In this document: piece after piece, positions 1 through 41,669 of the stretch
How the letters are laid out: every line of letters starts with the position of its first letter
How positions within the stretch are numbered: the first letter of the stretch is position 1
Source: Flavobacteriales bacterium
Lineage (GTDB): Bacteria; Bacteroidota; Bacteroidia; Flavobacteriales_D; Crocinitomicaceae
DNA: 41,669 nt
Direction of reading: 5' to 3'
Assembly: GCA_947380375.1 (NCBI GenBank)
Contig: CANCQX010000010.1
Location: 1-41,669, forward strand
Notes under the pieces: model-generated
The model's database searches: none
Told to the model about the DNA's origin: nothing
What the model saw: only the letters and a program-made list of their open reading frames with translations
Made by a program: the position numbers and the translations under genes

Positions 1-1
1 A

Positions 2-70
2 ATAAATACTACCAAAAATAATTTAGGTAACAAAGTCGGAGATGATAATTTACTTACTACACTTATTTAA
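2..70 (+). CDS. C-terminal end of an unidentified gene, cut by the window edge
   Basis: One forward frame is open from the window edge for 22 codons and ends at TAA (68-70). It encodes a tail ending DDNLLTTLI; the other two forward frames stop almost at once. About 75 bases of very AT-rich DNA separate it from the next start, as expected after a gene end. The fragment is too short to name, and a chance open frame is possible. Confidence 0.4.
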   Translation: MNTTKNNLGNKVGDDNLLTTLI

Positions 71-146
71 AATTTTCTTATCCTAAATTAGTTTAATTAG
101 TTTGGTATAAAATAAACTAGATGTTTCAATTTTTTATGTAACTTCA

Positions 147-887
147 ATGTACCAAATTCAAAATATGTTAGAAAAAGTTAACCTTGACAAAGTATTGTTT
201 TTAGATATAGAAACAGCTCCTCAAACCTATAAATTCGATGATTTAGATGATAGTAAAAAACATTTATTTGAATCAAAAACTCGATTTATGCAGAACGATG
301 AGAAATCATTTGAAACACTTTACGGTGAAAGAGCAAGTATTTATGCTGAGTTTGGAAAAATAATCTGTATTTCTGTTGGTTTTGTTCACACAACTTCAAT
401 TGGAGAAAAACAAATTCGTTTAAAGTCATTTTATCATGACGACGAAGAAACATTATTAAGACAATTTACAACCCTTTTAGAAGATCGATACAATAGTCCT
501 TATCATATTTTATGCGGCCATAACGCAAAAGAATTTGATTTTCCATACATCTGTAGAAGAATGTTGGTCAACGGATTAAAGCTTCCAACTATTTTAGATA
601 TCGCGGGAAAAAAACCATGGGAAATATCCCATTTAGATACAATGGAATTATGGAAATTTGGAGACTATAAATCGTATACATCCTTACCATTATTATGTAA
701 TATTTTCAATATACCTACACCAAAAGATGATATTTCCGGTGCAGATGTAGCAAGAGTCTATTATGAAGAAAATGATTTGGAACGTATCAAAATTTATTGC
801 GAAAAAGATGTAGTCGCTTTGATTCAAGTATTTTTAAAAATGAAAGGGGATGCTTTGGTTGATGAAAATGAAGTGCATTATTCTTAA
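147..887 (+). CDS. Predicted 3'-5' exonuclease, DEDDy type (PolB-exonuclease-like)
   Basis: This 246-residue protein has the three motifs of a DEDDy 3'-5' exonuclease with the RNase H fold. Exo I is FLDIET with D20 and E22, Exo II is HNAKEFDFP with D131, and Exo III is YCEKD with Y217 and D221. The acidic residues would bind two metal ions and cut nucleotides from 3' ends. The closest family I know is the stand-alone exonuclease resembling the proofreading domain of family B DNA polymerases; there is no polymerase domain. Its cellular substrate is not known from sequence. The start at 147 is the first ATG; Met7 (position 165) is an equally good candidate, because homologues tend to begin only slightly before the LFLDIET strand. 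It stands alone, followed by a minus-strand operon. Confidence 0.88.
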   Translation: MYQIQNMLEKVNLDKVLFLDIETAPQTYKFDDLDDSKKHLFESKTRFMQNDEKSFETLYGERASIYAEFGKIICISVGFVHTTSIGEKQIRLKSFYHDDEETLLRQFTTLLEDRYNSPYHILCGHNAKEFDFPYICRRMLVNGLKLPTILDIAGKKPWEISHLDTMELWKFGDYKSYTSLPLLCNIFNIPTPKDDISGADVARVYYEENDLERIKIYCEKDVVALIQVFLKMKGDALVDENEVHYS

Positions 888-999
888 TTTCAATACGAAT
901 ATTAGTATACTTTTGAATCATTAATCTGATTGTAATGATTATAAGAGGTATTTTAAGATTCAAAGAAAATTTATGTCTCAAAGAGACTTAATTAGAATA

Positions 1000-1800
1000 T
1001 TATTTCTTTGTTTTTAAGATTTTCTCCCCATCTTTATATCGATTATATTTATCTTTTCCGAGATAGGTTAAGTCATCTACTACAAAGGTTTTTGGATCTG
1101 CACCGACAACTAATTTATCATAATAATAAACACTTTTATTGTCTTTAGAATAATTATTCTCTAAAAGTATGAAAGACTTTACATCGATGTTTGGCATTGG
1201 TTTTCCTTGAAAGTAACATTGTGTTTTATCTTTTTGCCACTCCCAATCTAATATTTCAAACGTTGAAGGGTCGCTTCCCAAAATTACTTCTTTTCCATTA
1301 TATACTTGTTTGGCATCTATGATATAAAAACAGTCGAGATAGTGAACAGTTTTCGCATCGATTCCATTTACAAGCGTGTCATTAAAATATACTTTGTTAT
1401 TCTTTTTTCGATAAGTATCACAGTCTCCCAACCACCCATATTGAATTCTTTTCTTTTCCTCATTTTTGTTTGCTTCTATAGCTGAAATCATCGAAGTGGC
1501 AATATATATTATACCACTGATTATTAATCCTATTATCGAAATAGGAAGTATAAGACTCAAATATTTGTTTTTGAAATAAAATCTAGCATTTAATTCAGCA
1601 ATAATCAGCAAATACAAAGGATATGCAATTATTACTAAAAACAACAAAAATGCCAACGCAAAATTTTCTGGATTATCAAAAATGAAAATGGAACTAAATA
1701 GGATAAAAGGCCAAATTAAGACAGGTAATAAAATGCATAAATTCAATAATTTAAATCCTAATGGAAGTTCTTTCGAAAAGAGGATTAATTTTTTTAGCAT
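1000..1800 (-). CDS. Membrane-anchored DKNYY-family protein
   Basis: The 266-residue product has three hydrophobic helices in its first 105 residues (about 17-40, 46-68 and 80-105). After a short charged linker comes a C-terminal domain of repeated units of the type KDN.VYY...L..G.DP.TF (about 127-266). This matches the DKNYY family, whose function is unknown and which is common in Bacteroidota and other Gram-negatives. The repeats probably form a beta-rich domain on one side of the inner membrane. It starts one base after the stop of the upstream gene (1802-2212), so the two are very likely co-transcribed and perhaps translationally coupled. No enzymatic motif is visible. Confidence 0.75.
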   Translation of the reverse strand: MLKKLILFSKELPLGFKLLNLCILLPVLIWPFILFSSIFIFDNPENFALAFLLFLVIIAYPLYLLIIAELNARFYFKNKYLSLILPISIIGLIISGIIYIATSMISAIEANKNEEKKRIQYGWLGDCDTYRKKNNKVYFNDTLVNGIDAKTVHYLDCFYIIDAKQVYNGKEVILGSDPSTFEILDWEWQKDKTQCYFQGKPMPNIDVKSFILLENNYSKDNKSVYYYDKLVVGADPKTFVVDDLTYLGKDKYNRYKDGEKILKTKK

Positions 1801-1801
1801 A

Positions 1802-2212
1802 TTATAAATTTACTACTTTATTTATTTTCTCAATTTTCTTAATTCTTTCAGGAAAATAGGTAGTGCTATTTTTATTTAAGTATTCATAAATAATCAAGCT
1901 TTTTTCTAATAGAGGTATTTTGTTTTCGGAGTTAGAATTATCTCCCAAAATATAGAGTATATCTGCTAATTTTTCTAGATTATCGTTGTTAAATTTCCTT
2001 TCTTCTTGAAGAAATTTCAAAACATCTTTACTATTTAAGTATATAATTTCATTTAGATTTAAGTCTAGTTCATTCTTCAAAGCAAGTGTAATTGTTTCAA
2101 TACCTTCCATTATTTCACCTTTGCTCTTAAGTTTTAAAAGATCACTTACGATTTTACCTAAAATTCGTCCTAAAATGTCAATCTGTTTCAGAAAATAGTC
2201 GTCTTGTTTCAT
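1802..2212 (-). CDS. Small helical protein of unknown function (DUF6483-like)
   Basis: The 136-residue protein is predicted to be almost all alpha-helical. Its opening (KQDDYFLKQIDILGRILGKI) resembles the start of DUF6483 proteins, which have a similar helical N-terminus; this match is from memory and uncertain. There is no signal peptide or membrane segment. The second half (about 78-130) could form TPR-like helices. It is the first gene of a two-gene unit with the DKNYY membrane protein, separated by one base. Upstream, the minus-strand sequence TACCTTTA near 2262-2269 is one base off the TAnnTTTG promoter box. Confidence 0.65.
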   Translation of the reverse strand: MKQDDYFLKQIDILGRILGKIVSDLLKLKSKGEIMEGIETITLALKNELDLNLNEIIYLNSKDVLKFLQEERKFNNDNLEKLADILYILGDNSNSENKIPLLEKSLIIYEYLNKNSTTYFPERIKKIEKINKVVNL

Positions 2213-2294
2213 TGAGGTCTTGTGTTAATTTTATTTTTTAAGAAGGTAAAATTTTACTGTTATAAAGGTAAAGTTTTTAATGATAATCAATAAA

Positions 2295-2322
2295 AAAAGG
2301 TCGAGATAATTCTCGACCTTTT
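2295..2322 (-). terminator. Intrinsic terminator of ileS
   Basis: A perfect 11-bp stem (AAAAGGTCGAG paired with CTCGACCTTTT) closes a 6-base loop 24 bases past the ileS stop. On the minus strand it is followed by a run of Ts. It separates ileS from the two-gene unit downstream. Confidence 0.85.
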
Positions 2323-2345
2323 AAAAATTTATAAGAATAATTTAT

Positions 2346-5300
2346 CTACCCTTTCACCAAAGAGACTTTAGCATCTCCTTCATTTTCTAAATCTGTAATC
2401 AAAGCATCTAGACCTAAAGATTCAAAAACAATTTCATTTGCTAAAACTTCATTACAAACGTATTCTTTATTTGCTGCAATAGCACTTTGAATCAAATCAT
2501 TTGTGTCGACTTTTAGTAAAATACGGTCGGTAATTTCTAAACCTGAATCTTTACGTAAATTTTGAACTCTATTTACCAATTCTCGGGCAATTCCTTCCGC
2601 TCTTAATTCTTCTGAAATAGTAATATCTAAAGCAACTGTTAAACCACCTTCAACACTTACCAACCATCCTGGAATATCTTGAGCTAAAATTTCAAAATCA
2701 TTTAAATCAAGTGCAATTTCTTCACCATCAATTTCTCCATTCCAACCATTATTTGCTTCAATTTTAGCAATGTCATCCGTTGTAAAAGAAGCTACTAAAA
2801 CAGAAATAGCTTTCATTTGTTTTCCGAATTTCGGACCGATAGTTTTAAAGTTTGGTTTGATGCTTTTCACTAAAACACCATTTCCTTCTTCCAACAATGT
2901 CAATTCTTTGACATTTACTTCTGAAAGAATCAAATCTTTAACGTGCGTTATATTGTCCGAGAATGTTTTACTCAATGTCGGAACCATGATTGTTTGCAAA
3001 GGCTGACGGACACGTATTCTTTCTTTCTTACGTATTCCTAAAACCATTGAAGAAACACGTTGAGCAATCTCCATTTGAGCTTCCAAAGATGTATCAATGA
3101 TTGATTGATCAACTTTAGGGAATTCAGCTAAATGAACAGAAATTACATCGTGACGTTTAGTAACTGCATTTAAATCATTGAACAATTGATCCATAAAAAA
3201 CGGAGCAATAGGTGAACCTAAAATAGAAACAGTTTCTAAACAAGTATACAATGTTTGGTAGGCTGATAATTTATCTTTTGAATTGTCACTTTTCCAGAAC
3301 CTTCTTCTACATAAACGTACATACCAGTTAGATAATTGATCGGTAACAAAATCCTGAATCAAACGACCTGCTTTTGTAGGCTCGTAAGTTTCAAACGCTT
3401 CATCAACATTTTGAATCAATGAATGCAACTGAGAAAGTACCCAACGATCGATTTCTGGTCTTTCTTCTAAAGCAATATCAGCTTCTGAATAATCAAAACC
3501 ATCAATATTTGCATACAATGTGAAGAAAGAATAGGTATTGTATAATGTTCCGAAAAATTTACGTTGCACTTCTGTTATACCATCTAAATCAAATTTCAAA
3601 TTATCCCAAGGTTGTGCATTGGTAATCATATACCAACGAGTAGCATCCGGACCATATTGCTCCAAACATTTGAAAGGCTCAACCGTATTACCCAAACGTT
3701 TTGACATTTTTTGTCCGTTTTTGTCTAGTACTAAACCATTCGAAATTACATTTTTGTATGCTACTTTATCGAATACCATCGTTGCAATTGCATGCAAAGT
3801 ATAGAACCAACCACGTGTTTGATCTACTCCTTCTGCGATGAAATCACCAGGGAAACTTTTATTATCGTCAATTAATTCTTTGTTTTCAAATGGATAATGC
3901 CATTGTGCATAAGGCATTGAACCTGAATCAAACCAAACGTCAATTAAATCTGATTCTCTTTGCATCGGTTTACCTGAAGCTGAAACAAGCGTAATTGTAT
4001 CTACATAATTTTTATGTAAATCAATTTTAGAATAATTCTCTTCAGACATATCTCCAATAACGAAAGAAGCCAATGGATTTTCAGCCATTACTCCAGCTTT
4101 AACAGCTTTATCACATTCGTTTTTCAATTGTTCAACAGAAGAAATAATGATTCTTTCATCTCCTTCAGCAGTTGACCAAATTGGAATTGGAATACCCCAA
4201 TAACGAGAACGAGATAAATTCCAATCATTTAAATTTTCCAACCACTTTCCAAAACGTCCTGTTCCTGTTGATTCTGGTTTCCAGTTAATTGTTTTGTTCA
4301 ATTCCATCATTCTGTCCTTTGCAGCAGTTGCTTTAATGAACCAAGAATCTAATGGGTAATATAAAATTGGTTTGTCAGTTCTCCAACAGTGCGGGTAACT
4401 ATGTTCGTATTTTGCTACGTTAAACGCTTTATTTTCTTCTTTTAGTTTGATTGCAATTTGAACGTCTGCCGAACGTTCTGGCGCTTCACCTACGTTGTAA
4501 TATTCATTTTTAACATACATTCCAGCAAATTCAACAACTTCAGGCCTGAATTTACCTTGCAAGTCAACCAATGGAACTAAATTTCCTTTGTCATCTTTCA
4601 CTAACATTGCTGGAACTCCTGCTTCTGAAGCAACTCTCGCATCATCCGCTCCAAAAGTAGGAGCTATGTGAACGATACCTGTACCATCAGATGTAGTAAC
4701 GAAATCACCACTAATTACTCTAAATGCTTCTTCTGGATTTTCAGCTGGTAAAACACCTGGTAATAATTGCTCGTATTTTATTCCAACTAAATCAGATCCT
4801 AAACATTCTCCAGCTATGAAATAAGGAATTTGTTTATCTCCTTGATTATAAGCAACTAAACCGCTTTCAGATTCAACAAGATTAAATCCTTTCCCTCCAA
4901 ATTGATATCCAACAAGATTTTTAGCAAGAATTACATTGATTGGTTCGAATGTGTATTTATTGAATGATTTCACCAATACATATTCAATTTTTGGTCCAAC
5001 ACATAATGCGGTATTGGATGATAATGTCCATGGAGTTGTTGTCCATGCTAAAAAATGGATATTTTTTGCGGGTTGTAGGTTCAGGGCATGACCTGAACCT
5101 ACAACCGCGTTAGAATAGCCAAACGGCGTTTTTTCACCATCAACAACCTTAAACTGCGCAACAACCGTAGTATCCGAAACATCTCGGTAACAACCTGGTT
5201 GGTTTATTTCGTGTGACGATAATCCTGTACCTGCTTTTGGTGAATAGGGTTGGATTGTATAACCTTTGTAGATTAAACCTTTTTCGTATAATTGACCCAA

Positions 5301-5792
5301 CAACCACCAAACTGATTCCATGTATTTTGGTTCATAGGTAATGTATGGATCGTCCATATCTACCCAATACCCCATTTTTTCAGTAAGGTTGTTCCAAATG
5401 TCTGTGTAACGCATAACCGTTTCCTTACAAGCTTTGTTGTAATCTTCTACAGAAATTTTAGTACCAATATCTTCTTTTGTAATACCTAGTTCTTTTTCAA
5501 CACCCAACTCAATTGGAAGTCCGTGTGTATCCCAACCAGCTTTACGCTTAACTTGAAAACCTTTTAATGTTTTATAACGACAAAAAATATCTTTGATAGA
5601 ACGAGCCATAACATGATGAATACCAGGTAATCCATTCGCTGATGGAGGGCCTTCAAAAAACACAAATGGCTTGTTAGCATCACGAGTAGAAATCGATTTC
5701 TCGAAAACTTTATCATTGTTCCATTTTTCTAAAACTTCTTGTGCCACATTTGGCAAATTCAAACCTTTGTATTCTTGATATTTTTGACTCAT
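2346..5792 (-). CDS. ileS: Isoleucine--tRNA ligase, type 2 (eukaryote-like), with GxHH signature
   Basis: The 1148-residue enzyme charges tRNA-Ile with isoleucine in the cytoplasm. The class I signature region PPSANGLPGIHH lies at residues 49-60 and the second signature, KMSKR, near residue 700. The CP1 editing domain is marked by the threonine-rich AWTTTPWTL segment near residue 249. The C-terminus lacks the zinc-finger cysteines of type 1 bacterial IleRS, so this is the long type 2 form usual in Bacteroidota. The HIGH motif is altered: canonical H-I-G-H is G-I-H-H here (residues 57-60, bases 5613-5624), swapping first and third positions. A palindromic DNA insert encodes residues about 229-241, just before the editing domain. 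A candidate -7 box, TATCTTTA, lies at 5817-5824 on the minus strand, one base off consensus. The gene is divergent from the PhoD-family gene. Confidence 0.97.
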   Translation of the reverse strand: MSQKYQEYKGLNLPNVAQEVLEKWNNDKVFEKSISTRDANKPFVFFEGPPSANGLPGIHHVMARSIKDIFCRYKTLKGFQVKRKAGWDTHGLPIELGVEKELGITKEDIGTKISVEDYNKACKETVMRYTDIWNNLTEKMGYWVDMDDPYITYEPKYMESVWWLLGQLYEKGLIYKGYTIQPYSPKAGTGLSSHEINQPGCYRDVSDTTVVAQFKVVDGEKTPFGYSNAVVGSGHALNLQPAKNIHFLAWTTTPWTLSSNTALCVGPKIEYVLVKSFNKYTFEPINVILAKNLVGYQFGGKGFNLVESESGLVAYNQGDKQIPYFIAGECLGSDLVGIKYEQLLPGVLPAENPEEAFRVISGDFVTTSDGTGIVHIAPTFGADDARVASEAGVPAMLVKDDKGNLVPLVDLQGKFRPEVVEFAGMYVKNEYYNVGEAPERSADVQIAIKLKEENKAFNVAKYEHSYPHCWRTDKPILYYPLDSWFIKATAAKDRMMELNKTINWKPESTGTGRFGKWLENLNDWNLSRSRYWGIPIPIWSTAEGDERIIISSVEQLKNECDKAVKAGVMAENPLASFVIGDMSEENYSKIDLHKNYVDTITLVSASGKPMQRESDLIDVWFDSGSMPYAQWHYPFENKELIDDNKSFPGDFIAEGVDQTRGWFYTLHAIATMVFDKVAYKNVISNGLVLDKNGQKMSKRLGNTVEPFKCLEQYGPDATRWYMITNAQPWDNLKFDLDGITEVQRKFFGTLYNTYSFFTLYANIDGFDYSEADIALEERPEIDRWVLSQLHSLIQNVDEAFETYEPTKAGRLIQDFVTDQLSNWYVRLCRRRFWKSDNSKDKLSAYQTLYTCLETVSILGSPIAPFFMDQLFNDLNAVTKRHDVISVHLAEFPKVDQSIIDTSLEAQMEIAQRVSSMVLGIRKKERIRVRQPLQTIMVPTLSKTFSDNITHVKDLILSEVNVKELTLLEEGNGVLVKSIKPNFKTIGPKFGKQMKAISVLVASFTTDDIAKIEANNGWNGEIDGEEIALDLNDFEILAQDIPGWLVSVEGGLTVALDITISEELRAEGIARELVNRVQNLRKDSGLEITDRILLKVDTNDLIQSAIAANKEYVCNEVLANEIVFESLGLDALITDLENEGDAKVSLVKG
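5071..5106. repeat. 36-bp palindrome inserted in the ileS coding sequence
   Basis: Two perfect 15-base arms (GGTTGTAGGTTCAGG and its complement) flank the 6-base centre GCATGA, whose inner CATG also pairs. The element is read in frame as VVGSGHALNLQP. It lies in a segment of IleRS that is variable between relatives, just before the editing domain. GCG occurs on both sides, possibly by chance. Such a long perfect palindrome is not required by the protein and resembles a small mobile palindromic repeat. Confidence 0.85.
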
Positions 5793-5832
5793 TTCGATTT
5801 AAAATTTTACGCGCCGTAAAGATAGTAAAAAG

Positions 5833-5900
5833 ACCTAAGAGTGCGTCAGCCTTCCTTACGAAATTTATAGATGTATTATAGTATAAATTTCTACTTAGGT
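5833..5900. repeat. Nested inverted repeats between ileS and the PhoD gene
   Basis: ACCTAAG (5833-5839) pairs with CTTAGGT (5894-5900), and inside it GAAATTTATA (5860-5869) pairs with TATAAATTTC (5882-5891). All four arms are perfect but the internal spacing is asymmetric. The structure sits in the 188-base region between two divergent genes and could be a regulator site or a hairpin in the ileS leader. No function is established. Confidence 0.5.
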
Positions 5901-5947
5901 TGATGAGGCTAACTTATTCATAACATTTATTTATCATTGCGTAAAAC

Positions 5948-5976
5948 TTGAATTATGTCTATAAGTGTTATTTTTG
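5948..5976 (+). promoter_or_regulatory. Promoter of the PhoD-family gene (leaderless)
   Basis: A TTG at 5948-5950 is followed after 18 bases by TATTTTTG (5969-5976), a full match to the Bacteroidota consensus. The box ends four bases before the ATG at 5981, so the predicted transcript starts at or next to the start codon. Confidence 0.65.
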
Positions 5977-5980
5977 GACT

Positions 5981-7417
5981 ATGAAACGTTTGATACAAAT
6001 TATAATATTTAGTTTTCTAGCATTGAATGTGTTGGCTCAAGAAAATGAGTTGAATATTCATCCTGATTTATTGATTCAGCTTGATGCGAAAAAGGCACCT
6101 TTTTATCACGGCCTTGCCAGTGGTGATCCTACGCAAAATAGTTGTATTATTTGGACAAGAATTACCCTTGACACAAAATTAAAAACTGCTTCTGTAGGTT
6201 GGGAGATTGCTAAAGATTCCCTCTTCAAAAATGTTGTTCAAAAAGGAACTCAGGTGACGAGTGAAGCACATGATTTTACTGTTAAAGTGGATGTACAAAA
6301 TCTGAAACCTAATGTTGTTTATTATTATCGCTTTAGCTACAATAAAATACAGTCTATAGTTGGAAAAACTAAAACTTTACCAAAGGATAAAAGTGATTTT
6401 GAAATTGCTTTTGCTTCCTGTAGCAATTATGAATGGGGATATTTCAATAATTACCGATCAATTGCGAACAATAAAGAGATTGATTTAGTAGTCCATTTGG
6501 GGGATTATATCTATGAATACGGAGTCGGAAACTATGGGGATACAGCGATAGGAAGAATAAATGTACCGGCACATGAAATTGTAACACTGAATGATTATCG
6601 AACGCGTTATTCTTTGTACCGTTTGGATAAGGATTTACTAAAAGTTCATCAGGAAAAACCATTTATTACTACGTGGGATGACCATGAATCAGCTAATAAT
6701 TCTTATACTGGAGGTGCTGAAAACCATCAGGTAAATGAAGGAAATTGGATAACTCGAAAAGAAGCTGCAAAAAAAGCTTACTATGAATGGTTACCCGTTA
6801 GAGAAAGCAAGGAAGATTGCTTATACCGTTCTTTTTTGATTGGTAAACTGGCCAACTTAATTATTTTGGATACTCGTTTGGAAGGACGAACAGAACAAGT
6901 AACAATGGAATCTGAAAACTATAAAGATTCGACCCGGACAATTTTAGGGAAGGAGCAATACAAATGGTTGATAAATAACTTAAAAAAGAATCAAGTATGG
7001 AACATTATAGGAAATCAAGTACCGTTTGGTCCTTTGAATATGACAGGTCCAAATGGAAAAGAAAAATACATGGATGGCTGGGAAGGTTATCCCTATGAAA
7101 GATCACAATTAGTAAGGTTTTTACAGAACCAAAAAATCGACAATACAGTTTTTGTTACAGGAGATTTTCATAAAGCTTTTGCCTTGGAAATTGATTTAGA
7201 AGGAACGAAAGACACTTCAGATAATGTAGCTGTAGAGTTTATTGTTACTAGTATTACTTCGGCTAATGATGATGAGTACAATACAGTAAAAGAAACCCAA
7301 CAGATACAGCAAATGTATTTAGAAAACAATCCCAATGTATTATACTGTAACAATAAAGACAATGGCTATATAGTGGTTAAAATTAATAACGATAGAATTA
7401 CCACGGATTTTATCTAA
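5981..7417 (+). CDS. Secreted PhoD-family alkaline phosphatase/phosphodiesterase
   Basis: The product (478 residues from the ATG at 5981) begins with a signal peptide (MKRLIQIIIFSFLALNVLAQ). Next come a PhoD N-terminal domain (HGLASGDPTQNSCIIWTR) and the metallophosphatase core. Metal-site motifs visible include ASCSN, VVHLGDYIYE, TTWDDHESANN and VTGDFHKAF. PhoD enzymes hydrolyse phosphate mono- and diesters outside the cytoplasm and help gain phosphate. An in-frame TTG at 5948 would add 11 residues, but it is the -33 element of the promoter and would spoil the signal peptide. The stop at 7415-7417 may be a recent mutation: the same frame stays open for 29 more codons and reads like the natural tail of the protein. 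Confidence 0.9.
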   Translation: MKRLIQIIIFSFLALNVLAQENELNIHPDLLIQLDAKKAPFYHGLASGDPTQNSCIIWTRITLDTKLKTASVGWEIAKDSLFKNVVQKGTQVTSEAHDFTVKVDVQNLKPNVVYYYRFSYNKIQSIVGKTKTLPKDKSDFEIAFASCSNYEWGYFNNYRSIANNKEIDLVVHLGDYIYEYGVGNYGDTAIGRINVPAHEIVTLNDYRTRYSLYRLDKDLLKVHQEKPFITTWDDHESANNSYTGGAENHQVNEGNWITRKEAAKKAYYEWLPVRESKEDCLYRSFLIGKLANLIILDTRLEGRTEQVTMESENYKDSTRTILGKEQYKWLINNLKKNQVWNIIGNQVPFGPLNMTGPNGKEKYMDGWEGYPYERSQLVRFLQNQKIDNTVFVTGDFHKAFALEIDLEGTKDTSDNVAVEFIVTSITSANDDEYNTVKETQQIQQMYLENNPNVLYCNNKDNGYIVVKINNDRITTDFI

Positions 7418-7582
7418 ACTTCTTCCATAAAACAACCAAAATCAGCTGAGCATATTGAAGCAACTTTCGAGGTATTATCAGGAAAACCCGTTTTGATTAA
7501 AAGATAGCACTTAAAACTTAATTCATTTCGTACTTTGCACAATTTAACAGCTCTAAACGAGTAATTTAAGTTTTTGTTGTAG

Positions 7583-8854
7583 TCAAATATCTTTTAATAA
7601 AAAACGTGCAGTCTCTTTTGTTTTTTGCTCAACAATTACTTCTTTGGATTCCGTAACCCTTTCGATCGTTGCTTGATCATAATGGCGGATTGTAACTAAT
7701 TCTAAACCTTCCGTATATTCAACATTGTATGTTTCTTGAAAGATTTCCAGTAGTTTTTGAATATCGATTTTATCTTGGTCTAATGCTACTGAAAAGCTTA
7801 ATGCTGAATTTTGCATCAAGTTAATTTTTGCATTTACAGAAGCCAATCTATTAAAAATATCACTTAAATTTTCCTCCACAATAAAAGAAAAATCTTTAGG
7901 AGTAATAGATAAATACAATTGGTTCATTTTGAAAATAAACGATGGGATCAAATGATCTCTTTCTGTCGATTCTTGGATAATTGTGCCTTCTGAATGTGGG
8001 TTAATAAAAGATTTAACGTACAATGGAATTCCTTTATTTTGAAGAGGTTTGATTGTTTTTGGATGAATAACTGTAGCACCGTAATAAGCTAATTCCATCG
8101 CTTCACTAAATGAAATACTATCCAATTTCACGGTATTATCAAACCATTTTGGATCGGCATTTAACATCCCTGGCACATCTTTCCAAATGGTAACACTTTC
8201 AGCATTGCAACAATAAGCGAAAATACCAGCTGTATAATCAGAACCTTCACGACCCAAAGTTGTGGTAAAACCTTCTGAAGTATGGCCTATAAAACCTTGT
8301 GTTAATTGAATGTCAAATTTTTTAAATTCGGGTAAGAATTTTGTATTGATTAAATTTTCAGTAGTATCCCAATCAACCAATCCTTCTCTGTATGTGTTGT
8401 TAGTTCTAATCAATTGGCGAGAATCTGCCCAAGTAACAGAATGACCTTCCTCTCTCAAAAAAGCAGTAACAATAAGTGTTGAAATTACTTCACCCAATGA
8501 TACAATTTGATCGTATTCAAAATCAAAATTACTTGAACGAGGTTGGTCAAATTTATTTTTTAAATTCTCAAATATATTTTCAACCTCGGTATAAATTGAA
8601 AAATGTTTTTCTGTAAATAACTCATTTAGTATAGCTAAATGAAATTTAAGCCTGTCATCCACTAATTCTAAAAACGTTTTTTTGTCATTCGTCCATAGAG
8701 CATCGACAATTTTTTCCATTTCGTTAGTGGTCTTACCCATAGCAGAAATAATAACCGTTCGTTTTTCTCCGCCAAAAAGTGAAAGAATATGTGAGACATT
8801 TTTAACAGCTTCTCCATCCTTAACTGATGCTCCTCCGAATTTAAAAACTTTCAT
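7583..8854 (-). CDS. Aspartate kinase (single-function, ACT-regulated)
   Basis: The 423-residue enzyme phosphorylates aspartate, the first step towards lysine, threonine and methionine. The N-terminal KFGGASV motif (residues 5-11), GREGSDYTA and IWKDVPGMLNADP are kinase-domain signatures, with the YYGATVIHPK segment following. The last ~120 residues fit the ACT domains that bind end-product amino acids. It is not fused to homoserine dehydrogenase, so it could be the lysC type, but sequence alone does not say which amino acid inhibits it. It lies 91 bases downstream of gpsA on the same strand. A minus-strand TAGTTTTG box upstream suggests its own promoter. Confidence 0.93.
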   Translation of the reverse strand: MKVFKFGGASVKDGEAVKNVSHILSLFGGEKRTVIISAMGKTTNEMEKIVDALWTNDKKTFLELVDDRLKFHLAILNELFTEKHFSIYTEVENIFENLKNKFDQPRSSNFDFEYDQIVSLGEVISTLIVTAFLREEGHSVTWADSRQLIRTNNTYREGLVDWDTTENLINTKFLPEFKKFDIQLTQGFIGHTSEGFTTTLGREGSDYTAGIFAYCCNAESVTIWKDVPGMLNADPKWFDNTVKLDSISFSEAMELAYYGATVIHPKTIKPLQNKGIPLYVKSFINPHSEGTIIQESTERDHLIPSFIFKMNQLYLSITPKDFSFIVEENLSDIFNRLASVNAKINLMQNSALSFSVALDQDKIDIQKLLEIFQETYNVEYTEGLELVTIRHYDQATIERVTESKEVIVEQKTKETARFLLKDI

Positions 8855-8872
8855 TTTTTATTTTTTAGAGTG

Positions 8873-8880
8873 CAAAACTA
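8873..8880 (-). promoter_or_regulatory. Candidate -7 box of the aspartate kinase gene
   Basis: The minus strand reads TAGTTTTG, matching TAnnTTTG, about 19 bases before the ATG. I see no TTG at the right distance for a -33 element, so support is only moderate. Confidence 0.4.
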
Positions 8881-8945
8881 AGAATAAAATAAATGGTAAT
8901 AAAGGTGAAATAAAAAGGATTAATTGAATTTAGAAAGAAATTAGC

Positions 8946-9944
8946 TTAGCTCAATTTATCTGCTAATATTCGCATTTCGATTGAAGGTGATATTTTTTCG
9001 TAAAGAATATTATAAACAGCTTCAACAATTGGTAATTCAACTTGGAATTTTTTATTGATTTCAATTAAGCATTTTGTAGCATAATAACCTTCAGCAATCA
9101 TTTCCATTTCTAATTGTGCCGTTTTCACTGAATATCCTTTTCCTATCATAAAACCAAATGTTCTATTTCTTGAAAACTTAGAATAAGCCGTTACTAATAA
9201 ATCACCTAGATAAGCACTTGACTTTACATCTCGGTGAATTGGATTTATTTCATCAATAAAATTTTCAATTTCTTGAATTGCATTTGAAATTAAAACAGAT
9301 TGAAAGTTATCTCCATAACCTAATCCTGAACAAATACCGGATGCTAAAGCATATATATTTTTTAATACAGCTGAAAATTCAGTTCCAAATAAATCATCAG
9401 AAACTGTGGTTTTAATATAACGGCAAGCTAATAATTTAGCCAAATGTTCTGCGCTTTTTTCACGTTGACAAGCAATTGTTAAATACGACAATCGTTCTAA
9501 CGCAACCTCTTCCGCGTGACAAGGCCCACAAATAATTCCAATTTTATCGTAGGGAGTTCCAAACGTTTTATGAATAAAGCGCGCTGGAATTGCATTGTAT
9601 TCAGGTATAATACCTTTAACAGCCGAAAAAACAACTTTGTCTTTAAAAAGTTCTTTTGGAAAATTTTCAAATATTTTAACCAAAAATGCAGAAGGAGTAG
9701 CAATGATAATTATATCGGCATTCCCAATAATTGATTCTAAATCAGAACTTACATTAATTTTAGAAAGATCAAATTCTACTGATCGTAAATAGTTTGGGTT
9801 ATGCTTGTAATTTATAATATGGTCTACTGCATCATCATTCCTCATCCACCAATTAACAACAGGTAAATTATTGCATAAGATTTTAACAAGCGCTGTTGCC
9901 CAACTTCCGCCACCAATAACTGCTATATTGCTATTTTTTTCCAT
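8946..9944 (-). CDS. gpsA: Glycerol-3-phosphate dehydrogenase [NAD(P)+]
   Basis: The 332-residue cytoplasmic enzyme reduces dihydroxyacetone phosphate to sn-glycerol 3-phosphate, the backbone of membrane phospholipids. The N-terminal nucleotide-binding loop is VIGGGSWATAL (residues 9-19). SAVKGI, ICGPCHAEEVA and the helical C-terminal domain (FSAVLKNIYALASGICSGLG, then YLGDLLVTAYSKFSRNR) are all family features. CGPCHAEEV stands where proteobacterial enzymes have GPSFAKE, a form I associate with Bacteroidota. Length is normal. It is followed by the aspartate kinase gene and preceded by mazF on the same strand. Confidence 0.94.
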   Translation of the reverse strand: MEKNSNIAVIGGGSWATALVKILCNNLPVVNWWMRNDDAVDHIINYKHNPNYLRSVEFDLSKINVSSDLESIIGNADIIIIATPSAFLVKIFENFPKELFKDKVVFSAVKGIIPEYNAIPARFIHKTFGTPYDKIGIICGPCHAEEVALERLSYLTIACQREKSAEHLAKLLACRYIKTTVSDDLFGTEFSAVLKNIYALASGICSGLGYGDNFQSVLISNAIQEIENFIDEINPIHRDVKSSAYLGDLLVTAYSKFSRNRTFGFMIGKGYSVKTAQLEMEMIAEGYYATKCLIEINKKFQVELPIVEAVYNILYEKISPSIEMRILADKLS

Positions 9945-9995
9945 TTAATACAATGTAAAAATAGAAAAATTATTTGAATTTATAATTATTGGTGA

Positions 9996-10319
9996 TTAAT
10001 CAACAAATGTTTCTTTAATTGTAGATTTTACATTTGTAATTTCTTTATCTGATAAAAATCCAAAAATTTTGATGACTCGTTTTTTATCTATAGTTCTAAT
10101 TTGATCTATTACAACCCATCCTTTTGTTTTGTTATGTTTTATTTCAACTCTAGTTGGGTAATTTTTAGAACTACTTGTCATCGGCGCAACAACAATTGTT
10201 TCAATATAATTATTCATTTCATCAGGAGAAATAATTACACAAGGACGCGTTTTTTTCATCTCACTTCCGATAGTTGGATCAAGATTAACAAGTATAATTT
10301 GATATTGTTTTAAGTCCAT
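9996..10319 (-). CDS. mazF: MazF/PemK-family toxin, mRNA endoribonuclease
   Basis: The 107-residue protein has the MazF fold: an early QIILVNLDPTIGSEMKKTRPCVIIS segment with the conserved GSE and K(T)RP residues, then VVAPMTSS and GWVVIDQIRTIDKKRV. Family members cut single-stranded RNA at short specific sequences and stop growth when not bound by their antitoxin. The start codon overlaps the end of the antitoxin gene by 10 bases, the usual coupled arrangement. The cut site cannot be read from sequence. All key regions are present, so the toxin looks intact. Confidence 0.88.
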   Translation of the reverse strand: MDLKQYQIILVNLDPTIGSEMKKTRPCVIISPDEMNNYIETIVVAPMTSSSKNYPTRVEIKHNKTKGWVVIDQIRTIDKKRVIKIFGFLSDKEITNVKSTIKETFVD

Positions 10320-10555
10320 TCTTCGAAATTTTCGTCTTCAAATACGTCGTTCATAAGTGGTTTATCATCACCATTTTCGTGCATTTTTTTAAATGCTTTA
10401 TCCCACCCTTTTCTAGCTGATGTTTTTGGCTTTAAGATAATATAACCTTTTTCGAGTATTAATTCTATTGAATCTTGAATATTATATTTTTCAAGAATAG
10501 TTTTTGGTAATCGAATACCTTTTGAATTACCTATTGATATAAGAGAAATTTCCAT
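10310..10555 (-). CDS. mazE: MazE-family antitoxin (AbrB-type DNA-binding)
   Basis: The 81-residue protein starts with a swapped-hairpin AbrB/MazE domain (ISLISIGNSKGIRLPKTILE, residues 3-22), which dimerises and binds the operon's own operator. The acidic C-terminal tail (about 60-81, rich in D and E) is the part that wraps the toxin in this family. It overlaps mazF by 10 bases and comes first, so antitoxin is made before toxin. A 10-bp perfect inverted repeat carrying the -7 box lies just upstream and suits autoregulation. Confidence 0.88.
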   Translation of the reverse strand: MEISLISIGNSKGIRLPKTILEKYNIQDSIELILEKGYIILKPKTSARKGWDKAFKKMHENGDDKPLMNDVFEDENFEEWT

Positions 10556-10565
10556 AATTCGTAGT

Positions 10566-10594
10566 TTTATGTAATTACAAAGTTATTACATAAA
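10566..10594 (-). promoter_or_regulatory. mazEF operator-promoter palindrome
   Basis: TTTATGTAAT (10566-10575) and ATTACATAAA (10585-10594) form a perfect 10-bp inverted repeat with a 9-base spacer, 11 bases before the mazE start. On the minus strand the spacer and arm carry TAACTTTG (10578-10585), a full -7 box, with TTG 20 bases upstream. Binding of MazE or MazEF here would cover the promoter. Confidence 0.7.
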
Positions 10595-10744
10595 CTTGAA
10601 TTTCACAATTTTATTTTGAATTTTCGTGTAATATAAATTAATGTTAGGTCTTTAGTTTAAAAATCATTATGAATATAGAAGTGAATTCTTTAATTAAACT
10701 AGAAATAAGTCTAATGTCAATCGTCTTTTAATCTATTGTCTCCT

Positions 10745-11467
10745 TTAGAGTTCCCCAATCAACTCTAATGTTTCTTTTGAAGCTGCTTGTTCAGCCATTT
10801 TTTTTGAACTTCCAATTCCACGTCCGTAATGAATATCGTTTATAATTGTAAGAACAGAATAAATCCAATTACTTCCATTGTTTTCCTCTGACAAAACAAG
10901 AAAATCTAATTTGAATTGATTTTTCTGACTCCAAATGTATAATTTTGATTTAAAATCAATTTCCTCTTCAAGTATTCTGTTGAGGTCTAGATAATTTTTA
11001 AAAACAGAATTATTAATCGTTTTTTTAGCAGAATCATATCCCCCATCCAAATAAATAGCTCCTATAATTGCTTCAAAAGCATTTCCTTCAAGGGTATTTA
11101 AATTAATAGTTCGACCTTTTTGATAACGAATAATTTGTCTTAATTCCATTTCTTCGGCAATTAAAGAAAGTGTTTTACGGCTAACTAATTTCGATTTAAT
11201 TTTAGTTAATTCACCTTCGTCATCATTTGGAAAACGATTGAAAACAAATTCAGCAACAATAGCATCTAGAATAGAATCACCCAAGAACTCTAGCCTTTCG
11301 TTAGAAGTTTCGGATATACTACTGTAGCTCAAAGACTTATGAGTAACCGCTTGTATGAAAAAATATAAATTTTTTGGACGGTAACCAAACCTATTAATTA
11401 TAAATCGTTTAATTTTTCTTTCACTCTTTGATTTATTGAACGAAAAGAATGTACTAAACGAAAACAA
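10745..11467 (-). CDS. rnc: Ribonuclease III
   Basis: The 240-residue enzyme cuts double-stranded RNA, including rRNA precursors. The catalytic signature ERLEFLGDS is at residues 57-65, and the second acidic region is GNAFEAIIGAIYLDGG. A double-stranded RNA-binding domain fills about residues 170-240 and ends with the helix SSKKMAEQAASKETLELIG. It is the third gene of acpP-fabF-rnc, three bases after the fabF stop. Start MFSFSTFF is the natural choice given that spacing. Confidence 0.94.
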   Translation of the reverse strand: MFSFSTFFSFNKSKSERKIKRFIINRFGYRPKNLYFFIQAVTHKSLSYSSISETSNERLEFLGDSILDAIVAEFVFNRFPNDDEGELTKIKSKLVSRKTLSLIAEEMELRQIIRYQKGRTINLNTLEGNAFEAIIGAIYLDGGYDSAKKTINNSVFKNYLDLNRILEEEIDFKSKLYIWSQKNQFKLDFLVLSEENNGSNWIYSVLTIINDIHYGRGIGSSKKMAEQAASKETLELIGEL

Positions 11468-11470
11468 ATT

Positions 11471-12724
11471 TTATCCTTTAAATTTTTTAACTATTACACT
11501 TGTATTATGTCCACCAAATCCAAATGTATTAGATATAGCAACATTTACAACTCTTTCTTGTGCTTTGTTAAACGTGAAATTTAATTTATTGTCAATTTCT
11601 GGATCATCAGTAAAATGATTTATTGTTGGAGGAACAATATCATTTTTAACAGCCAAAATACATGCAATCGCTTCAATAGCACCTGCAGCACCTAATAAAT
11701 GACCTGTCATCGATTTAGTTGAACTTATGTTTAAGTTATAAGCATGTTCACCAAAAACATGTTGAATCGCTTTTACTTCTGCAACATCTCCTAGCGGAGT
11801 AGAAGTTCCATGAACATTTACATAATCTACTTCCGAAGGATGCATATTAGCATCATCTAAAGCAGAAATCATCGTGTTTCTAGCGCCTAATCCTTCAGGA
11901 TGTGGAGCAGTCATATGATATGCATCTCCAGACATTCCGCCACCTACAACTTCTGCATAGATAGTAGCACCTCTTTTAATAGCATGCTCATACTCTTCTA
12001 AAATGATAGCACCTGCACCTTCTCCTAATACAAAACCTTCACGATCTAAATCGAAAGGACGAGAAGCTGTTTGTGGGTCATCATTTCTTGTTGATAATGC
12101 TTTTAATGCATTAAAACCTCCAATACCCATTTGATTAACAGCAGCCTCAGAACCTCCTGTAACGAAAGCATCAGCTTTTCCTAAACGAATGTAATTGTAA
12201 GCATCAATAATTGCATTCGTAGCTGAAGCACAAGCAGATACAGTAACGTAGTTTGGTCCACGTAAACCATATTTGATAGAAATATGCCCCGCAGCAATAT
12301 CAGCAATCATTTTAGGAATAAAGAATGGATTAATTTTAGGCGTTCCATCACCTTGAAAAAAGTTTTGAGCTTCGTCTTGGAACGTTTTCAATCCACCAAT
12401 TCCTGAACCCCAAATAACACCGATACGGTCTACATTAGGATTTGATTCCATTAACCCAGAATCCGCCATAGCTTCTGCAGCAGAAACCATGGCGTACTGA
12501 GAAAATTGATCTAATTTTCTTGCTTCTTTACGATCGATAAAGTCTTCCACATTGAAGTTCTTTACTTCACAAGCAAATTGAGTTTTGAACAAAGAGGCGT
12601 CAAATTGTTGGATAGCAGCAGCACCGCTTTTACCTTGAACTAATGATTCCCAATATTCGGCAACCGTATTTCCAATTGGCGTAAGCGCGCCCAAACCTGT
12701 AACTACAACTCTCTTTAATTCCAT
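11471..12724 (-). CDS. fabF: Beta-ketoacyl-ACP synthase II
   Basis: The 417-residue condensing enzyme extends acyl-ACP with malonyl-ACP in fatty acid synthesis. The Cys-His-His triad is visible: C165 in VSACASATN, H305 in NVHGTSTPLGD and H342 in SMTGHLLGAAG. The end NTFGFGGHNTS is also typical. It lies 40 bases after acpP, its carrier protein partner, and immediately before rnc; this three-gene order is conserved widely in bacteria. Confidence 0.96.
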   Translation of the reverse strand: MELKRVVVTGLGALTPIGNTVAEYWESLVQGKSGAAAIQQFDASLFKTQFACEVKNFNVEDFIDRKEARKLDQFSQYAMVSAAEAMADSGLMESNPNVDRIGVIWGSGIGGLKTFQDEAQNFFQGDGTPKINPFFIPKMIADIAAGHISIKYGLRGPNYVTVSACASATNAIIDAYNYIRLGKADAFVTGGSEAAVNQMGIGGFNALKALSTRNDDPQTASRPFDLDREGFVLGEGAGAIILEEYEHAIKRGATIYAEVVGGGMSGDAYHMTAPHPEGLGARNTMISALDDANMHPSEVDYVNVHGTSTPLGDVAEVKAIQHVFGEHAYNLNISSTKSMTGHLLGAAGAIEAIACILAVKNDIVPPTINHFTDDPEIDNKLNFTFNKAQERVVNVAISNTFGFGGHNTSVIVKKFKG

Positions 12725-12764
12725 ACAGAATAACTTTGTTCAGCGTTCAATAATAATTTTGTTC

Positions 12765-13001
12765 TTAGTTTTTGTGCTCTTCGATGTAAGAAACAGCATC
12801 ACCAACAGTTTGGATTTTTTCTGCTTGATCATCTGGAATAGCAATATTGAATTCTTTTTCAAATTCCATAATCAATTCTACAGTGTCAAGAGAATCAGCT
12901 CCAAGGTCATTTGTGAAACTCGCTTCGTTAGTTACTTCGCTCTCTTCAACTCCTAATTTATCTACTATAATAGATATTACTTTCGTTTTGATTTCAGACA
13001 T
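12765..13001 (-). CDS. acpP: Acyl carrier protein
   Basis: The 78-residue acidic carrier protein holds growing acyl chains on a phosphopantetheine arm attached to the serine of [12 protein letters not shown] (Ser about 36). The reading frame stays open upstream to 13133, but the true start is the ATG at 12999-13001 (MSEIKTKV), which gives the normal ACP length; the upstream extension is low-complexity and unlike any ACP. It is first in acpP-fabF-rnc and divergent from purN. Confidence 0.95.
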
Positions 13002-13057
13002 TTCTATTTTTTTTAATGAATTATAAGTCACAAAGAAAAAAATTTTGTAGCTAAAAA

Positions 13058-13065
13058 CAAAATTA
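13058..13065 (-). promoter_or_regulatory. Candidate -7 box of the acpP-fabF-rnc operon
   Basis: The minus strand reads TAATTTTG, matching TAnnTTTG, with a TTG 16 bases further upstream, slightly closer than usual. It predicts a leader of about 50 nt before acpP. Confidence 0.45.
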
Positions 13066-13230
13066 TTAATCATATTATTATCAACTTGACTAAAATTCAA
13101 TTGTTTAAAATACCTCAACAACTCTATTAACAAAGGATTACAGCTTATTTTTATTAGAATAATATATATTGAAATTTAATTTTTAAACAAAAATGAACTA
13201 CCGAACTACTCTAAATAGGATGATACTTTT

Positions 13231-13238
13231 TAACTTTG
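13231..13238 (+). promoter_or_regulatory. purN -7 box adjoining the start codon
   Basis: TAACTTTG matches the consensus exactly and ends four bases before the purN ATG. Transcription would begin at the start codon itself. The -33 element is not clear. Confidence 0.6.
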
Positions 13239-13242
13239 CCGT

Positions 13243-13815
13243 ATGAAAAAAATTAAACTTGCACTATTTGCTTCTGGAAATGGCAGTAATGCTCTAAATA
13301 TTATTGATTATTTTTCATTTAGTTCATTAATTGAAATTGGCTTTGTTTTAACGAATAAAAAAGATGCACCAATTGTTGAATTAGCTCAAAAAAAGAACGT
13401 TGAAACATTGATTTTATCGAATGATGAAGTTTCAAACGGAACTTTACTCACTAAAATATGCTTGGAAAAAGGGATTGACTTTATCATTTTAGCTGGTTAT
13501 CTTCGAAAAATTCCAGCAGAATTATTGACCAATTATTCCAATAAAATCATAAATGTTCATCCTGCACTTCTTCCCAAATTTGGAGGTCAAGGAATGTATG
13601 GGAACAAAGTTCATAAAGCTGTATTTGAATCTGAAGAATTTGAAACGGGTATTACCATTCATTTTGTTAACGAACATTTTGATGAAGGCAAGGTAATCGC
13701 TCAATTTTATTGTGAAGTGACCAAAAACGATACAATAGAAACTATACAAGCAAAAGTTCAGAAATTAGAACATAACTATTTTCCTATTGTTATTGAAAAA
13801 ACGATTCTAAATTAA
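13243..13815 (+). CDS. purN: Phosphoribosylglycinamide formyltransferase
   Basis: The 190-residue enzyme transfers a formyl group from 10-formyl-THF to GAR in purine synthesis. The phosphate-binding loop FASGNGSNA (residues 9-17) and the catalytic residues N104 and H106 (INVHPALLP) and D147 (EHFDEGK) are all present. Length is normal. It is transcribed away from acpP, an arrangement also found in other Flavobacteriia. No Shine-Dalgarno site precedes the ATG, in keeping with a leaderless mRNA. Confidence 0.95.
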   Translation: MKKIKLALFASGNGSNALNIIDYFSFSSLIEIGFVLTNKKDAPIVELAQKKNVETLILSNDEVSNGTLLTKICLEKGIDFIILAGYLRKIPAELLTNYSNKIINVHPALLPKFGGQGMYGNKVHKAVFESEEFETGITIHFVNEHFDEGKVIAQFYCEVTKNDTIETIQAKVQKLEHNYFPIVIEKTILN

Positions 13816-13897
13816 TTGATAATTATCAATTGACACTTGTCACAAACATAGCACTCTAGTCTTTGAACTCGAAGAGCGGTCTATTGTCTAATAAAAT

Positions 13898-15571
13898 CTA
13901 TTTAACTTCAATTCCATTTGAGAAATTTTTCTCGTTGATAATTTTTCCGTTTTCGTTGTAGATAATGAATTTACCATTTTTCACACCTTTTGAGTAATTA
14001 ATTTCTGATGAAATTTTACCATTTCTATCGTATTGTCTCATAGGACCATCCAATTCACCTTTTTTATAAGTAGTAAAAACAGCCGTCATTTTTCCGCCTG
14101 GATAGAAATCAATCCATTCGCCTTCTTTATGACCATTTTTATAGTTTCCTTCTTCTGTCTTTTTAAAATCTTTTTTAGAATAAGAAATGGAATGACCGTT
14201 TTTAATACTTTCTTTAACAGTATGATTTTTCATATAGCCATACTCCATTTTTGATTTTACATCTGCAACTTTGTAGTTAATTAATTCTTTGGGTTGACCA
14301 TTCTCGTAATATTCTACCCACTCGCCTGATTTAAAATTCTGTTTGTAATGTCCTGTTAATTTAGGGTTACCTGTAGGAGAAAATGACTTCCAAGCTCCGT
14401 GCATTTCGCCGTGTTTAAAAGCAACCGAATTCTTTAATTTTCCATCTTCCCAATAATTCAACCATTCGCCCTCTTCTTTTCCTTTTTCATATATACCGTC
14501 CATTAATAGCGTTCCATTTTCATACCAGGTTTGCCACCTTCCTTCTTTTAAGTCATTTAGAAAATCTCCTTTTTTAAAGGTTGACCCATCTTTGTATAAA
14601 TAATGCCAATTCCCTGATTTTAAACCTACAGTATAATGAGCTGTATATGATTTTTCTCCAGTAGGATACCAATAAATCCATTCTCCATCTTGAAGGTCTT
14701 TTACAAAATCACCTTGCATATCGGGAGTTCCAGTATTAGTGAACCATTTCCAAAAACCATCTTTCTTGCCATTTAAATAATTCCCATTAACGTTTAGTTG
14801 ACCTTTATCGTAAAAGTAGTTGTAAGGACCATTTAAAATACCATTTTTGTATGTACTTGTTTTTTCTAAATCTCCAGTGTAGTAGTAATATTTCCATTCT
14901 CCATCTTTTTCACCATCTTTGAATGAACCAGTTAAAAGATTATAGCCATAAATACTACGATCTTCAAAAGGACCATTCGGACGACCATTTTTGTAGTTGT
15001 ACCATTCTTTTATTGTACCAGTCGAATGAAAAGTAGTAAATTCGCCATTACCATCAATAATTGTTTGAGTATGTTTTGCATCAGGTAACCAAAATGCTCT
15101 TATGAAAGTGATGCTATCTATTTCTTCTTCCAATGAACGTTCTCTTCCATCTAAATAATAATTTTTCCAAATTCCTTTTGGGCGATTCATTTCGAACATT
15201 CCTTCTCTCGAAAGTAAACCAGTTTCATTCCATTCTCGGTAAACACTATCTTGATTACCCATTTTAAAATATCCTTCTTGTTTTAATTTCCCGTTTGGAT
15301 AATACAAAACAACTTTTCCATCTAACTTTTCACGGTTGTAATTTCGTTCTTCTTGTAAAACACCATATTTGTCGTAATAAGACCATTTACCATGTTTTTC
15401 TTTACTTTCTCCCCTTCCATCAACAAAATAACATCCAGAAGCTTGAACTTTTGTTTTATTAAAATCCCAATAAGTGACTTCTTTTTTAGAAAGATTTTCA
15501 CTTTTTATACTATTTTGAGCAAATATCGAGATAGGAAAAATTAGTAAGGCAATTTTTAAATAATTCAACAT
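13898..15571 (-). CDS. Exported MORN-variant repeat protein
   Basis: The 557-residue protein has a signal peptide (MLNYLKIALLIFPISIFAQ). It is then made almost entirely of repeats of about 23 residues with the pattern G.W..YY.NG.....G.Y.NG, roughly twenty in number, from about residue 60 to the end. This is the MORN-variant repeat that gives such proteins the misleading label 'YwqK-family antitoxin'; there is no toxin partner here. The repeats form stacked beta-hairpins and probably serve as a binding surface in the periplasm or outer membrane. No catalytic motif and no type IX sorting tail is visible. It lies 48 bases downstream of the LysE-family gene. Confidence 0.82.
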   Translation of the reverse strand: MLNYLKIALLIFPISIFAQNSIKSENLSKKEVTYWDFNKTKVQASGCYFVDGRGESKEKHGKWSYYDKYGVLQEERNYNREKLDGKVVLYYPNGKLKQEGYFKMGNQDSVYREWNETGLLSREGMFEMNRPKGIWKNYYLDGRERSLEEEIDSITFIRAFWLPDAKHTQTIIDGNGEFTTFHSTGTIKEWYNYKNGRPNGPFEDRSIYGYNLLTGSFKDGEKDGEWKYYYYTGDLEKTSTYKNGILNGPYNYFYDKGQLNVNGNYLNGKKDGFWKWFTNTGTPDMQGDFVKDLQDGEWIYWYPTGEKSYTAHYTVGLKSGNWHYLYKDGSTFKKGDFLNDLKEGRWQTWYENGTLLMDGIYEKGKEEGEWLNYWEDGKLKNSVAFKHGEMHGAWKSFSPTGNPKLTGHYKQNFKSGEWVEYYENGQPKELINYKVADVKSKMEYGYMKNHTVKESIKNGHSISYSKKDFKKTEEGNYKNGHKEGEWIDFYPGGKMTAVFTTYKKGELDGPMRQYDRNGKISSEINYSKGVKNGKFIIYNENGKIINEKNFSNGIEVK

Positions 15572-15619
15572 ACATATATCTTTTGAAATTTATAATATAC
15601 CATTTTTTGATAGTAGAAA

Positions 15620-16270
15620 TTACATACTTCCACTAATTCCTTTGATTAGCAAAAAGACTCCAAAACCAACAAATACAATACCAATAAATTGGTTTAAAGA
15701 TTTTAATAAGTTATCAGTTACCAATGGTCTTAGTTTTTTCGCGCCTAAAATTTTAAGAACATCGAAAAAGAAAAAAGTTAGCATAATAATCATTATAAAA
15801 AACATAACTGGAGCAGATTCGCCATTAGGTAATCTTGTGCTTTTAGAAGCTAAAGTCATAACGCTAAACCAATAAAAAATGACTAAAGGATTAGCAAAAT
15901 TGAGCAAAAACCCCTTTAAAAAAAGAAATAAATAATCTTTTTGATTTTGAATTACATTGCCATCATCATCCAAAGGTGGATGTTTTAATTTTTTAAAAAA
16001 ATTAACAGTTCCGTAAATTACGAACAATGCTCCTCCAATTATTTTTGCAATTTCAGTGTTTTTACCTTCTGTTAAATTAGCAACTTCAGAATAAAAAATA
16101 TAAGCTATTAGAATATAGATAAAATCACTCAACAATACACCTGCATCAAAAGAAAGTGCCGCTCTAGCACCCTTTCTAATACTAGTTTCTAGCAAAACAA
16201 AAAAAACGGGTCCTACCATTATGCTTAACACAAATCCAGTGACTATCCCTTTTAAAATTAAATCTAACAA
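15620..16270 (-). CDS. LysE-family amino acid exporter
   Basis: The 216-residue integral membrane protein has about six hydrophobic segments and the conserved N-terminal GPVFFVLLETSIRKGARAALSFDAGVLLSD region split across the first two helices (about 21-51). LysE/RhtB proteins export amino acids or similar small molecules; the substrate is unknown. The start appears to be TTG at 16268-16270, because the next Met (residue 18) would remove most of the first membrane helix. A minus-strand TATTTTTG sequence precedes the start. Confidence 0.82.
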   Translation of the reverse strand: MLDLILKGIVTGFVLSIMVGPVFFVLLETSIRKGARAALSFDAGVLLSDFIYILIAYIFYSEVANLTEGKNTEIAKIIGGALFVIYGTVNFFKKLKHPPLDDDGNVIQNQKDYLFLFLKGFLLNFANPLVIFYWFSVMTLASKSTRLPNGESAPVMFFIMIIMLTFFFFDVLKILGAKKLRPLVTDNLLKSLNQFIGIVFVGFGVFLLIKGISGSM

Positions 16271-16332
16271 AATTTAAAAATTGGTTTCTACAAAAATAGC
16301 AATTTCAGAGTCTAAAGCAAGTCATTAAATTC

Positions 16333-16376
16333 AAAAAGGGGTAAAACTCTATTAAATAGTGTATTTACCCCTTTTT
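16333..16376 (-). terminator. Terminator of the SPFH-protein gene
   Basis: AAAAAGGGGTAAA (16333-16345) pairs perfectly with TTTACCCCTTTTT (16364-16376), with further partial pairing inside. The T-run lies on the minus strand side, 16 bases after the SPFH stop. Confidence 0.8.
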
Positions 16377-16391
16377 TAAATTTAATTGAAT

Positions 16392-17177
16392 TTATTTGTC
16401 ACCTAACATCACTGGGATTTTTCCATCGGTTAAAATAATTTTTGCGTTTGGAGAATTAGATAATCCTCTCATCATTTCGATATAGTTATATTTTAACAAT
16501 GATTCTGATAATGAACTATTTATAATTAATTGTGCTTTTTTAATACCTTCAGCTTCAATCGTTAATCGTTCCGCTTCTTTAACAGCTTTTTGAATTACAA
16601 ATTCCATTTGAAGAGCTGCTTGTTCTGCACTCGCTTTCGACTGTATTGCCTGTGTCATTGCATTAGGTAAAATAATTTCTTTCAAAAGTACTGCATCTAT
16701 AACAAAACCAATTTTTGCAATGTGCTCTGATAATTCATCTGAAATTGCTTTTTCAACTAATTTTCTATCTATTGCATATAATTGTTTAGCATCATATCTG
16801 GCACTTACCTGGCGAGCAGTAGCTATAAAATTACTTTCTACAATTACTTTTTGATAATTGGAACCATAATTAATATAAATATCTCTTGCTGATTCTGGTT
16901 TTACGTGGTATAACAAGATTATTTCTGTTTTAACATTTAAACCTTCTTTTGTAGGTAATTCAAGTTGTTGATATAACTCAACCGTTCGGACATTTATTTT
17001 TACAATTTTAGTTACAAATGGGTTATATAACTTTGACCCTGAAGCAATAACACCTGGTTTTAATTTACCTATTGTTTGCTTCATACCAATTTGGCCTGGA
17101 CGAATAACAGTACACGAAGCTACCATTCCAATAACTAATGAAAAAGCAATTCCTTTTACAACATTTTTTGTTTTCAT
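16392..17177 (-). CDS. Prohibitin/SPFH-domain lipoprotein
   Basis: The 261-residue protein (ATG at 17175-17177) starts with a lipoprotein signal, MKTKNVVKGIAFSLVIGMVA, whose lipobox VASC places the lipidated Cys at 22. There is no acidic run after the Cys of the kind that sends Flavobacteriia lipoproteins to the surface, so it may face the periplasm. The SPFH domain follows (about 27-190), then an alanine- and glutamate-rich coiled coil (ASAEQAALQMEFVIQKAVKE). SPFH proteins form oligomeric membrane scaffolds, commonly around proteases. A lipid anchor in place of the usual membrane helix is noteworthy. An in-frame TTG three codons upstream is less likely. The promoter box TACTTTTG is at 17216-17223. 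Confidence 0.82.
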   Translation of the reverse strand: MKTKNVVKGIAFSLVIGMVASCTVIRPGQIGMKQTIGKLKPGVIASGSKLYNPFVTKIVKINVRTVELYQQLELPTKEGLNVKTEIILLYHVKPESARDIYINYGSNYQKVIVESNFIATARQVSARYDAKQLYAIDRKLVEKAISDELSEHIAKIGFVIDAVLLKEIILPNAMTQAIQSKASAEQAALQMEFVIQKAVKEAERLTIEAEGIKKAQLIINSSLSESLLKYNYIEMMRGLSNSPNAKIILTDGKIPVMLGDK

Positions 17178-17190
17178 AATACACAAAAAT

Positions 17191-17450
17191 TAATTCATTT
17201 TAAAGTGAGTTTTTCCAAAAGTATGGATTTATGCAAACGTATACTGTTAAATTTTAGTTACTTTAAACAGACTGATTTCAATCATCTTATATTCAAGCAA
17301 ATTAAACTCTCTAACTACTTCATTTGATGTTTTATTAACAAAACATTATGGTATCTTATACAATTTTTATATCGTTTTTATCTTTAGGTTTACACTGTTC
17401 TTTTTATGAGGATTTTTTTTAAATATTAAAAAATATTAGTTCTAGGAATT
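17191..17450. repeat. Tandem duplication, copy 1 (decayed)
   Basis: This block matches 17502-17763 at a shift of 311 bases with scattered substitutions; for example, both copies hold CAAAAGTA, ACAGACTGATTTCAATCATC and the small-gene start. Copy 1 has a base insertion in the gene and a damaged -7 box (TTCATTTG instead of TACATTTG). Confidence 0.9.
17348..17450 (+). pseudogene. Frameshifted copy of the small membrane-protein gene
   Basis: It starts like the intact gene 311 bases downstream (MVSYTIFISFLSLGL versus MVPYTIFISCLSLGL). An extra A after GGTTTAC then shifts the frame, and it stops ten codons later. Together with the damaged -7 box this marks a dead duplicate. Confidence 0.8.
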
Positions 17451-17504
17451 GTAGCTTCGATTTTAGCAGCAAATTTAACGTCATGCAATTGTCACACAAT
17501 TTAA
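17430..17504 (+). pseudogene. Remnant of a lipoprotein leader
   Basis: An open frame without a start codon reads KILVLGIVASILAANLTSC, a classic lipoprotein signal and lipobox, then four residues and a stop. It lies at the junction of the two duplicated blocks and may be the leftover front of a deleted lipoprotein gene. Confidence 0.4.
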
Positions 17505-17763
17505 TTCATTTTAAAGGGAGGTTTTCCAAAAGTATAGATTTATGCAAACGAATACTATTAAATTTCAGTCACATTAAACAGACTGATTTCAATCATCTTA
17601 TATTCAGATTAATAACTCGATTTAACTACTACATTTGATGTTTTAACAACAAAACATTATGGTACCTTATACAATTTTTATATCGTGTTTATCTTTGGGT
17701 TTACCTGTTCTTTTTATGGGATTTTTTTTATTTAAATATTCAAAAAAAGAAGGGTTAGGAATT
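17502..17763. repeat. Tandem duplication, copy 2 (holds the intact gene)
   Basis: This is the second copy of the block at 17191-17450. It keeps a full -7 box TACATTTG (17630-17637) and the intact start and first ~35 codons of the small membrane-protein gene. Similarity fades just after AGGAATT. Confidence 0.9.
17630..17637 (+). promoter_or_regulatory. -7 box of the small membrane-protein gene
   Basis: TACATTTG fits TAnnTTTG and lies 21 bases before the ATG. The equivalent base in the decayed copy is mutated, which supports a real role. No clear -33 TTG is seen. Confidence 0.45.
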
Positions 17764-17865
17764 TTCTATAAGATAGCATCATATTTAGCTGTCACATTCG
17801 GAACAATCATTTTTATGAGTGGTATTTACTTTGCTTCGATTGCTAGTGAATTAGCAAGAATTTAA
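17659..17865 (+). CDS. Small two-helix membrane protein of unknown function
   Basis: The 68-residue protein has two hydrophobic helices (about 3-26 and 39-62) joined by a short basic loop (KYSKKEG). I do not recognise a family. A decayed duplicate just upstream shows that the locus has been copied, and the good copy kept its frame and promoter box, which argues that it is expressed and useful. It is transcribed away from the SPFH lipoprotein gene. Confidence 0.65.
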   Translation: MVPYTIFISCLSLGLPVLFMGFFLFKYSKKEGLGIFYKIASYLAVTFGTIIFMSGIYFASIASELARI

Positions 17866-17886
17866 ACAGACATAAATTTGATAAAA

Positions 17887-17917
17887 AATCCTTCTCATTA
17901 AAGTAATGAGAAGGATT
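17887..17917 (-). terminator. Strong hairpin terminator, T-run on the minus strand
   Basis: AATCCTTCTCATT (17887-17899) pairs perfectly with AATGAGAAGGATT (17905-17917) around a 5-base loop. The T-run is on the minus side, so it best serves minus transcripts reading past 18118; it may also stop the small membrane-protein gene. The 200 bases between it and 18118 hold no gene I can see. Confidence 0.75.
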
Positions 17918-18117
17918 GACGACATAGGCGATAGGTTAATTTTATTTTTGAAATAATAATAAGTTTTTTTATAATAAATAATCACTAATTAAAATCATAA
18001 TCAATTATTTACATTGACAAAGTAAACTATACAAACTGAAATATACGTGCAGTAGAAATATTCTTTAATTTTTATTTATTCTTGAGAAGTAAAATTAATT
18101 TAGGGGGATCTTTTTCT

Positions 18118-18765
18118 TTATTTTCGAAGATAAGTAAACTTACTACCAAATAATATATTATTATCTAATTCTTTCCATTCTTCTTTTGAAGGTGAAAGTG
18201 TAATGTAATTCATCCCTTCAACTTTCTTAATAGATTGATTAACAATAGCTGAAAACTGATTCGTACCTGTTTCATAATCAAAATGTTGAATAGTCAAAAT
18301 GTTTCCGTTAAAAGTAAAAATACTTGGAGTAAAACCACCATTTTCTTTAAAATTTAAAAGATACGACGAAGAATTTAATTTCTTTAGAACGTTTAAAGAA
18401 TTTTCACCTATCATTTGTTCCTTATTTTTTAAACCAAAATGATATCTATCGTTTTCTAAAACACAAGGAAGTGAGTCATTAGAAATTACACCAAAAATAA
18501 AACCATTACGAACTATGTATTTAGAAGATTCACGAATTGTCTCTTTTGAAATTGAACTAAAAATCGTTGTTTCAATCCAAATTCCGTTTGAATCAAAGAC
18601 GTATTTTGTTTCATTATTTTCAGAAATATAAGTCCCAAAATCAGAAGATGAAACGGAAGTGATGGTTTTTTCGTCAATAGGTAATGGAGCGGAAAAATCG
18701 TATGAAACTTGTCCGAATGATTGAAAAATAGTTAAAAACGAAAGCAAAAATAATGTATGTCTCAT
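18118..18765 (-). CDS. Secreted protein of unknown function
   Basis: From the ATG at 18763-18765 the protein has 215 residues and a signal peptide (MRHTLFLLSFLTIFQSFGQ). The rest is soluble and beta-rich with no motif I recognise. The frame is open upstream to 18801, but the extra 12 residues would precede the signal peptide, and the promoter box lies within them, so the shorter start is preferred. A TAAATTTG box ends three bases before this ATG. The gene is divergent from recJ. Confidence 0.68.
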   Translation of the reverse strand: MRHTLFLLSFLTIFQSFGQVSYDFSAPLPIDEKTITSVSSSDFGTYISENNETKYVFDSNGIWIETTIFSSISKETIRESSKYIVRNGFIFGVISNDSLPCVLENDRYHFGLKNKEQMIGENSLNVLKKLNSSSYLLNFKENGGFTPSIFTFNGNILTIQHFDYETGTNQFSAIVNQSIKKVEGMNYITLSPSKEEWKELDNNILFGSKFTYLRK

Positions 18766-18768
18766 ACT

Positions 18769-18776
18769 CAAATTTA
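18769..18776 (-). promoter_or_regulatory. -7 box adjoining the start of the secreted unknown
   Basis: The minus strand reads TAAATTTG three bases before the ATG, with TTG 16 bases further up. It predicts an mRNA that starts at the start codon. Confidence 0.5.
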
Positions 18777-18866
18777 GTTTTTTAATTAGTATCAAATTCA
18801 TAATTCATTAATATTTTTAATTTTCATATTCATATTTTTAATTAACTTCAAGTAAAAATTGAGAAA

Positions 18867-20594
18867 ATGCAAAAAAGATGGCTTGTTAAATCACCTATTG
18901 AAACTTCTAAAGTAGAAGAATTACGTTCAGCATTAAAAGTCGGTAGAGTTGTTTCAGAATTATTACTTCAAAGAGAAATTAATACGGTTGAACAAGCACA
19001 ATCATTTTTTAGACCCTCGATTACTGAATTACACAATCCTTTTTTAATGAAGGACATGGATAGAGCTGTCGAAAGAATCAATTTAGCCATATCTAAAAAT
19101 GAAAAGATTCTTTTGTTTGGGGATTATGATGTCGACGGTACAACGGCAGTAGCTTTGATGTACTCCTACCTAATTCAGAAATACGAGCATATTGATTTTT
19201 ATATACCTGATCGTTATAAAGAAGGGTATGGGGTCAGTTTTTTAGGAATTGATTATGCAGCAGAAAATAATTTCTCATTGATTATTTCGTTAGATTGTGG
19301 TATAAAATCGATTGATAAAGTACACTATTCTAATGAGAAAGGAATTGATTTTATAGTCTGTGACCACCATAATCCCGGAGATATTTTGCCTGATGGAATT
19401 ATTCTTGACCCAAAACGAAAAGACTGCAAGTATCCTTATAAAGAATTGTCGGGATGTGGTGTAGGTTTTAAACTTTTGCAAGCATTAGCAATAAATAACA
19501 AGTGGAACGAAGAAGAATTATTTTCCTATTTGGATTTAGTTGCTGTAAGTATTGGTGCTGATATCGTTCCAATTACAGGAGAAAATAGAGTCTTGTGTTA
19601 TCACGGAATGTTGCGTTTGAATGCTGCACCACGTTTAGCTTTTAAAGAATTAGTGTCAATTGCAAAGCGTAAATTTCCTGTTACTTTAACAGATGTGGTT
19701 TTTATCATTGCTCCACGAATCAACGCCGCAGGTAGATTGCGTTCGGGTCGACATTCAGTAGAATTAATGATTTCTGAAGATTACGATACTGTTTCAAAAA
19801 TTGCAAAAGAAATCAATGACGACAATTTGGAACGTCGGGTATTAGATCAACAAATTACATTTGAAGCATTGGAGCAAATTGAAAATGATGCAAATTATTC
19901 TTCCAAAAAAACAACCGTAGTTTTTCAAAATGATTGGCACAAAGGAGTCGTTGGAATCGTCGCTTCTCGTTTGATAGAACGTCACTTTCGACCAACTATT
20001 GTACTAACAGAATCGAATGGAATGGTAACAGGTTCCGCTAGAACAGTAAACGATTTTGATATTCACGAGGCATTGATCAAGTGTGAAGATTTATTAGAAC
20101 AATTTGGGGGACATAAACACGCTGCTGGGATGTCTTTAACTTTGGATAATTTAACAAAATTTCAAGAACGATTCGAACAAGTTGTTAGTCAATCAATCGC
20201 TTCAGAAGATTTAGCTCCAGAAGAAAATGTAGATATCGAAATAACTTTCGAAGAAATATTTACAAAAGAAGAAAATCGACTTAAAACACCTCGTTTAAAG
20301 CGAATATTAAACCAACTCGAACCTCACGGGCCAGGCAATATGAAGCCCGTTTTTATGTCAACCAATGTCTTTACTACTGATGTTCGATTGCTTAAAGAAG
20401 AACATTTAAAACTTTCAATGACTCAACCAAATTCTGATATTGTACTTGAAGGAATCGCGTTTAAAATGGCAGATAAAATGGAATTAGTTGCTTCAGGATT
20501 ACCTTTTAATGTGCTATATACCTTAGAAACAAATATTTGGAAAGAAAGAGAAACTTTACAATTGAATATTAAAGATATACGAGGAACCAACTAA
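18867..20594 (+). CDS. recJ: Single-stranded-DNA-specific exonuclease RecJ
   Basis: The 575-residue enzyme degrades single-stranded DNA 5'-3' in recombination and mismatch repair. DHH-family motifs are clear: LLFGDYDVDGTTAV with D86, D88 and D90, SLDCG near residue 141, CDHH at 165-168, and the DHHA1 motif GGHKHAAGMS near 418. The C-terminal domain with the RecJ OB fold follows to the end. Length is normal. It is followed by its own terminator and then maeB. Confidence 0.96.
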   Translation: MQKRWLVKSPIETSKVEELRSALKVGRVVSELLLQREINTVEQAQSFFRPSITELHNPFLMKDMDRAVERINLAISKNEKILLFGDYDVDGTTAVALMYSYLIQKYEHIDFYIPDRYKEGYGVSFLGIDYAAENNFSLIISLDCGIKSIDKVHYSNEKGIDFIVCDHHNPGDILPDGIILDPKRKDCKYPYKELSGCGVGFKLLQALAINNKWNEEELFSYLDLVAVSIGADIVPITGENRVLCYHGMLRLNAAPRLAFKELVSIAKRKFPVTLTDVVFIIAPRINAAGRLRSGRHSVELMISEDYDTVSKIAKEINDDNLERRVLDQQITFEALEQIENDANYSSKKTTVVFQNDWHKGVVGIVASRLIERHFRPTIVLTESNGMVTGSARTVNDFDIHEALIKCEDLLEQFGGHKHAAGMSLTLDNLTKFQERFEQVVSQSIASEDLAPEENVDIEITFEEIFTKEENRLKTPRLKRILNQLEPHGPGNMKPVFMSTNVFTTDVRLLKEEHLKLSMTQPNSDIVLEGIAFKMADKMELVASGLPFNVLYTLETNIWKERETLQLNIKDIRGTN

Positions 20595-20634
20595 AATATT
20601 GGACGATTTTATGATTAAACTCATCCAATATTTT
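20593..20634 (+). terminator. recJ terminator
   Basis: AAATATTGGA (20594-20603) pairs perfectly with TCCAATATTT (20624-20633), followed by Ts. The stem begins inside the recJ stop codon. Confidence 0.7.
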
Positions 20635-20671
20635 TAGGAAGTTTATCATTACGTTAATTGTAGTATTTCAC

Positions 20672-20703
20672 TTGCTAAAGTCTAATCCCTTTTTGTATCT
20701 TTG
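20672..20703 (+). promoter_or_regulatory. maeB promoter
   Basis: TTG (20672-20674), a 21-base spacer and TATCTTTG (20696-20703) fit the Bacteroidota consensus. The predicted leader is about 17 nt. Confidence 0.65.
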
Positions 20704-20724
20704 GGGGTTATAACAATCGAAATT

Positions 20725-22989
20725 ATGTCGAAAAATCGTAAACAAGAAGCATTAGATTACCATTCATCAGGGAAACCTGGTAAAATTGAAGTAATTCCAA
20801 CAAAACCATATTCTACACAACGAGATTTATCATTAGCATATTCTCCAGGGGTTGCCGAGCCATGTTTAAAAATAGCTGAGAACAAAGAAGACGTTTATAA
20901 ATATACTGCAAAAGGAAATTTAGTTGCTGTAATTACAAACGGTACAGCTGTTTTAGGATTGGGTGATATAGGTCCAGAGGCTTCGAAACCTGTAATGGAA
21001 GGAAAAGGATTGCTTTTCAAAATATTTGCTGATATTGATGTTTTTGATATTGAAATTGATGCAAGCGATCCAGAATTATTTATTCAAACTGTAAAGGCAA
21101 TAGCACCAACATTTGGAGGTATTAATTTAGAAGATATAAAAGCACCTGAAGCTTTCGAAATTGAAAGAAGACTGAAAGAAGAATTGGATATTCCAATGAT
21201 GCACGATGACCAGCACGGTACGGCAATCATTTCATCTGCAGCATTATTAAATGCATTAGAATTAGCAGGAAAAAAAATAGAGGAAGTACGTATCATCGTT
21301 TCAGGTGCAGGTGCAGCAGCTATTTCTTGTGCTCGTTTGTACAATATGCTTGGCGCTAAATTAGAAAATATATATCTATTTGATTCAAAAGGACTTATAA
21401 ACAAGCATAGAACTGATTTAGATGAGCATAAGCAATTTTTCGCACAACACGAAAACGATGCAACTTTATACGATTCATTTAAAGGAGCTGATGTATTTTT
21501 AGGTTTATCAAAAGGAGGTTTGGTTTCAAAAGAGATGATTTCTCAAATGGCAAACGATCCTATTGTATTTGCATTAGCGAATCCAGAACCGGAAATTTCT
21601 TATAAAGACGCGACATCTGTTCGTAAGGATATTATAATGGCTACTGGTCGTTCTGATCATCCTAACCAAGTTAATAATGTTCTTGGATTCCCATATATTT
21701 TTAGAGGAGCATTGGATGTTCGCGCAACAACAATCAACGAAGAAATGAAGTTAGCAGCTGTTAAAGCAATCGCTTCATTAGCAAAAGAAACCATTCCAGA
21801 AGAGGTAATCGAAGCATATGGTGAAAAAAATATTTTATTCGGACGTGAGCAAATTATACCTAAACCATTAGATCCACGTTTAATTTATTACATCGCTCCA
21901 GCGGTAGCAAAAGCTGCTATGGATTCGGGAGTAGCTAAAAAACCTATTGAAGATTGGAAAGCTTACGAGATGGAGTTAAAAAAACGTCTTGGAATTGATA
22001 ATAAATTAATTCGTGATATCACAACGAAAGCTCAAAGTAATCCAAAACGTGTAGTTTTTGCGGAAGCGGATAACATTAAAATATTAAAAGCAGCTCAAAC
22101 ATCTTTAGAAGAAGGTTTTGCATTCCCAATATTATTAGGAAAACGAAAAGTAATTGAAGGATTGATTGCGGAATATTCACTTGAATTCACCAATGTTCAC
22201 ATCATTGATCCAAAATCAGATGAGGAAGAAGAACGTAGAATAAAATACGGGAAAAAATTCTTTGAAAAACGTAAAAGAAAAGGAATCACAGAATTTGAAG
22301 CAATTCAAATTATGCGCGAAAGAAATCATTTTGGTGCTATGATGGTAGAAGCTGGTGATGCGGATGCTATGGTTTCAGGTGTCACTAGAAATTATAGAGA
22401 TGTGGTTCGACCAGTTATTCAAACAATTGGTTTACAAAAAGATATCAAAACAATTGCTGGGATGTATATCTTAGTAACAAAAAAAGGTCCTTTATTTTTA
22501 GCAGATACAACAATAAATCTTGATCCAACAGCTGAGCAAATTGCAGAATTGACAAATAATGTTGCTAAAATGGTTCGTAAGTTTAAGGTTACGCCTAAAA
22601 TTGCATTATTAAGTTATTCAAACTTTGGCTCATCACCAGGTAAGGATTCTGAAAAAATGGCAAAAGCGGTTGATATTTTACATACAAATTACCCTTCATT
22701 AGTAGTTGATGGTGAAGTTCAAGCAAATTTTGCATTGAATAACGACTTAATGAATGAGAAGTTTTCATTCTCTCAACTAGCTAATAAACAAGTAAATGTT
22801 TTAATTTTCCCAAATCTTTCATCTGGAAATATCGCTTACAAATTATTACAAGAAATGACAGAAGGGGATGCAATTGGACCAGTATTAGTTGGTTTAAAGA
22901 AATCAATTCACGTTCTTCAGCTAGGCTCATCAGTAAGAGAAATTATTAATATGGTTAAAATTGCTGTTGTTGACGCACAAAATAAATAA
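20725..22989 (+). CDS. maeB: NADP-dependent malic enzyme with phosphotransacetylase-like domain
   Basis: The 754-residue protein (ATG at 20725; an in-frame TTG at 20701 lies inside the promoter box) converts malate to pyruvate, CO2 and NADPH. The malic domain carries [20 protein letters not shown] and the Rossmann loop [10 protein letters not shown] (first ~430 residues). The C-terminal ~320 residues form a phosphotransacetylase-like domain ([17 protein letters not shown]). In the MaeB family this domain binds acetyl-CoA for regulation rather than acting as an enzyme. The gene has its own promoter and is followed by three tandem repeats before ruvA. Confidence 0.94.
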
Positions 22990-23002
22990 GAAAAAGCATT
23001 GC

Positions 23003-23126
23003 TTTTGATATAAACAAGCGTTAGCGCAGTTAATAAAATATTTAATTTTTTGATATAAACAAGCGTTAGCGCAGTTAATAAAACAGTTAATTTTTGATCT
23101 AAACAAGCGTTAGCATAGTATAATTA
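23003..23126. repeat. Three tandem 45-bp repeats between maeB and ruvA
   Basis: Copies start at 23003, 23048 and 23092 (periods 45 and 44). The shared core is AAACAAGCGTTAGC. The first two cores are identical over 36 bases (TTTTGATATAAACAAGCGTT onward); the third has diverged (GATCT, GCATAG) and ends 11 bases before ruvA. The repeats fill most of the 148-base gap. Confidence 0.92.
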
Positions 23127-23137
23127 CAAGACATAAC

Positions 23138-23713
23138 ATGATTTCACATTTAAACGGGAAATTAATTGAGAAAAATCCTACTGCTTTAATAATAGAATGT
23201 GGTGGAGTTGGATATGAAGTAAAAATCTCATTAACAACTTTTTCTGCGATTGGTTCAGATGAATCTATTAAAATTTTTACGCAATTTATTGTGCGTGAAG
23301 ATGCACAATTACTGTTTGGATTTGCAACAAAGGAAGAACGAGATATTTTTAATCTCTTAATTTCAGTTTCTGGTATTGGTCCAAATACTGCTATGATTAT
23401 GTTATCTTCTTTGTCTCCAGAAGAAATTGCACACGCTATTCAAGTTGAAGATGTCAGAACTATACAAAGCGTAAAAGGAATAGGTATTAAAACTGCACAA
23501 CGAGTTATAATAGATTTAAAAGATAAAATGTTAAAAATGACATTTTCTGCTGAAAATATATTCACTCAAAGCAATACAAATCGATTTGATGCGTTAACAG
23601 CTTTGGTCTCTTTAGGTTTTGATAAAAAAATGGTGGATAAAGCACTCGATAAAATTTCAACTGGAGAAGAAACTGTAGAACAGTTAATTAAACAAGCATT
23701 GAAAATATTGTAA
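23138..23713 (+). CDS. ruvA: Holliday junction branch migration protein RuvA
   Basis: The 191-residue protein binds four-way DNA junctions and loads the RuvB motor. It shows the N-terminal OB fold (MISHLNGKLIEKNPTALIIE), two helix-hairpin-helix motifs (SVSGIGPNTAM near 75 and SVKGIGIKTAQR near 110) and the C-terminal domain III that contacts RuvB (from about 145). sprA starts two bases after its stop, a pairing also seen in gliding Flavobacteriia. Confidence 0.96.
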   Translation: MISHLNGKLIEKNPTALIIECGGVGYEVKISLTTFSAIGSDESIKIFTQFIVREDAQLLFGFATKEERDIFNLLISVSGIGPNTAMIMLSSLSPEEIAHAIQVEDVRTIQSVKGIGIKTAQRVIIDLKDKMLKMTFSAENIFTQSNTNRFDALTALVSLGFDKKMVDKALDKISTGEETVEQLIKQALKIL

Positions 23714-23715
23714 GC

Positions 23716-26700
23716 TTGAATAGAAAAAACGGAAAATATAATAGTTTTTTATACGCAACAATACTCTTACTTTCACTAGGATTCTCTTGGTGTGCATCCG
23801 CGCAAGATACTTTAAAATATCCCATTAATAATTCTGTTGACCCAACACAAACTAAAAAGCAAAGCTTTGACTTAGGGGATCCTTCCTCTATGAAACAAAC
23901 TATTATTTATGACCCGATTACAAGAACCTATGTTTTTAAAGAAACAGTAGGGAATTCGGAAATGAATTATAGAAATCCATCCATGATGACTTTGGATGAA
24001 TACATTGAATATGAACGACAAAAATCTCAAAGTAAAAATTGGAAAGAAAAAATAAAAGAGCAAACTGCACAAAGTAGACCATTTGAATTCCCTATTAAAG
24101 TGGGAAGTAAATTATTTGAGAATTTCTTTGGTTCTGATCAAATAACTATTCGACCAGCTGGCTCTGTAGAATTATCATTTGGAGTAAATTCATCAAGATA
24201 TGACAATCCTATTTTACCTATTAAACAACGAAGGATTACACGTTTCGATTTTCAACCCCAAATTCAATTGAATTTAGTGGGGCAAATTGGAACAAAATTA
24301 AAAATTGGAACAAGTTACAATACACAAGCTGCTTTTGATTTTGATAATATTTCAAAGTTAGAATATACTGGGAATGAAGATCAAATTATGCAAAAAATAG
24401 CATTGGGAAATGTCTCAATGCCCTTGCCTACATCATTAATTCAAGGTTCTCAAACTTTATTCGGTGTTCAGACAAAGTTGAAATTTGGAAGAGCAACAGT
24501 TGATTTAATAATGGCCTCTTCTAAAGGTAAACGTCAAGAAATAAATATTGCTGGAAAAGCTCAAGTTCAATCGTTTGAGCTTGGAGCAGATAATTACGAA
24601 TCTAATCGTCACTATTTTGTCAATTTATACCATAGAGAACAGTATGACCATGCTATGTCGACGCTACCAATTGTAAGTTCAGGTATAAATATTACACGTA
24701 TTGAAGTTTGGCTTACAAATAAAACAAACAACACTGAAAACACACGTAACATAATAGCATTTAGTGATTTAGGAGAAGCAAAAGCAGCAAACTGTCAAGG
24801 TGATCCAGGTACTTATGCCGTTACTGATTTACCAGATAATGATGCAAATGGATTATATAAATGGGCTTCAGACGTTACTGGTAATCCAGAAATAAGGGGT
24901 TTTTCTAATGCAGTTAATGCTTTAAATGTTCCCAAAGTTTCGCCTGGTCCATTTGTTCAAGCTACTCATTATGAGAAAGTTCAAAATGCAAGAAAGTTAA
25001 CGGAATCAGAATTTTCGTATAATTCTTTACTTGGTTTTATATCATTAAACATGCCATTGAATAATGATGAAGTTTTAGGTGTTGCTTATGAATATACTTA
25101 CAAAGGAAAAACGTATACAGTTGGTGAATTATCGACAGACGGTGTAGCTGGACAATCAGCGTTAATTGTTAAATTATTAAAACCAACAATTACAAATCCA
25201 AAAAATAAAATTTGGGATTTGATGATGAAAAACGTATATTCAATTGGCGCGTATCAAGTTGGTCAACAAGGGTTTAGGATGAATTTTTTATACAACAATC
25301 CCGCGACATCATTACCCGTTCCTTTTTTCCCATACCCAGGTGTAGATGATAAATTATTAGTAGAATTATTGGATATGGATAAAATAAATCAAAATAATCA
25401 ACCATTTTCTGATGGTGTTTTTGATTTCTCTCCAATGAATTTTAACGGAAATAAAGCGGATAATGGGGGTACGATAAATACAAAAAATGGAAGGGTATAT
25501 TTTTCAACTATTGAACCTTTTGGAAAAACTTTAAAAACAAAATTACTATCTGCAGGTATTCCTGAAACCATAGCAAATCAAGTTTCTTATACCGAACTTT
25601 ACGATTCTACAAAAACTGCTGCTCAACAAATACCGAGTAAAAATAGATTTAGTTTCAAGGGCGAATACCAATCAACCGTAACATCAGATATTCCATTAAA
25701 TGCTTTGAACGTTCCCGAAGGAGCTGTTTCGGTAACAGCAGGTGGATTAAAACTTGTTGAAGGTTCTGATTATACTGTTGATTATAATTTGGGGAGAGTA
25801 AAAATATTGAATTCAGGTATTTTAGAATCAAATACTCCGATAAAAATTTCTATTGAAAGTAATTCTGTTTTTGGTTTTCAATCAAAGTCATTAGTTGGTG
25901 GACGGTATAATTATCGATTTAGTCAAAATTTAAACGTTGGGGGTACGTGGATGCGAATGATGGAAAGACCCGTAACTCAGAAAGTAGATATTGGAAGTGA
26001 ACCATTTAAAAATAATATTTTAGGTTTAGATGTAGCTTTTAAAACTGGGCTCCCATTCTTAACAAAACTTGTAGATTTATTACCAATCATTTCAACGACA
26101 CAAAAATCAACTTTATCATTCACAGGTGAGTTTGCCCATATTATACCAGGAGCTCCAAGTGCAATTAGTAAAGCTGGGATTTCTTATATTGACGATTTTG
26201 AAGGTGCACAAAGTACAATTGATTTAAAATCACAAAATTCATGGAAATTAGCATCAATTCCCCAAGGACAAAATGATTTATTTCCTGAAGCTATTTCGAA
26301 AGAGCTTTCAAACAATTTTAAACGTTCAAAAGTTGCATGGTATCAAATAGATCAATTATTCTATGCTGCTAATAGTTATACGCCTAAACATATTAAGGAT
26401 GATCCAGAAATGCTATCTGATAGTAGAATGAGATTAATTCAAACAAAAGAATTATTTCCTAATACTCAATTGGCTTATGGTACACCATCCCCTTTACAAA
26501 CCTTAGAATTAGCTTACTATCCTCTTGAAAGGGGTATGTATAATTATGATACTACTCAAACAGTAAATGCAGATGGAACATGGATGAATCCTGAAAATAG
26601 ATGGGGAGGAATCATGCGTTCACTTTCAACAAACGACTTCGAACAAAGCAACATTCAATATATACAGTTTTGGATGTTAGATCCATTCAACGAAGATGCC

Positions 26701-29700
26701 GAAAAAGTAAATCCTAACAGTCAACATACTGGAGGGAATTTATACTTCAACTTAGGAAATATTTCAGAAGATATTCTTCCTGACTCACATAAAAGTTTTG
26801 AAAATGGGTTGCCTCCTACTGGAGTAAGTTTACAAAATGATCTTGATACTACAATTTGGGCGCGTGTATCCACTCAGCAACAAGTTGTAAATGCTTTTGA
26901 CAACGATGAAGCTGCTCGTTCCAATCAAGATGTTGGGTTGGATGGTTGGAGGGATCAAGACGAAATAAATGCATATTCAAATTATGTGAATTGGGTAAAT
27001 AATAACGCCACTATAACACCTGAAATTAAAGCTAGAATGATTACTGACCCATCAAATGACGATTATATATACTACAGAGATGATCGTTCTGATGAAAAAA
27101 AATTAAACATTTTACAACGGTATAAAAATTACAATGGTATGGAAGGAAACTCTCCAACGCCAACAATGTCAAACTCGATAAATTCAGGGGGATATCCAAC
27201 AGCAGCAGTGACTACACCAGATATCGAAGATCTAAATCAAGATAATAACTTAGCTGAATCCGAAAGTTATTTCCAATACAAAGTAAGTCTTCATCCGAAT
27301 GATTTACAAGTTGGAAAAAACTTTATTACAAGTAAACAAGAGATCACCGTTGGAACTGGAACAGGTCAGAAAAAAGAAAATTGGTACCAATTTAAAGTCC
27401 CAATTAGAGATTATGAGAAAAAAGTAAATGAGATTAATGATTTTCGATCTATTCGTTTCATGAGAATGTTTCTAAAAGATTTTGATGAAGAGGTTATTCT
27501 AAGATTCGCAAAACTAGAATTAATAAGAGGAGAATGGAGAAAATATTACGATGAACTTGCACAACCAGGAGATGGAATAAATCCTGAACCAAACTCAACT
27601 GCATTTAATATTGGAACTGTGAATGTTGAAGAAAATGATCAACGTCAACCAATAAAATATGAAATACCTCCTGGAATTGTAAGAGAATCAGATCCTTCAC
27701 AAGCAGTTCAACGACAATTAAATGAACAATCTTTGGTTTTAGATATTTGTAATTTAAAAGATGGCGATGCACGTGCTGCATATAAAAATGTACAATTTGA
27801 TGTGAGAACCTACAAAAAATTAAAAATGTTTGTTCACGCTGAAGAATCAAGTTCATTAATGCCTTATTCTAACGAGGATTTAACCTTATTCGTACGATTA
27901 GGTTCTGATTTCACAGACAATTATTATGAATATGAGTTTCCTTTAAATAAAACTGCCCCAGGCGCCACTTTGCCTGAAGATATTTGGCCAGAAGCAAATA
28001 ATATGGAGATTGTTTTTGAAGATTTATTGAAATTGAAAGAAAAACGAAATAAAGGAGTTGAAAAAGGAAATAGTAGTATTTCTTATGTTACTGAATACTC
28101 AGAAGTTGATCCTAAAAACGAGAAAAGATTTCTAAAAGTAAAGGGAAGTCCTAATTTACAAGGACTAAAAACGTTGATGATTGGTATTCGTAATCCTGCT
28201 AAAAATCAAATTAATCCATGGCCAGCTAGTGGTATAGATGATGGGGCGCCGGAATGTGCGATAATATGGGTTAATGAATTACGATTAACAGATTTCACAA
28301 GTGAAGGAGGTTCGGCAGCTGTTGCTCAAACACAATTACAAGCGGCTGATTTTGCAAATATTTCAATGTCAGGAAATTATAGCGGAGTAAATTGGGGAAG
28401 CGTAGAAACAAGAGTTCAAGAAAGACAAAGAAATGAAAAAATTGGACTTGACTTAAGTACAAATGTTCAATTGGGGCAATTTTTCGGAAAACGAACTCGT
28501 ATATCATTACCGTTCTTTTATGGACATGCTTTAAATGTTATTAATCCAGAATACGATCCTTTCAATCCAGATATAAAATTAGCGGATTATGACCTTAAAA
28601 CGAGAAAAGAAAAAGCTCAAATGGGTCAGGATTTAACTGAAAGAAAATCGTATAATTTCACGAATGTAAGAAAAGAAGCAGCAGCAGGTTCAACCCCTCA
28701 TTTTTGGAAAATATCGAATTGGTCGGCTAATTATGCCTTTGCAGAAAATTTAAGAAAAGATTTTAATACAAAATACGATCGTACAAAAACCTGGACAGGT
28801 GGAATAAATTATAATTATTCATTTACAGCTGTTCCTTTCGAACCTTTCAAAAAGGTAAAATTTATGCAAAAATCGAAATGGTGGACAATTGTAAAAGATA
28901 TGAATATCTATTTGATGCCTAAAAACATTTCTTTTACAAATGATTTAATGCGAAGTTATAATGAACGACAAATTAGAAATAATTTAGTCCCTGATTATAA
29001 TTTCAAGGCAGTTTATGTAAAGCAATTTACATGGAGAAGACAATATAATTTGGGGTATGATATTACTAAAAATTTAAAATTCACATTTGACGCAACTAAT
29101 AAATCTATATTTGAAGAAGGTCAAGGGGAAGTCAATAGAAAAGATAATCCCTCAGGCTATAAAGCGTTTAAAGATACTATATCTTCTCAGTTATTTGTTG
29201 GAGGAAAAGTAATGGATTATACCCATAATTATTCATTGGGTTATAATGTACCGCTTGATAAAATACCTGCATTTAATTGGATGACAGCCAATGTAAAATA
29301 TGGGGGTACTTATAATTGGCAACGTGCACCACTTGGTCAAACTGATTTTGGAAATACTATTCAAAATACAAGAACCGTAAATTTGACCGGTCAAATGAAT
29401 TTTTCGACTTTATATAACAAGGTTCCTTATCTAAAGAAGGTTAATAGTGATGGAAGAAATCAACGTTCTCCTGCCGGAACAAAAGATAGTAATATATCTG
29501 AAACAAAAAAAACACCTCTCCAAAAACCTCAACCAAAAGTAGATGAAAAACCAGAATCAGAAATGACAAAGGAAGAATTACGATTGAAAAGGAAAAAGGA
29601 AAGGAAAGAAAAGAGGAAAGAAAGGAAAGAGAAGAGACTGAAAAAACGCGAAGAAAAAAGTAAGGAAAAAGTAGATCCAATCGGAGGATTTTTGGCTAGA

Positions 29701-31122
29701 ATATTAATGAGCGTGCGAAATGTTTCGGGTACATATACCATGACAGATGGAACATTATTACCTGGATTTAATCAAGAATCTAGATTTTTAGGTACATCTA
29801 ATGGTTTAAACTCTCCTTTAACAAGTTTTGTTTTTGGTCAACAGGGATATGATTTAACTGGTAAAACGAACGGATATAGTGTTACCAATTTAGCAGCAAA
29901 TAATAGTACAGAAACTGGAAACACAACAAACAACTGGTTGGTAAAAAATGAGAACATCAATAAAGCACATGTTGTAACTCATTCTCAAAACATTACGATT
30001 AGAGGTAGTTTGGAGCCAATAAAAGATGTAACCATTGAATTAAATATGACTCGAGCATATGTAAATAATTCAAGTGATTTTTTCCGTTGGACTAAGGATG
30101 ACCCTTTAAATACAGATCCAAATGCACCTGGACAGTTTAGATCACAAAGTCAAGTTGAAACAGGTACCTTAAACTATTCAACCGTTTCAATCGGTTCAGC
30201 TTTTACAATTTCAAATAGAAGCAATCAGTATTCTTCAGGTACTTTTAATAAATTATTAGAAAATAGAAAAAATGTTTCTGAAATATTAGGTTCTAATAAT
30301 ACCAATTCATCGCTTTTAAATTCTGGTTATTTTGATGGTTATGATGGTTCGCAACAACAAGTTGTGTTAGGGGCTTTCCTTACTTCCTATACCAACAATA
30401 GTGTTAGTGCGAAAAATATTAATCCGATTAAAAATATTCCGCTTCCAAATTGGACGATAAATTATAACGGCTTAACGAAAATGGCATTTATGAAAAAAAT
30501 AGCTAAAAATTTCGTAGTACGTCACGCGTATAGTTCAACTGTATCAATAGCAGGATTACAAACTAATTTAAAAGCAAACGAGTCAGGAACAGCTAGAGAT
30601 ATAAATAATAATTTTGAAGCAAACAAAGTAGCTCAAAATGTTACAATAGCCGAGCGTTTTTCTCCATTGATTGGTATCGATGCTACTTGGAATATGGGTG
30701 GACAAGGATTAATTACAAAATTTGAAATCAAAAAAGATAGAAGTGCAACACTATCTTTGAATAACAATCAAGTTACAGAAGTTTTAGGAACAGAATGGGT
30801 ATTCGGTACAGGATATAAGTTTACAAAAGTAAAAATGCCTATTAAAAAAATACCCCCAAGTCCTGTAAATCTTCGTTTTGATTTATCATTTAGAGATAAC
30901 CTTACTGTCATCAGAAAAGTAGTAGAAAACTCTAATCAAGCAACTGCAGGACAAAAAGTAGTATCTATTAAATCGTCTGCTGACTATAATGTTGGTCCAA
31001 ATTTGGTAATTCAAGCTTATTATGATCAGGTAATAACAACACCTAAAATTGCTACATCCTATCCAACTGGGAATATGAGTTGTGGTTTACGATTACGATT
31101 CAATTTAGCAGGAGTTCAATAA
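23716..31122 (+). CDS. sprA: SprA, outer-membrane translocon of the type IX secretion system
   Basis: The 2468-residue product matches SprA in size and content. SprA is the very large outer-membrane beta-barrel through which type IX cargo, including gliding adhesins, crosses. A signal peptide (LYATILLLSLGFSWCASAQ) is followed by repeated SprA segments (IRPAGSVELSFGVNSSR, SYIDDFEGAQSTIDL) and many alternating beta strands up to the C-terminus RLRFNLAGVQ. The start must be TTG at 23716, two bases after ruvA: no ATG precedes the signal peptide and the next Met is beyond it. A strongly basic stretch of Lys, Arg and Glu lies at about residues 1945-1985. In F. johnsoniae gcvH follows sprA; here an epimerase gene does. 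Confidence 0.95.
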   Translation: MNRKNGKYNSFLYATILLLSLGFSWCASAQDTLKYPINNSVDPTQTKKQSFDLGDPSSMKQTIIYDPITRTYVFKETVGNSEMNYRNPSMMTLDEYIEYERQKSQSKNWKEKIKEQTAQSRPFEFPIKVGSKLFENFFGSDQITIRPAGSVELSFGVNSSRYDNPILPIKQRRITRFDFQPQIQLNLVGQIGTKLKIGTSYNTQAAFDFDNISKLEYTGNEDQIMQKIALGNVSMPLPTSLIQGSQTLFGVQTKLKFGRATVDLIMASSKGKRQEINIAGKAQVQSFELGADNYESNRHYFVNLYHREQYDHAMSTLPIVSSGINITRIEVWLTNKTNNTENTRNIIAFSDLGEAKAANCQGDPGTYAVTDLPDNDANGLYKWASDVTGNPEIRGFSNAVNALNVPKVSPGPFVQATHYEKVQNARKLTESEFSYNSLLGFISLNMPLNNDEVLGVAYEYTYKGKTYTVGELSTDGVAGQSALIVKLLKPTITNPKNKIWDLMMKNVYSIGAYQVGQQGFRMNFLYNNPATSLPVPFFPYPGVDDKLLVELLDMDKINQNNQPFSDGVFDFSPMNFNGNKADNGGTINTKNGRVYFSTIEPFGKTLKTKLLSAGIPETIANQVSYTELYDSTKTAAQQIPSKNRFSFKGEYQSTVTSDIPLNALNVPEGAVSVTAGGLKLVEGSDYTVDYNLGRVKILNSGILESNTPIKISIESNSVFGFQSKSLVGGRYNYRFSQNLNVGGTWMRMMERPVTQKVDIGSEPFKNNILGLDVAFKTGLPFLTKLVDLLPIISTTQKSTLSFTGEFAHIIPGAPSAISKAGISYIDDFEGAQSTIDLKSQNSWKLASIPQGQNDLFPEAISKELSNNFKRSKVAWYQIDQLFYAANSYTPKHIKDDPEMLSDSRMRLIQTKELFPNTQLAYGTPSPLQTLELAYYPLERGMYNYDTTQTVNADGTWMNPENRWGGIMRSLSTNDFEQSNIQYIQFWMLDPFNEDAEKVNPNSQHTGGNLYFNLGNISEDILPDSHKSFENGLPPTGVSLQNDLDTTIWARVSTQQQVVNAFDNDEAARSNQDVGLDGWRDQDEINAYSNYVNWVNNNATITPEIKARMITDPSNDDYIYYRDDRSDEKKLNILQRYKNYNGMEGNSPTPTMSNSINSGGYPTAAVTTPDIEDLNQDNNLAESESYFQYKVSLHPNDLQVGKNFITSKQEITVGTGTGQKKENWYQFKVPIRDYEKKVNEINDFRSIRFMRMFLKDFDEEVILRFAKLELIRGEWRKYYDELAQPGDGINPEPNSTAFNIGTVNVEENDQRQPIKYEIPPGIVRESDPSQAVQRQLNEQSLVLDICNLKDGDARAAYKNVQFDVRTYKKLKMFVHAEESSSLMPYSNEDLTLFVRLGSDFTDNYYEYEFPLNKTAPGATLPEDIWPEANNMEIVFEDLLKLKEKRNKGVEKGNSSISYVTEYSEVDPKNEKRFLKVKGSPNLQGLKTLMIGIRNPAKNQINPWPASGIDDGAPECAIIWVNELRLTDFTSEGGSAAVAQTQLQAADFANISMSGNYSGVNWGSVETRVQERQRNEKIGLDLSTNVQLGQFFGKRTRISLPFFYGHALNVINPEYDPFNPDIKLADYDLKTRKEKAQMGQDLTERKSYNFTNVRKEAAAGSTPHFWKISNWSANYAFAENLRKDFNTKYDRTKTWTGGINYNYSFTAVPFEPFKKVKFMQKSKWWTIVKDMNIYLMPKNISFTNDLMRSYNERQIRNNLVPDYNFKAVYVKQFTWRRQYNLGYDITKNLKFTFDATNKSIFEEGQGEVNRKDNPSGYKAFKDTISSQLFVGGKVMDYTHNYSLGYNVPLDKIPAFNWMTANVKYGGTYNWQRAPLGQTDFGNTIQNTRTVNLTGQMNFSTLYNKVPYLKKVNSDGRNQRSPAGTKDSNISETKKTPLQKPQPKVDEKPESEMTKEELRLKRKKERKEKRKERKEKRLKKREEKSKEKVDPIGGFLARILMSVRNVSGTYTMTDGTLLPGFNQESRFLGTSNGLNSPLTSFVFGQQGYDLTGKTNGYSVTNLAANNSTETGNTTNNWLVKNENINKAHVVTHSQNITIRGSLEPIKDVTIELNMTRAYVNNSSDFFRWTKDDPLNTDPNAPGQFRSQSQVETGTLNYSTVSIGSAFTISNRSNQYSSGTFNKLLENRKNVSEILGSNNTNSSLLNSGYFDGYDGSQQQVVLGAFLTSYTNNSVSAKNINPIKNIPLPNWTINYNGLTKMAFMKKIAKNFVVRHAYSSTVSIAGLQTNLKANESGTARDINNNFEANKVAQNVTIAERFSPLIGIDATWNMGGQGLITKFEIKKDRSATLSLNNNQVTEVLGTEWVFGTGYKFTKVKMPIKKIPPSPVNLRFDLSFRDNLTVIRKVVENSNQATAGQKVVSIKSSADYNVGPNLVIQAYYDQVITTPKIATSYPTGNMSCGLRLRFNLAGVQ

Positions 31123-31149
31123 TATTTTTAAAGATAAAATCTAAAAAAT

Positions 31150-32034
31150 ATGAAAACAATATTAATAGCAGGAGGTACAGGTTTTACTGGAAGAAAAATT
31201 CAATCTCTTTTAGAGGAAAAAGGATACAATGTTAATATACTTACTAGAAATCCTAAACAAAAGAATGAATTTAGATGGGATTTAGAGCAAAAACAAATAG
31301 ATACAAAAGCATTTGAAAATGTAGTATCGATTATTAACTTATGCGGAGCCAATATTGGAGAGAAACGTTGGTCTACAAAACGTAAAAAAGAACTATTAGA
31401 GTCTAGAATTGAATCTACAAATTTTTTATATACTCAGATTCAAAATACACCCAATCTAGAAAGCTATATTTCTGCTTCAGGAATAACATGCTATGGATTT
31501 GAAGACGATACAAAAACATATTCTGAAGAAGACCCATTTGGAAGCGATTTTTTATCACAATTGGTAAAAGAATGGGAAAGTGCTGCCGATTTATTTTTAA
31601 CACATTGCAGGGTAGTTAAAATGAGAACAGCCGTAGTTTTAGATAAGAAAGAAGGGGCGCTTCCAAAAATAAGCCTTCCAATACGGTTTGGAATTGGTTC
31701 TCCTATTGGAACTGGAAAACAAAGTACTTCTTGGGTACATATTACCGATTTAACAAATACCTATTTATACGCAATTGAAAATCCGATAAAAGGTGCTTTT
31801 AATATTGTTGGTGGAAATGAATCCAACAAAGAATTTTCTGAAAAATTAGCAAAAACACTTCATAAACCCTTTTGGTTTCCGAATGTACCCGCTTTTATTC
31901 TCCAATTATTGTTAGGTGAAATGTCTATAATACTATTAAAAGGAAATACTGCATCTAATCAAAAAATGATTGATACTGGTTTTGAATTTAAATTTTTGAA
32001 AGTTCAAGATGCTTTTGAAGATCTATTTAAATAA
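31150..32034 (+). CDS. TIGR01777-family NAD(P)-binding epimerase-like protein
   Basis: The 294-residue protein is an extended short-chain dehydrogenase with the nucleotide-binding loop GGTGFTG at residues 8-14. NLCGANIGEKRW (from about 64) and the SASGITCYG segment identify the TIGR01777 (SDR39U1-like) group. A short C-terminal DUF1731-like part ends the protein. Its substrate is not known; related proteins have been linked to cell division in cyanobacteria. It lies 27 bases after sprA on the same strand and could be co-transcribed. Confidence 0.85.
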   Translation: MKTILIAGGTGFTGRKIQSLLEEKGYNVNILTRNPKQKNEFRWDLEQKQIDTKAFENVVSIINLCGANIGEKRWSTKRKKELLESRIESTNFLYTQIQNTPNLESYISASGITCYGFEDDTKTYSEEDPFGSDFLSQLVKEWESAADLFLTHCRVVKMRTAVVLDKKEGALPKISLPIRFGIGSPIGTGKQSTSWVHITDLTNTYLYAIENPIKGAFNIVGGNESNKEFSEKLAKTLHKPFWFPNVPAFILQLLLGEMSIILLKGNTASNQKMIDTGFEFKFLKVQDAFEDLFK

Positions 32035-32081
32035 AGGATTTAGAAACTTTAAATACTAACCAAAAATTCTATGTTAATATC

Positions 32082-34211
32082 CTATTTTGGTTCAAATCTT
32101 GATTTCCCTAGATAAATAACCTTGTAAGCATAATCAGGATTAACTTTATCTAAATTGGGAACATTTACTTTAATTTTAGAAAAAAGGTCGGAAGATACAA
32201 CTTGAGTTAAGTTAGAATCCAATAATAATTCTTTTCCATTTGTAGCATAGAACTCAATTTTGTACCAATTTCTTTCAATTCCGAAACTTTTTTTCAGATG
32301 TGAGATTTCAAAAGTTGGGTTATTCTTTATACTTTCTTCGTTCTTGATTTCTTGTGCCCCTCCTTTGTTTGTATAATCATCTTCGTAACTTTTACGATCA
32401 TAATCACCTGGCCCTTCATCATTTATATTATAACCTGCTACAACAATACAAGGGTAAGATAATTTACTTTTTTCAATCAATTCTTTTATACAAGGAGATT
32501 CATTTTCTAAATTACGCCAATAAAATGTAGCATTGTGAATCCAACCTAAAGCCCTTTCTTTATTTTCACTAACTAATGTAATATTTTCTATTTTACGTTT
32601 GTTATTTGAAGGTGAATCACTCCATTTTTGAGGATGAAATTTCAAAGTTCTCATTTCCTCGTCTTTAAAAAAATCTTGAACATGCTTTAAATCAAGATGG
32701 TATCCAAAATCTTGAACTCCCCTGTTCCACCACCAATCCATTCCTGTTCCAATACATCCCATCATAGAAGAAGCCCAAATACTGTTATGGTATTCAATAC
32801 CTGTACAACAATAAATACGAAGCTTATTATCCGAAACTCCCATTTCTTCTATAATGACTGGCTTTTTATAAATGTTCCAATATTCCTCAATTTTATTATA
32901 TCTATTTTTATAATTTCCATCTTTATTTGTAGCATAATCGTGGATTGAAATTACATCTGAATGTTTTAACATTCCATCAAAATTTCTATTCGATTCAACT
33001 TTAGGAATGTTGCTATATGAGTTCGAATACATTACTTTTTTACTCAAAGAGGATTGAATGTAATTTTGTTGATTTACAAACCAATTTTTAAAAACAGTTA
33101 ATGCTTCTTTTTCTCCAAAATTTGAATTTACTTTCTGCTCCTCTTTGATAATTCCACTGTACCAATTGTCAATTTCTGAATACCCATAAAAACTGAAACT
33201 AGGACTATATCCCCACCTAGAAAAAACATAGCGAAGTGAATTTAACTGCCATTTTATCGCTTCTTTATTTGTTAAATAATCAATTTTATTAGTTAGCTTA
33301 AAAGTAGTTCTATAAGGGTTATCATACCAACTAGTTCCGCTCCAATCTGGACCACTAGGATTAAAATAACTATCCATTAATTCAATATGATGACGGAAAA
33401 TAATGAAATAGACATTATTTGTTTCGCATAACTCCACCATCTTATCGAAAGCATACATTTCATCCATTTTACCCGAATAATTTTTAATATTCGGCCAATC
33501 TGGAAGTGCTGCTTGCGGTTGCATATCAAAACGAGTGAAATTTCCTCCAACATTAATGAGCTGTTGCACTCCTTTTAAATGATCTCTATTTTGCGAAGGC
33601 AAATACGTTAAAAATCCTCCGCTGGAAATATTATTGGAAATAGAGAAAAATGGCTCTTTTGTTTCGCTATAATATAAATAACGGTCTTCATCGGTTCCTG
33701 TTTTTGAAATTTTTAGGTTTCCTTTATAGTTGGATGAAGTACAATTAAAATGTAACTCGTGCAAAATTGGAATTTCTGAAAGTTTACTTTTAATGTTAAT
33801 TTTCACTTTCCAATCGCCTATTTCATCTGGAGAAAATCGCAAACGCCATGGCATAGAAGTAGTATCTTCCTCCCAACGATCAAATATGTCATTTGATTTA
33901 AACGATTGGTAATAAAATCCATAACGCTTGGTGATAATTCCAGTTGGTGAAATAAAATCAGCTTCAAAATTGAGTTGCTCAGGGTCGAATGGATTTATTC
34001 CCAAAGTATCGTTTTGAAATAGAAATTTATCTATTTGAAATTGTATTTTCTGTGGTAATTTAAATCCAAATTCTAATTTTTGAAACTTTCCAACTGAAGA
34101 ATTAGAAGTCGAAGGACATATCTGTCTCGAAGCAATAGTTGAAAATGATTGTGACCAATAAACAAAACGAATAAAAAGAAATACTAAAATAACTAAATCA
34201 CGTTTCTTCAT
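32082..34211 (-). CDS. Secreted DUF5060-domain putative glycoside hydrolase
   Basis: The 709-residue protein has an N-terminal hydrophobic leader (MKKRDLVILVFLFIRFVYWS). A DUF5060 beta-sandwich follows (about 45-140, with PWRLRFSPDEIGDWKVK), then a TIM-barrel glycosidase-like domain. Likely catalytic glutamates are E346 in SFYGYSEIDNW and E455/E456 in VIIEEMGVS, the usual acid/base and nucleophile positions of clan A enzymes. The C-terminal ~180 residues look like an accessory beta domain. No type IX sorting signal is evident. The substrate is unknown. It is the last gene of a unit with lspA, 12 bases downstream. Confidence 0.78.
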   Translation of the reverse strand: MKKRDLVILVFLFIRFVYWSQSFSTIASRQICPSTSNSSVGKFQKLEFGFKLPQKIQFQIDKFLFQNDTLGINPFDPEQLNFEADFISPTGIITKRYGFYYQSFKSNDIFDRWEEDTTSMPWRLRFSPDEIGDWKVKINIKSKLSEIPILHELHFNCTSSNYKGNLKISKTGTDEDRYLYYSETKEPFFSISNNISSGGFLTYLPSQNRDHLKGVQQLINVGGNFTRFDMQPQAALPDWPNIKNYSGKMDEMYAFDKMVELCETNNVYFIIFRHHIELMDSYFNPSGPDWSGTSWYDNPYRTTFKLTNKIDYLTNKEAIKWQLNSLRYVFSRWGYSPSFSFYGYSEIDNWYSGIIKEEQKVNSNFGEKEALTVFKNWFVNQQNYIQSSLSKKVMYSNSYSNIPKVESNRNFDGMLKHSDVISIHDYATNKDGNYKNRYNKIEEYWNIYKKPVIIEEMGVSDNKLRIYCCTGIEYHNSIWASSMMGCIGTGMDWWWNRGVQDFGYHLDLKHVQDFFKDEEMRTLKFHPQKWSDSPSNNKRKIENITLVSENKERALGWIHNATFYWRNLENESPCIKELIEKSKLSYPCIVVAGYNINDEGPGDYDRKSYEDDYTNKGGAQEIKNEESIKNNPTFEISHLKKSFGIERNWYKIEFYATNGKELLLDSNLTQVVSSDLFSKIKVNVPNLDKVNPDYAYKVIYLGKSRFEPK

Positions 34212-34223
34212 AGTGGAGAAAAA

Positions 34224-34913
34224 CTAAATTTCTTCGGTATTTTCTTCTTTAATATCAAGATCATTATTACTAACTTTCGATTCTTTTGGAAAATATTTTT
34301 TCTGACGAATAAAAATTAGAATAATTCCAGATGAGATAGAAAAATCAGCTAAATTCCAAATTGCTGGAAAAACTTCTGCTCCACCAATCCAAGGGATCCA
34401 TTGAGGCCAATGTGCTTGAAATTTAAACATATCAACTACATTTCCTAATAAAAATCCGGTGTGTCTTGTCTCAATAGTTCCGAAAAAACCACAATCTGTT
34501 TTAATTCCTGAACCAGCCAAATGATTGTATCCGATACACGGGTCGTATTTAAAAGCAAAATCATAAAACATAGAATCAATTAAATTTCCCGTTGCTCCAG
34601 CTAATATTAAACCTACAGCTATCAGAAACTCTCTTTTAACCCCTCTTTTTGCTTGTTGTACCCAATAATAGCATATTCCAATTATAGCAAAAATACGAAA
34701 TATACTTAGCGCTAATTTATGCCACATACTAGAACCAAAGGTTGTTCCAAAAGCCATTCCTGGGTTTTCAATGTAATCCAATAAAAACCAATTCCCCAAT
34801 AATGGACGAACCTCACCAGGCATAAAATTGGTCTTTATATATACTTTTAGCAATTGATCTAAAAATAAAATGAGGACAACAATTGTCCCCACTAGTATCA
34901 AATTTTTCTTCAC
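34224..34913 (-). CDS. lspA: Lipoprotein signal peptidase
   Basis: The 229-residue inner-membrane aspartyl protease removes signal peptides from prolipoproteins. Catalytic Asp residues are D113 in GNLIDS and D190 in NLADFSIS, and NPGMAFG matches the family. The gap between the two Asps (77 residues) is much longer than in E. coli LspA (27), because of an inserted periplasmic region at about 120-180 (HLAGSG, FFGTIETRHTG); this is usual for Bacteroidota. It lies 7 bases after the TraR/DksA-like gene and 12 before the glycosidase. Confidence 0.95.
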   Translation of the reverse strand: MKKNLILVGTIVVLILFLDQLLKVYIKTNFMPGEVRPLLGNWFLLDYIENPGMAFGTTFGSSMWHKLALSIFRIFAIIGICYYWVQQAKRGVKREFLIAVGLILAGATGNLIDSMFYDFAFKYDPCIGYNHLAGSGIKTDCGFFGTIETRHTGFLLGNVVDMFKFQAHWPQWIPWIGGAEVFPAIWNLADFSISSGIILIFIRQKKYFPKESKVSNNDLDIKEENTEEI

Positions 34914-34920
34914 GAAAATA

Positions 34921-35298
34921 TTATTTTTGCATGTTTTTAGCTTCGATGCTTAAAGTTGCATGTGGCACCAATAATAGTCTTTCTTTTTGGATTAATTTTC
35001 CAGTAACACGGCAAATACCATATGTTTTATTCTCAATACGAGCTAAAGCAAATTCCAAATTTTGAATAAATTTTTCTTGACGTGCAGCTAATTGAGCATT
35101 TTCTTCACGAGATAATGTTTCAGAACCATCTTCCATCATATTGAAAGTTCTTCCTGTATCATCCGTTCCGTTATCACTTTTTGATAAAGAATAATTTAAC
35201 ATAGCTAAATCGTCGTGCGCTTCTTTTAATTTAGAAACAATAAGTTCCTTAAATTCAGCTAATTCAGCTTCTGAATAATGTGTTTTTTCTTGTGACAT
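34921..35298 (-). CDS. TraR/DksA-family protein with degenerate zinc finger
   Basis: The 125-residue protein has an N-terminal coiled coil (about 9-95) and a C-terminal DksA-like motif (YGICRVTGKLIQKERLLLVP). Only the first of the four zinc-binding cysteines remains; the others are Thr, Ser and Ala. It may bind RNA polymerase through the secondary channel as DksA does, keeping the fold without zinc. It is first in the unit with lspA. In many Bacteroidota this gene and lspA follow ileS; here ileS is almost 30 kb away. Confidence 0.88.
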   Translation of the reverse strand: MSQEKTHYSEAELAEFKELIVSKLKEAHDDLAMLNYSLSKSDNGTDDTGRTFNMMEDGSETLSREENAQLAARQEKFIQNLEFALARIENKTYGICRVTGKLIQKERLLLVPHATLSIEAKNMQK

Positions 35299-35344
35299 GT
35301 TTATTATATTTTTAGTGTTCTAATTTTCAATTTTAATCTAAAGA

Positions 35345-35352
35345 CAAATATA
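35345..35352 (-). promoter_or_regulatory. Candidate -7 box of the traR-lspA unit
   Basis: The minus strand reads TATATTTG, matching the consensus, with a TTG 15 bases further upstream that overlaps the sdh terminator's T-run. The predicted leader is about 40 nt. Confidence 0.5.
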
Positions 35353-35368
35353 ACCGAAAATAGGATAC

Positions 35369-35397
35369 AAAAAAGCCTAGAGAAAAATCCCTAGGCT
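35369..35397 (-). terminator. Terminator of the sdh operon
   Basis: AGCCTAG (35374-35380) pairs with CTAGGCT (35391-35397), with two more inner pairs, and is followed on the minus strand by six Ts. It lies 25 bases past the sdhB stop. Confidence 0.75.
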
Positions 35398-35421
35398 AAT
35401 TTTAATGAAAATCATATAAAA

Positions 35422-36171
35422 CTATTCAGCAGAAATCATTCCTTTGAAATATTCTCTGTTCATTCTTGCGATGTTATCTAAAGAAATTTCTTTTGGACAT
35501 TCAACAGCACAAGCTCCTGTATTTGTACAATTTCCAAATCCTTCTTCGTCCATTGTTTGAACCATGTTTAAAACACGTTGTTTCGCTTCTACTTGACCTT
35601 GTGGTAACAATGCCAATTGAGAAACTTTTGCAGAAACGAATAACATTGCAGAAGCATTTACACAAGAAGCAACACAAGCACCACAACCAATACAAGTTGC
35701 AGCTTCGAACGCTTTATCAGCATCGATTTTAGAAACGGGAATTGCATTTGCATCTACTGTATTTCCTGAAGTGTTTACAGAAACAAAACCTCCTGATGCC
35801 ATTATACGGTCAAAAGCACCACGATTTACTACTAAATCTTTGATTACAGGGAACGCTTTTGCTCTCCAAGGCTCAATGTAGATAGTATCTCCATCGTTGA
35901 ATTTACGCATGTGTAACTGACACGTTGTAACTGCTCTATCTGGTCCGTGCGCTTCACCATTGATAAACAAAGAACACATTCCACAAATACCTTCACGGCA
36001 ATCGTGATCAAACGCTACAGGATCTTCCCCTTTCACGATTAATTCTTCGTTCAAAATATCCATCATTTCTAAGAATGACATATCTCCATCAATATTATCG
36101 ATTGGATAAGTAACCATTTGACCCTTGTCAGACGGACCTTTTTGTCTCCAGATTTTTAATGTTAATTTCAT
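35422..36171 (-). CDS. sdhB: Succinate dehydrogenase/fumarate reductase iron-sulfur subunit
   Basis: The 249-residue subunit carries electrons from the flavoprotein to menaquinone. Cysteine sets are visible for the [2Fe-2S] cluster (CREGICGMC with a later TTC), the [4Fe-4S] cluster ([11 protein letters not shown]) and the [3Fe-4S] cluster ([12 protein letters not shown]). It is the last gene of sdhC-sdhA-sdhB, but a four-helix-bundle cassette separates it from sdhA, and the intergenic distance has grown to almost 490 bases. Confidence 0.96.
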
Positions 36172-36179
36172 TTTATTAA

Positions 36180-36643
36180 AGTTTTTAGTGATTAGTTGTT
36201 AGTTTTTAGTGAGTTCCCACTTTCAACTAAATCAATCACTTGATTATTATTATCTAATTTTTTTATAAAGCTATTTATCATTTTTCCTATTTGTTCTATT
36301 TCGTTTCTTAATATTTCAATCGTTTCGTTGTTAATATAACCAAGTCTAAAACAAATTTCTAAAATTGTCTCAACTTCAAATAAAGAACCTCTTGCTATTC
36401 TCAAAAAATTTGCAAAAGATTTGTTCGAACCTCTTCCCCAACCTTCAGCTATGTTTAAAGGAACTGAAGTGGAAGCTCTTCTCAACTGAGAAGTCAATCC
36501 AAATTGTTCGTCTTTCGGAAAATTTACTGTATGACCATAAATTAGTATAGATAAATCTAATCCTCTTTGCCATATTTGTAAATCTCTAAAACTCTTCATT
36601 ATATTTTCTAATTACCACTACTAACAACTAATCACTAAAAACT
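36180..36643. mobile_element. Four-helix-bundle gene cassette with 24-bp terminal inverted repeats
   Basis: Bases 36180-36203 and 36620-36643 are perfect 24-base inverted repeats (inner core ATTAGTTGTTAGT on the left). They bracket a single four-helix-bundle gene, 8 bases from the sdhB start and 16 from the sdhA stop. Each arm belongs to a 21-base-period repeat: GTTTTTAGTGA recurs at 36181 and 36202 on the left, and ACTAACA at 36620 and 36641 on the right. The layout looks like a small insertion that spared both flanking genes. No transposase is inside, so movement would need help in trans. Confidence 0.7.
36192..36599 (-). CDS. Four-helix-bundle protein (S23/23S rRNA intervening-sequence family)
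   Basis: The 135-residue protein has the family signature: an opening [13 protein letters not shown], then [30 protein letters not shown] (two halves of helices 1-2), and [11 protein letters not shown]. Members are encoded in intervening sequences of 23S rRNA and are scattered through Bacteroidota genomes; Avd, the accessory protein of diversity-generating retroelements, is a relative. They form basic pentameric bundles that may bind nucleic acid. Here the gene lies inside inverted repeats between sdhA and sdhB, and its last codons and stop lie within the left repeat. It is read with the sdh operon. Confidence 0.9.
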
Positions 36644-36659
36644 AACAGCTTAATAAGAA

Positions 36660-38660
36660 TCACTTATAATTTCTCTCTACCAATTTAATCTCTTCGAACA
36701 CTAATTCTTCTTTGTGTAAGATAGCTTCTGAAGGTTTACCTGTGTATTCCCAAGCAGCTACGTATGCGAAATCTTTATCGTTACGTTTTGCTTCTCCATC
36801 TTCAGTTTGAGATTCTTCTCGGAAGTGACCTCCACAAGATTCAGTTCTGTTTAAAGCATCAACTGCCATTAATTCTCCTAATTCTAAGAAATCACAAACT
36901 CTGTTTGCTTTATCTAATTCAGGATTGAATGAATCAATTGTACCAGGGATACGAACATCATTATAGAACTCTTCACGTAGTTTTTGAACTTCGTTGATTG
37001 CCCATTTTAAACCTTCTTCATCACGAGACATTCCAACTTTATCCCAGATAATTTTACCTAAACGTTTGTGAAAATGATCAACTGTTTTAGTTCCTTTAAT
37101 ATTCATCAAACGTTCTATTCCAGCCATTACTTCTTGTTCAGCTTGAACGAATTCTGGCAAATCTGTTGAGATTTTACCCGTACGGATATCGTCTGCTAAG
37201 TAATCAGCAATTGTATATGGTAATACGAAATAACCATCTGCCAAACCTTGCATCAATGCAGAAGCTCCTAAACGATTTGCTCCGTGATCAGAGAAATTCG
37301 CTTCACCTGTAGCATAACATCCTGTAATAGTTGTCATTAAGTTGTAATCAACCCAAACACCACCCATTGTGTAATGTACCGCTGGGTAAATCATCATTGG
37401 TGTTAAGTAAGGATCTTGATCTACAATTTTATAATACATTTGGAATAAGTTACCGTATTTCGCTTTCACTACTTCACGTCCTAATTCCAAAATTGTTTCC
37501 ATTGAAGCTTCTCCATGAGAAGTTCTTGCTTTTTCTCGTCCGTAACGTTCGATTGCAGAAGCGAAATCTAAATATACAGCTTCACCTGTAGCATTTACAC
37601 CATAACCTGCATCACAACGTTCTTTAGCGGCACGAGAAGCAACATCACGAGGTACTAAGTTACCAAATGCAGGGTAACGACGCTCTAAATAATAATCTCT
37701 ATCGTCTTCTTTAATATCCGTTGGTTTCATTTTACCTTCACGAATAGCTTTAGAATCTTCTAAGTTTTTAGGTACCCAAATACGACCATCATTTCTCAAT
37801 GATTCTGACATCAAAGTTAATTTTGATTGGTGATCACCTGAAACTGGAATGCAAGTTGGGTGAATTTGAGTATAACAAGGGTTTGCAAAGTAAGCACCTT
37901 TTTTGTGAACTTTCCAAGCAGCTGTTACGTTAGATCCCATCGCATTAGTTGATAAGAAGAATACGTTTCCGTAACCTCCTGAAGCAATAACTACTGCGTG
38001 AGCTCCAAAACGCTCTAATTTTCCTGTTACCAAGTTACGAGCGATAATTCCTCTTGCTTTTCCATCAACGATAACTAAATCTAGCATTTCGTGACGAGTA
38101 TTCATTTGGATTTTACCTTTTCCAATCTGACGAGACATTGCAGAATAAGCTCCTAACAATAATTGTTGCCCTGTTTGACCTTTTGCATAGAATGTACGAG
38201 ATACTTGAGATCCACCGAAAGAACGGTTATCCAACAAACCTCCGTATTCACGAGCAAAAGGAACACCTTGTGCAACACATTGATCAATGATTGAAGCAGA
38301 AACTTCCGCTAAACGGTAAACATTCGCTTCACGAGCTCGGTAGTCACCACCTTTAATTGTATCATAGAATAAACGGAAAACTGAATCTCCATCTCCTTGG
38401 TAATTTTTTGCAGCATTGATACCTCCTTGCGCAGCTATTGAGTGTGCACGACGTGGAGAATCTTGAAAACAAAACGCTTTTACATTGTATCCTAGCTCAG
38501 CTAAAGCAGCAGAAGCAGAACCACCAGCTAAACCTGTTCCAACAACGATAACATCGATGTTTCTTTTGTTAGCAGGATTTACCAAACGAATGTGATCTTT
38601 ATACGAAGACCATTTAGTACTAAGTGGTCCTGTAGGTATTTTTGAATTGAAATTCGACAT
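36660..38660 (-). CDS. sdhA: Succinate dehydrogenase/fumarate reductase flavoprotein subunit
   Basis: The 666-residue subunit oxidises succinate with covalently bound FAD. The dinucleotide-binding motif [12 protein letters not shown] is near residues 40-51 and the [12 protein letters not shown] segment, with the His that links FAD, near 72-83. Active-site regions HPTCIP and GGVWVDYN and the [20 protein letters not shown] segment are also present. Length and motifs fit the type B enzyme of Bacteroidota. It lies 29 bases after sdhC. Confidence 0.97.
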
Positions 38661-38689
38661 AGTATAAATATTTTAAAATCGTTTTTTAC

Positions 38690-39532
38690 TTATGAAAAGA
38701 AAATATACAATGGAATGATTGCAAACAAAGCAGGAACAACAATTGAAAATGCTTTTCCTACGTTAGCAATAATTGGCGTGTAACGTGGATGACGTAAACC
38801 TAGTGTTTGAAATGCAGCAGCAAAACCATGCATTAAATGGAAAGATAATACCGCCATTGCAATCGTATATAATAAAACGCCTAACCAAGCTAAAGGATTT
38901 GCTTTCATTCCGTGTGCTTCTTTTCCGAAAAAAGCCATTACTGCAGAATGTAAATCTTTGTAACCTTCACCAATTTTAATGTTCACTTCTTTGTTGTAAA
39001 ACATTGTTTCATCTCTCACTTCAACTTGTTCTACTGGTATGTAGTTTTGGTTGGTAGTGATGTACAATTCTTGAGGTTTAGGAGCATTTGGAACTGAAAT
39101 TTCAACTTTGTGCAAGTTTAAACCTCCGAAATGCATTTTAGCCCAAAAATTCACCATGTGTGTTACGATGAAAATCAAGATAATACTTCCCAAAACAGCC
39201 ATTTTTCTTGAAGCTGAAGAAGAGTTTGAAGCCGCATTATTTACTGCATACTGAACTGGTCTTGCTTTTTTGTTTTGAACCGCTAAAAGAATACCATCAA
39301 TAGCGTGAAACAAAATTGAAAGATAAGTAACGTAAGACATTACCTTAATCAATGGATTGTGCTGCATAAAGTATGCATACTCATTGAAAGCTCTTCTTCC
39401 TTCTTCACCAGAAGCGAATAATTGCAAATTTCCTAATAGATGTCCTACTAAGAATAGACATAAAAACAATCCTGTAAATGCCATCCAGTACTTTTTGGCA
39501 ATAGAGGATTTTAATAAAACTGACTTACTCAT
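38690..39532 (-). CDS. sdhC: Succinate dehydrogenase cytochrome b subunit (type B)
   Basis: The 280-residue inner-membrane subunit has five hydrophobic segments and conserved histidines in membrane helices (GHLLGNL, HAIDGILL, HMVNFW, HLMHGF) suited to bind two hemes b and menaquinone. The start is the ATG at 39530-39532 (MSKSVLLKSS); the frame is open ten codons further but only to a TTG. A soluble insert (about 150-200) links helices. It is the first gene of the operon; the box TAAATTTG lies about 28 bases upstream. Confidence 0.93.
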   Translation of the reverse strand: MSKSVLLKSSIAKKYWMAFTGLFLCLFLVGHLLGNLQLFASGEEGRRAFNEYAYFMQHNPLIKVMSYVTYLSILFHAIDGILLAVQNKKARPVQYAVNNAASNSSSASRKMAVLGSIILIFIVTHMVNFWAKMHFGGLNLHKVEISVPNAPKPQELYITTNQNYIPVEQVEVRDETMFYNKEVNIKIGEGYKDLHSAVMAFFGKEAHGMKANPLAWLGVLLYTIAMAVLSFHLMHGFAAAFQTLGLRHPRYTPIIANVGKAFSIVVPALFAIIPLYIFFS

Positions 39533-39559
39533 AGATATAATTATTTGTAAAATATAGGG

Positions 39560-39567
39560 CAAATTTA
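39560..39567 (-). promoter_or_regulatory. Candidate -7 box of the sdh operon
   Basis: The minus strand reads TAAATTTG, matching TAnnTTTG, giving a leader of about 22 nt before sdhC. No good -33 TTG is visible. Confidence 0.45.
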
Positions 39568-39924
39568 ATAGTTACAACCTATAAATAACGTTTTAAACCT
39601 TATTTAGACTGATTTTAAGTAAGGTTGAAGAAATTGATAAATAAATATTTAAGGAAATAGACTTTAATACAATTTTTAAAAAGCTACAATCATCTGATAC
39701 AGATCAAATAACGAGGTGATACGAGTCAGCATTGCTAAAAACAATTAATTCCATATTTGTGGTGATAAGGTAAATCAATAAGGTTAATTAAAAAATAGAA
39801 AATCAGATTCGAGCTTTCGGTGAGTTTAAGTTTAGTTAAAAAAACGTTCGTTAGTTGAATTATGTTTCTAAAAATTTAATGAATCAAATTGAATTATTTA
39901 GGTAAATAAATTAAAAAATAAAGT
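39568..39924. other. Non-coding divergent region between sdhC and the next plus-strand gene
   Basis: About 357 bases without a plausible gene. Apart from the sdh -7 box next to it, I see no strong palindrome or repeat. On the plus strand CATATTTG (near 39752) is one base off a -7 box. The AT-rich stretch before 39925 lacks a Shine-Dalgarno site. Confidence 0.5.
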
Positions 39925-40356
39925 ATGAAATTATTATCAGCACCAAAGGCAAAGTACTTATTAGAAGGAGGACTTGATGTATTGCATTCACAGAGTATTG
40001 AATGGTTAAGTGAAGTTGCATTTTGGAGAGACGAAGCAGCTTTTTTTCATGAATTAGTAGCTGAAAAGACTAGAAAGCCAATGTCATCAAAAGCAAAAGA
40101 TTCATTTCAAAAAATAGAGAGTGAATTAGTTAAATTAAAAACTACTGAATTAGATGAATTAGAAGATTCTGTTGAAGCGCATGAAGTATATTTAGATAAA
40201 TTAATGCAAAACGAGTACAAAGATCAAGAACCTTATAGAGAGAAGCACCGCGCTTTAACATTTCAATTTCATATTATTGAAAGCCAAATTCAAAAAATGA
40301 AAAAAGAGGTTTTTAAATTATCAAAATTGATTCATGAAACAGAATTAGTTAGTTGA
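39925..40356 (+). CDS. Helical coiled-coil protein of unknown function
   Basis: The 143-residue protein is predicted to be entirely helical, with long charged heptad-like stretches at about 75-140 (KTTELDELEDSVEAHEVYLD, then QIQKMKKEVFKLSKLIHE). The front (about 20-50) has aromatic residues typical of a packed bundle (WLSEVAFWRDEAAFFHE). There is no signal peptide or membrane segment. I do not recognise a family. It is followed 19 bases later by a membrane-protein gene on the same strand. Confidence 0.68.
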   Translation: MKLLSAPKAKYLLEGGLDVLHSQSIEWLSEVAFWRDEAAFFHELVAEKTRKPMSSKAKDSFQKIESELVKLKTTELDELEDSVEAHEVYLDKLMQNEYKDQEPYREKHRALTFQFHIIESQIQKMKKEVFKLSKLIHETELVS

Positions 40357-40375
40357 TATAATTTATTAAAATATA

Positions 40376-41029
40376 ATGTGTTTTTCATTAGAAGCAAGTT
40401 TTATTTCAGGAACAGTATTGGCAGTGGTTGGAGTTGCAGCGATTAAAAAAACGCATACGATTCCTCAAGCAATGTTTGCTGGTTTTCCGCTACTTTTTTC
40501 TTTCCAACAATTTTCGGAAGGATTTGTATGGCTCTCAATTACAAATACGGAGTATTCTTCTTGGTTAAAACCATCTGCAACTATATTTTTGACAATTGCT
40601 GAAGTTATTTGGCCTACTTGGATTTCACTATCAATTTATCTGGTGGAAAAAGAAAGGATAAATAAAATAATATTGTCGATATTTTTTGGAATTGGAATAA
40701 TTGTATCGACCTATTTAGGAATACACTTATTGACAAATACAATACTAGTAGAACAAACAAATTACCACATCTACTATAATTTTGGTGTTCCCGACTCAAT
40801 CGTTCATATATTTAGCATACTCTATTTTCTTTCCGCAGTTATGCCGTTATTTTTTTCGAGTATCAATATCAAAAAAACGGCACCAATTGGACTATTAATT
40901 CTTCTTTCCTACCTTCTTTCAAAAATTTATTTTGAAAATTATGTACTATCAATTTGGTGTTTTTTCGCAGCTTTAATAAGTGTATTAGTTTATTCTATAA
41001 CATTTGATTTTCAGACATCTAAAGAATGA
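40376..41029 (+). CDS. Multi-pass membrane protein, DUF6629-like
   Basis: The 217-residue protein has about seven hydrophobic segments. Its start, MCFSLEASF, followed by FPLLFSFQQFSEGFVWL, is typical of DUF6629 proteins, whose function is unknown; they often begin MCFS. The conserved Q, E and W residues in the second helix may line a site within the membrane. It lies 19 bases after the coiled-coil gene and ends before a hairpin terminator, so the two form a unit. Confidence 0.72.
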   Translation: MCFSLEASFISGTVLAVVGVAAIKKTHTIPQAMFAGFPLLFSFQQFSEGFVWLSITNTEYSSWLKPSATIFLTIAEVIWPTWISLSIYLVEKERINKIILSIFFGIGIIVSTYLGIHLLTNTILVEQTNYHIYYNFGVPDSIVHIFSILYFLSAVMPLFFSSINIKKTAPIGLLILLSYLLSKIYFENYVLSIWCFFAALISVLVYSITFDFQTSKE

Positions 41030-41042
41030 AATACATCCAATA

Positions 41043-41079
41043 AAGAAACTGTCAAATTTACTTTGGCAGTTTCTTATTT
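41043..41079 (+). terminator. Terminator after the DUF6629-like gene
   Basis: AAGAAACTGTCAAA (41043-41056) pairs with TTTGGCAGTTTCTT (41062-41075) with one T-G wobble, followed by ATTTT, 14 bases after the gene. Confidence 0.75.
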
Positions 41080-41111
41080 TAAAGAATAATTAGAAATTAA
41101 ACGAAATAAAC

Positions 41112-41291
41112 ATGAAAAAAAATATAAAAAAAAGGGAAAAGGTAGATCCCGATGAACCTAAAATACCTGAAATACCAAAAAAAAGAGAAGACTCGCCGTC
41201 TAAAGAACCAAATGAACCAGAGATTTTTCCAGAAGAATATCCCCTTCCTCTTCCAGAAGAAACAGAAGAAGCTCCCCCAGAAATTGATTAA
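41112..41291 (+). CDS. Small proline- and glutamate-rich protein
   Basis: A 59-residue frame begins ATG after a short AT-rich leader and reads MKKNIKKREK, then repeats of the PEIP and PLPLPEE type. The proline and glutamate content (P every third or fourth residue) is far from random in such AT-rich DNA. Similar short P/E-rich proteins with a lysine-rich start occur in Flavobacterium genomes, with no known function. It should be disordered, with a basic head and acidic tail. It has no Shine-Dalgarno site and follows a terminator, so it would need its own promoter. Confidence 0.6.
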   Translation: MKKNIKKREKVDPDEPKIPEIPKKREDSPSKEPNEPEIFPEEYPLPLPEETEEAPPEID

Positions 41292-41419
41292 ACATAGTTA
41301 GAACTATCTTAAAAAGATATTTTTAACGCAAAAATCTCTAAAAAGTCATAAAAAAGATATAATTCCGATTAATAAATGAGTTATTTGTTAAAAAAATGAA
41401 ATAATTTCAAAAAAATATT

Positions 41420-41448
41420 TTGAAATCAAAATCAAATATATATATTTG
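41420..41448 (+). promoter_or_regulatory. Promoter of a candidate small RNA
   Basis: TTG (41420-41422), an 18-base spacer and TATATTTG (41441-41448) match the Bacteroidota consensus fully. No protein-coding start follows; a terminator lies 36 bases on. Confidence 0.7.
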
Positions 41449-41452
41449 TATT

Positions 41453-41516
41453 GATTGAGGTGGTTAGGTTAGGTTGATTAAGGAAAGCGATGAGACGCCC
41501 GTCTCATCGCTTTTTT
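41453..41516 (+). ncRNA. Candidate small RNA of about 65 nt
   Basis: A consensus promoter and a perfect terminator enclose a short segment with no reading frame of note. The 5' half carries a GGTTAGGTTAGGTT repeat that looks unpaired, and the 3' half is the terminator hairpin (AAAGCGATGAGACG and its complement). This is the layout of a trans-acting small RNA with an exposed seed. I cannot assign it to a known RNA family. Confidence 0.6.
41484..41516 (+). terminator. Intrinsic terminator of the candidate small RNA
   Basis: A perfect 14-bp stem (41484-41497 with 41500-41513) is followed by a T-run interrupted by one C. The stem is much richer in G and C than its surroundings. Confidence 0.88.
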
Positions 41517-41578
41517 CTTTATAATAACTTTGAGATGGATTTAATGGATCAAGTCGAATTGTTGTGGGGAGCGAAAAT

Positions 41579-41668
41579 TTAAGCATAAATATTTGTGAGT
41601 CTAAAAAGGAAAAATTCTATGTTTTTCACACCTCTAAATTGACTTCTAAATGCTTTCACTTTAGCATT
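41579..41668 (-). CDS. C-terminal end of an ISAon1-like transposase, cut by the window edge
   Basis: On the minus strand a frame is open from the window edge for 29 codons to TAA (41579-41581). It reads NAKVKAFRSQFRGVK, then NIEFFLFRLTNIYA. This closely resembles, from memory, the end of ISAon1-type transposases of Bacteroidota (..ESFNAKIKAFR..RGV...FFLFRL..I.A). The insertion-sequence end should lie between this stop and the small-RNA terminator; I cannot define its terminal repeat without the other end. Confidence 0.55.
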   Translation of the reverse strand, partial: NAKVKAFRSQFRGVKNIEFFLFRLTNIYA

Positions 41669-41669
41669 A

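Follow-up and report, generated by a model that had tools for sequence, protein, structure and literature searches.

The gap between sdhA and sdhB in the genome of this Flavobacteriales bacterium holds a 24-bp perfect inverted repeat around one S23/IVP gene, and the cassette is likely to be a minimal mobile element, in which an S23 gene is flanked by convergent and mutually complementary arrays of 7-bp words. The known pieces of such an element are the S23 open reading frames (ORFs) found in the intervening sequences (IVSs) of rRNA genes and the heptamer arrays, and its closest known relative is the IVS. A widespread and largely unrecognised element family probably accounts for the 23S rRNA inserts as well as for the heptamer repeats of cyanobacteria and other bacteria. 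Three puzzles would thereby be joined, namely the role of the ubiquitous S23 or 'four helix bundle' proteins, the origin of the 23S rRNA IVSs and the abundance of 7-bp tandem repeats. Were S23 to prove a mobility protein, this would represent a new class of element, and the heptamer repeats gain both a concrete partner protein and base-resolved insertion events to test. The analysis also suggests that S23 genes in cas, sdh, suf and fad operons are passengers and not functional partners, which bears on annotation through guilt by association.

The cassette between sdhA and sdhB

The window, by which is meant the whole stretch of 41,669 nucleotides that was analysed, contains the following features at this junction, where sdhA, the S23 gene and sdhB all lie on one strand.

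36620 to 36650, minus strand: 5' arm (in the sense of the gene), a convergent heptamer array, AGCTGTTAGTTTTTAGTGATTAGTTGTTAGT, with a core at 36620-36643 that is perfectly complementary to the 3' arm
36192 to 36599, minus strand: S23/IVP four-helix-bundle gene, 135 aa, matching PF05635 and TIGR02436 and carrying the family-invariant residues E52 and E75
36180 to 36213, minus strand: 3' arm (in the sense of the gene), an inverted heptamer array, CTCACTAAAAACTAACAACTAATCACTAAAAACT, that shares bases with the stop and final codons of S23
36660 to 38660, minus strand: sdhA, the host operon gene upstream of the element, used in the junction comparison
35422 to 36171, minus strand: sdhB, the host operon gene downstream of the element, whose junctions were compared in relatives

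The perfectly paired arms (36180-36203 and 36620-36643) are each 24 nt long, 100% complementary and 416 nt apart, and the arrays to which they belong (36180-36213 and 36620-36650) are slightly longer than this perfect core. The enclosed ORF scores 137.7 bits against PF05635 23S_rRNA_IVP (E=2e-40, cut-off 33.8) and 135.7 bits against TIGR02436 (cut-off 24). The preliminary description of a single S23/IVS-family gene set within perfect 24-base inverted repeats between sdhA and sdhB is thus borne out, as is its placing of the last codons and stop of the gene within one repeat, since the stop (36192-36194) falls inside the 3' arm. The 21-base period that it gave for the arms has to be corrected: they are tandem heptamers, TTAGTNN x n, with a true period of 7 bp, of which 21 is simply three times the unit. 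Triples of TAG heptamers have four matches in the 41.7-kb window, all of them in these two arms, against 0.17 expected from shuffles. In the predicted RNA fold the arms pair over 24 bp and enclose the ORF (z=-4.6, with 0 of 100 shuffles as good). There are no RNA genes in the window and no Rfam match, so the element is not inside an rRNA gene; it has in common with the IVSs an S23 ORF inside terminal inverted repeats but departs from them in its location between two protein-coding genes.

The AlphaFold model of the window S23 (pLDDT 95.6) is an all-helical four-helix bundle, for which the best PDB folds are 2gsc (TMq ~0.8, TMt ~0.95), which is XCC0516, the S23 protein of Xanthomonas campestris, then 2rld and then, more weakly, Avd. 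Two glutamates, E52 and E75, are invariant among 172 S23 proteins, where Q38, S45, N49 and R41 are at least 93% conserved, and the invariance of the pair is confirmed in a 67-row alignment. The equivalent positions are R and L in both Avd proteins that this genome encodes (L006 and L007), a sequence pattern that hints at a catalytic role for the two invariant glutamates, which are absent from Avd. S23 genes are under purifying selection, with a dN/dS of 0.07-0.2 for pairs from the suf and fad sites and of 0.14 for a close pair from the sdh site (G000, which is this genome, and G007). No transposase or recombinase domain is found in the window S23 by Pfam, NCBIfam, PHROGs or PADLOC, with Pfam returning PF05635 alone and no Y1_Tnp/HuH domain, and for a role in a defence system PADLOC gives no match. 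Neither in S23 itself nor as a constant neighbour is there a known transposase, nuclease or reverse transcriptase. The possibility that the window gene is the Avd of a diversity-generating retroelement (DGR) was rejected, given a score of 30.6 bits versus an equivalog cut-off of 80 and sdhA and sdhB as its neighbours.

Repeat-framed S23 genes and heptamer arrays in other genomes

The same anatomy recurs at other S23 genes. For instance, the seven PF05635 matches of this genome represent two DGR Avd genes and four S23 genes, one of which is split over two contigs and was read from their overlapping ends. By eye, the other three S23 genes are framed by inverted heptamer-like arrays, each with a word of its own: ATTGCAG in the suf operon, GATTCAA/GACTTTAA between the fad genes and ACATTCA at the split gene. 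Across 40 Flavobacteriales genomes an inverted flank match, defined as a best 5'-flank to 3'-flank inverted score of at least 12, accompanies 69% of 94 S23-family genes, compared with 5.9% for cross-paired flanks. The corresponding values are 79% versus 3.8% for 84 S23 genes from many phyla (at least a dozen, with one archaeon, going by the record titles), and 85% versus 5.3% for 33 S23 genes that come mostly from Gammaproteobacteria. Controls within the same loci give 11-14% for reversed, 20-30% for direct and 0-1% for shuffled flanks, set against 71-79% for inverted ones. On plasmids, where the S23 matches are mostly cyanobacterial, 14 of 15 genes have an arm match of at least 14, a figure that has no control and was taken from wider flanks than in the other sets; the words there include CAGAAGT, GGGAACA, AGGTGAC and AGGGTGT.

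The arms are periodic, with an autocorrelation of 0.58, 0.58 and 0.51 at lags of 7, 14 and 21 and of about 0.25 at most other lags; 77 arms have a period of 7 and 32 a period of 8 (octamers). The 5' arm strand is poor in C (of 124 informative elements, 115 have more G than C), and the phase-aligned consensus is TTAGNNN (G 0.83, A 0.65), from which it follows that the arrays are convergent. The words vary between elements while the complementarity of arm to arm is kept. A strict TTAGT hairpin pattern was discarded as a general signature, being too narrow (2 of 40 genomes). The distance between arm words correlates overall with that between the proteins, a correlation that is gone below 50% protein identity and that, among closer relatives, is also to be expected from common descent.

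Both neighbours are co-directional with the S23 gene in 68 cases and both opposed in seven (p=1e-13); S23 elements therefore sit in operons in the sense direction, often directly after stop codons. A shared RNA context was sought in 20 S23 loci, largely from the mostly gammaproteobacterial set, where rRNA occurs in none and tRNAs in four. On cyanobacterial plasmids there are S23 elements within CRISPR operons (L188 and L189, cas6-S23-cas4; L198, cmr2-S23-cmr3), and the '23S rRNA IVP' that has been catalogued as CRISPR-associated (PMC10910872) may thus be a passenger. A Gammaproteobacterial genome of 1.5 Mb (G366) gives ten weak matches to PF05635 that are nearly identical to one another and may represent another kind of multi-copy element.

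Heptamer arrays also track the presence of S23 between genomes. In a sample of 80 Gammaproteobacteria, 40 with and 40 without S23, a genome was scored as positive when it had at least five occurrences of six AG dinucleotides at 7-bp spacing. By this measure 28 of 40 genomes with S23 are positive versus 2 of 40 without (medians 22 and 0), where the Fisher p of 1e-9 is only nominal because the 80 genomes are not phylogenetically independent. The two array-bearing exceptions, G056 and G073, have no S23 match even at E<=1. A looser count of period-7 arrays in Flavobacteriales samples of about 400 kb gives 15, 13 and 8 in three genomes with S23 versus 0 and 2 in two without it. For several but not all resident S23 genes the arm words are enriched in their own genome over the others (for example 11 vs 0-4, 11 vs 1-2 and 7 vs 0-2). 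Under strict settings no gene-less heptamer hairpins are found in 400 kb of G026, a genome with nine S23 matches. At 13121-15421 of locus L245 (G026:C1) several long heptamer arrays are clustered, including three near-identical GATGGTGGATGGTGGATATTGGACG arrays within 2.3 kb.

Occupied and empty sites

At the sdhA/sdhB junction the spacer is about 490 bp in this genome and 7-51 bp, that is empty, in many relatives (7 bp in G022, 10 in G013, 12 in G025 and 22 in G014). A congener, G001, in which the end of sdhA is 99% identical, retains a 175-bp remnant made up of the 3' end of S23 and pieces of the arms. In the protein tree the S23s of the sdh site fall on one side of a branch (13/13 rows, support 90/83), those of the suf site group together (7/7 rows, support 100/99) and those of the fad site are poorly resolved. 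Much of the sdhA/sdhB pattern thus reflects inheritance or replacement at the same site and not free movement, because the sdh-site proteins form one clade. When G000 is compared with G002, protein identity is 88% for the S23 of the suf site and 93% for that of the fad site (dS near 0.55) but only 53% for that of the sdh site (dN 0.47); the sdh cassette has probably been exchanged for another in place. The sdhA/sdhB gap is a favoured junction that is held by one S23 sub-lineage, and where the cassette is kept, deleted or replaced among congeners.

Genus g1 has two sdhA types, whose C-terminal ends are about 96% and 56% identical to that of G000, and each type (L001, L048 and L022 versus L023, L033 and L041) has an S23 sub-lineage of its own, which points to transfer of the entire sdh operon or to paralogy. 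In G037 (L221), a genome with no S23 match, the sdhA/sdhB spacer is a gene-less 123 bp with the inverted repeat ACAAAGTATTATGT / ACATCATACTTTGT, and is possibly a relic.

Cyanobacterial plasmids provide pairs of filled and empty sites that are resolved to the base, with flanks that are 90-98% identical. In Nostoc sp. ATCC 53789, plasmids pNsp_a and pNsp_c have stretches in common that are 91-99% identical, but their S23 elements lie at different gene junctions, each of which is empty in the other plasmid. At a third junction there is an insert of about 290 bp that contains no gene and is built from the CAGGAGT words of the S23 element nearby. At the traM junction there is an S23 element in Nostoc edaphicum (L192), a gene-less heptamer insert in pNsp_c (L329) and neither in C057 (L330). 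Another element is present in Trichormus and Scytonema plasmids at a site that is empty in Tolypothrix PCC 7601 and Aulosira (flanks 97-98% identical); here GTAAT, of which the empty site has a single copy, flanks the element on either side, an apparent 5-bp target duplication. The B/C junction of pNsp_a versus pNsp_c similarly has, by eye, an apparent 5-bp duplication of TTCTA. A clear short duplication is limited to these two junctions, with 10-19 bp or more replaced instead of duplicated at the others, and for this reason no fixed duplication length is claimed. S23 genes that are 78-84% identical in nucleotides, with a common arm word, occur at unrelated loci. The empty sites have no array, such that the gene and both arms arrive together. 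In Nostoc pNPM1 (L333, 1105-1960) an S23 gene is split by another insert with heptamers at its flanks, in what looks like a nested insertion.

The element therefore resembles an IS or transposon in being a discrete unit with terminal inverted repeats and empty sites, but not in its coding capacity, as S23 alone is encoded and no known transposase or recombinase. The earlier proposal of a minimal mobile unit made up of gene and repeat is upheld by these empty sites and by the similar repeats that frame other S23 genes. It had called for a search of close relatives for an empty site, which is answered by the short spacers, the remnant in the congener and the plasmid pairs. It had also pointed to the arm beside other such genes: similar repeats do occur there, both in this genome and throughout bacteria, but the identical 24-mer was not found next to any other S23 gene because each element has its own word. 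The link of repeat to gene, against which wide occurrence of the repeat without S23 would have spoken, is upheld by the way in which heptamer arrays follow S23 from genome to genome.

Known relatives, mechanism and rival explanations

A 23S rRNA IVS with an S23p ORF was reportedly described in Leptospira by Ralph and McClelland in 1993, and rRNA IVSs are excised from the RNA by RNase III without ligation. In Azospirillum lipoferum 4B an S23 gene on plasmid p2 lies inside a 23S rRNA gene (LSU match 2135 bits) between heptamer arms of GACAGAG/GACGGAG; the rrn copy on plasmid p1 is empty, and the p2 element replaces a 19-bp hairpin tip. In the Coxiella IVS, which has been called a selfish element, GACAGAT heptamers are repeated in tandem ahead of the S23 ORF, and mobility of IVSs with an S23 ORF has already been put forward as a hypothesis (PMC4990558). 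Given the heptamer arms of the Azospirillum and Coxiella IVSs, S23-bearing IVSs look like the rRNA-located subset of the element family. The two have in common an S23 ORF between terminal inverted repeats, a sporadic distribution and heptamers in the arms, but the window element and nearly all others studied are in protein-coding operons, and many genomes have gene-less relatives.

Tandem 7-mers that are intergenic and often in convergent inverted pairs are also described as the STRRs of cyanobacteria, as GGGAATC arrays in Xanthomonas and GGGGA(C/T)T arrays in Nostoc (PMC4692102) and as TAACTGA arrays in Beggiatoaceae (PMC4679880). As far as the available parts of these two sources go, the repeats are described without a partner protein and S23 is not mentioned, while S23 genes on Nostoc, Calothrix and Anabaena plasmids are framed by heptamer arrays. 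No paper that ties S23 to heptamer arrays in general, or that shows its mobility, was found in a search of open-access literature, which takes in few subscription papers and no preprints.

In the proposed mechanism the S23 pentamer would recognise the heptamer arms of its own element, probably folded into a hairpin of single-stranded DNA or RNA, and would promote the copying and insertion of the unit and, in trans, of gene-less derivatives, possibly via host enzymes. Once transcribed, the window element would enclose its S23 ORF in a 24-bp stem, in the manner of rRNA IVSs. Both arms change in concert, which suggests that one arm serves as template for the other when the element moves or is repaired.

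It is possible, though rather unlikely, that the element is an RNA-level parasite, spreading as an RNA intermediate like an IVS or a retroelement, in which, after pairing of the arms in the transcript, RNase III releases the S23 RNA, to be copied back into DNA in trans with the help of the Avd-related S23. Such a route would suit the fold that S23 has in common with Avd, the 68:7 co-orientation of element and host transcription, the enclosure of the ORF by the arms in the predicted RNA fold and the cutting of rRNA IVSs by RNase III (PMC4990558). However, sense-strand G.U pairs at arm mismatches are not in excess (290 vs 254, p=0.13), no reverse transcriptase is among the recurrent neighbours of non-DGR S23 genes, and both of the Avd proteins examined differ from S23 at its invariant residues. 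The lack of a sense-strand wobble excess also weighs against a resident regulatory module, in which a vertically inherited S23 at sdhA/sdhB, fad and suf would process or regulate the operon mRNA via the hairpin and the complementarity of the arms would be kept by selection. Grouping of the proteins by site (sdh 13/13 and suf 7/7 rows), purifying selection on S23 and occupation of the same junctions in several families speak for such residence, but with one junction empty, deleted or replaced among relatives, insertion polymorphism at unrelated plasmid junctions and gene-less inserts with the same words, we regard it as improbable.

Slightly harder still to credit is that the heptamer arrays are independent expanding repeats on which S23 genes merely land or hitch-hike: some arrays do lack an adjacent S23 gene, and two array-bearing genomes have no S23 that could be found, but empty sites have no array, gene and both arms come together, and arrays are nearly absent from S23-negative genomes. 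As for REP elements and their RAYT partners (TnpA-REP), to which the preliminary description likened the cassette, the comparison holds as an analogy, through the logic of one small protein, palindromic arms and many dispersed gene-less relatives, but fails as membership. A strict REP/RAYT system, with S23 as a HuH/Y1 transposase that mobilises REP palindromes, has a negligible probability, since Pfam gives PF05635 and no Y1_Tnp and the fold is an all-helical four-helix bundle where a RAYT is a HuH Y1 enzyme; the arms of S23, moreover, are tandem heptamers with element-specific words. Membership of the RAYT family is thus ruled out by domain content and fold.

With the mobile S23 cassette as the preferred reading, we incline, if narrowly, to the wider view that S23 proteins serve to mobilise a separate and very widespread class of minimal transposable elements, with a new type of catalysis or recruitment involving E52/E75, and that these elements are the source of rRNA IVSs and of most prokaryotic intergenic heptamer repeats, including the cyanobacterial STRRs and GGGAATC of Xanthomonas. 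A known relative of S23 is the Avd of DGRs, which is alike in fold (PHROG 3206, E=1.1e-10; structural matches 4dwl/8ube) but belongs to a reverse-transcriptase complex and has R/L for E52/E75 in L006 and L007. These two loci (L006, G000:C84, 1485-2080; L007, G000:C16, 1200-2040) are apparent diversity-generating retroelements in their own right, in which the Avd gene lies beside an AAC-rich, template-repeat-like copy of the variable repeat, with a reverse-transcriptase-like ORF adjoining.

Follow-up and report, generated by a model that had tools for sequence, protein, structure and literature searches.

A multicopy family of predicted small RNAs with an invariant UAG/UUAGG-repeat 5′ arm in the Crocinitomicaceae

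The locus and the predicted small RNA unit

The window, which is the whole stretch of DNA that was analyzed (41,669 nt, contig CANCQX010000010.1 of the Crocinitomicaceae assembly GCA_947380375.1), carries close to its right end a gene for a DUF6629 protein, a compact intergenic unit, and the end of an insertion sequence (IS). The unit (41419–41518, forward strand) consists of a sigma-A-type promoter, a predicted transcription start, a 27-nt 5′ arm, and an intrinsic terminator. The individual features are the following:

40376–41029, forward strand: upstream neighbor gene (DUF6629), outside the unit and also present beside the copy on contig C150
41419–41422, forward strand: TTTG, −33-type promoter element, present in the sequence and enriched at −35 to −32 across 109 copies
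41441–41448, forward strand: TATATTTG, −7-type promoter element (TAnnTTTG), conserved at −12 to −5, the flavobacterial sigma-A position (PMC9723704)
41453, forward strand: G, predicted transcription start, placed by the distance from TAnnTTTG and by the abrupt onset of conservation
41453–41479, forward strand: 27-nt 5′ arm GATTgAGGTGGTTAGGTTAGGTTGATT with UUAGG repeats, delimited by the alignment of copies; position 5 is G instead of T in this copy
41481–41516, forward strand: intrinsic terminator hairpin with loop GCCC, from terminator scan, folding, and covariation
41511–41518, forward strand: T-rich tract with the predicted RNA 3′ end, from the sequence and the terminator scan
41579–41669, reverse strand: end of the IS transposase (...NAKVKAFRSQFRGVKNIEFFLFRLTNIYA, then stop), a neighbor outside the unit, in a stretch that is repeated at contig ends

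The TTG of the upstream element (41420–41422) is separated from TATATTTG by 18 nt. The letters of the promoter TTG-N18-TATATTTG, which had been proposed in the first-pass annotation, are thus present, and the promoter itself is validated by the alignment of 109 copies: the only elements common to their otherwise unrelated upstream DNA are TTTG at −35 to −32 and TAnnTTTG at −12 to −5, as counted from the G of GATTTAGG. In Flavobacterium psychrophilum, TAnnTTTG is found at −12 to −5 of sigma-A promoters (PMC9723704). Because the spacing equals this position, the RNA start most likely coincides exactly with the onset of conservation. A scan for E. coli-type promoters returned nothing above chance, which is expected for a promoter of the Bacteroidota type.

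The terminator (41481–41516) has 16 pairs and a GCCC loop, followed by Ts. Its stem had been described as 14 bp, which is close to the 13 Watson–Crick pairs plus outer A-U/G-U pairs that were found. No other terminator-like site lies within the final 2.2 kb of the window (39500–41669), where shuffled sequences give 0.6 ± 0.8 such sites. The fold of the predicted transcript beats 200 of 200 shuffles (z −3.9). No open reading frame (ORF) of at least 60 aa covers the unit in the window; the first-pass annotation had proposed a transcribed segment of 64–68 nt without a protein. The window unit combines what is generally expected of a small RNA (sRNA) gene, namely a promoter, a terminator, the absence of an ORF, conservation, and compensatory stem changes (for the latter two, see below). 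As judged from the sequence, 41453–41518 is almost certainly one copy of an independently transcribed small non-coding RNA gene of ~65 nt.

Copies in the genome and across the family

A DNA search of the window's own genome returned five full copies, on contigs C10 (the window copy), C150, C37, C144, and C85, a number which may be off by one in this draft metagenome-assembled genome (MAG). The C150 copy is a duplicate that includes the flanking genes, and the copies on C37, C144, and C85 have only the unit in common with C10. The arrangement of the DUF6629 gene, a 59-aa proline/glutamate-rich ORF (41112–41291), and the sRNA occurs twice (window 40376–41530 and G000:C150:1-790). Contig C1 of the same genome (69,566 bp; loci L201, L237, L257, L300) resembles an inverted duplicate with mirrored genes (e.g., 4834–5400 on the forward and 64167–64733 on the reverse strand), probably an artefact of MAG assembly.

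The sRNA was found in 12 of the 12 searched genomes of the window's genus and in several other genera of the Crocinitomicaceae; the same search found no genome outside this family that carries it. When 84,980 species were scanned with sequence patterns, 97 stretches were obtained, nearly all of them from Crocinitomicaceae (Fluviicola, Brumimicrobium, Lishizhenia, and MAGs), the assignment of these relatives resting on the names of public contigs. Pattern matches in Thermosulfurimonas (L092), in L136, and on the viral contigs L137 and L139 proved to be fortuitous repeats that lack the unit. With a covariance model trained on 60 copies, the sRNA was detected in 100 of 150 Crocinitomicaceae genomes, with 1–13 copies each. 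Across the order, just two matches lie outside the family, both of them weak. A search of 296 genomes across the phylum gave only weak matches. The majority of these resemble ordinary terminators, and a short contig of genome G573 carries one related RNA. Collections of phage and plasmid records returned no sRNA match. Tandem clusters exist, with four copies inside 0.8 kb of one genome as an example. On this evidence from sequence comparison, the sRNA family is multicopy and specific to the Crocinitomicaceae. Its carriers include culturable Fluviicola and Brumimicrobium species, and many of them are water-living.

Several public records have names that do not fit their content. CP034120 (loci L098, L099, L109) is labelled Glaciecola amylolytica, yet carries Crocinitomicaceae-type sRNAs, as do several MAGs named Chryseobacterium gleum, Kuenenia, or Actinomyces. 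Some of the misnamed records match genomes of the window's genus.

Conservation of the 5′ arm and covariation of the stem

In the alignment of homologues, which the first-pass annotation had proposed as a check, the 5′ arm is conserved and the stem pairs co-vary. Of 106 distinct copies, 79 carry exactly the consensus arm GATTTAGGTGGTTAGGTTAGGTTGATT, a conservation that is partly conditioned by the search, as the scan patterns span 19–22 nt of the arm. In most of the remaining copies, the only deviations are a G-to-A change at position 15 or changes in the final bases. Evidence that is free of this bias agrees: the arm-flanking GAT/TGAT, the copies from the own genome and the genus that were obtained by whole-unit BLAST, and five sites that were reached through a search with the neighboring WbqC-like protein. 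The arm is made up of UUAGG/UAG motifs, with three in the window copy and up to five in related subfamilies; in Brumimicrobium-type copies, one UAG is replaced by UAA.

Among 60 copies, the terminator stem shows compensatory changes at 9 of 11 pairs. Double changes were counted in 191 cells of the stem (56 ± 11 when shuffled), and 93.8% of the stem cells are paired, which falls to ~50% in slid controls. The loop occurs as GCCC, GCTC, GCCT, or TCCC and is a mark of the family. The own genome was sampled for terminator-like hairpins over 1.12 Mb; 157 were found, and only the five sRNA copies among them have a GCCC loop. Because the 5′ end is invariant while the hairpins vary with compensation, the arm is probably the part that the RNA works with.

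Two structural readings of the arm were rejected. A G-quadruplex of GGTGGTTAGGTTAGG was not picked by ViennaRNA with quadruplexes allowed and is broken in the Brumimicrobium variant GGTGGTTAAGTTAGG. A self-hairpin of the arm (alignment columns 1–23) is weak (−1.8 kcal/mol) and has no covariation support.

The candidate sRNA gene that had been proposed from the window copy is supported by its multicopy state, the conserved arm, the co-varying stem, its own promoter, and the spread across the family. With these comparative data, the small-RNA reading is far stronger than it could be from a single copy.

Comparison with known small RNAs

A search of Rfam, also proposed initially, did not place the sRNA in a known family: Rfam 15 gave no family at gathering score and no relevant match even at E values up to 10, FopS and GibS being absent there too. 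FopS of Bacteroides consists of a single-stranded arm and a terminator, is multicopy, and occurs in phages; it binds the RRM-1 protein RbpB within its 5′ part and represses susC mRNAs (PMC11697453). The Crocinitomicaceae sRNA resembles FopS (with GibS) from Bacteroides thetaiotaomicron in its multicopy siblings (14 there, 1–13 here), in a promoter directly upstream (sigma-ABfr there, sigma-A-type here), in a conserved single-stranded 5′ arm that is followed by a terminator hairpin, and in an RRM-1 protein in the genome, the lack of Hfq, and the occurrence in phages. It differs in that the FopS consensus is GTGTTTTTCATAGTATTAGATTTAAGGTTAACAAA, which has only its UAG content in common with the Crocinitomicaceae arm, in having no Rfam match, and in belonging to another bacterial family, which is mostly free-living. 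Thus, copies with 5′ arm and hairpin as well as a canonical Bacteroidota promoter are found as in FopS/GibS, but the shared R1/R1′ arm sequence (a match to the Rfam model) is not. With regard to pairing at start codons, as for susC, the sampled start regions (839 + 292) show no enrichment of complementarity. Because the arm sequence and the Rfam model do not match, the sRNA is not a FopS member; it has the FopS layout, yet by this comparison its multicopy siblings make up a new sRNA family of their own. This family, not listed before, is large, spanning ~100 genomes of one bacterial family with 1–13 copies in each.

Qrr, OmrA/B, and LhrC are near-identical sibling sRNAs with a long invariant single-stranded stretch, and they are sometimes arranged in tandem. 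They differ from the Crocinitomicaceae sRNA by belonging to other lineages, by being often Hfq-linked, and by having known mRNA targets; no sequence relation is established. The decoys CsrB and RsmX-Y-Z carry short repeated motifs in accessible RNA, with GGA as the motif for CsrA, and are encoded by several redundant genes. Short repeats in accessible RNA and redundant genes are likewise found here, but the repeats are UUAGG/UAG in a linear arm with a putative reader, whereas those of the decoys are GGA in hairpin loops. Rfp18 of Flavobacterium psychrophilum is also an sRNA from the flavobacterial lineage and conserved within its genus, but it has several stem-loops and pairs through the third of these, and no multicopy arm family was reported for it (PMC9723704).

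Possible function of the arm

Hfq was detected in 0 of 40 tested genomes (with the control positive in 5). RRM_1 proteins occur in 130 of 150 Crocinitomicaceae genomes, and the window's own genome has two such genes. The sRNA and RRM_1 are found together in 93 of the 150 genomes, the sRNA only in 7, RRM_1 only in 37, and neither in 13 (Fisher p 0.002), an association that phylogeny confounds and that is not significant at genus level (p 0.14). The 7 genomes with the sRNA but without detected RRM_1 include both genomes of genus g4, which have strong copies. Autoregulation of RRM genes through upstream UAGG repeats was rejected, as such repeats were not seen upstream of the inspected RRM mRNAs.

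We propose that the RNA would act in trans through its 5′ arm, which would be bound by one or more RRM-1 proteins of the Hfq-less hosts. Multiple gene copies would increase the amount of the RNA, which may thereby titrate or guide the RRM-1 protein; analogues would be the FopS sRNAs with RbpB in Bacteroides and the CsrB-type RNAs that titrate CsrA. The hairpin would end and stabilize the RNA, and its conserved loop is a possible second contact. It is quite likely that the RNA acts through its arm. That it is a trans-acting or decoy sRNA bound by RRM-1 is a tentative reading. The overall proposal (an sRNA gene with an arm that acts in trans and is read by RRM-1) is considered the best explanation, with a probability just short of even.

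The RRM-1-bound reading is favored narrowly over a plain trans-acting antisense sRNA, which we regard as nearly as probable. The invariant arm would then be a seed that pairs with several mRNAs, and the copies would provide dosage and separate regulation. Long invariant arms are known in antisense sRNAs such as Qrr, and a seed of this kind is found in Qrr, OmrA/B, and FopS. The extreme conservation of the arm beside a freely varying hairpin would suit such a function, as would the multicopy siblings including tandem clusters and the layout of single-stranded arm and terminator, which equals that of FopS (PMC11697453). Complementarity to start regions argues against it. Among 839 start regions from the own genome, 48 strong arm duplexes were counted (77 ± 13 for dinucleotide-shuffled arms), and among 292 from a Fluviicola-like genome there were 53 (71 ± 10). 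The sampling covered ~37% (about 1.1 of 3.05 Mb) and ~9% (0.4 of 4.55 Mb) of the two genomes, and gene starts were crude, so that specific targets could be missed. Antisense controls showed a milder downward shift of the same kind, and the sampled DNA has no perfect complement of at least 10 nt close to a start codon. With values below those of the shuffles and this shift of the controls, there is no sign of a broad antisense role at start codons. The stretch GGTTAGGTTAGGTT, annotated at first as a possible target-pairing region, is the conserved element; its pairing role is putative. Because the arm is less complementary to start regions than shuffled arms are, protein binding would be at least as likely a role of the arm as target pairing.

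A wider version of the RRM-1-bound reading, with redundant UUAGG-repeat sRNAs as a family-wide decoy that sets the level of free RRM-1 and with phage copies that retune RRM-1 during infection, is considered unlikely. Hfq-free post-transcriptional control is barely understood in this phylum, and the sRNA family bears on it; its 27-nt invariant UAG/UUAGG-repeat arm is a ready probe for what bacterial RRM-1 proteins read.

Genomic context of the copies

The window contig ends inside the IS, and contigs C88 and C67 end in near-identical stretches. The IS end beside the unit had already been recognized in the first-pass annotation; it is the C-terminus of a transposase on the reverse strand (41579–41669). 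The IS-end copies on C88 and C67 are separate from the sRNA sites and devoid of the RNA, and the sRNA flanks are unrelated. This excludes that conservation is limited to copies of the IS, which had been named as a result that would speak against an sRNA. Judging by these contexts, the neighboring IS does not carry the sRNA.

Syntenic sites recur across genera: after dapB-lepB-wbqC, before recG, and between ispH and pyrG (gene names were given by eye from protein sequences). A protein search led independently to the wbqC site as well. In none of 110 copies is the unit overlapped by an ORF.

Viral contigs carry two of the copies, one in a Mu-like phage (L039:5936-6014) and one at a host/prophage junction (L038:9323-9404). 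Both have TCCC-type loops, which resemble those of chromosomal copies next to HTH genes (L075, L098). The copies on phage DNA hint that phages make use of the same circuit. A selfish or phage-borne RNA that is passed on by phages or integrative elements and serves the phage (e.g., in lysogeny control), with chromosomal copies as remnants, would account for these two copies and for HTH genes of the mobile-element kind next to some TCCC-loop copies; this origin is nevertheless quite improbable, as many copies reside in chromosomal sites kept across genera (dapB-lepB-wbqC, recG, ispH-pyrG) and the flanks of the copies are unrelated and without element ends. A cis-acting leader or attenuator, or simply a terminator shared by neighboring genes, would fit the intergenic position and the terminator at the end but is very improbable given that the downstream gene is on the opposite strand in 56 and on the same strand in 37 of the 93 copies with both neighbors called, that the unit has its own promoter, and that termination would not need conservation of the arm. 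From the mixed orientation, the synteny, and the promoter we conclude that the sRNA gene is chromosomal, old, and driven by its own promoter, and that it is neither a leader nor part of the IS.

Sister RNAs

Weak matches to the covariance model were recognized as sister RNAs, which keep the layout and the hairpin tip and differ in their arms, all of which are UAG/UUAGG-rich (GTAGTAGTAGGTTAGGTTGATTAGTGT, GAATAGTGGTTAGGTTAGGTTGAC, GGTTTAGTTGTAAAAGGTAGGTTAGGTTAGGTTAG; in the own genome GATAGTAGGTTAGGTATAAATTGAT at C3:19478). Related RNAs hold on to such arms while the rest changes (GTAGTAGTAGGTTAGGTTGATTAG, GAATAGTGGTTAGGTTAGG, GGTAGGTTAGGTTAGGTTAG). Subfamilies with arms of the GTAGTAGTAGG or GATAGTAGG type and an unchanged hairpin tip were found at G000:C3:19478-19551, G099:C1:687780, and G573:C120:3366-3448, the last of which is a sister sRNA outside the Crocinitomicaceae, on a short contig.
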